A DNA stretch of 64,000 bases from positions 434,001 through 498,000 of the forward strand of contig NC_011689.1 in NCBI RefSeq assembly GCF_000150955.2, read 5' to 3'. The position numbers and the translations under genes were made by a program. Position 1 is the stretch's first letter; every line of letters begins with the position of its first letter. Positions 1 through 64,000 of the stretch are shown here, one piece after another. The notes below the pieces were generated by a model. It saw nothing but the letters and a program-made list of their open reading frames with translations, did no database searches and was not told the origin of the DNA. The stretch comes from Phaeodactylum tricornutum CCAP 1055/1 (taxonomy: Eukaryota > Bacillariophyta > Bacillariophyceae > Surirellales > Neidiaceae).

Positions 1-203
1 ACGGTTTCTTGCCGTTCGAGAAAACGCCGTTCGATTAGAGCATCTTGTAGGAGAGATTCTGTCGATACGACACGAAAAAATGTCTCGTGACGTACCAGAG
101 TTCTCCAGCTCATCTCGATAGGAAGGCCTTCCTTGACCAGGCATCTCTACCTATTGGCCACCTCGTCTCACAAAGGCTCCGTTTCATCGCTGACGTTGTC
201 GCA

Positions 204-1022
204 ATGGTGACAATACCGGTATTCGTTGTGCTTATCTTGGTTACCTGGTTGGGCACTTCGGCGGCGTTTACGACTCGAGTGTTACCAACGACTCCCGCTG
301 CAAGTGTTGGTTCTCGCTTCAATCGTAGTACTAGAACTCCCATTCCGAATGCCGACGGAGCTGACGGCTTTCGATCCAACACGGCCTTGCAAGCCTTGAC
401 GATATACGGACACCCGGGTTCCCGATCGCCTTTGGTGAATTGGGCCTGCATCGAGCTCAATGTGGACTATAGTATGGGGGATTTGTCCAACAATCCGCAT
501 CCCTTCCGGCAACTGCCTTGTTTGACGAACGACGACGAAGACGTGGTGGTGTTTGAATCCGGCGCCATTCTGCAGTACCTTTTACGATACTACGGACCTC
601 CCAGTCTGACCAAGGAACAGATTGGTGCCATCATGAGTTGGATAACGTGGGCCAACGCTTCACTGGATCCTATTTGCTTTTTGGAAACACCCGACGGCAA
701 AGTGTACGATACCGGCCTGAAACAGCCCAACCGGAAAATCGATCAACTGAACGAATTGCTGGGCAGGGAAACGTATTTGGTGGAAGGCGCGGGTTTCACG
801 TTGGCGGACGTCGCTGTCTCGAGTTATCTACTGTACGTGCTCCAGTTCTTTCCCAACGTGGATCTGTCGCGGTGGCCGAACCTGGTCCGATACATGACAG
901 ACTGTGCGTCCCGACCCGGTTACGGACAAGCCTTTGGGGAACCAACACAAGCCAGCTTGGTCCAAATGCTCTCGTCTCCGCCACCGTCATCCAAAGATAG
1001 CAAATTGTTTGGTATGTTTTAA
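204..1022 (+). CDS. Glutathione S-transferase-like protein, probably plastid-targeted
   Basis: Encodes 272 residues in one exon. The open frame extends upstream to a GTG at 87, but the only in-frame ATG before the fold is at 204. It starts a hydrophobic signal peptide (residues 2-18) ending in TSAA|F, the diatom plastid junction. The thioredoxin-like half begins near residue 64 (LTIYGHPGSRSP) and carries the glutathione-contact motif ESGAIL near 118. An all-helical C-terminal half follows, with the GST-type stretch FTLADVAVSSYLL. GSTs conjugate or reduce substrates with glutathione; the substrate cannot be read here. The residue after GHPG is Ser-Arg-Ser, compatible with a serine- or cysteine-type active site. 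TGACGT boxes lie at 88-93 and 191-196, just before the start. The fold is well supported; plastid location is inferred. Confidence 0.85.
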   Translation: MVTIPVFVVLILVTWLGTSAAFTTRVLPTTPAASVGSRFNRSTRTPIPNADGADGFRSNTALQALTIYGHPGSRSPLVNWACIELNVDYSMGDLSNNPHPFRQLPCLTNDDEDVVVFESGAILQYLLRYYGPPSLTKEQIGAIMSWITWANASLDPICFLETPDGKVYDTGLKQPNRKIDQLNELLGRETYLVEGAGFTLADVAVSSYLLYVLQFFPNVDLSRWPNLVRYMTDCASRPGYGQAFGEPTQASLVQMLSSPPPSSKDSKLFGMF

Positions 1023-1796
1023 CCGTACGTCACCCAAGAGTATAGCTTGCGAGTCTCGTGTAGGACTTGGTGAAATTGTATCGTAGGTTGATTTGTCGTC
1101 GATTTCCGCTCTGGGTATATTGCGTTGCGCCGTGGATTGGGGGTATGAAGTAGCTCGACTCGACCAGGAAAGATGGATTATGCTACCCACTATTGGAAGT
1201 GACCGAGCAAACTAGGTAGGTAGTAGGGAGGAGGCAGGCATTCCGTGAATGGAACTGTCCATGGAACCAAGGCACGTTCGTGACCTAGATATTTTACGAC
1301 TCCCATCAACGGCTTTTGGCGCCCCGACCGAGTCGGTGCCGTGTCGCGATTCCAGCGACTCCCACGTACTCAACGGATTCCGATCGCCGAGGGAACGGTT
1401 TGGCGCAAACCGTTGCGTTCCATTGCCTCCCTCGGGTCGAATTCTGTATTGTAGGTAGTACCTACCTATTCACTCCTCTGTTGGTCCCATTCACAGTCAA
1501 TTCCTTAGAATACCGTAATAACCAATCGTTGACCCAGTCAAGTTCAAACATAGACAAACCGAAGCGTTGGAAGAGCACAGGAGTGTTCGATTCGGGACAA
1601 GGTGAGTCGAAAGGGAGCAACACTGGGCGAGAAATTGCCACCGAACAACGCCGGACTCGATAGCGTTAACTTTGTTTCGTTCCTGACGAAACCGAGAGAG
1701 AGAGAGAGCAACGATTGTAAACTTTGATCAGAAGGTACTTTAAGTCTATCACGTTGTTTGAATCTAACGTGAATTCATGTTGCAATTCCTGACAGA
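1023..1796. other. Intergenic region between GST-like and flavoprotein genes
   Basis: This 774-bp stretch holds no convincing gene. It has a GTAGGTAG-type repeat around 1213-1226 and again near 1452-1467, the motif TTCACAGTCAA at 1490-1500 about 300 bp before the next start, and a (GA)n run at 1691-1708. It is probably the promoter and 5' UTR of the gene at 1797. Confidence 0.6.
1490..1500 (+). promoter_or_regulatory. TTCACAGTCAA motif upstream of the flavoprotein gene
   Basis: Exact TTCACAGTCAA. The same motif or its complement recurs in other upstream regions of the window (20279, 20346, 62747, and variants at 9525, 29235 and 47507). The function is unknown; a transcription-factor site is an inference from the recurrence. 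Confidence 0.4.
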
Positions 1797-4700
1797 ATGG
1801 CGGGTACACCACGGGGGCGTCGTCCGAAAGATCCGGCGGGGATTCACGCTTCCTCCTGGTCAACCCAGACGTACGACGAGGAAAACCCGCCGCGGATTCC
1901 TCCGGTAGAAACGACTGCCACGTCGTACTTGGACATTTCCCTGCCTGCCTCATCCGATTCCTTTCCGGAACGCGGTGACGAAGACAGCGTCCGGTCCCAG
2001 GCAAGCGTCCTTCGTGTTATCCAAAGCAATCACCGGGCCGTGGACTCCTTATTGGGCATTATGCCTCGTGAACTTACACGCGGTTTACGATTGGACAGCA
2101 GTATGTCCGATCGTCTCGACTCGCCTTGCTCGAGCCCGGAACAGTGGGATTCCTTACAAGAAAGCGGACAGAGTCAAAACACCGTCGCCAGTTTTGTGTC
2201 GCGAATTTCGCAGCCTCTGGTCACCTTACCTTCTCGTTCCTACACGTCTTGCGAACGTACATCGCAGGGCAGACCTTCGCCATCCTCGAAAACTCCACGT
2301 ACCACTGGATGGACAGTCTGGTCGACGCAATTGCCCTCGGCATGGCCTGCCAATTCCCATGCCGTGAGCAATGAAGCATCCGAAACCAGTGCCCTCGAGA
2401 AGGAGTGGAGCTGGCGTACGCACAATCAACTGTGGATGGAAGTCGGTAGTCAACACGAAATCGTTTCGACATCCTGCCGTCGGGACTGCAACGGAAGAAT
2501 TATGCCCGTGGCCGCTCAGTCGCCCCTCACCAAACCCAACGAAATCTTTTTTCGGGATCGTGAGCTTGTCCTCCAGGCGTCCATGGCACAGCGAACCATG
2601 TACGACATTCAGCTGAACAACGAAGTCGGTGTTTTGGGAGGCGCCTGGCGAGGCCTCGTGCGACGTCTGGTTTTGCTCGCACTAGACGACGTCAACGCCT
2701 TGCAGCTGAGTCGGGCCTTGCAACTTCAACTACCCTTCCAGACGGGCTTTGAGGCCTACTTGACCTCGCAAGTCATTGAAGCACTGGACAGAGGCGACCC
2801 TGCCGAAGTTGCCGATGTCCTTAGCGTCGCTTTTCTCAATCGGAACGTTTCGCGCGTTATTATACAGAACTTGGGACCCCGGTACGACTTTTTGTGGCAC
2901 TGGAGCACCGCCATTACTTGGAACCGCGTGTTTGACGCTTGGGGACAGTTCCCGATCGTTGGAATCACGGGTTTTCCCGCCACGGAGAACTTCCCTTCCA
3001 CACGCGATCACGCTCTGGCGTCAATCTTTCGCATACTATTGGGACAAGGTAACTGGGTCACTCGTGTTGTCACGCAAGGTCGGGAAGGACTATTGACGGA
3101 CAACCCCAACAACACGGCGCAGAATCTCGCACCCGAGTCCAACGGCTTTGAACTCGCAAACCGCAACCAGTACGGAACGTACTTTGGACGCGCTAAGACT
3201 AACGAGTTCCGTTTCGCCCATCGACTGCCAACCGACGAATCGATTGTGCGGACGTTTGTCACCAGTCCGATGTCCACAATGACGAACAATGGGGTTGTCC
3301 ACGTACTCCGACAGCTAGCCAAGCACTGGCACAATATGTTGTTTCAAGAGTGGGGCAACTTTGCCCACCAGCGTATGGAGCAGTTAGATCCCTTTGAAAC
3401 ACTACGATTTCACATGCCCCGGGTCCTCCTTTTGCTGTCGAGTTTACGGGGTCGCAACGCGTGGGATGCGCAGGTGCTGGGCCCGGTTGTGCGCAGATTG
3501 CAGGCTTTAAAGCCCGATGTGGATACTTCGGCGGCAGTGAATCTGGTCAAGGAGTTACAGGAAGACGTCGTGGCGACGGTGGCGGGTGGCGTTTCTTCCA
3601 TCAGTGATCCCCTTTGGTCCTGGTTGGAGGCCATTGGAGAATCCTTGAATGTTTTGAAAATTCAAGCTGGAGAAGTCCTCAACATTGTCACTCCCGTCGA
3701 ATTGGGCATTCGCCTTGGCCACGATATTGTCACCCAAGTTAGTTGGAAAGTTCCGTCGGACAGTGTTCTTAAGGCAGCCATATTGAATCATATACGAGGG
3801 CAAGGCACGGGCGCTGTGAACAAAAGGTGTATCCATAGCGCTCTTCAGAAGACGACCCCTCGCGACATGCGCACGTTGATAGAACTTGTGAAGGGTGATC
3901 TCGGCCACCTGACGCCAGCTCAGCTGCTCCTCGGTCGAGTCAAGACTTTGCTTCAGCGAGAGCTTCGTCGTGAGTACTTAAATCACACCATTCGGGAATT
4001 GTCCATGGGACCGCATGTGCAAGGTTCGCCAGAGCCGGACGAGTGGTACTGGTTGGAAGAAAAGCACAATAAATCGCCTCATATCTATCTTGGTCGTATA
4101 CCGGGTGGTGATCTCCATCGATTCCTCCATGTTGCATCAGGCAACGATCGGATACTATCTTTGAACGAAGTGATTGTATATTCCTATATTCCTGTCGCGG
4201 AATCCATTTCGCGGGCCCAAAAGGTACGCCTTTCGAACGAAGTGGGGTAACGCAAGCAATCTTCTAGACTTTACTGACATTCTTGCACTTTTAGGCTTTC
4301 ATGACGATCGAGCTCGAGTACGGCAAGACCTTCTCGTACAGCGCCTTTATGGAGTTTTCATTTCTTCGGACCGCGCTTCAACGGCTTGGTATGTATCCAA
4401 TCTATCTCACTGTCAAGTACAACCGTTTGAGGTCTTATTGTTTGCTCACTAAAATATTTTTCGATCGCTAAACAGTTGTTGTGTCCCAGATGAATTGCGA
4501 AGAACTCGACAATGCTCGATTGAACGTCCTCCGAGAAATACAGCGCTCGAAGCAGATCTTCCTCCGTCCAGAAGATCTCATACCCGGGAACACTTACTAT
4601 ACATATGACCAATCTACAGCTCTGTACATGCCGTTCGTTTGCGACGAGAAGACTTCGGTGTCGAAAGAATTTGTCAAGGCTAAGGTTGTGCGGGCACCGC

Positions 4701-7700
4701 CACAGTCTGTTCTTGTCGTCGGAGGAGGCCCGGCTGGCCTGATTACCACGATCCATTGTGCGGAAGCATGTTTGGCGACCGGGGGGCTTATGAAGCTCCA
4801 GGAGGCTCGCGATGCGTTTGCCAAAGGAGGTTCAACCTTCGAAAGAGCTCAGATCGTTCGACTCGATGCTCGCTGGATATCTATGCTGCGTTACCATCTT
4901 GGAACCATTTTTGAGGACGTCTACATTCCTGCTTCCGGGGAAACCGATGCCCAGTTAGGAAATACACTGTAAGTGAGCATTTTGCTGTCTGCGTTGCTCT
5001 TCTTTTCTGGCTGCAGCTCTCATCACAATACCGGCCCTCGATACAGTCCGACGCAAGGTTTCGTTGAGATTACGATCAAAGATTTGGAAAGTTCCTTGCA
5101 CACTGAAGCCTCTCGTCTTTGGTCTCGCGGGATAATTTACGTTCACACTGATTCCAAGGCCCAATACGACTCCATTTCTAACAGTATGATTAAGCAGGGC
5201 AAAACCCTCAAGGACGGCGATGTTGTTCTACGTCCCGTAGATCCGGATGGTAGAGACTGTTCCGATCTTTACTCATGGAAAGTTGCAAAACTCCTCTACA
5301 CACCGCCACTGGGGATCGACGATTTAAAAGTTGGTCAGGAGTACGGGGTCTGGGTACACCAGTATCAGAAAGTGATTCAGTTTAAACTCATAGGAGTTGA
5401 TCTCGACGCGAAGGTATGCCAAGTAGTAGGGCAACCAACAATGTCTCAAGCTCATATCCGAAATCTAATTTTTTGCGCTCTTCTGTTAGTCTTACAAGTT
5501 CCGCCCCCATGCGAAGGGGATCAGTAACCTGAATGTCAACGCGACGAATCTACCATCTCTTTATCCACTTGGAACGGATACGAAAGCTCATGTAGGCGTC
5601 CAAGATATTCGGTTTCAGTGCATGGAAAAAAGACGTACAGGAGAATTTCTTTTTCAGACCGTACCCATGGCATCTATTCAAGATGCCAAATTTACTCTTG
5701 ATCTCGGAAACACGCATGTCGTCGAAGCCATCGGGTAAGCATTGCCTTTACCATTACGCTCTTCCCTCAACGAACATGTCGTCGGGTTGTGCACTCACTT
5801 TTCCCATTTCTTCCGGTCTCTTAGAAAGCAATACCCATCACCCACGCACATTGGTGTCACCACAAAAGAGCCTTACGGCGTGTGCTGTATGCAAGGATTG
5901 AAAGTGTCCATGGGGATGCACAATTTCGGAGAGAAGCGATGGGGAACCGGTATCTTGGACGACGTACGATCGCAAAATGATCAAAATACGAGAATCGTAG
6001 GCGACTTCACAAAGATGGTCCGAGTTGTGCCTATCGTCCAGCGCATGTATGAGACCATATCCAAAGATGACGATTGGCGAATCCATTTCGACATTCTCGT
6101 GAAGGAAAGCGGTGTCCCAGAACTGGAAAAGGTTCAGTCTATATTCCCCCAGCTGGTGACGGCCTGCAAATGGCTAAGCCAAATGTCAGGAAGTTTTCGC
6201 CGTAAAACTTTGCAAACGCGCTTTTTTGAAACTGGAGACAACTACTACCTCGGGATGGAATTTCCAAGGGAATATGAAAGTTGGAAGAAGGAACTTTCTG
6301 ATCGCTTGGTAGAGCCTCTGGCGTCAAATCGAGAGTACGTATCCAAATCCAGGGCGATCGGTCGTCTCCGTTCTACTTTTGTGCATCACATTGACCGACT
6401 ATGGTATGAGGGGTGCCTCGAGACCATTCGAGCTGGCGATGTGTACAATCCAGGAGCACGCAAGCGCGTTCCCCGCCTCTATCTCATCAATTCATACACA
6501 GCACGCTCCCTGAGTTCCTTGCCAATCGGAGAGAGCTTCCGTCTGGTGGCGGAGCCACAGGCAAAGTACGAAGTCCTGACGAAATCAGTAACGCAGGTTA
6601 TTGTGCGGAGTGTGGAAGGGTATATTTCAAAGTTCCAAAACGATACCAAGGTCTTGCGTGAGGGAAACTTGACCCGGGGTCCAGACGGGAACCAAGAGTC
6701 GAAAGTGGTAAGTGAAATGCTATCGTCCCTTTCCTGATGGAGAAGGTGTGTCCAGTCTACGAAGATCTCACACAGCCCGCGTCGTAGTCCTTGGCAACCT
6801 TCGATGTAGGTCACTACGTCAACCATCGAACCATGCGTATCTTAGACAAGGAGAAGGGCTACATCTTCGCTTTCGTCGGAGACGAGCAAGCCACCCCGCA
6901 TTTTATGCGGTACAGTGGGCTGACAGGCGCGTGCATCAACGCGATGTCTTTCAGCAATTTCATCGCAGACGCATGCCTCGGGATCTCTTTCGAGGTGAGG
7001 GTGCAGCAGTACGCGAAGGAAACGGATTGGTCGAACGGAGAAGTCGTTCAACGAGGAACCGGGGCAAACTACGGGCAGGACGGTTTCTTGCGTCCGGGCT
7101 TTTCCTACCGAGACGGAGTGGACTACTTATACTCAAAAACAGTGGAGTTCGAGGAAACCGGACAAGATTTGGACACATTATTGTCTCGCGACTGGATGGT
7201 TAAGCTCACGGCTTCCCTTGTACCTCGTGGGCTGGAAAATAATCAGGCCTTTCTCGGAAGCTTGCAGCAGCACTGGAATGCGGCGGTGTTTGACAAGTTG
7301 GAGGCTAAAATAGAGTCCGATATCCCAGCCGATGGAAGTGGAGCCAGTATCGTCGATGCCGTTCGGTATAGTCGCAGTATCCTGGCCGAGAAGGATGTCG
7401 TGATGACTGAATACTGTGAACTGTTGCTAGGGCATCTGCAAGTCGATGAGGCGACTAAGAAAGTCCTGGCTGCACAGCATTTCCCCCGTGCTCGTCGACT
7501 TTGTGCTATTCTCAGTCAGTTAACCGAATTCGCCTCCAACGCCTATTTGCACAACGAGCGGGTGAGCTCTGAGCTCTTCAACCAACCGAAACCGGTCGAC
7601 TCCCTGATCGACGACTTCTCTGTGGAAGCCCAGAACTTCGCGAACTCCTTGACCCAGTCAGCAGCTCTTGCATCCGGCGTTCTTGCGTTCCGACTCATCG

Positions 7701-9229
7701 GCAGCAGCCTTGGTAATCTTGTCTCTGCTATATTTGCTGGATTAAACATTGTGATCTCGTTCGGAACCATGGCGAATGTGTCTCGATACAAGATTCGGAA
7801 TGAGGAATCGCGGGTCTTGTTTGCCGACCAGAAATTTTCCCGGGTGCAGTGCGGTGTTTTCGCCTTGATGAGCCGAGACGAGCAAGATTCGACGCCGTTG
7901 GCGAAAAATCCCTTTTTGAATCTTTTGGAGCAACGGGCGAGATCGTTCCGTGACAGCTTGACCTACTACGGGTACAGTAAATCATCTGAATTTGACAATG
8001 CATACGAGCAACTCAAGTCACGTGCGAACGACATAAGCGAGATCCAGAAGTTTCAAGATTTGCTGGTCTCCAAGCTGATCGTGGACACGTATCATGTCAA
8101 TAGCTACGTGCAAGAAAAGCTTGTCGATGTTCTCCGAGTGCTGGACGAAATGAACTTCCTGCTCGAAAGCAGGAGCTCCAAGTCAGGAAACGATGCCAAG
8201 CAGCTATTCGACAGGTTGCTTGCGTACGATCACATGATGGAAGACTCGTTGCAGAGAGGCCCAGTGCGCTTTGGTTTTATCAAACAGCGAAAGTTTTGGC
8301 ATTGGAACATTATCGTAGCTTTCCGGTACTTGTACAGTCTCCTCTGTTGCTCCTCCAGACGCCACTCCATTAAGTTCGCTCCAATTCAAACTGAAACCAG
8401 AGGTATCGTGAAAAGTCTTCACTTTCTATCGAAGGAACACGATTCGAAGGTTTTGCGACGTGAGAGTCGAGACTTTGAGACCTTCTTCTGGGCCACTCGT
8501 GAAAGTGACGTCGCCTCTCTGATTTTCCTGTCTGGTTTCTTCGTCTTCGTCGCCTCGGTCCTTTTCAGCGTAGCGCGAATCTTCGACATTGACTCTCTGG
8601 AAGATGTCGCTTTCTGGGCCAATGCTGTGTCCACAATTGGTGCTGTTTTGGCGGCTCTACATCTTCTTCGCAAGCTTGTCATCCTAATTGGGCTTTGGAC
8701 AATCCTGTGTTCGAAGACGAGTCGTACGGATGGAAAGGATCGCGTCAATATTAGCCGGATCCGTAACGTGACGATGACTCAGATTCTTCTGACCTTGACC
8801 CGTCTAGTAACTACCCTGGCTGCTTCCGCGGCCTTGCCTTGGTCAGTGATCGAGAACGCCTTCCCTGATGCTAGTTCCTTGAGCTCAGATATTCCCGTTT
8901 GGATTGCGTTGGGTGCGGTGTCCATGGCGATTCTGGCAACAGTATTTTTCTTCCTTGTGGAATATGTGGTCCGCTACAATCTCAGCCCGCAGCTTGGACC
9001 CTTTGTCAGCGAGCTTTTCCGCGACGAAATCGAAAGCATACACCAGGACTTGTCGGTGCGTCAAAATGAGATAGACACGAAGATAGTCCAGGACCGTGAA
9101 AACTGGGAGTATGTTGCGAGAGAGTTTCTGCACAAGTACCGCTTCGACACCGTGTTTGCGGCGGATCGGTTCGGTACCATACTCCAGTACATACAATCTG
9201 GAATGAAGCAGCCTGCTGACTCCAAGTGA
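1797..9229 (+). CDS. Giant flavin monooxygenase-like membrane protein, seven exons
   Basis: Exons 1797-4223, 4295-4388, 4476-4968, 5017-5413, 5490-5734, 5825-6707 and 6788-9229 join in frame to 2326 residues. All six introns (71, 87, 48, 76, 90 and 80 nt) have GT-AG ends and matching phases. Residues 1-900 are not recognisable; 1-190 are Ser/Pro-rich and the rest looks helical. A Rossmann dinucleotide-binding start, VLVVGGGPAGL, sits near 919-929. The second flavin motif of aromatic-hydroxylase-like FAD monooxygenases, GDEQATPHF followed by RYSGLTGA, lies at about 1544. One hydrophobic stretch is near 1802-1835. The C-terminal region has about four membrane segments (roughly 2085-2108, 2118-2148, 2170-2192 and 2210-2236) before a charged tail. 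I infer a membrane-bound FAD oxidoreductase. Substrate and pathway are not visible, and the N-terminal 900 residues may form a separate module. The 48-nt third intron is short. The last intron holds coding-like sequence in frame with exon 7 (see findings). Confidence 0.8.
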
Positions 9230-9671
9230 GATATCTTATCCCAAGTCAAATATGAAATGATATTTGTGGTGCTTATTAGAAATTATGGATGTGAGTAACA
9301 AGGTTAACTTAGTTTAGTGTGGGATTTTTTCTTCTATATTCAAGCAACGAGGATGTTACTTTTTTGTGCGATCGCATTGTTCATCCGGTTATCACCTTTT
9401 ATGTTGAAATAAACCGTATTGGTGTGGATCAATTTCCAGGTGTGCGTTACTGTGTCCCATTTCTCTTGCAGAATAGGTTGGTTTTCAACCTCCACTCCAG
9501 AATCCAAGGGGATTCTACTTCGGGTTGACAGTGAAAACTGCAGTTGAGAAGATTCTTTGTAAAATATTTGTGCCTTCACAGTCAGCATTGCTTGCACTAG
9601 TCAGGAGTGGTATTGCGGTAATCAAAATGAGAACGCCAATTGCAGTAGAATTAGTCAAAGTCATACATATT
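9230..9671. other. Convergent intergenic region
   Basis: This 442-bp AT-rich stretch lies between the 3' ends of the flavoprotein (+) and PI4-kinase (-) genes. I see no gene. TTGACAGTGAA, a variant of the recurrent motif in complement, is at 9525-9535. Confidence 0.6.
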
Positions 9672-12600
9672 TCATACCGCAATTCCTTGGGACATGTACT
9701 GATATAGGTCATACTGTCGAGTGCCATACGATGTTGTGGCCTGTTTAATCAAATCGAGGGCAAAGGCAATTGTCTCTCCCTTGCTCAGATTGGTACAGAA
9801 GCGCTCTTTAAGCTTAGCGACAACCTCTACAGTATCTCTGCCTTCAAAGCATTTGAATGTGCTATCCTTGCTCATGATTTCCACAACTGTAAGGAATGTT
9901 TCAGAGTGACACTGCAAAGCCAAAAAACCGCAACAGAACAAAGTGACGAACTCAGAGAAGAGAGGAGACCGTAATCCACCCATCACATCTAGCATTTCTT
10001 CAGTCAACTTGAAAGGCGTGGACATTTCGAGACTGAACGAGCCCCCTGGAGCAGCTCCAAACACAAAGCCAAAGTCGATATGAATCACATGGCCCGCAGT
10101 ATCGAGCAGAATATTACCGTTGTGCCGATCTTTGAACATAAATAAGTATGACATCAACGAATAGGCTGCCAGGCTTCGGACAAAGTTTCGTTGTGCCGAC
10201 TTGAAAGCTCCTCCAGGATTTGCAGTAAATTCTGTCATACGGTGAAGATGCTCTCTCAGTCCTCCTTTTCCGTAACCAGGGCGCTTTTTCAAAGCGTCGA
10301 ATGACATGGCATTTCGGACCATTTCAATGACACCCGTTGTTCGCCCCGTGGCGAGAATGCGATAAGGATTTACCCACAACTCCAATCCAGCAAGTTCAAA
10401 TGCTTCCTGACACAATTCAATGAGCTGCATAACGAAAGCTTCTTGGCGGAGATCGTCGTTCGACTTGACGATTACTCCGACTAAATCCCACCCTGGAAGT
10501 GATCCCTGAGGACTGGTTGCAGATATTCGTGATTTCTTTTCAGCCCATCGCTCCCCGAAAGCAAAGCGTCCCCAAAAATCCGAATTTTCGATTAGCTTGT
10601 CAACATTTGCGACGTCCAGCAACACAGAGTGTCGAACAAATTGAATATCCTTCTTTACCAATTCGAGTAGCTCTCCATTGGTAACCATGCCTCCCTTCCA
10701 CAGAGTCAATGCCTGAAGAACAGCAGGAGGTAGTGGGCCACATCCAGCCAAACGTGGATCTACGTCACCGGCATCGATTGTAGGTGTTTCACTGAGATCC
10801 CGTGGGGAGCTAAAGTCTTTTTCAGGGGAGCGATCTGAGAAAGTTCGGTTTAAAGAAGCATGCTGTAAAACCTTCGCTGCATCTGCTGCACTAAGCTGCC
10901 CCTGCGCAACGCGATTCTGAATGAGATGTAAGCGAATAGATTCCATTGCCTCGTCTTCTTCGCTCGGCTGACAACGCATAGCCTCCTCGTCTGAGCTTTT
11001 TGGGCTTAAAGCGATGAGCCCAAGTGAAGCGAGCTTCTGCCGAGTGCTCTCAAGTTCGACGTAAGTGGCATCTACAACTTGATCTTCGTGTTTCAAATCC
11101 TCCGTTTTCTCCAACAGTAGCTCTGTCGCCCGTTGTCGTTCTAATTCCTGAAGACTTCGTTGAACGGAATCGGCTGTTCCAGCAGCTATAGTATTGCCTT
11201 GGAAGCCCCGCATCATGATAACGTTCAGTACTTCTCGACGCACGTCCCCAGTAGGAGCGAGAGTATTCGATAAATCGACCCTGTTGATCCCGTACTGCAT
11301 TTTCCCTAGAGCCGACATTCTTGATCTCCTCCGATTCACAAGAGGCGAACTGGTTGGTGGCGAGGGTTTATCGTCCAACGTCGAAGTTTTTTCTGCGTTG
11401 GAACTAAGGGTGGATTCTGGACCATCTACTCTGCGATGGTCGGAAGCAGGATCGTTCCATTTTGCAGAATTGTGTTCTACGCTTTCCACAGTAACGTCGT
11501 TGTCACCATTCGCGTTAAGATTTGGTTCAATCGCCGCTTCTTTGGTAAACTCCTCTGCAGTAGCGGTCGAGTTTACTTCTGCTACGTTGAGATCAGGCAA
11601 TCCAACTTCGTTCATCTGCTGTACAATAACGCTAGCCACTAGATCCTCGACATCTTGTCTCGGAGTCAATGACACTTCTGCAGCGTTACCGGCGATCCCG
11701 AAACGTTTCAAAGCAGTAGCTGCAACGAGAAATACACGGTGGTTAGACCGATCATTGCCGACAAACACTTGCTTTGGTATCTACGAATTTGTCTTGAAAG
11801 ACTTACGTTTCGGAGACCGTTTCGAATCGTCAGAGGCTTCGACACTTAATAAAGCATCCCGGTCCGACTCGTTGAGAGATTGAGACAAGAATTTGGAAGC
11901 AACTTCATCTTTGGACTCCTGAGGTTGTGGCTCGTCCGCAACCTTTCCATCAGGGACATCAGGTAAGTCTGCTTCGGCGGGAAACTCCATGACTTGCGCA
12001 CTTTCTTCCAAGTACTCGCTCCCTGCATGCGACTCGCTGGCTATTGGATCCAATGGCATCTCCTCAACGGACACAATTGGACTAGAGGATTGGTTTTCTT
12101 GGTCTTCTTCGGCTATCATCGCACCTCCATCAATGACTTCCATTAGGAGTAGTATTGGCGTCCGTTCTTTACTCCGGAAAACGTGTCCTTCTGTTCTGGG
12201 CACCCGCACGACGCGCACTAAGTTATCGGTGCGATTCTCTCGCAAAGCATTCAAAGGATCACCCCCCATTGTTCCGGATGTATTTAACATCCCCAGCTCC
12301 TCCTCCAAGGCTGCGTGTCTTTTATCGATCTCCAAAAAGCGCAACTTTTCTGCCACATCACACAGTCGCTTGGTAAAATTCAAATGCGCCGAGAAGTACT
12401 CAGCATGCTTGGCAATTTGGAGTTTGTGCGAGGCGGCTTGCGACGGATCGTTGTCACAGGCGTTGCAATTGATGTCCACATTGGCACGTCGTCGTGACCA
12501 CAAACTGTTCCGAGCTGATCGAGTCATTTGCCACGGCGAGTTTCGGCGCAGAGCTTGCAGATCCTTCATGACGAGAGACAAAAGATCGAGTTGATGCGCC

Positions 12601-14357
12601 GTTGCGGATAACATAGTACGCAACGAGACGGATCCGCCACCCCAGCCATCTTCATAGTCAAATAAGATGGATTCGAGCTCACAGACAAAGCGTAGCACGG
12701 AAAACCGTCGGGCGCGGCATGGCGGGGAGCACACAATATTACCAACAGCGCTGTTACCAGTTGGCAAACTCAATGAGTCTTCCAAATCCGCAGTGTGACT
12801 CCAAACGAGTTCGAGGCCGAGATGAATAGAATGATGACAGACGACAGTGAGTAAGAAGTCTTCGAAAATATCAATCTTGGCTAGTTCTACAGCGTTGCGC
12901 CCCGGAAGCATGCGCAAATGAATGTGGCATAATTGTTGCCAGAAGAAGGCGACTGAGTTTAATTCACCCTCCTCGCACAGATCTAGGAAAAAGTCCAGTA
13001 TGCATGTCAGCATGACGAGATCGTCATCTCCATTGCACGCGGAAGAATCAGTACCGCCGTAGTGTGCAAGGGTCGCTAGACTGTAGTTAGCCTTTTTTGG
13101 CAAGGCGTAGTCCATCAACAATTTCATAGCCGTACCCATGTCACCAGCGACGCGAAAGGCTTGTTTTTTAAGCGCCGTGACTGAGTCCGCGGGCACGACG
13201 CCGGCCATTTCGTCCAGTTGAGTTAAAAAGTCCGCCACCCCAATTTTTCCAGACAAGAGTTGCGTTTGCAAATCCTCCAAAAATGGTGATATCTGAGCAA
13301 GGTTTCCGAATCGGGATAAATCCAGCAAGGTTTCTAACAGAGCCTTTGTAGACTCCTGTGTTGGCGGTAACGTGACCCAAGGTTGTTGTCGTTGTTGTTG
13401 CTGCTGTGCACTCACTTTATGCCAAGATCCCGTCAAAGTTTGATGTGGATGTGAATCTCCGTCGTCCGGGGGCGACGGAGTCCGGGATGTGGAGCTTTCT
13501 GAATCTCCTTCTCCCACCTGCGTCCACGATAATTCTTCGGCTTCGTCCGTCATTTTGCTCGTATTGCCGGTTCCGACGTCGATTGTGGGTCCGACCTCAC
13601 CGTCAGGAATGATCGTGGAAGGCAATTGTTCCATGTCTTGATGTAACTGAGCGGAACACATCGACGATTCCCGTTGCACAGCCTGCCAACACAAGGTCCG
13701 GGCTTGGGCAATGGCTTCGCGTTCGTGCTGCGCGACTCGCCAACACGCTTGCATGAACATGACGTGGGTCAAAAGCCCCTGTCCAGCGAGACACTGTTCG
13801 CAGAGATCTTGCCGCATTTCCATATTCTGGTACTGAAAGAGTGGTGCCGCGTTGGCAATCACAGTTCGGGTAGTCGTCGGGGTCCTGGCTTCCACTACTC
13901 CGCAGGATGCACACACGCGGGGCGTGCTATTGCGAAAGGATGACGAGCGGGTCGACGTGATCTGAGGTTGCGGGGGGACAAGGCGGGAAGGCAAAGCCGG
14001 GGTCGACAAGCGCACCGCCAAGCCCGACAAGACGTGTCGTAACCAGACATCCCGACACGTTGTACTGGGCGTTTGCAAATAGACGTGAGTGCCTTGGCTG
14101 GTGACAACCCGGAGCGTCTTGGCGTCCCGTTTGGTCCAGGCGCAGGCGCCGACGACGTCCAAGCTCACGACGGGTGAGTCCGATGCACGGGGATAGGAGA
14201 CCGAATGGTGAGCCGCGAGAGACTCGTAACAGTCCAAACGCGACGCTACCAAGACGCAGTACTCGTCCGTGGCGGAGCCGTTCTCCACATTCGTCCGCCA
14301 GAGCGTCCCACGACACACCCCGTCTTGGCGGACTGCCGGGTACGTGACCCCCATCAT
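9672..14357 (-). CDS. Phosphatidylinositol 4-kinase with PH-like and zinc-binding N-terminus
   Basis: Two exons, 14357-11807 and 11719-9672, flank an 87-nt intron with donor GTAAGT, a CTAAC branch site and acceptor TTGCAG. They give 1532 residues. The kinase makes PI4P from phosphatidylinositol on Golgi or endosomal membranes. Residues 1-115 resemble a PH domain. Paired cysteines CASC and CEQC near 149-190 suggest a small zinc finger. The middle is Ser-rich. The last 300 residues are a PI3/4-kinase domain with catalytic loop DRHNGNILLD and metal site HIDFGFVFGAAPGG, as in the type III beta/Pik1 group. The MM start at 14357 is preferred because the frame upstream to 14477 encodes a repetitive His/Phe/Ile stretch that looks like 5' UTR. 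The alternative start would add 40 residues. The 3' end is shared with a convergent neighbour. Confidence 0.9.
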
Positions 14358-15542
14358 TGAGCCGAACCGATCGATGGATACCGAAACCCTAGGACGTTGA
14401 AGTTGTATATGGCTAATTGTAAAATGAATGGAGAAATGAATGGAGAAATGGAACGGTTGATGCGGAGAGGAAAGCACTCTCGTTCACAGCATTTGTAACT
14501 CTCTCTGCCGCAATACCCCGACGGCTTTGGAACTCTACCGCGGAGGAGTTCGGATGTCGTTGCGTCAAGTTGAATGATAATGTATCTGTTTCTCTTTGGC
14601 ACTACGACACAAAAGACTGAAGAGACTGACAGTCATGGATCCCTCCCTCACTGTCAGTCTGTGCGACAACGAATGGGCATTGTTTCCAATACTACTAGTA
14701 GCGTTCGGTACCAGTCGACCGTTCGGAAACATCGCCAATTTTGTCGTGAAGAAGAAGCAATCCTAATAGTACAAACACCGAAACAAGAAAAGGATAGCAA
14801 TTTATACTCGATTTGCTCCCTTCGAGTATTAATTACATCACGCTTTTATCGAGTTGGGTTAGGTGGTGGTTGACAGTTCAAAAAGTGGGCAACGAATAGT
14901 CAAATGCCTCTTTGATTTGGTCGAATCCAGACACTCACATTACAATCATTCACAGAATTGTCCGGTATGATCCAACATCTTCCGTACAGAGGGCACAAAA
15001 TGATTCTGGATTCACATCTTATTTTTTTTGAATCGAGAGATATTACATAGTGTCTGGTAATGTAAATGAATGCATAGCACATTATTCCGTCGTCTTAATG
15101 CACGGGAAACTATATTGCTCTGACAGTTTCCAAAGGCTTGTTTCCCTCCTTCGAGCCTTTGTACCGTCGAAAAGCTGGTGGTGGTACGCGACGCCCATCC
15201 GAATTGGAAGGCCCTCGCGACCGTCCCAACAACCTCTAATATGGTACAAAATCTCTAACAAAAGATGATGAACGGAAACAAATCGCGATCCTGAAACAGC
15301 AGTATCAAATCGTAAATGTACGATTTAGAAAAAAAGACCCACGACCCCCAAATGTCTCTTTACTCATAAATATTTGTTTCGAAGCTGGCATCATCTGGGA
15401 AGGAGAAATTAACCCGTGTAACCACTTCACGAAACCCATCTACGTGGAAATGCGCATTCATTTTCCCATAGTTTGGCCCTACCAACTTCTTTCATCGACC
15501 GGGCCTTCCATCGCTTCCCTTGTGTTTTTATCTGTGTTGACA
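14358..15542. other. Divergent intergenic region
   Basis: This stretch of about 1.2 kb lies between PI4-kinase (-) and the secreted protein gene (+). No gene is supported. Its first 120 bases are an open extension of the kinase frame. It contains the inverted repeat at 14625-14658 and is AT-rich beyond 14800. Confidence 0.6.
14625..14658. promoter_or_regulatory. Inverted repeat ACTGACAGT / ACTGTCAGT upstream of PI4-kinase
   Basis: Perfect 9-base arms at 14625-14633 and 14650-14658 are separated by 16 bases. The arms resemble the TGACTGTGAA/TTCACAGTCA element found elsewhere in the window. The position, about 270 bp upstream of the kinase start, suggests a regulatory site; no function is shown. 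Confidence 0.4.
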
Positions 15543-17205
15543 ATGAGGCTGATCCTATACGGCTTCGTTCTCAGCATTCTAGCGTTGTCTCTCGCGTCCG
15601 GTGTCGCTTCGCCAGACCAGCCCGGAAACAGTCGTGTTACCAACGACAGTCTCTGCCGCTGTGAACAGCCGCACGAACACATTTATCCCGGGAGAGGTCG
15701 CGCTGAGGAGATTTTGGCGTTCGATTCGGAGGACCCCACGCAAACGGAGACCTTGCGGGTTGAGAGCGGTGGTGTGACAATACTACCAACGTACCACCCC
15801 GCTTGTTCCTCTCAAACGCTTTTATCGCACTACTTCGTCCCAAATAAACTGTTTTCGTGCACTGATCAAAACGAGATGGAGCAAACGAATGGACACTCTC
15901 ACTTTAGGAATCTTAGAAAAAGCATGGGCAAGGGAGGCAGTAGCGGCAAAAGTGGCAGCAAAAGTAGCAAGAGTGGGAAAGGTAGTACTAGTAGCAAAAG
16001 TAGCAAGAGTGGCAAAGGTGGAAGCAAGAGCTCGAAAAACAGCAGTAAATCCAGTAGCGAATCCGATGACGATGGTACGTTGTTTTGTACTAACGTGAGC
16101 ACTCACTGCCACATCTTCAAGCTTACCGGGGTCTCTTTTGGTCGTAGATTCTTACTATATTGGTAAAGGCAAAGGAAAAAGTATGAATACCCCCTTTCCT
16201 AAGACGCCATCTCCCAGTGGTACTCCTACCCCATTTACAACGGCTCCAACAGCCCTCCCAACTTTGGTGGATGCTATTATCCCTTTTACCGAGGCCCCCA
16301 CCTCCGCGCCATCGTCGAAAATGGAGACGCCCTCCGACACTCCGTCAATGGTGCCATCTGACATTCCATCTGTAATGCCTTCTACTGATACTTTGCCGTC
16401 GCTGTCACCCCAACCAACGACATCGGAAACCCCCTCATTTACCCCTACGGTATCCCTTAGACCAACACTTATATCTGAAAACACCTCAACATCTCCGTCG
16501 GAAAATCCCTCATCGCTTCCGTCGCAATTTCCTTCCTCATCTCCGTCTACTACTCCCTCGTCCGAGCCTTCAGCATTTCCATCACAAATTCCTTCATCTT
16601 TGCCCTTAATTTTGGGAACTCAAGAAGATTCACTAAACTCAGAAGGGAATGCTACTAATCTCAATGCGGTCGCGGTGGAAAGCATTGAAGTAGCAACCAA
16701 TAGTCCGAGTGTTTTGAGCCAGGAACAAGCATTTTCTTTATTCTCGGCCCGGACAAGCAATCAGTGCCAACCCTTTTCGGTTTACGCAAAATGTGATCGA
16801 TCGAACCCCTTGTCATTTGCCCGTGCCGCATCCGTCAGTCAAACGTGCACCGATTTTAACGTCCCATCTACCACCGAAGGAGAAGATAGCATGAGCGGCA
16901 GCTATGACACCTGGAGCGGAACACTACTCCCACAGCCTATGGTTTTGCGGCGAGGGGACGTCATTGTGGGCTATGCCTCTTTTTTTTCAGATCCCTCAAG
17001 TTGTGCGGTTCAATTGAGCGAACCGTTTACTCTGGTTAGGAGCGTGTGCCACGTTTCCCCCACCTTCCCTCAAAGCAACGGCGAACTATCGACATCGCCT
17101 GACGATTTTCAAAATGTTGGTTGCGTGACCGCACCAGGTTCTCAATGTATTGTGATGGCGTATGCTGAAGTGACAAGAAAAGGCTGCAAGCTCAATAAAT
17201 TATAG
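15543..17205 (+). CDS. Secreted Ser/Lys/Gly- and Ser/Pro-rich protein
   Basis: Exons 15543-16074 and 16148-17205 flank a 73-nt intron in phase 1 and give 529 residues. The ATG at 15543 starts a clear signal peptide (MRLILYGFVLSILALSLASG). A low-complexity tract near 130-175 is made of repeated SSKSGKG units and ends in acidic ESDDDD. After the intron come GKGKGKS and then about 130 residues of PS-x-x-PS repeats (from about 195 to 335), typical of diatom wall or surface proteins. A C-terminal domain of about 170 residues contains about eight cysteines that could form disulphides. The Lys/Ser tract recalls silaffin-like silica-binding proteins, but I cannot assign that role. The gene at 18137 shares the signal peptide, Lys/Ser/Gly tract and phase-1 intron layout, so the two are probably an old tandem duplication. 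Confidence 0.8.
15928..16050 (+). repeat. Short tandem repeat encoding SSKSGKG units
   Basis: Degenerate 12-24 base units based on AGTAGCAAAAGTGGC code for Ser/Lys/Gly in the first exon of the secreted protein. Such tracts commonly change length between strains. Confidence 0.7.
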
Positions 17206-18136
17206 TCAAAATTAAAAAAAAAGGATGATATAATTTGAAATTCGTCGTATTGCAGCGGAATAATCCTCTGCGGATCACTATCTCGAACAGTATACCTAGT
17301 TTACTTGTTGTATCTTTCAATAAAATAGTCCATTTGTACTACTACTTGAAGTACTGAAGGGACAATATTCATTGGTGAAATGAAATAAAGGCGAGAAGAG
17401 AAGGCATCGGGACGCGAAAAAAGCTGTCTGTGGAACATTTTCGGAGCACCAGGTTTTCAGCATATGTAACCCGCAATCGAGACGCTAACAATGAACAGAT
17501 ACAACAGGTAAATAGGAAAACTATTTCTCTTATAGTGTTGATTATACGTTGCAGCAGAAATAATTCATTTTGGACAGGCACATAACGGTAAACGTTGATA
17601 TCTCCTCCGAAACAAATCCAAAATTGGTGAATTTCAACATTAACTGAAAATAATTGTCATAGTCAATCTAATAGAGCGAGTGTTGAAAATAACAGATTTG
17701 AATTCAAATATCATATCAAAGCAGCTTTCGAGTATATTAAAAAATTGTCTGGAATAGTACTCTCGTCGCGAACTTCGTATAGTCTTTTGGGGAATGAACA
17801 TGCGTTGAGGTCACAAAATTTGTTAGATGGCTTGTGTCTCCATCGAGAACATGAAAACCAGGCCAAAAACTCAATAACCACTTGGCAAAGTTTTGGTTGC
17901 TATTGCAAAGGACGTGCAGAGGCTCATGTCCAAAACTTTTTTCGTTGACAAGAAACGTCCACCAGCAATTTTCGAAATGTGAAGTACCCTGGAAACGACT
18001 GGATTGACTTGACCATGCCAGCTTCAGGAAGAGGATTTTCGGTCAAAAGACTATGCCAATCAGCAGTCCAACCATTCACATCAATAAATTCTCATAATTC
18101 CAAAATTCTCCGAGTGCAAATTTGCTGGACAGAATC
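17206..18136. other. Intergenic region between the two secreted Lys/Ser/Gly proteins
   Basis: 931 bp, AT-rich. I see nothing that I can call a gene, and no long repeat. Confidence 0.6.
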
Positions 18137-18897
18137 ATGCACCCTACGTACGCTTTCTTCGTGTTTGCATTGGTCTTGGTATGCGCTGATGTTTGCAGTG
18201 GCCAGGAAGTCAAACACCTCACCGGGGCCTCACCCGGAAACACTAAGAAACGGTCGGTGGTAACGCAAGAAAAGGGCTCGAAGAGTCGTCGTCTAAAGAG
18301 CTCTAAAAGTGGTTCAAGTGGTTCAAAGACTAAATCCTCCCAAAGCAAGAGTGGAAAGAGTGGCAAAGGTTCAGGCAAAGAAGATACCAGTGACGACGTC
18401 ATCGACTGCGGCGCCGACACGCTAACTTGCGCTCTAGGACCAAACCTTCGCTTCACGCTCTATGTAGAAAGTGATGCTGGTAAGTGTCTAGAGCGAAGTG
18501 AGCTCGACCAACCTCTAATGTTTCTGGATATCTCACCCTTTGCCTGCATCCCATCCCTTTTCCAGACAACCTGGACTTGACTGTCCTTCCTCCCGTAGGT
18601 GAACGCCTTAGTTTCAGCAACGACAAAGATGAAGCAAGTTCCGGAATATACATGGTCGGGTATGGACCAGTGGACGAGGCTGGAATTTTCGATTTTATTG
18701 TGATTAATATCGGATTTCCTTTGGCAGATGCGTTAGCTGGCAACTATGAAATAGTTGTTACGACGGCATTGGGTGCTGAAGTTCCTTGGTATTTGACCGC
18801 CACTCTGGATGGGGAGGTTGTTGGCGCGGTAACTGGATTGATTCCGGCCGATCAAGAAAGTTCCGAACCGAATATTTTTACACTGGAAGCAAGCTAG
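18137..18897 (+). CDS. Secreted Lys/Ser/Gly-rich protein, short paralogue
   Basis: Exons 18137-18479 and 18566-18897 flank an 86-nt phase-1 intron (GTAAGT...TTCCAG) and give 224 residues. The ATG at 18137 opens a signal peptide (AFFVFALVLVCADVCSG). A tract of SKSGSSGSK and KSGKSGKGSGK units spans about residues 55-83, followed by acidic EDTSDD. After two cysteines (DCG, LTCALG), a beta-rich domain of about 130 residues follows, which I do not recognise. It lacks the Ser/Pro repeats of its neighbour at 15543 but keeps the same order of signal peptide, Lys/Ser/Gly tract, acidic patch and phase-1 intron. A second AG just after CTCCCGT at about 18598 would break the frame, so the upstream acceptor is chosen. 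It is likely extracellular or wall-associated. Confidence 0.75.
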
Positions 18898-20384
18898 AGC
18901 ACTTCGATTTAGCTAACTTTTCGCCCGTAGATGGCTCCATACTGCTCATTCGGCGTTCCGGTCAGGGAGCTCTGCCACCAGTGATATCGGGAAATCTATC
19001 TTCCTTAAATAAATACATATTGCTTTCCCTAACTCGTCTTATCGGACGTTCTTCCAATGATGATAGTGCTGAAAAGACCACAAGAGCGTTTACAAAGCAA
19101 TCTTCATGCATCACTTAAGCTAATCTCCAAATCACTTTGCGTTTTGTTGTGGCTCTCAAGTTTGAGGTTTCGTGGGCAACCACCGGTATAACTTAAACAA
19201 CATTGTATACTGCACACTTTAAAGATTTTGATCTTACTGTTAATTGTCAATTTGGACTTCCCACGAAGCGATATGGTCTACGTGATAGGCTATCCTACTC
19301 TCAGCGCTCATGTCACGACACCTGCTGTGTAATGAGCTTGCCTTTTTCGGTTCCGACGTGTGCGTCGGGTTTGATCGCCGTCGGCGTCTTTATACTAGAC
19401 GTCGGGACTTGAAAGCGAGTCTGATGGAATATTCTGCTGTCGATGTTAAAGCAAAGTATCCGACGCTGGAAAAGGCGGAAATTTTGTCAAATGATTTTTA
19501 CGCTTTGCGCCAAGTGCTCCTGCGAGCGCCACCTTCTTTGAGTTTCTTTATCATTTGAATTGCTGAGCGGCGAATCTTGGCCGAACTTGCAATAGCCGGC
19601 TTTTTGCTTGACAAAGGGCATATCGTTCCTGAGTACGCTAGTCCTTTTTTAAACGAAGCTGTATAGCCCATATCGACGAATCTATATCGGTACACGGAGG
19701 CAAGATTACTCTCTATCCATTCAGAGTCAACTGCTTTACAGTGGCAGCTGATGTACACTCAGATTGGGGATGTATTGGATACACAACTAGCACAAACATA
19801 CACTCGTACCACAAGCCCATGAAATTCCATCACCTCCCGTCATCAGAACTGTATGTGCTTGCGGGACCACATAAGTCGTTGAAAATACCCAGTAGCCACA
19901 ACGAAGATTTCGGAAAAGTTCCAGTTTGTGAGCCAAGCGAATGTTCACAATTACGGTAAGAACTTGAAAGCAAGTCATGAAAAGAAAACACATGAAAGGA
20001 CAACGAGTGTTTCCAGACTCGGATCGTGGACGACTCCTTCCTCACTATCAGTATTATGTGTATTAGCATATGATCTAGTTTCCTCTGTCGTATCTTGCAG
20101 TAGAACTGATAAATGTGGGTTGGATGAATGTCGAGAAGCAAGTGTCTATTTGGTCTATGTATAGCTAGTATTTTCGAAGAGGAGCATGTTTAATTATGCC
20201 CTTTCCTGTGTCCTGTTCGAAAACCTTCAGGATTTTCCAAACCCGTCTGTTTTAGTCTTGGCTCGCTCACCATCGTTTTTCACAGTCAGTTTATGTTGGA
20301 ACAGTGAGGCAGTACGATTTCTTACATTTGCCGCCACCGTCCGAATTGACTGTGAACAAGACAATCACAAGGTGACAAGCCACG
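18898..20384. other. Intergenic region, about 1.5 kb
   Basis: The longest gene-free stretch of the window. Short open frames on both strands (around 19310-19558 and 19498-19758) show no recognisable motif and no coding bias, so I do not call them. The BTB promoter lies at its right end, with the paired motif at 20279-20356. Confidence 0.5.
20279..20356. promoter_or_regulatory. Inverted pair of TTCACAGTCA motifs before the BTB gene
   Basis: TTCACAGTCAG at 20279-20289 and its inverse TTGACTGTGAA at 20346-20356 lie 106 and 29 bases before the ATG at 20385. The inverted placement close to a start is the best example in the window of this recurrent element. Confidence 0.5.
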
Positions 20385-22046
20385 ATGAAAGCTCTTCACG
20401 CCGAAGTAGCCAAAGATCTTCTGGACGCTCTCTTGGATGATGAACTGAGTGACGTCTATCTGACCTCTTCCGATGATGTTCAAGTTCCGGCGTGTCGCTT
20501 CGTGCTGGCAGCACGCAGCACGGTTCTGAAGCGTATGCTGTACGGTAGCTTCCGGGAGGCAAAGTCTTCTACTATCTGCATGTTGGGTTACGATAGCGTG
20601 ACTTTGCAGGCAATCGTTGACTTTTGTGCACACAACGATATTTCCCGTTGCACAGCGAAATTAAAGCAAGATGAAACTTCTATACGTCAGCTGGTGCATC
20701 TTGCACGAGCCGCTGACTATTTGGAACTGCCCGGACTAGAACAGCTATGCGAGTGCGAAATTAGAGCACGAATGACGCTGCACCCGCCGCTGGCGTGTGC
20801 AGTATACGACGAGGCCGAGCGCTCAACAGAAGTGTCGGAATACGCCATGCAAATGCTGGAGTGTCGGCCTTACGTAGCGTTGGATCACGGAGGCGATCGT
20901 GCTACTGGTGGAGGCATCGAGTCTTTGCACTCCGAACGACTCCTAGACGTGGTGCACAATACTCAGCTTGGTGCGGGAGAGTTTTTCCTATTCCGAATGA
21001 TGGAGCGGTGGTTCCAAGACGCGCAGCTAAAAGACCACAATGCCGCTCTCCAGACGGCACACAAGTGTACCCAATATCTACAGTTTGAAAACATCGAGCC
21101 CAGCCTTTTGTTAAAAGAAGTCAAGTCTTGTGAGTTTGTGTCTTCCGAACTTATTTTTGCCGCGGTCGCCAAGCAAGCACTTCGAGCTTCGCAAGACAGA
21201 GTATGGAGTCTGGGATGCCGCGGAAAAGAACATGTTGAGCGAGTGCTGGTTGAAGGTGCAGGAAACCGGGACGCCAATGGCATGTATTACTTGATTGCTC
21301 CTTTAGCCAACAATGACCTTTACGCGAAACGTGAAGTCGCATGCGGCCAGCAGCGTGTTTACACGCTGTCGTGCAGTACCAAAGAAGAACAGTATGAGTG
21401 TCGCATTTTTTGCAGTACATTGCTGACGTCTGGCGCAATTTTTAATTTGCAAAGCATGCAAAAGACGTCTGTTGTCGAACCCGTCTTTCAGCCGGTTCTA
21501 CAAATAATAGAATTGAAGGAACCCGAGAGCTCAGTACCGACACCGATTCGTAAATACTATCGAGTCCGTGTGTCGGATGGTGAAGTGCACATGGCGGGAA
21601 CGTTGGCCACTGCTTGGAACAGTATGGTGGAAAGTAAAGAGGTATTGGCACGGTCAATATGTAAGATCCTGCAATATGGTTTGTACGAAATAGACGGAAC
21701 AGTCTGTATTCATATCCGGGAAATGTCGATCGTAACGACCAACCCTGGGCAGCGATTTGGACGTCCTATCCCTCTGGAAGAAGCTGATGGTTACAGCCGG
21801 GAACATCAGTCCGAAAACCTACTGAGTCTCTACTCTTGTACGCATCCAAGAGTCCAAGGTGCGAAGGATATAAAGGTCCCTCGAACTGGTTGGCAAGTCG
21901 ACGATCAAGGCGATGGACCCGTCCCATCGTGCACTTGGATGCCACCGTTGCGCAAAGCAGACAACCTAAATACATCATATACGTCCTTGCGGTCCTCTAC
22001 TTCACCTATATCAGGCAATACTGAACCGCACAATGGCTCTTCTTAA
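20385..22046 (+). CDS. BTB/POZ domain protein
   Basis: A single-exon gene of 553 residues with its ATG at 20385. A BTB/POZ domain fills about residues 10-125: DELSDVYLTSSDDVQVPACRF is followed by the typical LAARSTVLKRMLYGSFREA and the closing ARAADYLELPGLEQLCE. BTB domains dimerise and often act as substrate adaptors for Cullin-3 ubiquitin ligases. The rest has a helical, BACK-like middle (about 125-265) and an unrecognised C-terminal half; no Kelch, MATH or ankyrin repeats are seen. The 3' end lies only 41 bp from that of the convergent permease. The adaptor role is inferred from the family. Confidence 0.85.
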   Translation: MKALHAEVAKDLLDALLDDELSDVYLTSSDDVQVPACRFVLAARSTVLKRMLYGSFREAKSSTICMLGYDSVTLQAIVDFCAHNDISRCTAKLKQDETSIRQLVHLARAADYLELPGLEQLCECEIRARMTLHPPLACAVYDEAERSTEVSEYAMQMLECRPYVALDHGGDRATGGGIESLHSERLLDVVHNTQLGAGEFFLFRMMERWFQDAQLKDHNAALQTAHKCTQYLQFENIEPSLLLKEVKSCEFVSSELIFAAVAKQALRASQDRVWSLGCRGKEHVERVLVEGAGNRDANGMYYLIAPLANNDLYAKREVACGQQRVYTLSCSTKEEQYECRIFCSTLLTSGAIFNLQSMQKTSVVEPVFQPVLQIIELKEPESSVPTPIRKYYRVRVSDGEVHMAGTLATAWNSMVESKEVLARSICKILQYGLYEIDGTVCIHIREMSIVTTNPGQRFGRPIPLEEADGYSREHQSENLLSLYSCTHPRVQGAKDIKVPRTGWQVDDQGDGPVPSCTWMPPLRKADNLNTSYTSLRSSTSPISGNTEPHNGSS

Positions 22047-22087
22047 TTTACTACAAACAAAATTTAAAATTAAAGTATGAGATTGAT

Positions 22088-23944
22088 CTAAAAGGATCCC
22101 GAGGTAGCATTCTGGACCGCTTGTCGCGTGCACAAAACCATTGCAATGGCTGACGTAATCAAGAGAAGCCATGCAGCCGACGCAAGCAGCGTCAAGCCCT
22201 TGTGCTCACGGATTTTTAGATAGCACGCCGTAGGAACGATAAAGGCAATCCATATAGCCATACTGGAGCCACAAATACTCCATACAGCCGCCACTCCCGG
22301 CACACTGATGGCGACAAAATAGGTTACGAGAAGAATCACAACTGTTGGTACAACGTTGCTGAACTGTTCTTTCCAGCTCTGTAAAAAACAGTCGTTTGGG
22401 CATGAATCCACAGTCCTCATACCCTGTTCGTCGCTATTAACCAATTGCGTCCATGAGCTATTCGCACTATTCGTTGCCGTGCCGTCGGTTTCATCCGCTG
22501 ACAAGGTCTGCTCAATGCACGCCGTTCCGTACCTGAGCGAGGCACCGTGCCTTGTCTTGCTCACAAGATGTGGCTCCGTCGCATCGAAGTCGACACCGTT
22601 GACAATTAAGTGCGCACCGTAATTGTTTCGTTCCCTGGCCAGCAGTCGAAACTTGCGCGTTTCTGCGACGTCCTGACGCCAAGCCCGCCAATGCGCAGGA
22701 ATAGAAAGTGCCGCTTCTCGACAGGGTAAGAGCACGAGAGGCAATCCAAACAAAAGGGTAAAGCAAAAGCCAATCCGGCCGGCCAACACGGCCGAATCTT
22801 GAAAAGGAAAATTCAAAAGTATGTTGTCGGCAGTAGCGGTACCAGCGTATAAATACCCGCAGAGACCGACAGTATAAAAGAGGACCAAGCAAATCATCAT
22901 GGAGTGGTCAATGACACGCTTGATCTGCAGTCGAGTTGGGTGCATGAGTTGCGCATGCACCTCCAAGATATTGTAGGAACAAAAGAAGCACAAGACGACG
23001 ATCGGGAAACAAAACAACCAATCGGCGGGATCCGTGGAGTACCAGTTAATGGCCGCGTGCACGCTTTGGTGACGAATCTTCTGCGCTGCACGAAAGAAAA
23101 CGGCTACTAGTAGAAGGATGCAACTTCCAAAGCCAACATAGCAAGTGTGTCGTAAGGCGTGCAAATCTCTCTTCAGCAGGAGCGGCATGGCCAGCAGCAA
23201 AATTCCAGCGAGCAACAGATTCGACGCTTCACGATCGGACAATTTCCCTAACGACACGGACAACCCAGGAACAGTAGTCAAGAGTACCGGAGTCCAAACA
23301 TCCTTGACCAGTACTTGGTAGGCAATTAACGCCCCACACAGCATGGTCGTCAGTGTGACGGTTGTGACGACTTGCGCGGCACTACCAAAGGCCGCCATGG
23401 CGACATCGCCGTAAGAACGACCACCGGTCCGACGAGCACACGCCACTAGCAAGTAAAGGGAGAGATCGGTCGTTAGGGCGCCGTATATCATAAGCAGCGT
23501 AGTCGGAAGAATACCGGCCTTGGAGAAAGCAAGCGGGAGTGAAAGGACCCCGCCGCCGCAGACAGTAGCGACCATATTGATCATGGCTACCATGGGGGAA
23601 GACTTTCGTGCTTGACTGGAATGATCGGGCTTGAGAAGTTCCAACGACACTTGCTGCTCCCGCAGTAAGAGCACGTGGTGACGAGGCTCGTGAGTAGAAC
23701 GGTAATCTGGTTCGCTCCCTTTGTCTTGAAAAATTCTAGCTTTGGTGAGCAGAGGGGACTTCTGGATATAGCTCAGAAAAGAATGCTGCGTATTGAGAGA
23801 ACGGAGAGGAAGCTTTCCGTCCTGTCCGGCAGCGGTCTCCGCAAAATTATCAACTTGCTGTAACTGCACCTCGTTCATTAATTCTGAATTAACCAACGCG
23901 TCTTCACCCCCATCGGTCATGGCGCTCTGCGCCATGAGTCCCAT
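22088..23944 (-). CDS. Amino-acid/auxin permease family (AAAP, SLC38-like) transporter
   Basis: 618 residues from the ATG at 23944. The frame continues to a GTG at 24007, but no earlier ATG exists. After about 130 hydrophilic residues the first membrane segment has the family signature INMVATVCGGGVLSLPLAFSKAG, here in residues ~133-155, followed by about ten more segments. A long cytosolic or luminal loop (about 425-530) splits the last helices. AAAP proteins move amino acids with protons or sodium across plasma or vacuolar membranes; the substrate is not visible. The gene is intact. It shares a divergent promoter with the coiled-coil gene and a 41-bp convergent gap with the BTB gene. Confidence 0.9.
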   Translation of the reverse strand: MGLMAQSAMTDGGEDALVNSELMNEVQLQQVDNFAETAAGQDGKLPLRSLNTQHSFLSYIQKSPLLTKARIFQDKGSEPDYRSTHEPRHHVLLLREQQVSLELLKPDHSSQARKSSPMVAMINMVATVCGGGVLSLPLAFSKAGILPTTLLMIYGALTTDLSLYLLVACARRTGGRSYGDVAMAAFGSAAQVVTTVTLTTMLCGALIAYQVLVKDVWTPVLLTTVPGLSVSLGKLSDREASNLLLAGILLLAMPLLLKRDLHALRHTCYVGFGSCILLLVAVFFRAAQKIRHQSVHAAINWYSTDPADWLFCFPIVVLCFFCSYNILEVHAQLMHPTRLQIKRVIDHSMMICLVLFYTVGLCGYLYAGTATADNILLNFPFQDSAVLAGRIGFCFTLLFGLPLVLLPCREAALSIPAHWRAWRQDVAETRKFRLLARERNNYGAHLIVNGVDFDATEPHLVSKTRHGASLRYGTACIEQTLSADETDGTATNSANSSWTQLVNSDEQGMRTVDSCPNDCFLQSWKEQFSNVVPTVVILLVTYFVAISVPGVAAVWSICGSSMAIWIAFIVPTACYLKIREHKGLTLLASAAWLLLITSAIAMVLCTRQAVQNATSGSF

Positions 23945-24697
23945 TGATTCCGACAGTACCGAACAAAGGAAGGGCTCTAGGGGCTCGCCTTTTTCCGTCC
24001 TAGCCACGGGAAGGGAACGCGCACGAGTTTGGTTTTATCCTTCGGAGAAGCTTGGTTTGGTGTACGTCTTTTTTTTGTGACGGTACATTCCAAAAATAGG
24101 GACAGTGTAGGTTTGCCCAGCATTGCATTCCAGGGTCTCGCTTGAATGGGAGCCCCCTACTCGGCGAAAATACACAGAAAATCATCTCGTTCTGGTCAAT
24201 ATTTATGCGTGTACCTTATCCGAAGGGTACTTGCAGACACTATCCGGTGTGACCGTGAGTTTGTATTTACGTGATGTTTTGCTAGCTCTAGGTTGTACCA
24301 TAACCCTAACCCTTCTCACTCACAAGCAAGTCTCCCGCTCGAATGAAACTACAAGTCCCTGCGCCAGTTGGGAATACAGAACTTCACCTTGCAATTTCAA
24401 TCAGTTTCAAATTAGTGATGTGAAGAGCATCCGGAATCTATAGATTTTGGTATTGTCAATGTATTAATCTCTTTTATTATCAATGCTCCGGCAAGTCTCA
24501 TTCGTTCGTTCCACGTGCATTCGAGGTCGCAGACTACCTCTACTATAGTAGTAAGTGTCCGTTTGGGATTGGACAATTTTTTGATTTTCGATGGACCAAA
24601 CGAGCTTGCACAATGCCGTGCCAGGCCGTGCTCTACAAACACCTTACAATCCAAAGTCAACCTAGCAACAAGTCATAGTTGTCGATTTGAAACAGCA
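23945..24697. other. Divergent intergenic region
   Basis: 753 bp between the permease (-) and the coiled-coil gene (+). No gene is seen. It contains two telomere-like CCCTAA units at about 24301-24312, which I regard as chance. Confidence 0.6.
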
Positions 24698-25693
24698 ATG
24701 AGGTCGTTCGGCTCGGTGTTTGTCGCAGTGGCCACTGTTTCGGCATCGAGTCCAGTCCATCAATGCCCAGCCGCTATCGGCGTCGCGGCATCCGTACGCT
24801 TTCCGGACGAGCGATCTGTGCCTTCTTTGGTCTCGCAATTTCCCCGGGGTGGGAGCTCGCGACAACCAACTTGGTTGCGCAAGGCGTCACAAATGTTGCG
24901 GCCGAGTTATCGGACCGCGTCCAACTATCAAAAGCTTCTACAAGAGCAACGTGATTTGTTGGAACGACAATTACGGCAAACTCGCGAAGAACTGGCTCAC
25001 CTGCGCAAGCAGGTCAAATCGAACGCGTCCAAATCGATAGCGGTGCGGGCGTCGAATGTGAAAGCGCAACAAGGAGAAGCTCTGCGTTTTGAAGAGACCA
25101 AAATGCTCAATCAACAATTGACGGAGCTGGAAACGGCCATGGCGAAACTGCAGGAAATGAAAGATCGACTCGAAGCCCTCTTACTGGAGGAGCAGGAAAA
25201 GATGGCTGCTTTGCAAGTCAAACTTGAGGAAGCGGAAACGTCGTCCGAAGAGCTCAAAGCTAAACACGAAAAGGAGTTGGAGCTATTGCGAGCCGAACTC
25301 GAAGCAAAAGCATCCACCCAGTTAGCCGAACTCAAAAAGATGATGAAAGAGCAAATGAAGTTGGCGCTAGATCAACAAAAGGCAACCGCTGAGCGAGAGA
25401 GGCAAAAAGCTATTTTAGAAACTGAACAAAAGCTACAGAAACAAGCAGAATTACGACTGCAAACGGAGCAAAAGAAGGCGGAGGAAGCCGTCGAAAAGGA
25501 AAAGGTAAAAATGCGCAAGCTCGTCAAGGCGTTGGCCGAGCGCGAGAAGAAGCTTTTGGCGGCGGCAGAAAAAGAAGCAGCCAAACGGACCTCTGCCGGT
25601 GGTGCATCGTCAACGCAGGCGTCATCGTCTTCTGCCAATCAGAAAGCAACGGTAACTCGCAAAACTGGAACAGTACGGAATCCTTTCAAGTGA
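24698..25693 (+). CDS. Secretory-pathway coiled-coil protein
   Basis: 331 residues from the ATG at 24698. The upstream part of the frame has no good start context, whereas this ATG opens a signal peptide (RSFGSVFVAVATVSASS). After a basic linker to about residue 75, residues 80-305 are an almost unbroken heptad coiled coil rich in Glu, Lys, Gln and Ala, with few prolines or glycines. The last 25 residues are Ser/Ala/Thr-rich and basic. No enzymatic motif is present. It could be a structural or tethering protein of the ER, periplastid space or plastid. The residue after the signal peptide is not the Phe expected for stroma import, so a plastid location is not favoured. I do not recognise a family. 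Confidence 0.75.
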   Translation: MRSFGSVFVAVATVSASSPVHQCPAAIGVAASVRFPDERSVPSLVSQFPRGGSSRQPTWLRKASQMLRPSYRTASNYQKLLQEQRDLLERQLRQTREELAHLRKQVKSNASKSIAVRASNVKAQQGEALRFEETKMLNQQLTELETAMAKLQEMKDRLEALLLEEQEKMAALQVKLEEAETSSEELKAKHEKELELLRAELEAKASTQLAELKKMMKEQMKLALDQQKATAERERQKAILETEQKLQKQAELRLQTEQKKAEEAVEKEKVKMRKLVKALAEREKKLLAAAEKEAAKRTSAGGASSTQASSSSANQKATVTRKTGTVRNPFK

Positions 25694-26455
25694 ATTGTTC
25701 AGGAACAGAGATTCACTGTGATCATCGCCGCTGCGATGCACTCTTCTGCCATATAATTTTATCCACAATATCCGCTAGCATCCCAACTTTACTTGCTATC
25801 CTTTTCCGTGTGACTTTGTTGCTATTTCTGAGCGTCGCACGGCGTACGAAATCCCGTAACCTACGTACTGTTAACCCGATCGCCACCTTGTCATTGGCAC
25901 GATATGTACTTGTGCCATTCGTCGCGAATGCCTATGGTTGTTACGCGCTTGTGACTTGAATTATCCATTCTGTTCCTCCGCTCTCGCGACCTTTTTTTTT
26001 CTGGACAACTCGAAAAAATTGACAGCTAACCCTGTGCAAGATTTGGGTAGGTCCATAACACACCTAGGTATTTATCGGCCGTTTCGAGTAAAATCAGCAC
26101 TTTCCCTCCCACCTTCTGTTACACGACAGCAGGCAGTCTGACTCCGTGTTCAAGCAAAAGTATTTGCTTTCGGTGTCCCGAACTGTAGTGCAGTTGTGCA
26201 TTTAAAGGGAGCTATCGAGGCAGTGGCTACATGAAGAGGTGACCCTCAGAACGAAAAATAGCAGATTTGCCTACACTTGCTGCCGACAAAGAAAAAAAGC
26301 AGCCCAGTCGCTTCCAGTCCCTGGCCAGTGGATGAGAATTTCTAGCTTTAAGCAGCCGCCTTGATGGATGTGAGCAGAAGATTGATATCCTGGGTTCGTG
26401 GTAATTCTCTCATCTCTCGTACACACTTTAAACGATCCAGCTATTGCATTCAAGA
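25694..26455. other. Intergenic region
   Basis: 762 bp between two plus-strand genes. No gene is supported. It contains a T9 run at 25991-25999. Confidence 0.5.
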
Positions 26456-27409
26456 ATGAATGCCGCCACACAAACACGATGGCAGTCGTTTCGAAGGGAT
26501 TATCGACAACGGCCGCTGAAAAAATCTGTGCACGCAATCGCCTTTGTAATATTCATATCACTCTACGGATATTCGTTTTTCCACTACCAACCAGACCGAT
26601 CCTATCACCACGTCAAGCTCTGGAACGAAGTCATGGACCGAAAGAACCAAGAATTTGCTACTTTCCGAAAGGAGGAGAAGCTTCGAAAAGCGGAGAAACG
26701 AAAGCAGGACGATATAGCGAAAGTCTCGCTCCGTGGAGGTTATTTGGATCAAGAAGTCGGTAGTATCGCTACAGACGGACTTATTGAATTGCAGGACGTC
26801 GGAGAAGCGGATATTGCGAGCAGAGAGAATGGATCCTTTATTGTGTATTTCTTTCAGGGAATTTGGTCGTTCTTAATGCTCGTAACGGCACTGCGACTGT
26901 ACATTCGATTCTGTATCATACCTCGACTACAAAATGCAGCGGCTGCTCGGCAACAGCAACAGCAGGAGTTCCGAGAAGAGCGATTCCGAGTATGGTCGCA
27001 AAATTTGAATCGACAACGACGAATGAACGGCCATCCCATGATTAACTTATCGAGTCTACGACTCGTTATGCGGGGCAGGGAATTAACAGGAGACGACTAC
27101 GCAGCTCTCCTACGATTCAATGAAGAATCCGGCCCCGCATTGGAATCTTTACTAAATCATGTCGGCTTGTCTCAGCAGGAGATCGACCGCTTGCCTCTCC
27201 GCAGATTATCCGATCCAATGGACGAAGTGCTTCGACGGCCGATGTCCGAAGAAGATCTGCCTCTTTGCACTATATGTTTGGAGCCGTACCGGCTGGAAGA
27301 TGAAGTACGCAGTATTCCATGTTTCCATTACTTCCATAAAAGTTGCATTGATCCCTGGCTAAGGCAAAAGGCGAGCTGTCCAATTTGTAAGCATTCGGCC
27401 AGCGCCTAG
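26456..27409 (+). CDS. Membrane RING-H2 E3 ubiquitin ligase
   Basis: 317 residues from the ATG at 26456. Two hydrophobic segments are seen, near residues 25-41 (HAIAFVIFISLYGYSFF) and 126-150 (QGIWSFLMLVTALRLYIRF). The C-terminus is a RING-H2 finger: CTIC, then PCFHYFH with the two ligand histidines, KSC, and finally CPIC. The trailing tryptophan (DPWLRQKASCPIC) that contacts E2 enzymes is present. A Gln/Arg-rich stretch follows the second segment. Such proteins ubiquitinate membrane or ER substrates, with the RING on the cytosolic side. Substrates are unknown. The gene is intact and has one exon. Confidence 0.88.
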   Translation: MNAATQTRWQSFRRDYRQRPLKKSVHAIAFVIFISLYGYSFFHYQPDRSYHHVKLWNEVMDRKNQEFATFRKEEKLRKAEKRKQDDIAKVSLRGGYLDQEVGSIATDGLIELQDVGEADIASRENGSFIVYFFQGIWSFLMLVTALRLYIRFCIIPRLQNAAAARQQQQQEFREERFRVWSQNLNRQRRMNGHPMINLSSLRLVMRGRELTGDDYAALLRFNEESGPALESLLNHVGLSQQEIDRLPLRRLSDPMDEVLRRPMSEEDLPLCTICLEPYRLEDEVRSIPCFHYFHKSCIDPWLRQKASCPICKHSASA

Positions 27410-28357
27410 TTTCATAAGGCAATTTCTCTACGTTGCTTCCAATGTTCATTCGCCGAAGGATAAATTTGGCGGAAGAATCCAGTCACTGACTTTCCTCACG
27501 TCATTATTTACAGTCAATGGAGGACACCTTCTTTGGCGTCGTCTAGACGACAACCGAAGCCGAGGGGTACAGGAGTCAAGGCAGGTAGATCAGTGAATAA
27601 ATGTTGCTATATGAATAGGTTTGCGCTTTGTCTTGCACAACTCGTGTAGCATTTTTTTTGGGATTAAGACAGTGCCAACCTTCAATCATACTTCATGATG
27701 TGTGGAGCCAAATACTCTAATATACCTACTTCTCTAACTCTTCCGGCAGTCCTTCGTGTCTTGCCGGAGGATTCTGATCGCAAGTGTAGCAAACGAGTGA
27801 TGAAAGTTCGAAATGTCCACTTTGTCGGAGCGACAATAAATTACAAATCAAACCAGAGATTCTCAGGTCATGTATACAATAATTAGCCCAACGCACGGAA
27901 CAGTCGCCAAGAGCCTCTCCGACTAATCCCCGACTAAACGTGAAATCTGATTGGTGCATTGGATATGATGCTCATACTCCAAATGTCCATGCTACGAAAA
28001 AGCTACAGAGATTCTTTCAGTACCATAAACACGAATTCGAACTGTTCCGATTCGAAGCCTTTTCGGTATCGGTCGGCTGGCAGAGGCTCCGGAAGTCGTG
28101 GATTGCTTCTTCACTCTCAGATGCTGTGCACGGGAAGTACACGCATGTCTGGAGTTTTCGAGAGCACTTCACCACTCAATTAATGCTGATTGTGTGGCGT
28201 ACTCCTCCCTGTCACAAAATAGCGAAGACTCAAATCAAACTTTCTGCGAGTACTTGACACCAGCGTCTGATCGTGTGTCTTCATCTCCTTGACAACTGAC
28301 AATCAAGCTTCGCCCCCACAACCACTATATATATTCGCGAGACAGATAGAAAGCATC
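27410..28357. other. Intergenic region
   Basis: 948 bp. No gene is supported. TTTACAGTCAA (variant of the recurrent motif) is at 27508-27518. A TATATATA run at about 28326-28333 is about 25-30 bp before the next start. Confidence 0.5.
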
Positions 28358-29089
28358 ATGCCTGTTGCCAGATCAATAGCGAAGCTGCTTACTTCACCGA
28401 GTAAAGTAGCCCAAGCTTTGGACTGGAAGAAAGCTTCTGGAAGCATCCTCAGCCTGAATGTGTGCAGGAATGGTATCGATATCGCCATTGCCTCACATCC
28501 TTCTTCCGACGAACCGATAGAGCACATGCCCACCATTCCACTCAAGCTCGTCATTCAAAACCACCAAAAGATTCTCGCTCGAAGTGTCATCGATGATATC
28601 GTAGACATTGTAAATGAGAATCAAGTTTGTGGAATGGTTGTGAGTTGGCCTGTCCAGAAGGAAGGTTGGTGCGGTGCACCATGCGGCCGGGTCTTGCACG
28701 CTCTTGATCAAATTACGGCGCAATCTAATATTCTTAACGGCAGTCGTCCTATCTGTCTGTGGGATACTGAACACAATCTCCCTCAAGAAGACGAATGGGG
28801 TCGAGACCCAGTGTACGCGATTCCGTCAGAGAAGACAGAACATCGGGCGTCAATCGAGCAATACCAGGATCATTCTTGTCAAGCCACTGATATCTGGAAT
28901 GATTTCAGCCTCACTCACTGGCCCGAATACTACCTTAACCAGCAGAAACGTGAGCTCGAACGAGCGCAGCGGTCTCTCGTTACCGGTAAGCAGACAACTC
29001 GAAAGCCCAACGTCATGGATATAAATCCTACTTGGATGTTGAATGCTTACGAAGACTCTGCAGCTTATAGCCAGGCAGCGCTTTCATAA
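28358..29089 (+). CDS. Divergent RuvX/YqgF-like (RNase H fold) protein
   Basis: 243 residues from the ATG at 28358. The order of motifs recalls the YqgF/RuvX resolvase fold. A first strand, ILSLNVCRNGIDIAIAS, matches the position of LALDxGxxRIGVAxS. CGMVVSWPVQKEGWCG matches the GIVVGLPxxxDG loop. CLWDTEH matches the VxxWDERxTT strand. The first catalytic Asp is replaced by Asn and DER by DTE, so nuclease activity is doubtful. Family members process rRNA or Holliday junctions in bacteria and organelles. The C-terminal 80 residues (Trp/Tyr-rich, then charged) are extra. The first 20 residues, with KLLTSPSKVAQ, could be a mitochondrial presequence. The fold assignment is moderate and the function is unknown. 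Confidence 0.55.
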   Translation: MPVARSIAKLLTSPSKVAQALDWKKASGSILSLNVCRNGIDIAIASHPSSDEPIEHMPTIPLKLVIQNHQKILARSVIDDIVDIVNENQVCGMVVSWPVQKEGWCGAPCGRVLHALDQITAQSNILNGSRPICLWDTEHNLPQEDEWGRDPVYAIPSEKTEHRASIEQYQDHSCQATDIWNDFSLTHWPEYYLNQQKRELERAQRSLVTGKQTTRKPNVMDINPTWMLNAYEDSAAYSQAALS

Positions 29090-29948
29090 AGCAAAAGAAG
29101 GAGCGGAAAAACTACACATAGACTATAGAAGCTAGAGAAGACCGAATAGAGATTCTTTCGAATCAACAGTCAGTGAATCTTGGAATCATTGATGGCTTAG
29201 ACTACACATGCTTAACTTTAAAATTAGAAATACATTCACTGTCAATATCTTAGCTGGCCTCCAGATTCCTTTAAAGATTCTTCGGCACAACAATCATAAG
29301 AGCTTGGTTGCTTCGAACCCAGTTCAAAGCGTGGAAACACGATGCATGAAGCAAAAAAATACAGCACGATAATTTCTTTGTCCTTCCGCGAAGTCATAAA
29401 GAGTATGACCCAATTTGAATGGGTTGACGTCCCCGTCTACAGTCTTCTTCTTGAAAGGGTATGGGAGGTTGTGTCTACCAAAAGTTCTGAGAATATTCTG
29501 ATTGGCACTCATTGTATCTGACTGTGAGCAAGTGAACCCTGCCCTCCCAAATCCATTCACGTCATCCGATCTAGTCAGCCATCATATGACGCAATCGCTT
29601 GGCGCGTAATTGCTTTACCACGAGAAACGACTTCATCTCACTGTCACGGTCAATCAAAATCGATAGCATATATATATCCCATTCACTGACAATGAGCGCC
29701 GGGGGACTGACTATCTGTGGTTGCATGGCATGAACTAATAGAAATAGGACAGATTTCTTTCGTCTTCCAAAAAGTGACAATCAACGCAGACGGTCAGATG
29801 TACGTTTTCTATACGGTACCGGTAGTAGATTCTGGACGATGCTCGAACTCTTGCAGAATCAAACCCCGGGCACATCGGGACGCTGCTTATCACGTCACAA
29901 ACACGATGCGAATTAGCAAATACAAATCAGACAAGAAATAAATGCAAA
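29090..29948. other. Intergenic region before the LEA-like pair
   Basis: 859 bp, with no supported gene. TTCACTGTCAA (variant motif) is at 29235-29245 and a TATATATAT run at 29669-29676. Confidence 0.5.
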
Positions 29949-30769
29949 ATGGTTTACGACAGTACGAATAAAGCCGACCATCCGATAATTGATAATGTTG
30001 AACCAAGCTCAGAGCCTCGCCTGGATGAAGGCGAAAAGAAGGAGCAAAATACTCGCCTTGATGATGTCCTTAGCGGAGCCGTCAACGCTGCCATGTCAGG
30101 TGTCGAACAAGCGCGTGACTACATTCATGAAGTAACCACTTCAGAAGAGAAAGATCAACAGGTCAAAAGAGATGAAGCAGAAGAGATTCGGTTGAAGGAG
30201 CTGAAGGAAAAGGCGGAAGATAATCTCGAAGATGCGAAAGAACGCGTTACAGAAGCGTTTGAGAACATGCGAACTCGCACAGCGGACGAATTCCAAAGTG
30301 TGAAACAGGTCGCCTGAAGCGTCTCGACAATGCGGAAAAGAAAGTTGGCGAAAGCCTGAAATTGCCGAATGAAGCCACGACGGATACGCGTGAGGAGGAA
30401 AAGGGAAAAGCAGCGACCCGACAAATTTCAATGAACGAGAATTTTTTAGCGGTAAAAGAGGCAGCGGAAACTAGGCTAGATCAAGCGAAGGAACGGCTTG
30501 AAGAGAACTGGAATGCGACTGAAAATACCGCAGCCGATAACCGAAGTGTAAATGAGGAATCTAAACCGAGCAAAGGAGAAGCCAAAGCCACTCATTCAGA
30601 AAACGCTGTCGGGAATAGCGAAGATTCAACTCGTATTTTCGCGGCGGCAACTGAGTTTGCCCGAGAAAAGGCTGAGAACGTTAAAAACACTCTGGAAGCG
30701 CGCAACCAGACTCGAAATGGAGATGATTCGGTAGCATCTAGATCAAACAAGGTTGTGGAGAGAGAATAA
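29949..30769 (+). CDS. Charged helical LEA/Hsp12-like protein A, apparent frameshift
   Basis: Begins at the ATG at 29949 and reads 122 residues to a TGA at 30315. From about 30308 a second frame continues without stop to 30769 with the same composition, so the two parts look like one protein of about 273 residues that lacks one base around 30306-30308. Both parts are hydrophilic, rich in Glu, Lys, Ala, Asn and Asp, and helical. No cysteine or membrane segment is present. The motif QARDYIHEVTTSEEKDQQ recurs in the tandem neighbour at 31424 as HARDYIHEKVKTQEQRD. Such proteins resemble LEA or fungal Hsp9/12 stress proteins; this is by composition and motif shape, not a firm family match. A shorter 122-residue protein is the alternative. 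Confidence 0.6.
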
Positions 30770-31423
30770 AACAAATGATTTTGATCAAAGTACTGCCGAG
30801 TACGTTGACAACGCAAAGCAGTAAAGGTCTATAAGGTAGCGAGGGAAACAGATCTCTTCTAAGTGAACAGGTTGAAGAAGTCTAAGCTTTGGAAGAAGCA
30901 CTGACATTCCAATAAGAAAGATCCAAAGGATCATCCTTGCCAAGGACCAACAAAGTAGCTACCACAAATAAGGCCATACAAAGCATAGAACTAGCGGAAA
31001 ACACATCGCTGAACATTTTGCAAAGCTCTAGACTCGGGATTACTTACGTTATTGCTTCGAAAGGAATTAGCTATGACCGGGAAACGGACGTCGTTGCTTC
31101 CGAGTGAGATTTTTTGTCTGCCAAATGCACATCACCGTCAAATCATACGCTGATACTAAGTCGTTGACATAATCGTGTAGTCCACTTTGTACAGCTTTGT
31201 CTCTGTCAATGTCACATCACTTTGAAAATTAAGTGCCTCCTGCTCTTTGCTTATCCAATAATTTCAGTTTGCAAAGGAAAGGATTTTCGAAGAATATCAT
31301 CCTGTTTCCAGAGGCCTCTAGAATGTAATGGATCCTTGGTGGGACTGGATGATCGACAAGACTTCGCCTAGTGCAAGTTGTTATCATTTCATAATAAAGA
31401 ACGTACAAGTGGATAAAAAAAAC
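30770..31423. other. Intergenic region between LEA-like genes
   Basis: 654 bp with no supported gene; it probably holds the promoter of protein B. Confidence 0.5.
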
Positions 31424-31942
31424 ATGACGATCTCCGGCCGAACAAATACTGAAGACAATGGGAGTCTCTTGGACCATGCCCGTGACTACATTCACGAGAA
31501 GGTCAAAACACAAGAACAACGAGATGCGGAACGGCCTGTTACGGAAAAAATCAAGGATAATTTCCCGAACAGTGCCGAAGATGCTGGTTCCACTCTCGGC
31601 AAAAAGATCGACAACATAGCCACCGACTTCAAAGAGAAGTTTAATGAACGGCTAGACGAAGGTACAGAGAGAGCTCAACAGCACACTGATGAAACAAAGC
31701 GAGAGGAGGACTTTAACGTATTCACGGACGCGGCGCATGCATCGAAAGAAAAAATTCATGATGTACGCGAATCCATCTTCGACGCCACAAAGACTCCAGC
31801 GGAAAAGGACCAGGAAGCTTTTCTTGAGAAGCCCTTGCACGAAAAGCTGAAGGAAATGCCTCATCGAATGGCGGAGGTAGAGGAGAGCAAAAAGGATGAC
31901 ACCATGCCTCCTTTTGCCCAGCTTGGTTGGTTGATTCGATGA
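31424..31942 (+). CDS. Charged helical LEA/Hsp12-like protein B
   Basis: 172 residues from the ATG at 31424, in a single intact exon. It is hydrophilic and helical throughout. An internal repeat of about 30 residues is visible: ARDYIHEKVKTQEQRDAERP then VTEKIKD near residue 17, and VRESIFDATKTPAEKDQEAF then PLHEKLKE near 120. The layout is R-(D/E)-x-I, a T-x-x-E-(Q/K) turn, then P-(V/L)-x-EK-(I/L)-K. The same motif occurs once in protein A upstream, so the pair arose by tandem duplication. The composition and amphipathic repeats suggest a stress protein that binds membranes or protects against dehydration, as in Hsp12 or LEA families. This is inference. Confidence 0.7.
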   Translation: MTISGRTNTEDNGSLLDHARDYIHEKVKTQEQRDAERPVTEKIKDNFPNSAEDAGSTLGKKIDNIATDFKEKFNERLDEGTERAQQHTDETKREEDFNVFTDAAHASKEKIHDVRESIFDATKTPAEKDQEAFLEKPLHEKLKEMPHRMAEVEESKKDDTMPPFAQLGWLIR

Positions 31943-32661
31943 TAGGTTCACATTTCCAAAACGAAATAAACCAAAGGTCAGGTTTGGCTGGAGCAGACAC
32001 TAACGTAATGTATAGCCTACTGTCAGTATTCAACAAATAGCAATTGTCTGGTCTTGTCTCGATAGGGAAACGAAAATCTGTGATAGATCCGTTTGTTTTT
32101 GTTAGATTTGTGTGAAGCACATGAGACACTTTGGCATGTCACCAGATGCCGCAGACGGTGCGTAGGTCATCCGTCGCTACTTTCATTTGTCTGTGCAACT
32201 ATGGAAGGCATTTGTTGGTTCTAGTAACATGTAAAGGATACCTACTCTAAGAAATACTGCAGGAGCTCTTTTCCCACTTCTGGTTGACAATCACCAATTA
32301 GAAAAGAACATCTTGTAGGGCACTAACATGCCAACGATTGATCTAGGCATAGTATACTTTTAATACAACAACCACTTGTTTGTTCTAGTAACAAGTGTAA
32401 TTACTTTAAGAAATACTGCGGGAGCTCTTCTTTGCGTGTATGGTGAATGCCCCTCTTCAATGTAAATTCTAAACTTTCGATGTTCTCCAAACGAGAACGC
32501 AGCAATGAAAAGTCAGCACAGAAATGGCACTACTGTTCCCAAGTAACACACAACAAAACACAGAAATATTTGTACTTTTACTTGTGTACCGTGTATTTCC
32601 GGATGTGCCATTTAGCGCCGCGAAAGAATTCGAAAGTAATGGGTTTCATCAAACCGCCTCT
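31943..32661. other. Convergent intergenic region with a direct repeat
   Basis: 719 bp between LEA-like B (+) and the PDZ gene (-). No gene is seen. It holds two copies of a direct repeat of about 50 bp (see the separate entry). Confidence 0.6.
32218..32429. repeat. Pair of about 50-bp degenerate direct repeats
   Basis: Copies at 32218-32270 and 32382-32429 both start GTTCTAGTAACA and end AAGAAATACTGC(A/G)GGAGCTCTT. The middle 15 bases have diverged and differ in length. They are 164 bases apart. No terminal inverted repeats or target-site duplication identify a transposon. Confidence 0.65.
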
Positions 32662-33369
32662 TTATTTTTTCGACACTTCTACTCCACCCTTGGAGACAAA
32701 CTCGTCCACCCACTCCTTGTTCGCACCGGTTGGTCCATAAAATTGCTTGGCGCTGCCTCGGAAGAACACTAACTTGGTGGTGTCACCGGGTGCCTCCACA
32801 ATGGCTCCCAAGGCATCGTCAAAGACCATGCCGGCCACTTTGACCTTGTTGACGGCCACGAGTTGATCGCCTTCCTGCAAAAGGCCGTTCTCCGAGGCGA
32901 CACCGCCTTCTTTGAGACTCTGCACGAAAATTCCTCCGAAATCGGCATCGTTCTCTTCAAACACAATTCCCATCGGTTTGGACAGTGCTACCGCCACGTA
33001 GTTGGTGTCGTCCATGGCGTCGACAAAGTTGGCAGCTGTTGTTTCACAAACGCGGAACAATGGGGTTCGTGAGGAACGGCAAGGTTGACCGCAAACGCAG
33101 AACACGGGTCTTCGTTACTTACGGACGGCACTTTCTGGTTGTTGCTGATTCTCGGAAACTACGGACCAGCCCATCCATCGATCAATTGGTGTTTCCCGTT
33201 CGCTGTCAATGGAGGTTCGTTCCAGAGCGGGCGCCGAAAAGGCATCCTTTACTCCGTCAAAGAGTCCCATATGCAGCGCCGTTGTCGCAGTCCCGGCGGT
33301 TGTATGCACAAAGGCGAATCCACTGACCGAAGTCACGAGGAGCGAAACAGATAAGAGCTGGTTCATCAT
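32662..33369 (-). CDS. Plastid-targeted PDZ-domain protein
   Basis: Exons 33369-33123 and 33035-32662 flank an 87-nt phase-1 intron (GTAAGT...AACAG) and give 206 residues. The signal peptide MNQLLSVSLLVTSVSG ends at G|FAF, a diatom plastid junction. The mature N-terminus has a short helix (MGLFDGVKDAFSAP). Residues 105-190 form a PDZ-like domain: ALSKPMGIVFEEND, GIFVQSLKEGGVASENGLLQ, then EGDQLVAVNKVKVAGM. There is no protease domain, so it is a scaffold rather than a Deg or Ctp protease. The first Met of the MM pair is used. It is divergently placed with the plastid FAD enzyme at 33957, 587 bp apart, so the two could share control. Confidence 0.85.
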
Positions 33370-33956
33370 GCAAACTAGACTTCTCTGTATATATATATAT
33401 ATTCGGAATAGATTGTCGCTGTAAGGATTTCGCAAAAGGACGGTGCAGTGGATACTAGGTAGTTGTTGCTAGAGGTAAAACAATGTTTCGGATAAAGCGG
33501 AGATGTCTGCAGGCAGTGCAAAGCTTTCACGCGTGTCAGGTTTTGCCAGCACAGCCTGTAGTCGACAAGATGTGGAGGGGAAGGAAACGCTGCGAAATGA
33601 GAGGGAGGTGGGTCTGACGATGATGGGATTTGCACCGTGCGTTCCCGCTAGAAGTACTGTGCGGTGTTTGTCGTGCCGTGAGATCCCAACCACCACCACG
33701 CCTACCGCTGCTGACTTTTCGCCTGCTGCGTGTGTGACTATGAGTGATTCTTATGTCGTGACGAGAGACTGCGACCAGATCAGTGACGTGGACTAATTCT
33801 TGTCTTCTACGACAATTGGTATAACATATGGTACAATAATTTACCCAATTATCTCATACGACGACGTCTCGGGTTCCCAGGATTGACAATCCGGGATTTG
33901 GGAACAATGTGTCTCACAATTTCTGAATCGTGACGTGTTTCCCTGCACCCCTCACC
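33370..33956. promoter_or_regulatory. Divergent promoter region of two plastid-protein genes
   Basis: A (TA)n run at 33388-33402 lies just upstream of the PDZ start. TGACGTG occurs at 33784-33790 and 33931-33937, the latter 20 bp before the FAD-enzyme ATG. TGACGT is the core of the CO2/cAMP-responsive elements described for P. tricornutum bZIP-regulated promoters. Applying that to this gene is inference. Confidence 0.35.
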
Positions 33957-35822
33957 ATGGTGGTCTGGTCCTCGTCGTTGTATTCGACGATGTTCGGGTT
34001 TCTCTCAGGATATGCCGCTATCGTTGTGTCTCTGCAGATTTGCCCAGCAAAAGCCTTTTCTCCGGTCCATCCCAACACGAAAACCAGAACATTCCTGCCG
34101 GATGATCGTGGTATAAGGAGGATATCACGCCGTTGTCATGGTTCCTCTGGCTCGTCGTATCGACTCTGCCTTTCGAGTACCTCCAAGAGCGCAATAGAGG
34201 ATTCCTCCAACGTACGGGAGGAGGACCAGAACGTTCCCCAAAGAACGAAAGTTGTCGTCATCGGTGCAGGCTGGGGTGGCCTATCCACCGCACATGCCTT
34301 ATCCAAGGACGATCGCTACGACGTTACCGTCGTCGAAGCCGCTCCCAAGGTCGGTGGCGTCGTGCGGGATGGCTACACCACCATTTCGGGCCAGCGCCCG
34401 GCCGAAGCTGGACAGCACGGCTTCTGGAACAATTACCATAATATCTATTCTTTGTTTGACGAACTAGGCATACGCGACACCGCCCTGACCGACTACGCCC
34501 CGCAGGGGCAGTACTCCCCCCGCGGCCTCGAAGCCGTCTGGCCCGTATACCGGGAACAGTTCCCGGCCTTACCGACTGGACTAGCGCAAGCGGCGTACAC
34601 AAAGTTTCTACAACTCAGTCCTCTGGAACGTGCCACGGCCTTACCCCTCGTCCTCGCGTTTTCCGAATTCGACAATTCTCCACAAGCCTGGCAACGGTAC
34701 GACAACGTTTCGTTTCGGGATTTGTGTATGCGTTTGGGCGTTTCGAAAAAAATGTACAACGAAGCTTTTGAACCCATGATTTTGACGGGCTTGTTCGCCC
34801 CGGGGTCCGAATGCAGTGCGGCAGCCGCCCTGGGGATGGCCTACTTCTTTGTACTGCAGTCGCAGAACGCTTTTGACGTGCAATGGTGCCGCGGGAACAT
34901 TGGGGACCAAGTATTTACGCCTTGGGTAGAAGTTATGCAAGGTCGAGGGGTACATTTGCGAACAGAAACGCGAGTTTCAGGCTTTACACTGAACGAATCG
35001 CAAACCAAAATTGTGGGTGTCCAATGTCAAACAGCCAATGGGGGCAGTGTTGAGTTGGCAGCAGATGCGGTTGTTTTCGGTGTCGGCGCCGAGGCACTTC
35101 AAGCATTTGCCAAGTTTTGCCCCGAGCTGTCACAATTTGACGAGTTCCGTCGCTTCGCCAACTTGCGCGGAACCAGTGTCTTGGCAACCCGGGTCTTTCT
35201 CGACCGAAATGTTACCGTTCCTTACTCCGCCAACGCCTGTTGGGGATTTGATGAGAACGTGGGCATGACCATGTTCGATATTCGAGCGTTGCACGGCAGC
35301 GACAATCCCACCGTGATGGGAGCACCCGGATCTGTGTTGGAGGTAGACTATTACCACGCGTCCCCGCTTTTAGTTATGGACGACTCTGCCATTGTGGAAA
35401 AAGTCAAGAAGGACGTGGATACCCTTCTCGGTCCGACCGCCAAGCAAGCGACTGTCGTTGACGCCGCCGTAGTACGTCTCCCGAACGGTGTCAACTGGTA
35501 CTATCCTGGTTCCTACCGCGATATGCCCCAGTTGACGAGCCAATCCTTGCGTGACTGTTACTTTGCCGGTGACATAGTCCGTACCCAGCATGGGTCCTGG
35601 TCCCAAGAAAAGGCCTACGTGACTGGTCTGCAAGTAGCGAATCTCTTGCGTCGTGATATCACTGGCGGCAACACAAACAACCCTCTCACTAAAATCCTTC
35701 CAGTGGCTTCGGATGAACCGCACGTTGCGCTAGGCAAGACAGCTGCCACTTTGTTCCAGACAATCTTGGGAGGCGGAAATCCGTGGAAAGGACCGTCTTT
35801 GGTCGATTTCTTTTGGAAGTAG
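33957..35822 (+). CDS. Plastid FAD-dependent desaturase/isomerase-like protein
   Basis: 621 residues from the ATG at 33957; the codon at 33930 that extends the frame is not ATG. The signal peptide (residues 1-30) ends at AKA|FSP, the plastid junction. A transit region follows to about residue 95. The FAD site is VVVIGAGWGGLSTAHALSK, followed about 40 residues later by AGQHGFWNNYHNIYSLFDELG, the substrate-side motif of the phytoene desaturase, zeta-carotene desaturase and CrtISO superfamily. The C-terminal flavin motif CYFAGDIVRT is near residue 540. Such enzymes act on carotenoids in plastid membranes; which step cannot be read from the sequence, and a general amine-oxidase-fold protein is possible. 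One exon, intact. Confidence 0.85.
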   Translation: MVVWSSSLYSTMFGFLSGYAAIVVSLQICPAKAFSPVHPNTKTRTFLPDDRGIRRISRRCHGSSGSSYRLCLSSTSKSAIEDSSNVREEDQNVPQRTKVVVIGAGWGGLSTAHALSKDDRYDVTVVEAAPKVGGVVRDGYTTISGQRPAEAGQHGFWNNYHNIYSLFDELGIRDTALTDYAPQGQYSPRGLEAVWPVYREQFPALPTGLAQAAYTKFLQLSPLERATALPLVLAFSEFDNSPQAWQRYDNVSFRDLCMRLGVSKKMYNEAFEPMILTGLFAPGSECSAAAALGMAYFFVLQSQNAFDVQWCRGNIGDQVFTPWVEVMQGRGVHLRTETRVSGFTLNESQTKIVGVQCQTANGGSVELAADAVVFGVGAEALQAFAKFCPELSQFDEFRRFANLRGTSVLATRVFLDRNVTVPYSANACWGFDENVGMTMFDIRALHGSDNPTVMGAPGSVLEVDYYHASPLLVMDDSAIVEKVKKDVDTLLGPTAKQATVVDAAVVRLPNGVNWYYPGSYRDMPQLTSQSLRDCYFAGDIVRTQHGSWSQEKAYVTGLQVANLLRRDITGGNTNNPLTKILPVASDEPHVALGKTAATLFQTILGGGNPWKGPSLVDFFWK

Positions 35823-36120
35823 GGCAGAATGCAAAACGTAGAACACGACATTAGCCAGCGCCCACCATATAGAGGCGAACATTCACAATGCTAACACATA
35901 TGCGCATAGAACTTGTTTTAATCTCATCAAGATTGACATACTTTATTTTTGGTAATTACATGGAATGAAAGAGTGCGGGGAAACGGCCCTACAGTGACCG
36001 ATGCAAGGCAGACTGTAGCTGCGGTTGAAGTGGAAACTATGATGGTTGTTGTTAATGATTTGAAAGACTAGCGACACGAGGAATCTTGAAACGTCCGAAT
36101 AGCAGACCAGGAGTATGCTC
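35823..36120. other. Convergent intergenic region
   Basis: 298 bp between the FAD enzyme (+) and the first beta-rich gene (-). It holds no feature beyond 3' UTR sequence. Confidence 0.6.
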
Positions 36121-37094
36121 TTAGAAACTAACGTCGCGCTTGATGCTGACGTTAGCCCCGTTGATGTTGGTACCGTCAATGGGCATGTTGACGTTCGCAG
36201 TCCAGGCCGCATCACGCCATTCGACATTTAGGTTGTCGTTGGGCATGAGAGTCGCCGTCAAGCTGCTGTCGTCAGATAAACGCCGTTCCCATTCGACCGA
36301 AATATCACCATTGCTCTTGAGGGTCGGGGCGATGCGGTTGTCGCCGTCCACTTGTTGCGAGATCGTGACTTCCTGGTTGTCGGCGGAAGCGGTGAGCTTG
36401 ACGTTGGTCTTGTCGTTGTTGTAGTTGATGACAACGTCGCGGTCGTTGTCTTCGAGGTTCAGGCGAGGTGTGACCGTAACACGAGCGCCATTGGCGTCGA
36501 ATCCCTTGGTAACTTCGGCCGAACGCACGCTAAAGGCACTGCCGGCATTGGCAACCAAATGGATGTTCAAGTCGGCGCCCGCATTGTTTGCGTCCAGCTC
36601 AACGTTGGCGTTGGTAAAGTCCTGCCCATCGACTTCGGCACGAGCGGAGACGCCCCATCCGGAAACATCCGTCGAAGCCTTGCCCCAGATGGAACGAGGA
36701 AGCGACGCGAGGTCGGTAGTGGGCTGAGCCGAAGCCTTGATTCCGTACGAGACGTCGAGGTCTCCGGCTTGTTGAGAGTTCTCCCAAGCAACCGTCGGTT
36801 CGAGACCGTCGAGACCGGCAAAGTTTCCGTCACGTACCGATATCTACCAAAGAGGAACGCAGGATGCAACAAAGTACATGTAAGGAAGATGGATGGAGAG
36901 AATGTAGGGTGAGCTCGACTGCTACGCATTGTTTGGCCGACACGGTATCGGATACTCGCTGTCGAGTGCCTTGTTGTTGTCCTTATTGTTGCTGAAATGC
37001 GTTGGGTTTCGTCCGAGGAACTTACCGATAGTTGCGGAGCACCAGCAGAGGCGTAACCGAGGATGGCGAGGAGAGCAACGGCAGAAATCTTCAT
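36121..37094 (-). CDS. Secreted beta-rich protein, paralogue 1
   Basis: Exons 37094-37026 and 36843-36121 flank a 182-nt phase-0 intron and give 263 residues. Exon 1 codes exactly for the signal peptide and junction (KISAVALLAILGYASAGAPQLS). Exon 2 consists of alternating polar/hydrophobic strands about ten residues long joined by Asp/Asn turns, with almost no cysteine. It ends in NVSIKRDVSF, where a terminal Phe recalls the beta-signal of outer-membrane barrels. Head to head with paralogue 2 at 37531, it has the same length, intron position and phase. The last 186 coding bases of the pair differ at only three positions. A membrane beta-barrel or a beta-sheet surface or shell protein are the options; I do not recognise the family. 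Confidence 0.8.
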
Positions 37095-37171
37095 GATAGC
37101 AATGGAAAGCGCTGGTTGGTCAAAGTAGGCGAATCTTTAGAATGTGAGAGAGGTTCAAGGCTCTACTTTGT

Positions 37172-37190
37172 TTGACACCAACGGTGTCAA
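37172..37190. promoter_or_regulatory. Palindrome TTGACACC-AAC-GGTGTCAA
   Basis: Perfect 8-base arms with a 3-base centre lie 78 bp upstream of the paralogue-1 ATG. The core TGACACC recurs as a second palindrome at 37347, between the same two divergent genes. This looks like a dimeric transcription-factor site. Confidence 0.55.
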
Positions 37191-37346
37191 GGGAGCTGGT
37201 CCAACCGAAAAAGTGGGCTCGCTTCGCAATCCAAAGATACCCTTTTCAACGACCATGACATAATTTGTTCGCGTATACTTAGCTTCTGACACAAAGTGGA
37301 CTATTGACTAAGACACGTGAGTGAAAACCAATTTTGAAACACGAAT

Positions 37347-37366
37347 GGTGTCAGACCCCTGACACC
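37347..37366. promoter_or_regulatory. Palindrome GGTGTCAG-ACCC-CTGACACC
   Basis: Perfect 8-base arms with a 4-base centre lie 165 bp upstream of the paralogue-2 ATG. It uses the same half-site as the palindrome at 37172, but in the opposite arm order. A further half-site-like TGACAC is at about 37288. Confidence 0.55.
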
Positions 37367-37530
37367 TTCGCACCCGGAACTCTGACGTGAGTCCCGAATC
37401 CGCAAAAGAGGAGCACCGAAAACGGATTTATGCTAGGGTATCAGCACAAATCGAGGATCAACGAATCTTTGGTCACTTTTTCGTCTTTCGGATCAGTATT
37501 CAAAATTATTTGCAGATCAAAAATACCAAA

Positions 37531-38474
37531 ATGAAGTTCTCTGCCGTTATTCTCGCTGCCGTCTTTGGCACAGCTCTCGCTGGAAAGCCCCAACTGTCGG
37601 TGAGTTACGTTACCAATGGATCTCTCGAATTGATCGCCTTTTCTGATTCGGAACGAGCGTCCCGTGTATGCGGCAGTGCTCTCTCTGGTTTCGAGCGAAT
37701 CGCTAACTGACGTTCGCCCTACCTCTTGTTCCTTTCTCGTTTTCGGTATAGATCTCGGTCCGTGACGGAAGCTTTGCCGGCCTCGACGGACTAGACCCTA
37801 CCCTCTCATGGGAGCACTCCCAAAAAGCCGGAGACCTAGATATCTCCTACGGTGTCGCCGCCTCGGCTCGTCCGACTTCCGATTTGGCGAGCCTGCCCCG
37901 TTCCATCTGGGGCATGGCCACGGGGGATATTTCCGGATGGGGCGTCTCCGCCCGTGCCGAAATCGACGCCCAAGACATGAGCAGTGCCGACCTCCAGATT
38001 GACGCCAACAATGCGGATGTCGACGTCGCGGCACGCCTCACCGCCAGTGCCGGCGGTGCCTTTAGCGTGCGTTCGGCCGAAATTACCAAGGGATTCGACG
38101 CCAATGGCGCTCGTGTTACGGTCACACCCCGTATGAACCTCGAAGAGAACGACCGCGACGTCGTCATCAACTACAGCAACGACAACACCAACGTCAAGCT
38201 CACCGCTTCCGCCGACAATCAGGAAGTCACGATCTCACAACAAGTGGACGGCGACAACCGCATCGCCCCGACCATCAACAACCAGGGGGATATTTCGGTC
38301 GAATGGGAACGTCGTTTATCCGACGACAGCAGCTTGACGGCGACTCTCATGCCCAACGACAACCTAAATGTCGAATGGCGTGATGCGGCCTGGACGGCGA
38401 ACGTCAACATGCCCATTGACGGTACCAACATCAACGGGGCTAACGTCAGCATCAAGCGCGACGTTAGTTTCTAA
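37531..38474 (+). CDS. Secreted beta-rich protein, paralogue 2
   Basis: Exons 37531-37599 and 37752-38474 flank a 152-nt phase-0 intron (GTGAGT...TATAG) and give 263 residues, the same as paralogue 1. Exon 1 encodes the signal peptide KFSAVILAAVFGTALAGKPQLS. The mature protein begins ISVRDGSFAGLDGLDPTLSW. It shows a regular strand-turn pattern through VRSAEITKGFDANGARVTVT and EVTISQQVDGDNRIAPT to the C-terminal SIKRDVSF. The region around LASLPRSIWGMATGDISGWG aligns with the third paralogue at 38855. It has no transit-type F after the signal peptide, so secretion, the ER or an outer plastid compartment is more likely than stroma. The shared promoter with paralogue 1 suggests co-expression. 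Confidence 0.82.
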
Positions 38475-38854
38475 TCAGTCAGACCATTTTACAACTCTAC
38501 ATTCCCACCGAGCACCCTTCTATTCACTATAGTATATAGAATATTGTGTAAAGAACTGTCCTTTTGATGTACCTGCCTTTTGTAGATATGTTTGTCCGTG
38601 CACAATCTTGGGGATAGTTAAAGCCGCTGTTTAGCCCACCGTCTGGGCATCAGCCGTCTACCAGGCCTTTACGGCATGCGCATGATATCCACGCAACCAT
38701 GGACACCACGCGGCCATTGTTTGTCGACACACGAAGAACATCCAAGATCCGCGAACCGTATCCGTCGGATCGGATATTCCAGGAGCATCCAGGCAGGCTT
38801 TCATCGGAATACCGTACCCCGCGTGGTGTTTCTTGGAAGAACGATCCATTCACC
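38475..38854. other. Intergenic region
   Basis: 380 bp between paralogues 2 and 3. An open frame runs into paralogue 3 from 38699 but has no signal-peptide start. The TGACACC palindromes of the divergent promoter are absent here. Confidence 0.5.
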
Positions 38855-39839
38855 ATGAGAACTTTAGTGCTGGTGTGCTGGTGCGGTTGGATTGGTCAGG
38901 CATGGGCGGCAGGGGTAGCCCCCGTCCTCGGAGTCGGCATCAATAGTGATGCGTTTCGGAAGGGTGGTAGTGGGGCCCTCGGTGCATTGGAACCGACGCT
39001 GCAATGGCATTCCACCGGAAAAGTGGGAGACTACGACTGGGAGGCAAGTTAGAGTGGAATGCAATTGCATGAGTAGGAGGGGTGTGCAAGCACAGTCAAT
39101 GCAAGGCTGTAAATTGTGGTCAATGTATTCATTCACATTTTGGCGAAAAAGTCGTGCACGGCACTCACCGTCAACGTCTTGTTTGGTTCACGCGTTACAG
39201 GGCGGAGCGTATTTGCAGGTCCAGGATACCGAGCTTTCCGCAATTCCTTACAGTTTCTGGGCCAAAGTCAAGCGGAACGTTTCCGGCTGGGCTTTGTCGG
39301 CCCGCGCCGACGCCGATTCGGCCGACCTGACGGCGTTGGCTGTCAACCTGCAGGCCAAATCACCGACGACGTCGATTCAAGTACGCGGGACGGCCGACAC
39401 GGACGATATCACCATTGGGCTGGATAGCATCAAGGTGTCGCAGAAGATAACGGGTGTGGCCGGCACGGACCTTACCGTGACGCCCAGCTACAATCTGCGA
39501 TCGAAGCGAGGCAACGTGCAGGTGAATCTGGCTCTCCGGGATACGGCGTTGCTGATCGACGCGCAACGGCAGAAAATAACCGTCGCCCAGAAGGTGGGAC
39601 CGGGTCAGTACTTGGCTCCGTCCGTCGCAGCGAATGGTGATTTTGAACTGGAATACCGGCAGGCGGTGGGTCGTGGAGCCGTGACGGGCACCTACAAACC
39701 AAACGCGTACGTTAACGTGTACTGGGAAGACGGTCCCTGGCAAGCGAGTGTGAAAATGCCCATGGAAGGGTTGTACCAAATTCAATCCAGACCCAAATTC
39801 AATCTCCGTCGAACACTCGATATGGACGAATTAAAGTAA
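38855..39839 (+). CDS. Secreted beta-rich protein, paralogue 3, with GC-AG intron
   Basis: Exons 38855-39043 and 39201-39839 flank a 157-nt phase-0 intron that begins GCAAGT instead of GT and ends TTACAG. They give 275 residues. The join GDYDWE|GGAYLQVQ restores full alignment with the other two paralogues (GDLDISYGVAASA...), whereas a GT donor a few bases on would give the wrong frame. The signal peptide is RTLVLVCWCGWIGQAWA. Similarity is clearest at SFWAKVKRNVSGWALSARAD and in the strand pattern QKITVAQKVGPGQYLAPSV. The C-terminus differs: it ends in a charged extension (RRTLDMDELK) instead of the terminal Phe. Its intron lies about 40 codons downstream of the position used in the other two. 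Confidence 0.78.
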
Positions 39840-40757
39840 CGGCTACAGTTAAGAAGTATTGTGTGCTGACGACCGAGTGCGTCCCAGAACCCATCTAAGT
39901 GGAAATGTTGTTGGCATGCGAGATGATGGGGCTGGGCTGGGCTGGCAGGCAATGACAGTGAAGAGGATTCGGGTCGAGTCGTTGATAGCCGAGCATGACA
40001 CGGTCGGAGTGTACTGTGGGGGCATCGACGAATGTACGAAGGTCTTCTTCTTCTAGCAAGGCAACAAGAACAGTATGAAACGTTTGCTCTCGTGCGATCA
40101 TGTGTTGCCAACAACCCAACCTCCCGTTGGACTATGCTCCCACGTAACAAACCAACGCAAACAATTGGTAGGATGTACCCTCCGATTACGCTAGAGAGAC
40201 ATTTTTCTATTTCCTCCGACAGGGGATGCTTCTATCGTTGGGAAAATACACGTAGACACCTCCAGTAGCTCGGGAGTGTACAAACACATCTTTGCCGGAA
40301 GCCTCCATTTGGGGGAGTGGATTAAACTGGCACCCGACACACTTTCACCGACACACTCTGTCACCGAGACCACCAAAGTGCCGGACTTCGGTTTCACCGT
40401 CGAGAAAGACGCGGCAGTTCGCCAAGATCCGAACCGGCGAGAGTCTTCCGAACCCTTTTTGGCTACGCAACTTGAGTACTGAAAACCTCGTACGTTAGTT
40501 TCCTACCACAAGAAAGACACTCCGGCCACGGGTTGGTTCCGTCGGCCATTTGGTTCACAAAACGTAAATCGAGTCCAGATCTTGTAGATTTTCGCCTCGC
40601 GTCGTCCCGACTCTTGAAGCGGAATCTTGTACCGGCACGAACCTACGAGTCTGTGTACAAACACACAAACAAACACATACACACACACACCCCACACAGT
40701 ACTACTACTACTAGTACTACTACTACTACAAACAAGACAGTACTACACTACTCCGGA
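39840..40757. other. Intergenic region with simple repeats
   Basis: 918 bp. No gene is supported. The last 100 bp are an AC-rich run (about 40657-40697) followed by (TAC)n (about 40699-40730), directly before the next ATG. Confidence 0.6.
40657..40730. repeat. (AC)n and (TAC)n microsatellites
   Basis: A run of ACACAC with A-rich interruptions passes into TACTACTAC repeats within the probable 5' UTR of the oxidoreductase gene. Confidence 0.8.
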
Positions 40758-42360
40758 ATGAAGTTTTCCACACGCGTGCGCGGAGTCCCCACAACCGTCG
40801 CCGTCTACACCATGCTGTCTCTATCCCGTTCTACCGCTTTCGTAGCCCGCCGGATTGCCTTCCAAGGCTCCTCCACCCGAGCAGTTTCCACGACGTCTCC
40901 CTTGTGCGCGGCGAAGGAAGGACAAGCCGAAGTCGTCCTCGTCGGGTGTGGAGCACCCAATCGTGGGATGGGTTGGTACCATGCCGTCCAAATGTTGGAA
41001 AAGAAGTAAGTGTCGTTGCCGCGAACGACTGCGTATGTGTGCGTATATGTGCGTATATATACATATATATGTGTTTGTGTGTATGGCACGCGAACGGTTC
41101 GAAAACAGCGAATCGAGCAACGTCGCGAGTCTGGCGTAGCCGAATGCGAACGGCAGTGTTGCGTACGACTTTCGACTCATCTCGAACGTTCGACCAGCTG
41201 ACCTTCCGTCAAGGTCCGACAACAGTCAACAAACTCCTTTCTTCTCCCTTGTCAGTCGGAGTCGTATGCCCCGAACGAGACGTCGTTCCGACTTGGCCGT
41301 ATCACCCATAACTCACGAATGATTGTTCCTTGTTTGCCTTTTGCCACCCGTGTGTGCTTTTCTCAGATGTCCGTCAGCGTCGCTCGATTACGTCGTCGAG
41401 CCCTGGTTCATGGGTGCCGGTGGCGATTCCGATGCCGGGAAGGAGTTCCAGGAATGGGCGGACGACGCCGAACAAAAGCACGGCGTCAAGTTTGCCGTTT
41501 CCCTCGACGACCTCCCGCCTCCGCAAGCCCCGCGACTCGCTCTCATTAGCGGACGGACGGCCGACAATCCGCGACTCTTGACCGAATCGATTGCCAAGGG
41601 AGCCACCTGCGTGTATCTGGAAAAACCCGGAGCCCCGACCGTGACCGAGCTTCAACAGATGCAGAAGGAAGCCGAAGACGCCAACGTGGAAGTCCTCATG
41701 GGCTACAACAAGAACGTTTGCAAGTACGTGCGGAAAACACGCGAATTCGCCGCGAAACATCCCGGATCGCACGTTACCTTTGTCTCCAACAATGCCTACG
41801 AGAACACCCCGGAATCACTCGGTGAGTGCTTCGAACGCAACGCCGAAGGCATGTTGAAGAACATGGCCATTCACGAACTCGCCCTATTGGTATCCTTCTA
41901 CGACGTCTCGGTCGAAAACATTGCCGAAGTCACGGCCGATAAGGAATTCTCCTCCATGCAAACGCTACCCGGTCCCAGCGGGAAGGACTACACCGATTTT
42001 GACAAGATCAAGTTCACCATCAAGACCAAGAACGGCAACGAAGTCAGTGTCCAGGCCGATCGTTGCGGAGGTACCGATTCGTTCGCCACCGTCACCGATA
42101 AGGACGGCAGTGAAGTCTTCCGGTATTACATGCCCGATGAAGAAGACAGGGCCATGGTCCAGGAACTGCAAACCAAGTACCCCACCGCCATGCCCTACTT
42201 CTTCACACAGGACCCGGACTACATTACCGTCAAGGAGCGTGTCGCACACCATACCGTCACCGGAGAAGAAGCCGAAGGGGTCGCCACCATTGGTGTGGCC
42301 GTGGAAACGCTCCGTGTTGCCGAGTTCTTGACGCCCAAGCTCCAAGAGCAGCTCAAGTAA
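40758..42360 (+). CDS. Gfo/Idh/MocA-family oxidoreductase, probably plastid-targeted
   Basis: Exons 40758-41005 and 41367-42360 flank a 361-nt phase-2 intron rich in TATA/GTGT and give 413 residues. The signal peptide (to about residue 30) ends at RSTA|FVARR, a plastid-type junction with a basic transit region. The Rossmann start is VVLVGCGAPNRGMGWYHAVQML. The family hallmark EKP is present in YLEKPGAPTVTEL near residue 176. The C-terminal half is the alpha/beta domain used for substrate and oligomer contacts. Members are NAD(P)-dependent sugar, inositol or biliverdin dehydrogenases; the substrate is unknown. The ATG at 40758 is chosen as the start of the signal peptide. Convergent with the 2OG oxygenase, only 70 bp away. 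Confidence 0.85.
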
Positions 42361-42430
42361 AGCCAGTAAACACGGCCCCCAAATAAATAGTTAGAAAAAG
42401 GTTCAAAATAGGGAAACTTGTTTAACATAG

Positions 42431-43678
42431 TTACGTGAGTGCGGCTCGAGGAAGTGCATCTTCTGACGCACCATACACCGTTTGTTGGTCTTCGTGCATC
42501 CAACCGCTCGTGGCCCACCGATCGCGACGGCGGGTCGCCAACACTTCGTGCGGCAAGGCTACGCTATCGAACAGTACCAACGTGCCCGCCTTTGGATCGA
42601 CGTCCAAGACCTGTTCGTCAAAGCCGGGGCTTTGCGCCAGCCAATCGCTAATTTTCGATTTGGGTGGCTCGATAAAATGGAAGCGAACAGCGACTTCCGG
42701 ACTCTGCATCAAAAGCTTTTGCGTTAAATATTCGCCACCGCTCATGTATAAAATTGGATGGGAATGAAAAAGTTTGCTGATGTACTGCTGTCCCCCATTG
42801 ACAGCGTCCACGTACATGGCCACGTTACCGTCCGGATTGTTCCGTCGGGCGTCCAAAAAAACCGGTCGTTCCACCGGATCCGATGTCGTCGCTCGTAGCC
42901 AGCCAATTTGTAGGTCCCCTTGACGGGAACCTACCGTTGTTCCGCGCGCCATGCGAGTCCGACGTTCAAAACAGCGTAGCTGGCCGCCGTCCTTGTCGCC
43001 GTCCCATTCCTCGTTGAGATAGATCAGCCAACTGATGCTACGCCGGGTCGGCTTGCTCCATCCCGCCGCCGCTTTGAGCTCTTCGTGGTGCTCATCTACG
43101 TGTCGTTTTAAGAACGCACCCGGTCCGAAACGTGTGTACGAAATTTCCGTACTGCCGTTCCCGTACTTCGCGACGGCGGCCGAGTCGGGTTGTGCCAAGT
43201 CCGGCCGTCTCAAGTTCTCCGAAAGATCCTGCCGCAAACGTGCCATGGTGGCACCAAAATCGGCCCGGACACGGATATTACCCAAATTTACGTCCTTCCA
43301 TTGTTGTAGTTTTAGAACAGCCCGATCTTTCGAGGGATCAAAGTTGCCGTTCGATCCGTACGAAGCGAGAGCGTCAGTAGTAAAGTGTCCGTCGCCGTGC
43401 AGATTTTGGGCATCCGCTCGGAGCTCTTGAATGAACCGAGACGGCAAAAAATTGGGAACTACCGCAATGCGACCTTCCAAAATTGTATTGTAGGCTTCAT
43501 CCGACAAAAGCTGACCTTGTCGGTCGAAGTCCGCCGCGGCCACCGCAGTGGTGAATTTGACCTTTTGTACGTTCACCATCGTGACTAGATTTGAAGGCCG
43601 AAGCCGGGGAAATAGAAACGCTTTGGCCGGAATTAAAACTGCCGCTACGGCAAAACAAGACCATGCCCTATAATTCAT
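42431..43678 (-). CDS. 2-oxoglutarate/Fe(II) oxygenase, probably plastid-targeted
   Basis: 415 residues from the ATG at 43678. The frame extends to an ATG at 43858, but the inner Met opens the signal peptide NYRAWSCFAVAAVLIPAKA|FLF with a plastid AKAF junction. The double-stranded beta-helix motifs are clear: iron ligands H and D in LKRHVDEHHEE, the strand RSISWLIYLNEEWD with GGQLRCF, and the distal LPHEV histidine with the 2-oxoglutarate-binding arginine in TRRRDRWATSGWM. This matches prolyl-4-hydroxylase-like enzymes. About 95 residues between the GGQLRCF strand and the distal histidine form an insertion longer than usual. The substrate is unknown. One exon, intact. Confidence 0.87.
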   Translation of the reverse strand: MNYRAWSCFAVAAVLIPAKAFLFPRLRPSNLVTMVNVQKVKFTTAVAAADFDRQGQLLSDEAYNTILEGRIAVVPNFLPSRFIQELRADAQNLHGDGHFTTDALASYGSNGNFDPSKDRAVLKLQQWKDVNLGNIRVRADFGATMARLRQDLSENLRRPDLAQPDSAAVAKYGNGSTEISYTRFGPGAFLKRHVDEHHEELKAAAGWSKPTRRSISWLIYLNEEWDGDKDGGQLRCFERRTRMARGTTVGSRQGDLQIGWLRATTSDPVERPVFLDARRNNPDGNVAMYVDAVNGGQQYISKLFHSHPILYMSGGEYLTQKLLMQSPEVAVRFHFIEPPKSKISDWLAQSPGFDEQVLDVDPKAGTLVLFDSVALPHEVLATRRRDRWATSGWMHEDQQTVYGASEDALPRAALT

Positions 43679-44378
43679 TCTTGTGCATCCGTGGCCGTAG
43701 TTATTTAGCTGACCTCTTTCATTTCGATAAAGGAGGTTGAGATTGCTTTTGCTCTTTTGGAAATGTTTCGAGAAAATGTAAACAAGTTGAAGCGTTTCTC
43801 GCTGATCTTTCATTCGATCGAAATTTGTTAGAAGTCTCCGAGACAGGATCTTCGCCAATTAGAATTTTACATTTATGCTCTTTCACGATCAGCTATGCTC
43901 TGCAAAATTGAAGGTGTTTCCCTCCCTCCCATCCTACCAAACCCACCATAAATGAAAGCCGGGGATAGTTAACTGTAAAGCCTACACTCTACGAAGACGT
44001 GGCGCTGCATATGAACCTGCTTTTTTCCCGGAACCCATCTCATTTCTCAAGCAATCATTTCCAATGTTCCTACACAGGAAGACAAGGAAGTGAACGAAAA
44101 GCACCAATAACGATTCGATAGCATACTATCAGCGGGAAGGTATGGAAGCATCGCTATTATGCATGGCATGAACATCCACACAAGAAGTCGAATAGCGAGA
44201 TGCGGGAAAGACGGGTACCAAACGTCTACCGCGTTTGGTGTACATGACAGCATATTTCACGATCGTGTCTCGTTCACGTCTTCCTTGCAGGCTATTGCCT
44301 TAACGAAAAACTAACAATAAATTACTTTATACAACTGAACGTTTGCTTCTTGGATAAAATCTCTTTTAAACATGGTTC
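43679..44378. other. Intergenic region
   Basis: 700 bp between the 2OG oxygenase and SDHB genes, both on the minus strand. The first 180 bp are an open extension of the oxygenase frame. I see no gene in the rest. Confidence 0.5.
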
Positions 44379-45331
44379 CTAGTGATCCGCCAACCGTTTC
44401 TTTATCTGCGCGATCGCCTTGCCCGGATTCAAGTGCTTAGGACATACTTTAGTACAGTTCATGATTGTGTGACAGCGGTAGAGCTTAAACGCATCGTCGA
44501 GTTCCTCCAGACGCTTCTTGGTGGAACCGTCACGCGAATCCTCAATCCACCGGTAGGCTTGCAGCAACACGGCCGGTCCGAGATATTTATCGGCATTCCA
44601 CCAGTAAGAGGGGCATGCCGTCGAGCAGCATGCGCACAGGATGCACTCATACATTCCGTCGAGCTTGGCACGATCTTCGCGGGTTTGCAAGTACTCGGCC
44701 TGGCCCGGTTCCTTGCCCTTTTCCGGTTGCAGCCAGGGTTCAATGGAACGGTACTGTTCGTAAAAATTACCCATGTCCGGAACCAAGTCCTTGATGACAT
44801 ACATGTGCGGCAATGGATAAATCTTGGTCGCACTCGAAGTGTCCTTTTGATCAATGTAGGATAGACAGGCGAGCGTGTTGACGCCGTCAATGTTCATGGC
44901 GCACGATCCGCAAATTCCTTCGCGACACGATCGCCGAAAAGTCAGCGTCGGATCTTGTTCATTCTTGATTTTAATCAAAGCGTCCAGCACCATGGGACCA
45001 CAGTTTGCCAAATCGACCGGATACGTTGAGAGGTAGGGTTTTTGGGACTGCTCCGGATCCCAGCGGTACACCTTGAAATACTTGATGCGCGGGGCCTGTT
45101 TGGGAATGGCGTTGGCTTTCAGGTCCGCGGTCGCGAAGGAACGAGCCGCGAAGCGCGAGAACTAGAGAAAAACAAGTGAGTTAAGAAGTGCATAGACATG
45201 CGTAAGCGATTGACGAAGCTCACGGCTGCCACTCGAGGACGAACAGCACGGCAATCGGCACTTCTAAATGTGCCGTCTTCTCATCGCTTCTACGGCCTCG
45301 TTTCCAGTGTTTACCGGAACTCATCATGCAT
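44379..45331 (-). CDS. SDHB: Succinate dehydrogenase iron-sulfur subunit
   Basis: The main exon is 45161-44379 (260 residues). It holds all three cluster sites: 2Fe-2S (CREGICGSC and LAC), 4Fe-4S ([12 protein letters not shown]) and 3Fe-4S (CHTIMNC and VCP). The protein passes electrons from FAD in SDHA to ubiquinone in mitochondrial complex II. Upstream, an exon at 45263-45224 ends at GTGAGC, with a 62-nt intron. It encodes [13 protein letters not shown], which joins to [14 protein letters not shown] as a good mitochondrial presequence. A 17-nt first exon at 45331-45315 with a 51-nt intron would supply the ATG and give 279 residues, the usual size. That first exon is tentative, because its start MHDEF is acidic. 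The gene is divergent from the CobW gene. Confidence 0.9.
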
Positions 45332-46052
45332 CTCTAGGTGCACAAAAACGTACCAGCGTCTTGGTGGTGCGGGTGGAAGAACTAGATAACATGATAGTGA
45401 CTGTACAACTAAACATATCAAACGAATGCTTTTCGTTGTTGTGCCAGAGCAGTATCACTTCGGTTTTCCTTCTCTACCGATGGAACTCACAGAGAGCTGA
45501 TGCAGCTGACTTCGTCGATCTTGGGTTTTGCACTCTTTCACGTTGGGAAGTAGAAGCAACATCTATATTCCCCAGTGATTGAGTCATCGATTGAGGGACG
45601 CTGCTAATACGGTGCTCCGATTGGGCGAAGAGAAATGCGAAGGCTGTCTGCTTCTCAAAAAGACCCGGAGACAACTTAAGTTCCGTCACTCGGATGTCCT
45701 AGTTTGTATCCCAAGTGATTCCAGTTTGCCACGTCATTGGACGATTACCAGTCCACGTGGAAAGAACTCACGCATGGAGGAGAGGCCTACGACGTCTTCA
45801 TACCTAGTCAATGTTGAGTTTCGAAGAGGATTACCCGAGTTGGTAAAAAAGGCCTACGACAGTTGCGCTTCGATTGTGCTCGACCGCGTTCAACAATATA
45901 ACGTGACGTTCTTCATCCCAACACTCTCTCACACGCAACCGGAGGGTACCGTCTTGTGGCCGCCTGCCAACAAGCGATACAGCAAGAGTAGACTCTCTTC
46001 TGCAGATTCACAGTGATCGTATCGTTCTCGCTCTTTTCACTTACTTATCACC
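45332..46052. other. Divergent intergenic region between SDHB and CobW genes
   Basis: 721 bp. A plus-strand open frame at 45579-46016 has no recognisable domain and no strong start context, so it is not called. TTCACAGTGA, close to the recurrent motif, is at about 46005-46014. Confidence 0.5.
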
Positions 46053-47192
46053 ATGACAGAAGAGACAAAGGATTTGACTCCTATTACTGTGATCACGGGC
46101 TTTTTGGGGGCAGGCAAGACGACATTCGTCAATTATATTCTCAAGGAGCAGAACGATTGGAAAATTTGCGTTTTGGAAAACGAGTTTGGTGCAGTCTCTA
46201 TTGATGATGGTCTCGGTACGTAGATCCGTTAAGGCATGTAGGGCGTGCAATTCAAGTGTGAAGTTCGCTCATGAATGTGTTCGCTGCATTACTTGTTGGT
46301 CTATTCGCGTGCGTTTTCTTTTTGTCGCAGTTGCGGAATCGATGGAAGCGGCGGAAGATTTAATTACCATGGACAATGGTTGCGTCTGCTGTTCCGTTCG
46401 AGGGGATTTGGTGCGCACGCTTGGTCAGTTGACCAAGCGCCGAAAGGATTTTGACGCCATTTTGTTGGAAACAACTGGTCTCGCCGACCCCGCTCCAATT
46501 GTTTACACGATCTAACAAACTCGAAATTGTCGGAAAACTACTTTATCGATAGCATCGTGTGTTTGGCCGATTGCAAGCATTTGGAACTCCATTTGGACGA
46601 CAAGAAGCCGGACGACTCAGCTAACGAAGCAATGCAACAGGTGGCATTTGCGGATAAGATTCTGCTTAACAAGATTGATCTCGTGACACCGGAAGAAAAG
46701 AAGGCGTTGAAGGATCGTCTCGGGGTCATCAACAAGTTTGCGACAATCATCGAAACAGAGCGCAGCCGCGCCCCACTGGACAAGATTCTCGGCTTGCAGT
46801 CTTTTAGTATGGAGTCCATCTTGAGTGTCGACGCCGACTTTTTTGAAACGCAAGAAAATGCCAAGCACAATCTCGAAATGGTCAGCTCGGTTGGTATCAA
46901 ATTTGAAGGGGACTTACACGCCCAATGGTTCAACGTTTTCATGATGGACTTGTTGCGCGAGCGTGCTGCCGACATCTTTCGCAGCAAGGGGTTGCTGTCC
47001 TTTCATGGTCAGGGCGATACCAAGTTTGTTTTTCAGGGTGTGCATGAGCAAATCAATTTCGGACCTGCCAAGGAACCATGGAAGGCGGGTGAGACTCGAG
47101 TGAATAAATTTGTCTTCATCGGAAAGAACCTGAACCGTGAGGAACTGACCAAGTCACTCATGGAATGCCTGTATAAAGACGAGGCCAAGTAA
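46053..47192 (+). CDS. CobW/ZNG1-type zinc metallochaperone GTPase, apparent frameshift
   Basis: Exons 46053-46215 and 46331-47192 flank a 115-nt phase-1 intron. The P-loop is GFLGAGKTT, the metal site [11 protein letters not shown] (the CxCC motif of COG0523), and switch [10 protein letters not shown]. The base-recognition NKID is in exon 2 ([12 protein letters not shown]), and a CobW C-terminal domain ends the protein. The family delivers zinc to client metalloenzymes with GTP hydrolysis. The frame stops at a TAA at 46513 and continues in another frame from about 46515 with [21 protein letters not shown], which aligns with the family without loss. Only five bases instead of six separate ACG from ACA, so one base seems to be missing at 46510-46514. 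The intact protein would be about 341 residues. A sequencing error is as likely as a real lesion. Confidence 0.85.
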
Positions 47193-48046
47193 ATCGGAAA
47201 GAACCATTTGGAGCTGTGCCGAACCTTTACACATTCTTGAGTATGTAACTCTTGGTTAGACATCTCTTTATTCTAGCAGTGGATAGTTGTGTAGTCCAAC
47301 GTATCTTGGATTGACCATTTTGAAGTATCGTCGAAGCGTACATGCAGATAGTTGAGTTGCCAAAACGCTCTGTTTTAATAGATCTTCAGATTTGTCCTTG
47401 TGCAAAAATAATAATCGCGACTGTGGATTCGCCAATCAGCGTAGGTCTCGATTCATTTTTGTTTGTGCGGAAAAGTGGACCACGTGAGCTCGCGAACACT
47501 TCACTTTTTACAGTCAACTGTAAACAGCAACATGAGAACAACCATTTGTGTAAAAATGTGAGACAACATTGCCACGATCAGAAGCTTTATTTTAGGACTC
47601 ACGGCAGCTTTTCTCCATTGAAAGAATGCAGCAGTCCCTTTTCCCTGGCTTCTTCTGATCTACGCGGAGAAGCAGCAATCTATTTCTAGGACAAGGGGTA
47701 AGACAATAGGACTGTCTCCTTCGTTCGATAGAAATTCGCGCAGTTTTCTGTTACTCACAAGACCTCGCTTGTTTGCAGATTTCCTACTTCGAGAACGAAT
47801 GAAATTTTGTCCTTTGGCCGTTGCAGGGCTCTCCTTTCTGCTCCATCGTCAACGCGTGGAAGAGGCACATTGGAGGGTCGCAAGCAGGGCCGAGACAGTG
47901 CCCACCAACAACCTCATCAAGAGTTCAGTGCACTACGCCATTGGTCACGAGACCCGAAAGCATCATCCAATAACCCCCTTCATCCTCAGAAAATAAATGG
48001 AGGTGTATCACTATCGATCCTGCAGGCTAATCCGACGCATTCATCC
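47193..48046. other. Intergenic region
   Basis: 854 bp between the CobW and MFS genes. An open frame upstream of the MFS start (from 47807) has no ATG and no clear coding signal. It contains the palindrome at 47507-47524. Confidence 0.5.
47507..47524. promoter_or_regulatory. Palindrome TTTACAGT-CA-ACTGTAAA
   Basis: Perfect 8-base arms with a 2-base centre. The left part, TTTACAGTCAA, matches the recurrent motif in 10 of 11 positions. It lies 523 bp upstream of the MFS start. Confidence 0.4.
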
Positions 48047-49489
48047 ATGACCGAGCCGGAGCATCCTCTACCGCCTTCGACCACGGATGATTACGTGGCG
48101 AACGGAGAATTTTCTGCGTCATCAATGAATGCCGACGACGCTAGTATGGTCGCATCCGATGCTGCTGCTTTACACTTGCCAGAATCGTCCGAGGTACTGA
48201 TGAAAAAGACTAGGATTACAGCTCTCAACAAAGCACTTTTTGCAACGTACTTTTGCAATGCCGTATCGGTAACACTACCAGTCATTCTCATGCCTTTGAT
48301 TGCTGCCGAGCAGACTTCTCTGGCTGGCTCTTCGCTCGCAACTGCCGCATTTGTGGTATCAACTGCATCCGTTTCTACCTTGGGCGGGGGTTTCGGCAAG
48401 TTCATCAACGGGTTTGTGTGTTAGGCATTGGGCGGCCGAGTGTCGGCTTCGCTGTACCTTACAGCCATGGCAGGCTTCCATTTGTGGTTGTCTTTTAACA
48501 AGACAGGCCCCATATTTGGATGGATTCTTGCTGGTCTGGACTTTTGCGCTTCAATTCAATGGACAGCATGCTCCCTCATTTTGGCAAATCACTACGACAC
48601 CAGTCCTGCCGAATTTGCAGCTGGGGTTACTGTTCTGAGTTTGGCCAGCACGTTCGGAGTTCTTTTCTCCAAAATAGGAGGAATAGTATTGCTCCAGTAT
48701 GTATCATCCTGGAGTATTGTTGCTCGAGTTGGAGCGGTAGTGGCTGTGGTCGGAGCAATCCTCGTCCGCTCTTTGGTTACCGAAATGCCACTCCAGGCCG
48801 GAGGAATTACTCCATCGTCGATCAAACGGTTTAACATTAGAGGAGTTGTGCGGTCTCTAGGCAATGTTTTGGGAAGCAGAATATTTTGGTTGGTGGGATT
48901 GGCACACGCAACCACCTTCTTGGCTCGCACCAGCGATCGCGTGTTGGGGTCATTCTTTTTAGAGTCTACTTCTCTTCCTCGCCATCTGTGCGGGGGTCTT
49001 ACGGCTAGCGTGACCCTCGGTTTTGTTCATGGTCTGGGTAAGGGGAAAATGTTTTACAGCCTGAAGGATACGCAGTCCAAGACAAGATTGTTACGGAAGA
49101 ACTACGCCAAGGCGACGTTATCTTGCCTGGCTTTGGCTTTGCTGGCGAATCAGAAGGTAGCTACTGTCTTGTTCCCCTCCAAGTATGTTATTGCGGGGTT
49201 GGTCGCATTGCTAACAGGAGTCATGGCGTCGTCGCTCTCCTTTCAATTTTACCAGATCCCGCCTATGACGTCTAAGATGTTTGGTGAAGACAAAGCGGTA
49301 TGTCTTTCGTTTCTGGACGGCATGGGTTTCTTCTTGTCAGCTCCCATATGGGCTGTTACAAGCCAAATTGTTGGAGGTCTTGGAATTTATGGGTGGTCAA
49401 CTGCCTGGGTGATGTTGGCCTTTCTGTTCGGCTCGGGAGGGGCGCTGATGCTAAGAACGCTCCCGCAAGTCCTTGATGAACAACGGTAA
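48047..49489 (+). CDS. Major facilitator superfamily-like transporter with in-frame TAG
   Basis: The ATG at 48047 starts a hydrophilic N-terminus of about 65 residues, followed by membrane segments typical of MFS permeases (LFATYFCNAVSVTLPVILMP, TAAFVVSTASVSTLGGGFG). At 48422-48424 a TAG interrupts the frame after KFINGFVC. The same frame then continues as ALGGRVSASLYLTAMAGFH for 354 more residues with about nine further segments. Read through, the product would be 480 residues, a normal MFS length. The TAG could be a C-to-T change from CAG (Gln), since FGKFINGF-x-x-x-LGGR resembles the A-motif loop between helices 2 and 3. No intron can remove it. The substrate is unknown. It is either a nonsense allele, a sequence error or two separate pieces. 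Confidence 0.7.
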
Positions 49490-49590
49490 AATATCTGCAA
49501 GTTGTAAATTTCATACATGTTTTATATAGATTACATTTACTTTTGATGTGTTGTCACGGTCCATGCCTTTGACGAGCTGCAATCACTGCT

Positions 49591-50466
49591 TTAATGCGGT
49601 GACGCGTTATACGGCCAGTCAAAATCGTTTCTTTCCTCTTCGGGAATCTGCAATTGTGCCTCTTCCAGGCTTAGACCCAGGACGTCCTTCATTACTCTAC
49701 CATTGTCCAAATATGTTTGAATATTCCTTTGATTAGCTGACCAACGCAGGCTATCACGCGCATATACAGGTGCCATTGCCTCGTAAACTTTTACAAAATG
49801 AGCAATGAATCGGAAGTAGTAGTCTGCAAAGCTGGGACTCTTCTCGGCAATGCCCGACTCGCGCATGGCCCAGAAGTGTAGTCTCATCCACACCCGTGCC
49901 TCATCCAGCTTAAAGTGTCGACCGACTTCATTGCTGGGGCGCTTTTTTGAGTACCAAGCAGCTACGTGAGCCGAGCTTCTGTCATGCACAACATGATTGT
50001 ATCCTCCTGCAACTTCGACTGGTTCCAGATTTCGAGTTCGGCGGTCTTGGTCCCACACGGTTGAGCCGCTGAGCTTTTGATGGATCCATTTTGCAAAGCG
50101 AGAGCCATGGGGATCGTTATGAGAGCGGATGAATTGGTCCAGTGTTGGGTCTGCAAAGGCCTTTTTGTAAAACAGTTCTGTCATGTTTTGAAGGTCCTGG
50201 AAAGAAATTTCCTCTTGCAAAAGCCTGCGTGATCCTTCCGAGACTGTATGCGTGCGTCCGCTACCTCCCATTTCAAGGGGCACAAAGATATAAGGATACT
50301 GCTGGCCCTGCTGTGATTTTCGGGCTGCTAGTTTGACGGCAGGATGCCATTCTTGTATCTCGGTTTCTGCCAGCAACTCTCCATCGCTTCGACGAAGTTG
50401 CTCTGTCTGCTTCTCTAGATTGGTTTCTGTCGTCGTGTTGTTCAAGTTCTTCGAAATCATCGTCAT
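49591..50466 (-). CDS. Globin-like (truncated-hemoglobin-type) protein
   Basis: 291 residues from the ATG at 50466 (MTMISKNLNNTTTE). The frame continues upstream, but that part overlaps poor-quality coding sequence. After about 110 hydrophilic residues, LQNMTELFYKKAFADPTLDQFIRSHNDPHGSRFAKWIHQKL resembles helices B to E of bacterial-type truncated globins, here given as positions ~112-152. VVHDRSSAHVAAWYSKKRP follows, and then DEARVWMRLHFWAMRESG, where helices F to H would lie. Histidines near 174, 180 and 205 could ligate haem. Such proteins bind O2 or NO. The identification rests on motif shape only; confidence is moderate. No targeting signal is evident. Confidence 0.55.
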   Translation of the reverse strand: MTMISKNLNNTTTETNLEKQTEQLRRSDGELLAETEIQEWHPAVKLAARKSQQGQQYPYIFVPLEMGGSGRTHTVSEGSRRLLQEEISFQDLQNMTELFYKKAFADPTLDQFIRSHNDPHGSRFAKWIHQKLSGSTVWDQDRRTRNLEPVEVAGGYNHVVHDRSSAHVAAWYSKKRPSNEVGRHFKLDEARVWMRLHFWAMRESGIAEKSPSFADYYFRFIAHFVKVYEAMAPVYARDSLRWSANQRNIQTYLDNGRVMKDVLGLSLEEAQLQIPEEERNDFDWPYNASPH

Positions 50467-50855
50467 TCTTCTTGCTTGCTTGCTTTTGGTTGTGTTTATC
50501 ACTTGTAGGTGATGTGCGACTGGTTGTTGCCTTGATTTTGGGCAACGGAAATGGAAATGTGAGAATATGGTCACAAGCAAGTCGAACCCCTCGATGCCAA
50601 CCATGTTGACGGACGTGCACTGTTTTCGGTTTTTAGCTAGAAGCGAAAAGATCAGGATAGAACACATTCCGGAAATGAATCGACTCTCGTGAAACCGTAT
50701 CCAAAAAGCCTTCCAACCCGACCCTACTATAATCCGGAGTCGCAGAAATTGTCTCCCAGCAAGCTCATCTAACCCCCAATAAACAGCAATTTCACAATGC
50801 TTACAATACAACGTTTTGTGAGTGATGTCTGTATAAATTGGGTTACGTAGTAATG
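50467..50855. other. Intergenic region
   Basis: 389 bp between the kinase-like and globin-like genes, both on the minus strand. It is open in the globin frame but without convincing coding content. Confidence 0.5.
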
Positions 50856-52451
50856 TTAGTACATGTCGGGTCTCGGCTTGACAAACAGCATGGCAAGGTC
50901 GGTGCGGGAGGTGCGTCTTCCATCCCGACCCCAATTTAGAGCGATCCCCAAAGCTTCCGCCAGTTCGTGGGAACTGAGCCGCTCGGCCGGATCATCTCGG
51001 TAGGCGGCTTGGATGGCGAAATACAACGCGTGATGCGCCATCTTGCGCGATTCTAAATATTTATCGGGAATAGCTGGCATGATGCCTTGCGTTTTCATTT
51101 GTGCAACCTCTGTTTTGTTGTAGGGGCCGTTCGGTTCCAGATGTAGCCACGGTTGTCGGGTTGTCAATACGCTAAAGAGTAGATTGCCGAGACTGTAGAC
51201 GTCCCCGAGTGCCGGATCTACGTAGGTGAGGTTGCGGACGTCTTCCGGTGATTCCCACATGGGTCGATCGAACCGTACCGGATAGCCACACGGTTGTGTA
51301 TCATTCCATCGCATCAAGACGGCCAGATTAAAGTCGTTAAGCTTGATGCGACCATCCACTTCAACGGCATTCGCAATGTTAATGTCATTGTGAGCCAGCG
51401 TGGGGTTGGTGCTGTTGGGAAAGTCGATTGAATGCATTGCTGTCAAGGCCCGAGCCAAATCTCTTCCCATTTTCAGCCGTTCCTTGCTGTTAAATTTGGG
51501 GTCCTTAATGAGCTTGCGCGCCGAGCCCGAAGCGAATTCAGTTAAGACAGATTGTCCACAGAATCCGTAAGCGTTGATAATGTGTGGGGACGAGGTCAAG
51601 CGCTCCATGACTATGGCATCGGTAATGTGGTAGGCGAAAGATTCGTGATCGAATTCTCGACTGTGTTTCAGCACTTTGAGTACGGCCGTATCGTTGACCG
51701 CATCCTGGTACTTCCAAACACTCCGCCAACTGCCCTGCATACTCAGCAAGGTGGTTTCTTCGATGGAAGGGACGGTGTCATCGTCGTTATCCTCAATTTC
51801 ATCGATACTCTCGTCGGCCAAGTCGTGTCCTTTTGGATCGTAGTCTTCCTCCGAGTGCATCATGGTAATTTCGTGCAAGACATTGCAGGTTGGATAAAAG
51901 ATGGTTTGCCATTTCGCCATGGGGGTACAGTCCTCGTAAAAGGGTTTTTCAAAGTCCCATAGATGTTGATCCGACTCGTATTGACAGTAGGTACAGGAAG
52001 CATTCCCTAGTTCCGCCACATTCCGTCGGGCCACGCGATTCCGGGAGGAGGGAATCGGATGTTGGTAGGATCCGTCGTGAGCCAAACGAACGACTCGCGG
52101 GGGTTGCGCTTCCCACGTGTAGGAGGCGGCGGACACGGGCACGCCGTACCGTACACGACCGACGTAGAGCCTCCACGCACTGGTGGACGCCGGCGTCTTT
52201 CGTGACGAATCTTCGCGGGTGCTCCGAAAGGCTGGGAGCAAGGGCACGTCGAGGTTGTTTTCGGGTACCTCCAAGGCCGATAATTGCGTAACGGAAACCC
52301 ACATTTGCAAGGCAACTCCCGATAAGATGAGGAGAAATCCCCAGTGTGGATGATAAAATCGTGAATGGTGGTGATGATGTAGTTGAGGGGATGGAGGATC
52401 GTGTGAAGGCGGCGGAGGTTCCTTGTACCAGAGCCGCAGAGGCCGTCTCAT
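50856..52451 (-). CDS. Membrane-anchored protein-kinase-like protein
   Basis: 531 residues from the ATG at 52451, single exon. A Pro/His-rich head (about 35 residues) is followed by one membrane segment (WGFLLILSGVALQMWVSV, about 37-54), so a type II protein with the kinase domain in the lumen or outside is likely. Between 90 and 230 there are a CxxC pair (CTYC) and an acidic patch. The kinase fold is divergent: the ATP-site lysine is probably in AVLKVLKHSREF, the catalytic loop is AHNDINIAN (HND for HRD) near 353, and the metal loop is NDFN (DFN for DFG) near 373. WESPEDV replaces APE, and GDVYSLGNLLFSVLT is the conserved F helix. The catalytic Asp and Asn and the metal Asp are kept, so activity is possible. 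Substrates are unknown. Confidence 0.8.
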   Translation of the reverse strand: MRRPLRLWYKEPPPPSHDPPSPQLHHHHHSRFYHPHWGFLLILSGVALQMWVSVTQLSALEVPENNLDVPLLPAFRSTREDSSRKTPASTSAWRLYVGRVRYGVPVSAASYTWEAQPPRVVRLAHDGSYQHPIPSSRNRVARRNVAELGNASCTYCQYESDQHLWDFEKPFYEDCTPMAKWQTIFYPTCNVLHEITMMHSEEDYDPKGHDLADESIDEIEDNDDDTVPSIEETTLLSMQGSWRSVWKYQDAVNDTAVLKVLKHSREFDHESFAYHITDAIVMERLTSSPHIINAYGFCGQSVLTEFASGSARKLIKDPKFNSKERLKMGRDLARALTAMHSIDFPNSTNPTLAHNDINIANAVEVDGRIKLNDFNLAVLMRWNDTQPCGYPVRFDRPMWESPEDVRNLTYVDPALGDVYSLGNLLFSVLTTRQPWLHLEPNGPYNKTEVAQMKTQGIMPAIPDKYLESRKMAHHALYFAIQAAYRDDPAERLSSHELAEALGIALNWGRDGRRTSRTDLAMLFVKPRPDMY

Positions 52452-53619
52452 GATTCTTTCGAGTTTGAAAAGTACTGCACGTTCGTCTCGGATTGGATTC
52501 AGTGGAGCATACTGTCGTCCGCGTGCACTACTACCACAACTGCTGTTCTCGTTTAAGCTGTCGCTGTCGCTCAGGATCGTTTACGCTAGATGAGCAGGAG
52601 GGGTTTGTTTTTGAGGGAGAGGGAGTGTGTGTGTGTGTGTGTGTGTGCAGGTCCAGGTATAGAAGAGGTTTCGATCCGTGCCCATGGTCGTTCACGCTCG
52701 CTATTGCAACCCCGCACACCGGGAAGGGAGGGGGAGCTGTTACTTCGGTGTGTGGCTCACCTTCCTCAACGGACCGGAAGCCGTCCCCCGATACTCCATA
52801 ACTACTTACCTCCCTTGCCAATGAGTACGGCATACCCAGACGCCCGGTTTCTGGTATCGAATGCAACTACGCGAGCGAGCACGCACTGTGCTATATTTAT
52901 CTCCATTGAGTTGGTTGATAGCGAATAAGTGGGTACGGTACGTACACAAACACATACCGGCCAAGGATGGGAACTCGTTGGGAACGGAAAGCGGAAATAA
53001 AGGTGTCCCAGGGGATCGATTGACACAATAAGTAACTGATAGTACTATACTCTGTCTTTTATGTGGGACGACATTCCCATTGGCAAGAGGCGACTGGTAT
53101 TCCTTCCGATCGGTAGCCAAACTAATAACGCAAAGTATAGACGCCTATTAGAAGAACTGCTATACCGGGATTGTCGAGTCGAGTCGCGTTTCCGTAGTCT
53201 GCACCCGTACGTCGGAACAGTCCAAGCACGCCACGCATCTTTCAATTCCACTCTTCATCGTGGATACGATATAATAGACCTCTCGAAGTCTCAAAAATAC
53301 ACATAAAATACCTAATCCGTATCCTCATTTCAGAACGCTCAAGTGTCGAAGAAAGGACCCGCACAGACGAGTGCGAGTGTGAGTACGTGTTCGTGTACGC
53401 ACCGCACCATCCAACCACAGACACACACATCCCCCGCGTTAACAGTAAGAACCATCGATTGGCATCATCTCGGAAGACCAAGAGTACGACAGACAACGAC
53501 AACGACTCTCACTGTTAGATCAAAAACAAACCCTTGTTTGTCCTCACAGTTGTTTGTTGTCCCTCATCGACTGCGTTTGGATCGTTTTTGCTGTTTGCGC
53601 ATCACCCACCTTGTCTCCC
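52452..53619. other. Divergent intergenic region
   Basis: 1168 bp between the kinase-like (-) and ATP sulfurylase (+) genes. No gene is supported. It holds the (GT)n run at 52625-52647. The last 250 bp before the ATP sulfurylase start are probably 5' UTR. Confidence 0.6.
52625..52647. repeat. (GT)n microsatellite
   Basis: Eleven and a half uninterrupted GT units. Confidence 0.9.
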
Positions 53620-55136
53620 ATGAAATTTACTCTGGCACTTGCGTCTTTCCTTGCGACGGCTTCGGCGTTTACGTCCCTGGTTCCCCCTAGTCCTCACGCC
53701 GTCGCCTCGGTCGCACAGTCGACGACCAACGGCGTAGCGTATCTTTCCACCGCTAGGTACGTGTCGACAACAACGTCGGGAGGATGTGCTTGTGTATGGT
53801 TGCATGCCTCTACGCTTGTGTGTATGTATGCATGCCTGTCTGTATGCGTTTGCGTAGGCGCTTACCAGGCAATTGCTCGTCTACGTTCCCCTTTTACTCC
53901 CTTCTCACTCTCTTCCATTTGCCGTTCACCATCACTTCCACCTCTTCTTCCTCTTATTTTTTCATTGCGAGTAGTGCGCTCGCCATGGCCAAGCAGGTTC
54001 CCCACGGAGCCGACGAGACGCTCGTCGACTTGATGTGCAAGACGGACGAGGAAAAGAACGCCGCCATCGCCAAGGCTACCGTCGAACTAGAGGCCTCGGA
54101 CCGTCAGCTCTGCGACGTCGAACTCATCATGAACGGCGGATTCTCTCCTTTGACGGGATTCATGAACGAAGAAGAGTACCAATCGGTCGTCGAGAATATG
54201 GCGCTGCCGGACGGTACCGTTTTCGGACTGCCCGTCGTTTTTGATACCGACGACGAAAATCTGCAACCCGGCACCACCATTCTGCTCAAGCAGGGCGACC
54301 GCGCCATTGCCACCGTCGAGCTCACGGACAAGTTCACGCCCGACAAGCCCCTGGAATGTCTCAAATGCTACGGAACCTCACAGATCGAGCATCCCGGGAC
54401 ACTCATGGTCGCCACCGAGCGTGGTCGTTACTACATGGGCGGCAAGGTCACCGGCCTCAACCTACCCGTGCGCGAATTCCCGTGCAAGACGCCCCAGGAA
54501 GTCAGGGCCGGACTCCCCGACGACAAGGACGTGGTGGCCTTTCAGTGCCGCAACCCCGTCCACCGCGCGCACTACGAACTCTTCACCCGCGCTCTCGACG
54601 ATGCCCTCGTGAGCGAAGGCGGTATCGTGCTGGTGCACCCGACCTGCGGGCCCACACAGGCCGACGACATTTCTGGTGAAGTCCGTTACAAGACCTACGA
54701 AGTGCTCAAGGAAGAAACCGCCAATCCCCGGGTGCAGTGGGAGTACCTGCCGTACTCGATGCACATGGCCGGACCCCGGGAAGCCATTCAGCACATGATC
54801 ATCCGCAAGAACTTTGGTTGCACGCACTTTATCATTGGACGCGACATGGCCGGGAGCAAGAGCTCCGTCACTGGTGACGACTTTTACGGAGCCTACGACG
54901 CCCAGGAATGCGCCGAGAAGTATTCCGCACAGCTCGGCGTGACACCCGTGCCCAGTCTCAACCTCGTGTACACGGAAGAAGAAGGCTACACCACCGCCGA
55001 CTATGCCGACGAAAAGGGCCTACACACCAAGAAGTTGTCCGGTACCAAGTTCCGTCAAATGCTACGTGGGGGCGACGACATTCCCGAATGGTTCGCCTTT
55101 AAGAGCGTCGTGAAGGTTCTACGAGACAATATGTAA
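53620..55136 (+). CDS. ATP sulfurylase (sulfate adenylyltransferase), plastid-targeted
   Basis: Exons 53620-53756 and 53975-55136 flank a 218-nt intron and give 432 residues. It makes adenosine 5'-phosphosulfate from ATP and sulfate, the first step of plastid sulfate assimilation. Exon 1 encodes the signal peptide KFTLALASFLATASA|FTS, the classic ASAF junction, and a Ser/Thr-rich transit region. The catalytic motifs are FQCRNPVHRAHYE (QxRNPxHxxH) and IIGRDMAGSKSS (GRDxAG). It has no APS-kinase domain, so it is a stand-alone enzyme. The acceptor is a tandem GAGTAG: both AGs (exon from 53972 or 53975) keep the frame and differ by one Ser. An ATG at 53984 inside exon 2 would give a form without the targeting signal. 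Confidence 0.95.
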
Positions 55137-55499
55137 TGGAAACCATAAACACGTATAAAAACGAACTATGAGTGTTTCCTTTTATAGTTGAAATTCATTT
55201 GTACGTCCCTTCCGTCGTCGACTAGATTTGTGTTGGTGTCAGGATAGTAGTATGTTTGGTGGTTTGAAAGTCTGTATGACCCGGAAGTGATGGCAACGGT
55301 CCCATCCAGACGTAGACTCGGCCTCGATGGAACCTTACGTTGTGCAGATGTAGCTGGTACCGTTACAGGTTAGACACAGTTATATGTGATCTATATAGAC
55401 GTCGTTCGTAGGCATTGGGTCGATTTGTGACGATAGACTCATTCGGGTGACGAGTTCTGTGCACGGCATGTTCATCTTCCTTGGACCCGTGCGGTTGGT
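55137..55499. other. Intergenic region
   Basis: 363 bp between ATP sulfurylase and the DNA ligase. No gene seen. Confidence 0.6.
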
Positions 55500-58176
55500 A
55501 TGAAGGCTGTCGTTACTCGTCTAGTTTGGCTATTCGTTTACGGCACCATGCTGCATCGGATAGGGCACGTGACGGGCAGGCGTGGTGGGATGGCAACCTT
55601 CGTACACGGTCCAAGACGAGCTAATCTCCGTTGTCGACCACACCACCCGTCACGGCTGCTTTGGGATGATACCGAGTTCCGTCGACCGTTCGGTCGCTTG
55701 TGGTCGTCCACGAGGATTCATCGGAGCGACGACGACGACGCGACTCGTACCGAACAACCCACCGACAATACCAACAACAACGAGAACGACACTACCGTCG
55801 TGATATACGAGGAACTGGTGCGATTGGCATCGGACCTGCGTCGTCACGACGCACTGTATTACGAATCGGAAATGGCGGTTTTGACGGACGACGAATTCGA
55901 CGCCTTGGTGTGTCGAGAAGCGGAACTCTGTCGGACGTATCCCTCCTTGCTCCAACGACTCGAACGTGAGAGTGGCTTGGGCGTACAAGCCACGCGGTAC
56001 GGAGGACGCGTCGGAAACGTTCTTTTGCCGACCACGACGACCGACCCCCAATGACGCGACCCGTATCGTCGTGGATCGGGTCAAACGTCCACACGTCCGG
56101 CCCATGCTGTCGTTGGATAACGTGCATCGAGAGGAAGAATTGCTGGCCTGGCTCGAACGCATTCGCAAGAAACTCACGGTAGATGATGGACCGTCCTCTC
56201 TCACCATTCTTACGGAACCCAAACTGGACGGACTTTCCTTGTCGTGTCGTTACGAACAACGTCAGTCCAACACAACACTGTACACTTTTGTTTGGGCTTC
56301 CACACGGGGAGACGGGAAACAGGGACAGGATGTGACACACGCGGTCCAACAAGGTAACCTGGTACCCTTGACACTCGATTGGGCCTCGTTGGTTGCCGAT
56401 CCGGAAAGTTACACCCATCCCAAGGTACTGGAAATTCGTGGCGAGATTGTACTCCCCACGACCGTCTTTCAATCCTTGGAAGGCGAAGGGTTGGCCTTTG
56501 CGAACGCCCGCAACGCGGCCAGTGGAATCTTGCTGCGCAAGGAAAGTATCACGGATCCGGTGGCATCCCAGGCATTGCGGGAAAAACTTTGTTTCTACGC
56601 GTACGATGTGGCCGGGGATGACGGATTCACCGTGAGTGGCGTACAACTTCGCCGTGTTCTCCCAACGCTCGGGTTTCGTGTACCAGAGCCGGTCGCCGTC
56701 ACCCGATTGCGCCTCAACAACACTACCGCATGGAACGTCAACGACATTCAGGCTCTTTTAAAATACCACCACTCCATGCAACATCATCGCCAAGGAAAGA
56801 AGACGTCACAAACGTACGGAGACTACGATATGGATGGTGCGGTACACAAAGTTTCCGAAAGCGATTTACGGATAATACTGGGACAATCCAATCGCGCACC
56901 ACGTTGGGCAATAGCCCACAAGTTTGCTCCATTGGCCGCTGTTACGACCTTGTTGGATATTACGGTGCAAGTGGGTCGGACCGGAGCTTTGACCCCGGTG
57001 GCCATTTTGCAGCCCGTGGAATTGGCTGGAGTCGTGGTGAGACGCGCCACCCTACACAACTTTGCGCATATGCAGCAGGTATTGGGATCCACTACCACAA
57101 TTGCCAAGGAAAGCTCCGTCTTGGTACGGCGTGCCGGTGATGTAATTCCTCAAGTGGTACAGCGAATCGCCGGCACTGATGCCGGTTCCAATAATGGATT
57201 CGACACAATTTCGGTGGCCTTTCCCGAAACGTGCCCAGCGTGTGGTTCGCCTGTTGTTACAGACGAAGTCAATAAAACAGCATCGAAAGAGACTGCGGGA
57301 CAGGTTTTGCGTTGCGGCGGCCCGCAATGGAACTGCACCCCTCGAGCGGTTGGTTCAATTGCGCACGCAGTTTCTCGTGACGCTCTAGACGTGACGGGGC
57401 TTTCCGAGGCGAGGATAATGCAACTCATCGAGGCAGGATTTATTTCCAGGCCCAGCGATATCTTTGCTTTGGCCAAGAGTCCGACTCAACTAGAAAAGTT
57501 AGCAGAAATGGATGGCTGGGGACCGAAATCGGCACAAAATCTTGCGGCGGTGGCTAATCGTATTGCAAAGAATGGGATCTCACTTTCCCGATTCGTATAC
57601 TCGCTAGGAATTCGGTTTTCTGGCGTACACTCTTCAGCCCTTATTGCGGCAGCTTACGGTTCGGTGGAAGACTTTTTGAAGGATGTCGAGGCGGCTTCGA
57701 CTTTACCGATAAAGCAGGTGCAAGACCAGGAAAGCAACGATGAACAGGTGCAATCTTTCGCACGTCTCAGGGAAGAAACTGATATCACCAAAGGCATCGG
57801 ACCCGTTTTGCTAAACTCGCTCGATACTTTTGCTCAGGATCAGGAGCTTGTCGAGGCTGCGGAATCGCTTGCCTCAAGTATTCTGGTGCTGGCCGACGAT
57901 TCGGCTATGGTAGTGTCCACGCTTGCTACAACTGGCCCACTACAAGACATGGCTGTTGTTTTTACTGGCTCGATATCGGAAATGTCAAGGAGCGAAGCCA
58001 AGAAATGGGCCAAGGTGATGGGGGCCAAGTCCACACCGGGCTCAATCAGCAAGTTGACTGGTTTAGTAGTGGCAGGAGAGAAAGGAGGAAAGAAGCTGGA
58101 GCAAGCAGAAAAGCTCGGTGTACGAATTATTGCTACCGAAGAGTTTCTTCAAATGGTAAATAAGTTTAGACGATAA
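55500..58176 (+). CDS. ligA: Bacterial-type NAD+-dependent DNA ligase, apparent frameshift
   Basis: Starts at the ATG at 55500 with about 90 basic, organelle-targeting-like residues. The Ia domain follows (ALYYESEMAVLTDDEFDALV). The frame ends at a TGA at 56052. The adenylation domain continues in another frame from about 56045 without loss (DPxxDATRIVVDRVKRPHVRPMLSLDN). A run of five Cs at 56046-56050 has one C too many for continuity. All LigA parts follow: EPKLDG with the adenylated Lys (about residue 241), RGDGKQGQD, EIRGEIVLP, DGAVHKV, the OB fold, a four-Cys zinc site (CPACG ... LRCGGPQWNC), helix-hairpin-helix repeats and a C-terminal BRCT domain (VVFTGSISEMSR). It seals nicks using NAD+ instead of ATP. 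Intact length would be about 891 residues. Eukaryotes normally lack LigA, so bacterial or endosymbiotic transfer and organelle use are likely. Confidence 0.9.
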
Positions 58177-58216
58177 TAGATGTACTGCTACGTTTTCGTT
58201 TTTTAGAGTCCCCGGT

Positions 58217-60493
58217 CTAAAAGTTTGGAGTACTCTTGTGTTCATCCGTGTCGATGTCATTCAAATCTTCATAATACATGCTTGGCAAATTCAACGACGA
58301 ACGAATGACCATTGACTTGGAAGAGGTAATAGGTTTGAAAAGGCTGGTATGGCGAATGCGGTCGTTGAATCGAGGGTTGAAGCGCATTGCCATAACAAAT
58401 CCAAGGCATCCGCCGAGAAGGGCAACAACGGTACCTCCAATAATCAACAGCCAAAGGGGAGGACCACCGCTCTCGTACTGCAAAAAGTACTCGTCGTCAC
58501 TGAATCCGAACGAGTCATCGTCGCTTATCGTTCGGTTTTCTTCCACCAACATGGCAATTCCTCCAAAATCGCATGTGGCACCCTCCAATCGATGCTGTTC
58601 GAAGTAGTCACTCAAGATTGGCTTGGCTGCTTCTTCCAGGTCTTTTCCAGTCTTGCTAAGAGCTGCTTTCCCTTCTGGGGTATCGGCTCTGTTCTCCGCA
58701 TTCAAAATATAATCCATAGCGCTGCGAATTGCTCGGTCTATTTGGCCACGCTTGAGAACACAGCGGAACGCGCCCTTGTCTTCGCGGAGGCATGCATTCA
58801 GAATCTTTTCGTTGCCCGCCAAATTACCACGCGGAATCCATCCTCGCTCCAACGCGGCCATATACGACCACTGCGGTTCGTACAAGTCCGTTCGAAAGTT
58901 CCAAAAGTAAAATCCGTGTCCAATACCTGAGAACGCGTCAATCTTTTTCATCGCGAGTCGCTGCATTACGTTGTCGGTATCGTCCAAAACCTTTGGGATA
59001 TTAGGAGGCGCCCGTATCCAGTCCTGCCCCGTCAAAGGATTGTCGCTCGTTTCCTTCCGCCAGTCTCGACTACCTGGGCACAATCCAAACACGGGCCCGG
59101 ACAAACCCGATCCGTACGGACCCTGAATCGGTTTGGAAGGATCTACCGGAGTTCCGGGTTGACCGGGTCCCATGTACGGTTCGGCACAAGGTGTGAACTT
59201 GCATGGCAAACGTGGGAAACCAGGTAAGTTGTCGTTGAACCCATTGAGCCACATGGCGCAATTGTCCGTTGCCAGCGACCATTCGCCGACAATTACAGGT
59301 CCAAAAGCTCGTTCCATTGTGGCAATGTTCGATTTTTGTTGGCACGCATCCGTGAAGAAACCTATCCGAGAATCAGGGTCACGCCAAGCTTGGTAAATAT
59401 GCGTGTCCAGTGCACGTTCGGGACAGCCTTCCATAAAACCACCCCAAAAGTCGGGACCGAAGCGAAAGCCGTCATGCATGACATATTTCCAGAAAGGTGC
59501 CTTTAATTTGACAATGAGGTATCCTTCCCAGTAAAAGCGTTTGAGCGTATCGATCGGAGTGTACTGCCATGGTTCATTTAGTGGCTCCAATCCCAGTACC
59601 GCCGGGTGTTCAGCATAGCGGGTGACAACATCTAGCACGACCTTCAGCGAATGCTGAATATTAGCGTAGTTGATGGAGGAATACGAGGCCGTCTGGGGGT
59701 CAAAATCTCCAACCCAGGCAGCGGAACGAATCGGCCAGTGTTCAAAAGTGGTGAGTCCCGAGAATTCACTATTCAAATTGGAAGTCCACCGAAATCCCAT
59801 GGTCTTTCCTGAATTGTCGAACCCGTTCTGCGAATCCTTGGCGGTATGTATGTCAATTAAAACCGAAAGACCGTGGCTGTAGGCCCAATCCAACAAGTTG
59901 TCCACGTAGTCCAGAGAGCCGTCCACGCACCCGTGGTAGGGTCCGTAGGGCCGGTACATGAAATCTCCCACGGGCAATCGCAACGAGTTGACGGCTCCCG
60001 ACTCGGCCAGCTGCTTGATTATGTCTTCGGTGACCCACGTCTCCCAGTGACGTCGCAACTGCCGGTTGGCTTCTTCTGGACCCAAGACCTCACAGAACGA
60101 GTACATGTCAAAGGCCGTGGTGTTCTCTCCCTGATTGAGAAACTGGTAAAAGAGGCTCGGCGTAATCCAGGGTTCCAGCACCATCCAACCGCCGAGATTG
60201 ACGCCGCGGATCTGATTATTGAACGGACGAGCGTGCTCATCGGCGGTACAAGTCATGGTCTTGTTGTGGGCGATGAAGTGACGGAACGGAATCGAATCAT
60301 TCAAGTCCTTCGCGGGAACGGCGGACAGGTTCAAGAAAGGGGCATCCATTCCGAAAGCATCGGTTTTCTTGTCGTGTGCGGAAGCATCGGTGTTGTCGGC
60401 TTCCGCGACGCATCCGGACACGGTTAAAAGCGCCAGCCAAAGGAAAACTTTGGCTATACGAGCCCATGTCTTGGCAGTGTGAAGCAACGGCAT
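58217..60493 (-). CDS. GH5 exo-beta-1,3-glucanase with membrane anchor
   Basis: 758 residues from the ATG at 60493, single exon. The signal peptide is residues 1-30 (VFLWLALLTVSGCVAEA). The GH5_9-type fold starts with IRGVNLGGWMVLEPWITPSLF, as in yeast exo-1,3-beta-glucosidases. The acid/base is Glu307 in LNEPW and the nucleophile Glu404 in VIVGEWS. Residues up to about 600 complete the catalytic domain. A single membrane segment (WLLIIGGTVVALLGGCLGFVMAM, near 695-717) and a 40-residue tail follow. It would release glucose from beta-1,3-glucan, the bond of chrysolaminarin, in the vacuole or at the cell surface. Convergent with the ligase gene, 40 bp apart. Confidence 0.93.
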   Translation of the reverse strand: MPLLHTAKTWARIAKVFLWLALLTVSGCVAEADNTDASAHDKKTDAFGMDAPFLNLSAVPAKDLNDSIPFRHFIAHNKTMTCTADEHARPFNNQIRGVNLGGWMVLEPWITPSLFYQFLNQGENTTAFDMYSFCEVLGPEEANRQLRRHWETWVTEDIIKQLAESGAVNSLRLPVGDFMYRPYGPYHGCVDGSLDYVDNLLDWAYSHGLSVLIDIHTAKDSQNGFDNSGKTMGFRWTSNLNSEFSGLTTFEHWPIRSAAWVGDFDPQTASYSSINYANIQHSLKVVLDVVTRYAEHPAVLGLEPLNEPWQYTPIDTLKRFYWEGYLIVKLKAPFWKYVMHDGFRFGPDFWGGFMEGCPERALDTHIYQAWRDPDSRIGFFTDACQQKSNIATMERAFGPVIVGEWSLATDNCAMWLNGFNDNLPGFPRLPCKFTPCAEPYMGPGQPGTPVDPSKPIQGPYGSGLSGPVFGLCPGSRDWRKETSDNPLTGQDWIRAPPNIPKVLDDTDNVMQRLAMKKIDAFSGIGHGFYFWNFRTDLYEPQWSYMAALERGWIPRGNLAGNEKILNACLREDKGAFRCVLKRGQIDRAIRSAMDYILNAENRADTPEGKAALSKTGKDLEEAAKPILSDYFEQHRLEGATCDFGGIAMLVEENRTISDDDSFGFSDDEYFLQYESGGPPLWLLIIGGTVVALLGGCLGFVMAMRFNPRFNDRIRHTSLFKPITSSKSMVIRSSLNLPSMYYEDLNDIDTDEHKSTPNF

Positions 60494-61086
60494 CCCTATG
60501 GTTCAATCGGTGGATGACCACGAACGTTCCTTTCTTGATATATTTTATATTCTTGATCAAACAAGAAAGTGTCTACTGGTAAGCTTGAACGGACGGAGAG
60601 AAAATGGCGTATCAGCTTTGGTTCCATGGAACAAAAGTGAGGCTGAAAATGAACACGCCAAGCCTCGCTTTTCTTCTTTCGCAATCTTTGTGAAGCTGTT
60701 GGAACCAGAAACTATACGGGTTTCTCCATCGCCCATCAAAGATTTCTCTTTCGAGAAAATTCGCTATCGACACAGTTAGGTGGTGATGCAACGCTTGCCT
60801 GTGCGGTGTCAAGCAGACTGCGAATAATCGCGCCCGCCGGTCGGTGCCGGTTAGCAAAAAACGCTCGAGTACCTCTTACCAACTTAGTAGGGCCAGAGTA
60901 AGAGATTCTGGATTCCAGCAATGAGTGACTGTTGTACGGTACAGTCCGTGACTCGCAGTCAGCCAGCCTTCCCACCCTTTGCTAACATGACTGTAAATTG
61001 TACCGAGGAAACAATCCCAAAAAACTACGCTAACATATTGCTAAAACTTAGATTGAGTATTCCGTGGGAGTCGCTATCCATCCCCT
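60494..61086. other. Intergenic region
   Basis: 593 bp between the glucanase and the next minus-strand gene. No gene is supported. Confidence 0.6.
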
Positions 61087-62568
61087 TCAAAGCGAGGATT
61101 CTGTTGCCACCATCTTTTGCTTGCGCTGTCTTCGCCAAAGAAGCCAAGCCGTGCATACAGCGAGTGTCGCCAACAGGGCCATGAGTATCAGTGGAGAATA
61201 TTGGCGCGAAGACACTGTCGCATGGAAACCACGACGGGCTACCTCCTGCGTATCACCTTGTACGACAGCGCTGGGTAAAACTAAACGCACTCGGAATGGT
61301 TGGTGTTGCGTATGACTTTCACTCAGTAAGCGATCCACCGTAACAATGGCTTGCACCTGGAGTCGTCGCAGAAACATATTGCGTGATCTACCAATTCGCA
61401 GAATAGCTTCACCAACGATCTCTACCTCCGTGGCGTCAATAAAGGACGGTGGGAAAGCGACACCGTACTGAATGCACTCGTTACTAGGACAACCACCGCT
61501 GCTCTGGGGACCATCGAGTAAACCGGCCAGACTTGACGATGGACTACCGCTGGCCAGTACCGCGAGTTCGGTTGATCCGTACGTAATGGTGAGAGTCTCG
61601 ACAGAATCCAAATGGGCCAACGGATATTGAGCCGCGAAAAAGCAGAATGGAACCAAGTCGCCAATAACAATGGAGCTGGGCGCGGAGTCGCAAAGGTCAA
61701 CAGAAATTGCATACACAATCGTTCCGTCCGAATCAGTAGCGGGGGCTGCGGATGCCGTATCGAGAAAATTGACACTTTCAATGTCAAGGCTAGAATCAAC
61801 ATTTACTTTGATGGCAATCTATGCGCACAAGAAAAAGTGGACAAGTATCGTGAGACTAAATTGCGACCGCGCCCACCAAAGTGTTTCGTGGTCGAATACC
61901 TACCTCTCGGCTATTCTGGTCGGTCGCACCATCCGTAAGTATAAATTTAACACACACGACAAGATCGGCGCCACTACCGTCAGTGTAGTAAAAAGGACTA
62001 GCCGAAGTGATGTTGCTGGCAAAGCTAAAGACAAAGGAGGAGGACGGATCGGTAATCGTCGTACTGTTACTGACTTCAATTTGATTGCCGGTGTAGAGCT
62101 CACCATCACAGGCGAGATCAATGTTGTTCTGAGCGTTGGAAGTGGGCACCCAAATCTCAAACCTTCCGGTGATATTGACACCGCCATCTCCATTCTTAAA
62201 GTCGACCGTGACGGTATCGATGGTATTTGAAACGTCGTCGAACCCAATATCGTACGTTCCTAAAAGTCCACGATGATTCTGTACACCCCGCAATGGTGAG
62301 AAAGCTTGGTGGCCATCGCAAATTGTAAAAAGTAGTAGTCATTTATGTCTTACCGCGTTCTCCGTATAATCGTGTACGCCATGATTGGTCAAAGAGTTTG
62401 CCTGTACGAAGCAGCCTAGGTGGAAAGAGAGCAGGGTGAGACTTGTCGCTCACGGGGCCCTAGTTCACAGTCAGCGCCACTTGCGGCTATCCTTGACGTA
62501 CTTTGTGTAACCAATAAAAGCAGAAAAGCAAGCAAGAAGAAGTGTCGATCACTCCGGCTATTGTTCAT
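61087..62568 (-). CDS. Type I membrane surface protein, four exons
   Basis: Exons 62568-62454, 62415-62354, 62278-61904 and 61818-61087 join in phase to 427 residues. The introns are 38, 75 and 85 nt, all GT-AG. The signal peptide is HFFLLAFLLLLVTQSTS. The ectodomain of about 340 residues is beta-rich with several NxS/T sites and scattered Cys (ADCELGPRCF, DLACDGE, SVDLCDSA, PFCFF, GGCPSNECIQYG). One membrane segment (YSPLILMALLATLAVCTAWLLW) is followed by a basic tail (RRQRKQK). I do not recognise the family. The partial gene at 63481 is a paralogue: both share the block NECIQY and, about 30 residues later, a basic LxIGxSR stretch, and both have a hydrophobic C-terminus. The first intron is unusually short; without it the frame stops at a TAG. 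Confidence 0.8.
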
Positions 62569-63480
62569 GGTTGCACGAAATCAACGAAAATCAAGGCATG
62601 CAGATGTGGAGCTTTTTTCGAATGGGGGTTTCCATCCAAAAAAAAAGCACACGCAAACTCCGAGGGAGCGCTGGACTCCAGACAGCGAAGGACTGTTCGT
62701 GTGGGGACTGTTCGTGTGTGTGTGGGTGGGTGTGTTCCTGTTATACTGACTGTGAATTCGATTGCTGCTCGTCCGCTGTACTCGAAAGAGACTGTCCCTC
62801 TTACGGAGCGCTGATACGACTACATGAGAGCGAACATTGAAAATTCAATTTGGACAACCCAAGAATAGAAAGTCACGTACAGCATGTGGTAGCTGGTGGC
62901 AGTGAAACTCTTTCGTCCATCTCCCCTACCAGTGTCCAGTTACTTATATGTTTTGCGTCTGACGAATTAGCGTTTCTGACATGCAAGACTGCGGTTTTGC
63001 CTAATGGATCCCGTCTAATCAACTCCACATATCCTACCGTTATTGATGTGTGTTCCTCGATACTTGAGGATTCTCGACGATGGAAATGTTACGCTTCTTT
63101 GGATTCCCAACGACTGACACGGCAAGAATCGCGAAACGGAGCGGCGTTCGTTGGTCAACTCTGTACAGCGAGTTCTCAATTCCGGTCATGAGAACGCTCC
63201 GGAGAAAATTTCAAAACAACGATCCAATCCCGTTTCCTCTCCGGAGTCGTTGTCGGCGCCGGCCTTGTGTCTACCCCGCCCATCAGTCGTGCGTGCTGGC
63301 GAAACTACCTACCGATAACTCTCATGAGCTATCCCATCAAGGGACGGGATGGGCCCCCACGTCACTCCGGAAGGGTGAGTACACATCCGTGCCGTACTCC
63401 CGTCCTTTTACTACTGCTTTCTAGAAGAAAATTGCGTAGTATACTAGTGGTTGGTTCAAAGTTTGTGTATTCATCGTGGA
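62569..63480. other. Intergenic region between the two surface-protein genes
   Basis: 912 bp. No gene is supported; the plus-strand open frames near 62850-63557 have no recognisable content. TGACTGTGAA (complement of the recurrent motif) at 62747-62756 is about 180 bp upstream of the start at 62568. Confidence 0.5.
62747..62756 (-). promoter_or_regulatory. TTCACAGTCA motif upstream of the type I membrane protein
   Basis: On the coding strand of the downstream gene it reads TTCACAGTCAG, the same as before the BTB gene. Confidence 0.4.
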
Positions 63481-64000
63481 CTACCGAAGAGCAACCGAGA
63501 GCACAAAGGCTCCCAAAGTCAGGACCGGAAGAGACCAGCTCCAACGAATCGAGATAGAGGCAATTGAATCAGATAAAAAGCCGGGAAGAAAAATAGTCGA
63601 TTGGAACGACCTTCTTTGGACGACTTCCTCTAGGCTTCGACTCGGTTCCAAGCGTGCTCGCAGCGTGCGTCGAGAGCTACCAATGCCGAGAACAACGTTT
63701 CCCAGGATATCAACCTGCAGGTCAGCTCCTGTTGCAAATATGGCATACACTAGTACATCGTATTGTATACACTCGTTGACAACACAATCGTCACCACTGG
63801 CAATGAGGCCGTAGAAATTCTCTGCACCCGTTGCGGCTTCGCCGCCCGAAATAATATCTTGCGTGATGCTTCCCGACCGGAAGGAGAGGTCCTGAACACT
63901 AATAATGCGTGACAAGGGAAAGTCTAAAGCCTTGATACAAATGGGAATGGGCACTCCGGGTACGGGCGTATCGGTAAAACCGGTGCAGAGGTCGGCTTTC
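63481..64000 (-). CDS. Membrane surface protein, paralogue, partial
   Basis: The frame ends at 63481 and is open through the right edge of the window, so only the last 172 codons are seen. It contains ADLCTGFTDTPVPGVP, a beta-rich stretch with DDCVVNECIQYD, and LGIGSSRRTLRARLEPS, matching the same blocks of the gene at 61087. It ends in a hydrophobic segment (WSWSLPVLTLGAFVLSVAL) followed by a single Arg. With no cytosolic tail, this could be a GPI-anchor signal instead of a true transmembrane helix. The two genes are tandem on the minus strand. Confidence 0.7.
   Translation of the reverse strand, partial: KADLCTGFTDTPVPGVPIPICIKALDFPLSRIISVQDLSFRSGSITQDIISGGEAATGAENFYGLIASGDDCVVNECIQYDVLVYAIFATGADLQVDILGNVVLGIGSSRRTLRARLEPSRSLEEVVQRRSFQSTIFLPGFLSDSIASISIRWSWSLPVLTLGAFVLSVALR

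Follow-up and report, generated by a model that had tools for sequence, protein, structure and literature searches.

A large diatom gene for a predicted membrane-anchored flavoprotein of the PHBH/MICAL fold and its relatives in other algae and in marine bacteria

The locus and its gene model

We analyzed a stretch of 64,000 nucleotides of Phaeodactylum tricornutum CCAP 1055/1 (hereafter the window), which corresponds to bases 434001–498000 of contig 21, and surveyed the genome of this diatom (27,450,724 bases in 88 contigs). The window contains a real and single gene, which is very large and encodes more than two thousand residues; its features are listed in table 1. A glutathione S-transferase-like gene whose product is hydrophobic at its start (window 204–1022, plus strand) is located just upstream of it, and a phosphatidylinositol 3-/4-kinase gene (9672–11780, minus strand) is convergent with it.

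The first-pass annotation had proposed seven exons that join in perfect phase. Translation within its boundaries gave a single open frame of 2326 amino acids (aa) with GT-AG introns, and both the single frame and all exons were confirmed; however, exon 4 starts at 5047 rather than 5017. The acceptor thus lies 30 bases further downstream, which removes the residues SHHNTGPRYS and leaves a protein of 2316 aa. In alignments with relatives, these 10 residues were present solely in the uncorrected model, and the junction LGNTL-PTQGFVE was found without them in all 32 homologs in which it was readable by pattern. The earlier acceptor creates an in-frame stop in the contig 21 paralog and a frame shift plus a stop in the two contig 16 paralogs, whereas the later one yields LPTQGFVEITIKDLE in each of the three paralogous copies. 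Intron sizes are 71–90 bases after the correction; before it, one intron had 48. Residue numbers below follow the 2326-residue numbering, from which 10 should be subtracted past residue 1014 for the corrected protein.

Table 1. Features of the flavoprotein gene (window coordinates)
Feature	Position	Strand	Remarks
Whole coding region, ATG to TGA, 7 exons, 2316 aa corrected	1797..9229	+	Contig 21 paralog aligns from residue 1
Exon 1 (aa 1–809): poorly conserved start, helical module, small barrel	1797..4223	+	
Exon 2	4295..4388	+	Junctions match family consensus
Exon 3, contains GGGPAG flavin motif	4476..4968	+	
Exon 4, corrected start	5047..5413	+	32/32 homolog junctions; 3/3 paralogs
Exon 5	5490..5734	+	
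Exon 6	5825..6707	+	
Exon 7: GD motif, C-terminal helices, membrane segments	6788..9229	+	dN/dS 0.11–0.23, 4 copies
All-helical module (predicted), aa 248–737, conserved	2538..4007	+	AlphaFold
Small SH3/Tudor-like beta barrel (predicted), aa 738–798	4008..4190	+	AlphaFold model
Stretch ahead of flavin domain, aa 801–915, spans introns 1–2; first ~60 residues form the collar	4197..4699	+	hhalign
PHBH/MICAL-fold flavin domain (predicted), about aa 916–1680, spans introns	4700..7288	+	
GGGPAG dinucleotide-binding motif	4721..4738	+	GGGP.G in 18/18 rows
VRLD motif	4856..4867	+	18/18 rows; also both aligned bacterial rows
HVVEAIGK at DG-motif position, split by intron 5	5715..5828	+	G, K 18/18; Asp 0/18
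YLGMEF strand	6246..6263	+	GME in 18/18 rows; bacterial rows YIGMEL or YLGLEL
GD motif GDEQATPHFMRYSGLTGA	6878..6931	+	GD + PHFMRYSGLTG in 18/18 rows; bacterial form GDAAASPHFMRYSGLTGA
Eukaryote-specific beta-rich insert region, aa 1113–1183, not continuous, spans intron 4	5339..5627	+	
Eukaryote-specific beta-rich insert, aa 1426–1496	6444..6656	+	
Four predicted membrane helices	8519–8575, 8612–8668, 8783–8839, 8903–8959	+	Family-mean hydropathy
Conserved C-terminal tail WEYVAREFLHKYRFDTVFAADRFG	9101..9226	+	Family consensus

Besides the window gene, three other near-full copies were detected in the same genome. One of them (L030, C21:406812–414257, reverse strand) lies head to head with the window gene, about 21.5 kb upstream of it and outside the window (locus region C21:405500–414500), and shares 89.8% DNA identity with it over 6.9 kb. 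Near the 3' end the two genes agree at 98–100% in two 400-base bins, compared with 52–54% in bins near the 5' end, a pattern as after gene conversion. The other two copies (L031, C16:5120–12258; L032, C16:37372–44510) both align from residue 120 and lie close to the beginning of contig 16, separated by about 32 kb. A fragment from which pieces are missing (L033) was found at C4:1357754–1358937 of 1360148, near the end of contig 4. Thus, several copies are located near contig ends. In exon 7, dN/dS was 0.11–0.23 in all six pairs of the four copies, indicating that the proteins are kept by purifying selection; synonymous sites of this exon are near saturation between contigs 21 and 16 (pS 0.63–0.66).

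The window gene is known here from genomic sequence, and its model could in principle join two or more adjacent genes. We regard such an artefact as extremely improbable. A whole-length search returned 59 homologs at E ≤ 1, of which 28 align as single proteins over 88% or more of the query (30–56% identity), including P0011, an MMETSP transcript ORF; P0178, a second such ORF, and the same blocks in the same order in three paralogous loci point the same way. Both ORFs are labelled complete by their source, so the modules are fused in a single protein in these species. A two-gene artefact is contradicted by the full-length homologs and the transcript ORFs, which bears out the first-pass view of one gene.

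Predicted fold and domain architecture

The motifs GGGPAG (aa 923) and GDEQATPHF (aa 1544) are separated by 621 residues, which agrees with the first-pass value of about 620 and compares with about 280–310 in PHBH and MICAL. The region had been described as a split FAD monooxygenase with an unfamiliar insert. The motifs are indeed distant, but an AlphaFold model (pTM 0.81) and fold comparison place both of them inside one PHBH-fold domain, which matches PHBH/MICAL-type flavoproteins and is interrupted by beta-rich inserts; the structural check proposed at the outset, whether both motifs belong to one domain, thus came out positive. Insert columns (aa 1113–1183 and 1426–1496) are missing from both bacterial rows of the alignment and form strands in the model. 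Taken as predictions, the fold and architecture of the window protein are well supported.

The closest known structure depends on the method. MICAL ranked first by Foldseek, which gave it as the best matches of the flavin-domain model, and also with the mixed flavin alignment against PDB sequences (best match MICAL3, E 0.0033). By VIA Z score the fold group is tied (kynurenine 3-monooxygenase, KMO, 4j31, 17.2; UbiH 17.0). With the bacterial profile MICAL came third and fourth, after two other flavoproteins, and it was not among the matches of the full-length alignment to PDB sequences. Identity was 8–14% in the listed structural alignments with group A-type proteins.

Multiple alignment of the window protein and 17 relatives (18 rows) revealed that GGGP.G, VRLD, GME, and GD plus PHFMRYSGLTG are each present in all rows. 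Two motifs of group A monooxygenases were therefore found: the GxGxxG-type dinucleotide motif that this group requires at the domain start and the GD motif, which in these enzymes binds the ribityl chain of FAD. At the position of the DG motif, Gly and Lys are kept in all 18 eukaryotic rows, with Asp in none of them; the residue before this Gly is Ile in 11, Thr in 4, and Val, Ser, and Leu in 1 each. The Asp is also absent in 8 of 10 bacterial rows, and the other 2 have CADGK. The loss of this Asp throughout the eukaryotic rows, together with the inserts that interrupt the domain, would suit a flavin-binding protein that does not oxygenate, such as a scaffold or a redox sensor without NAD(P)H chemistry. 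To this we give a slight chance, as it is opposed by the strict conservation of GGGP.G, VRLD, GME, and GD and by the low dN/dS of exon 7, where the GD motif is encoded. Considering that the DG Asp is missing, we claim for the window protein a group A fold and probably a group A-like mode of working, rather than proven membership of this group.

The first-pass annotation had also noted an unrecognised N-terminus of 900 residues. This holds for about 490 residues without any relative in the structure and profile searches, but not for the whole: aa 1–247 are poorly conserved, aa 738–798 were modelled as a small SH3/Tudor-like barrel, and about aa 801–860 recur in bacteria (see below). The AlphaFold model of aa 200–809 had a mean pLDDT of 82.6 and a pTM of 0.75. 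Its helical module had no match at E ≤ 0.001 in Foldseek searches of PDB and BFVD; VIA matches of the N-terminal model were nearly all to the small barrel, so that the helical part was barely probed by them. Searches of Pfam, PHROGs, and PADLOC with the window protein or exon 1 also gave no match to the module, and those of Pfam and NCBIfam with the relatives gave nothing convincing on it.

The multi-pass membrane C-terminus proposed earlier was recovered as four predicted helices, seen as family-wide hydropathy peaks at aa 2091–2109, 2122–2140, 2179–2197, and 2219–2237; a weaker hydrophobic stretch covers aa 1796–1845. Lys and Arg abound in the loop that joins helices 2 and 3 (on average 5.1 vs. 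1.7 acidic residues), and the loop joining helices 3 and 4 is acidic, which suggests that the C-terminal tail lies together with the flavin domain on the inner side of the membrane. This topology is only a suggestion because the loops before helix 1 (3.5 vs. 4.1) and after helix 4 (5.2 vs. 8.1) are not positive on balance.

Eukaryotic and bacterial relatives

No Pfam model matched the window protein at E ≤ 10. Among the 17 relatives, Pfam gave weak FAD/NAD-binding matches (best DAO, E 1.6e-5, in 4 members), a Glu_dehyd_C match in six members, and scattered matches in single members; NCBIfam gave weak matches alone (best 0.0049). No family covering the whole architecture was found in Pfam, NCBIfam, PHROGs, or PADLOC, consistent with the first-pass remark that no named family has this order of parts.

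The homologs include proteins of Seminavis robusta (54% identity) and Nitzschia inconspicua (53%), both with 88–89% coverage, Cylindrotheca closterium (34%), Ditylum brightwellii (35%, 78% covered), and Bigelowiella (30%); the remaining whole-length matches are mostly unnamed metagenome sequences. In a separate search, the best 120 of 235 matches were largely fragments near the query. With the Bigelowiella protein as query, 13 proteins were returned, including P0176, P0177, and P0178 (the last an ORF of 2345 residues). We then built a tree of 42 rows (31 returned proteins, the window protein, and 10 bacterial proteins), which carries long-branch warnings and an arbitrary root. The Bigelowiella protein and P0176, P0177, and P0178 form one clade in it (support 100/94). 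Judged by these comparisons, the proteins constitute a conserved, previously unnamed family with the same order of parts in diatoms and the Bigelowiella branch. The suggestion that the system is specific to stramenopiles does not hold, since Bigelowiella and its clade have full-length members and gammaproteobacteria have the flavin module. P0017, whose record is labelled Ectocarpus fasciculatus, falls inside the diatom clade beside a metagenome sequence (support 100/100), which may reflect contamination or gene transfer. For P0176, a near relative of the Bigelowiella protein, a WW domain (PF00397) is annotated by precomputation.

Three loci were detected when prokaryote genomes were scanned: L004 and L002 in Endozoicomonas arenosclerae and L003 in a gammaproteobacterial MAG. 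L004 is intact and encodes 913 aa, L003 encodes 1285 aa, and L002 (223–2550) is split into two ORFs and probably a broken gene. Within the taxonomic family of Endozoicomonas (Endozoicomonadaceae), 14 of 37 genomes had a match at E ≤ 0.001, 11 of these below 1e-15. Four genomes of this family contain two or three flavin-module ORFs of about 900–1000 aa close together (G028:C52, G018:C1, G029:C1, and G017:C926; loci L022, L023, L026, and L027). Matches at the same threshold were seen in 125 of the 398 genomes searched from the phylum and in 50 of the 274 from the class; a wider bacterial spread was rejected, as among the matches listed all but those of the source genomes were 28–87 positions long around the dinucleotide motif and are not counted as members. 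In a scan of viral contigs for a viral source, the pattern was matched 20 times, and no relative was encoded at any of these places.

By profile comparison, the diatom and bacterial proteins have the flavin domain in common, together with a collar of about 60 residues that precedes the flavin motif. Diatom aa 800–1700 aligned with the bacterial profile over 507 columns (E 3.5e-37; reversed control E 0.2). The collar alone was weaker: it aligned over 59 columns (E 3.6e-5, probability 71%) and hit the same place when the whole bacterial profile was the target (E 4.4e-4, probability 34%; reversed control E 0.32). In contrast, the bacterial proteins (mostly 900–1100 aa in the Endozoicomonas family, and L003) lack the insert segments and gave no hhalign match to the helical module or the membrane end. 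For the membrane end the E value was 0.55 (reversed control 0.3), and a shared origin of the helical module and the bacterial N-terminus was rejected (E 0.54 vs. 0.52 for the reversed control). The spacing from GxGPxG to PHFM is 396 in L004, 512 in L003, and 627 in the diatom protein.

Putative function

MICAL is reported to oxidise NADPH and release H2O2 without a partner, and to act on F-actin, of which Met44 and Met47 are modified (PMC3645671). The window protein resembles MICAL in the fold of its PHBH-type FAD domain and in being a multi-domain eukaryotic protein. It differs in that its flavin domain is central and carries beta-rich inserts, and in having a helical module of about 490 residues, four C-terminal membrane helices, and no DG Asp. 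In MICAL, the flavin domain is followed by CH and LIM domains; by Pfam, neither was detected in the window protein (E ≤ 10) or among the 25 families listed, out of 26, for the 17 relatives. From the group A enzymes PHBH, KMO, and UbiH it differs in its much wider motif spacing and again in the missing Asp.

We consider the chances about even that the window protein is a membrane-anchored, NAD(P)H-driven, MICAL-like (PHBH/MICAL fold) monooxygenase whose target is a protein or another large partner, and infer its substrate, reaction, FAD occupancy, NAD(P)H use, topology, and location as follows. FAD would sit in the single domain formed by both flavin motifs and would be reduced by NAD(P)H; O2 would then add to the flavin, and oxygen would be passed to a macromolecular partner, protein or otherwise, which the helical module and inserted barrels may hold or select. 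The four C-terminal helices would fix the enzyme to the membrane, and its flavin domain would probably face the cytosol.

Kynurenine 3-monooxygenase and squalene epoxidase likewise have membrane helices after the flavin domain, and the former belongs to the same fold group with a tied Z score. The window protein could accordingly be a membrane-bound enzyme that hydroxylates a small lipophilic substrate (a quinone, sterol, pigment, or lipid), to which its C-terminal helices only bring it; we find this rather unlikely, as it leaves the conserved helical module and the inserted barrels unexplained and the membrane end has no match in bacterial members. Quite unlikely, too, is an NAD(P)H oxidase that makes H2O2 near the membrane as a signal and hydroxylates no substrate: the partner-free release of H2O2 by MICAL is a precedent, but no feature of the sequence distinguishes such an oxidase, and the conserved YLGMEF strand hints at a pocket of defined shape. 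We retain the MICAL-like monooxygenase with a large partner as the preferred reading.

More tentatively, and with considerable doubt, the family might represent an unnamed, membrane-anchored branch of MICAL-like protein oxidases with a new helical module for substrate binding, serving redox control in diatoms and chlorarachniophytes, whose flavin core is shared with bacteria of the Endozoicomonas family, probably by transfer, and is often multi-copy there. A word search of the open-licence literature, which is not proof of absence, found no paper tying MICAL monooxygenases to diatoms or Endozoicomonas. A protein of more than 2300 residues that is 53–54% identical in two named pennate diatoms is at present without a Pfam or NCBIfam domain model, and naming the family would annotate many marine plankton sequences. 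It would also allow a test of whether membrane-bound, MICAL-type oxidation of macromolecules occurs in algae, and of why this flavin core is found in marine symbionts as well; bacteria of the Endozoicomonas family live as symbionts of corals and sponges. Two genes next to the bacterial ones gave no match to the diatom blocks (best E 0.094), and a protein-kinase-like ORF (L003:10129–11781, minus strand; PF00069, E 3.3e-15) adjoins the bacterial relative in the MAG.
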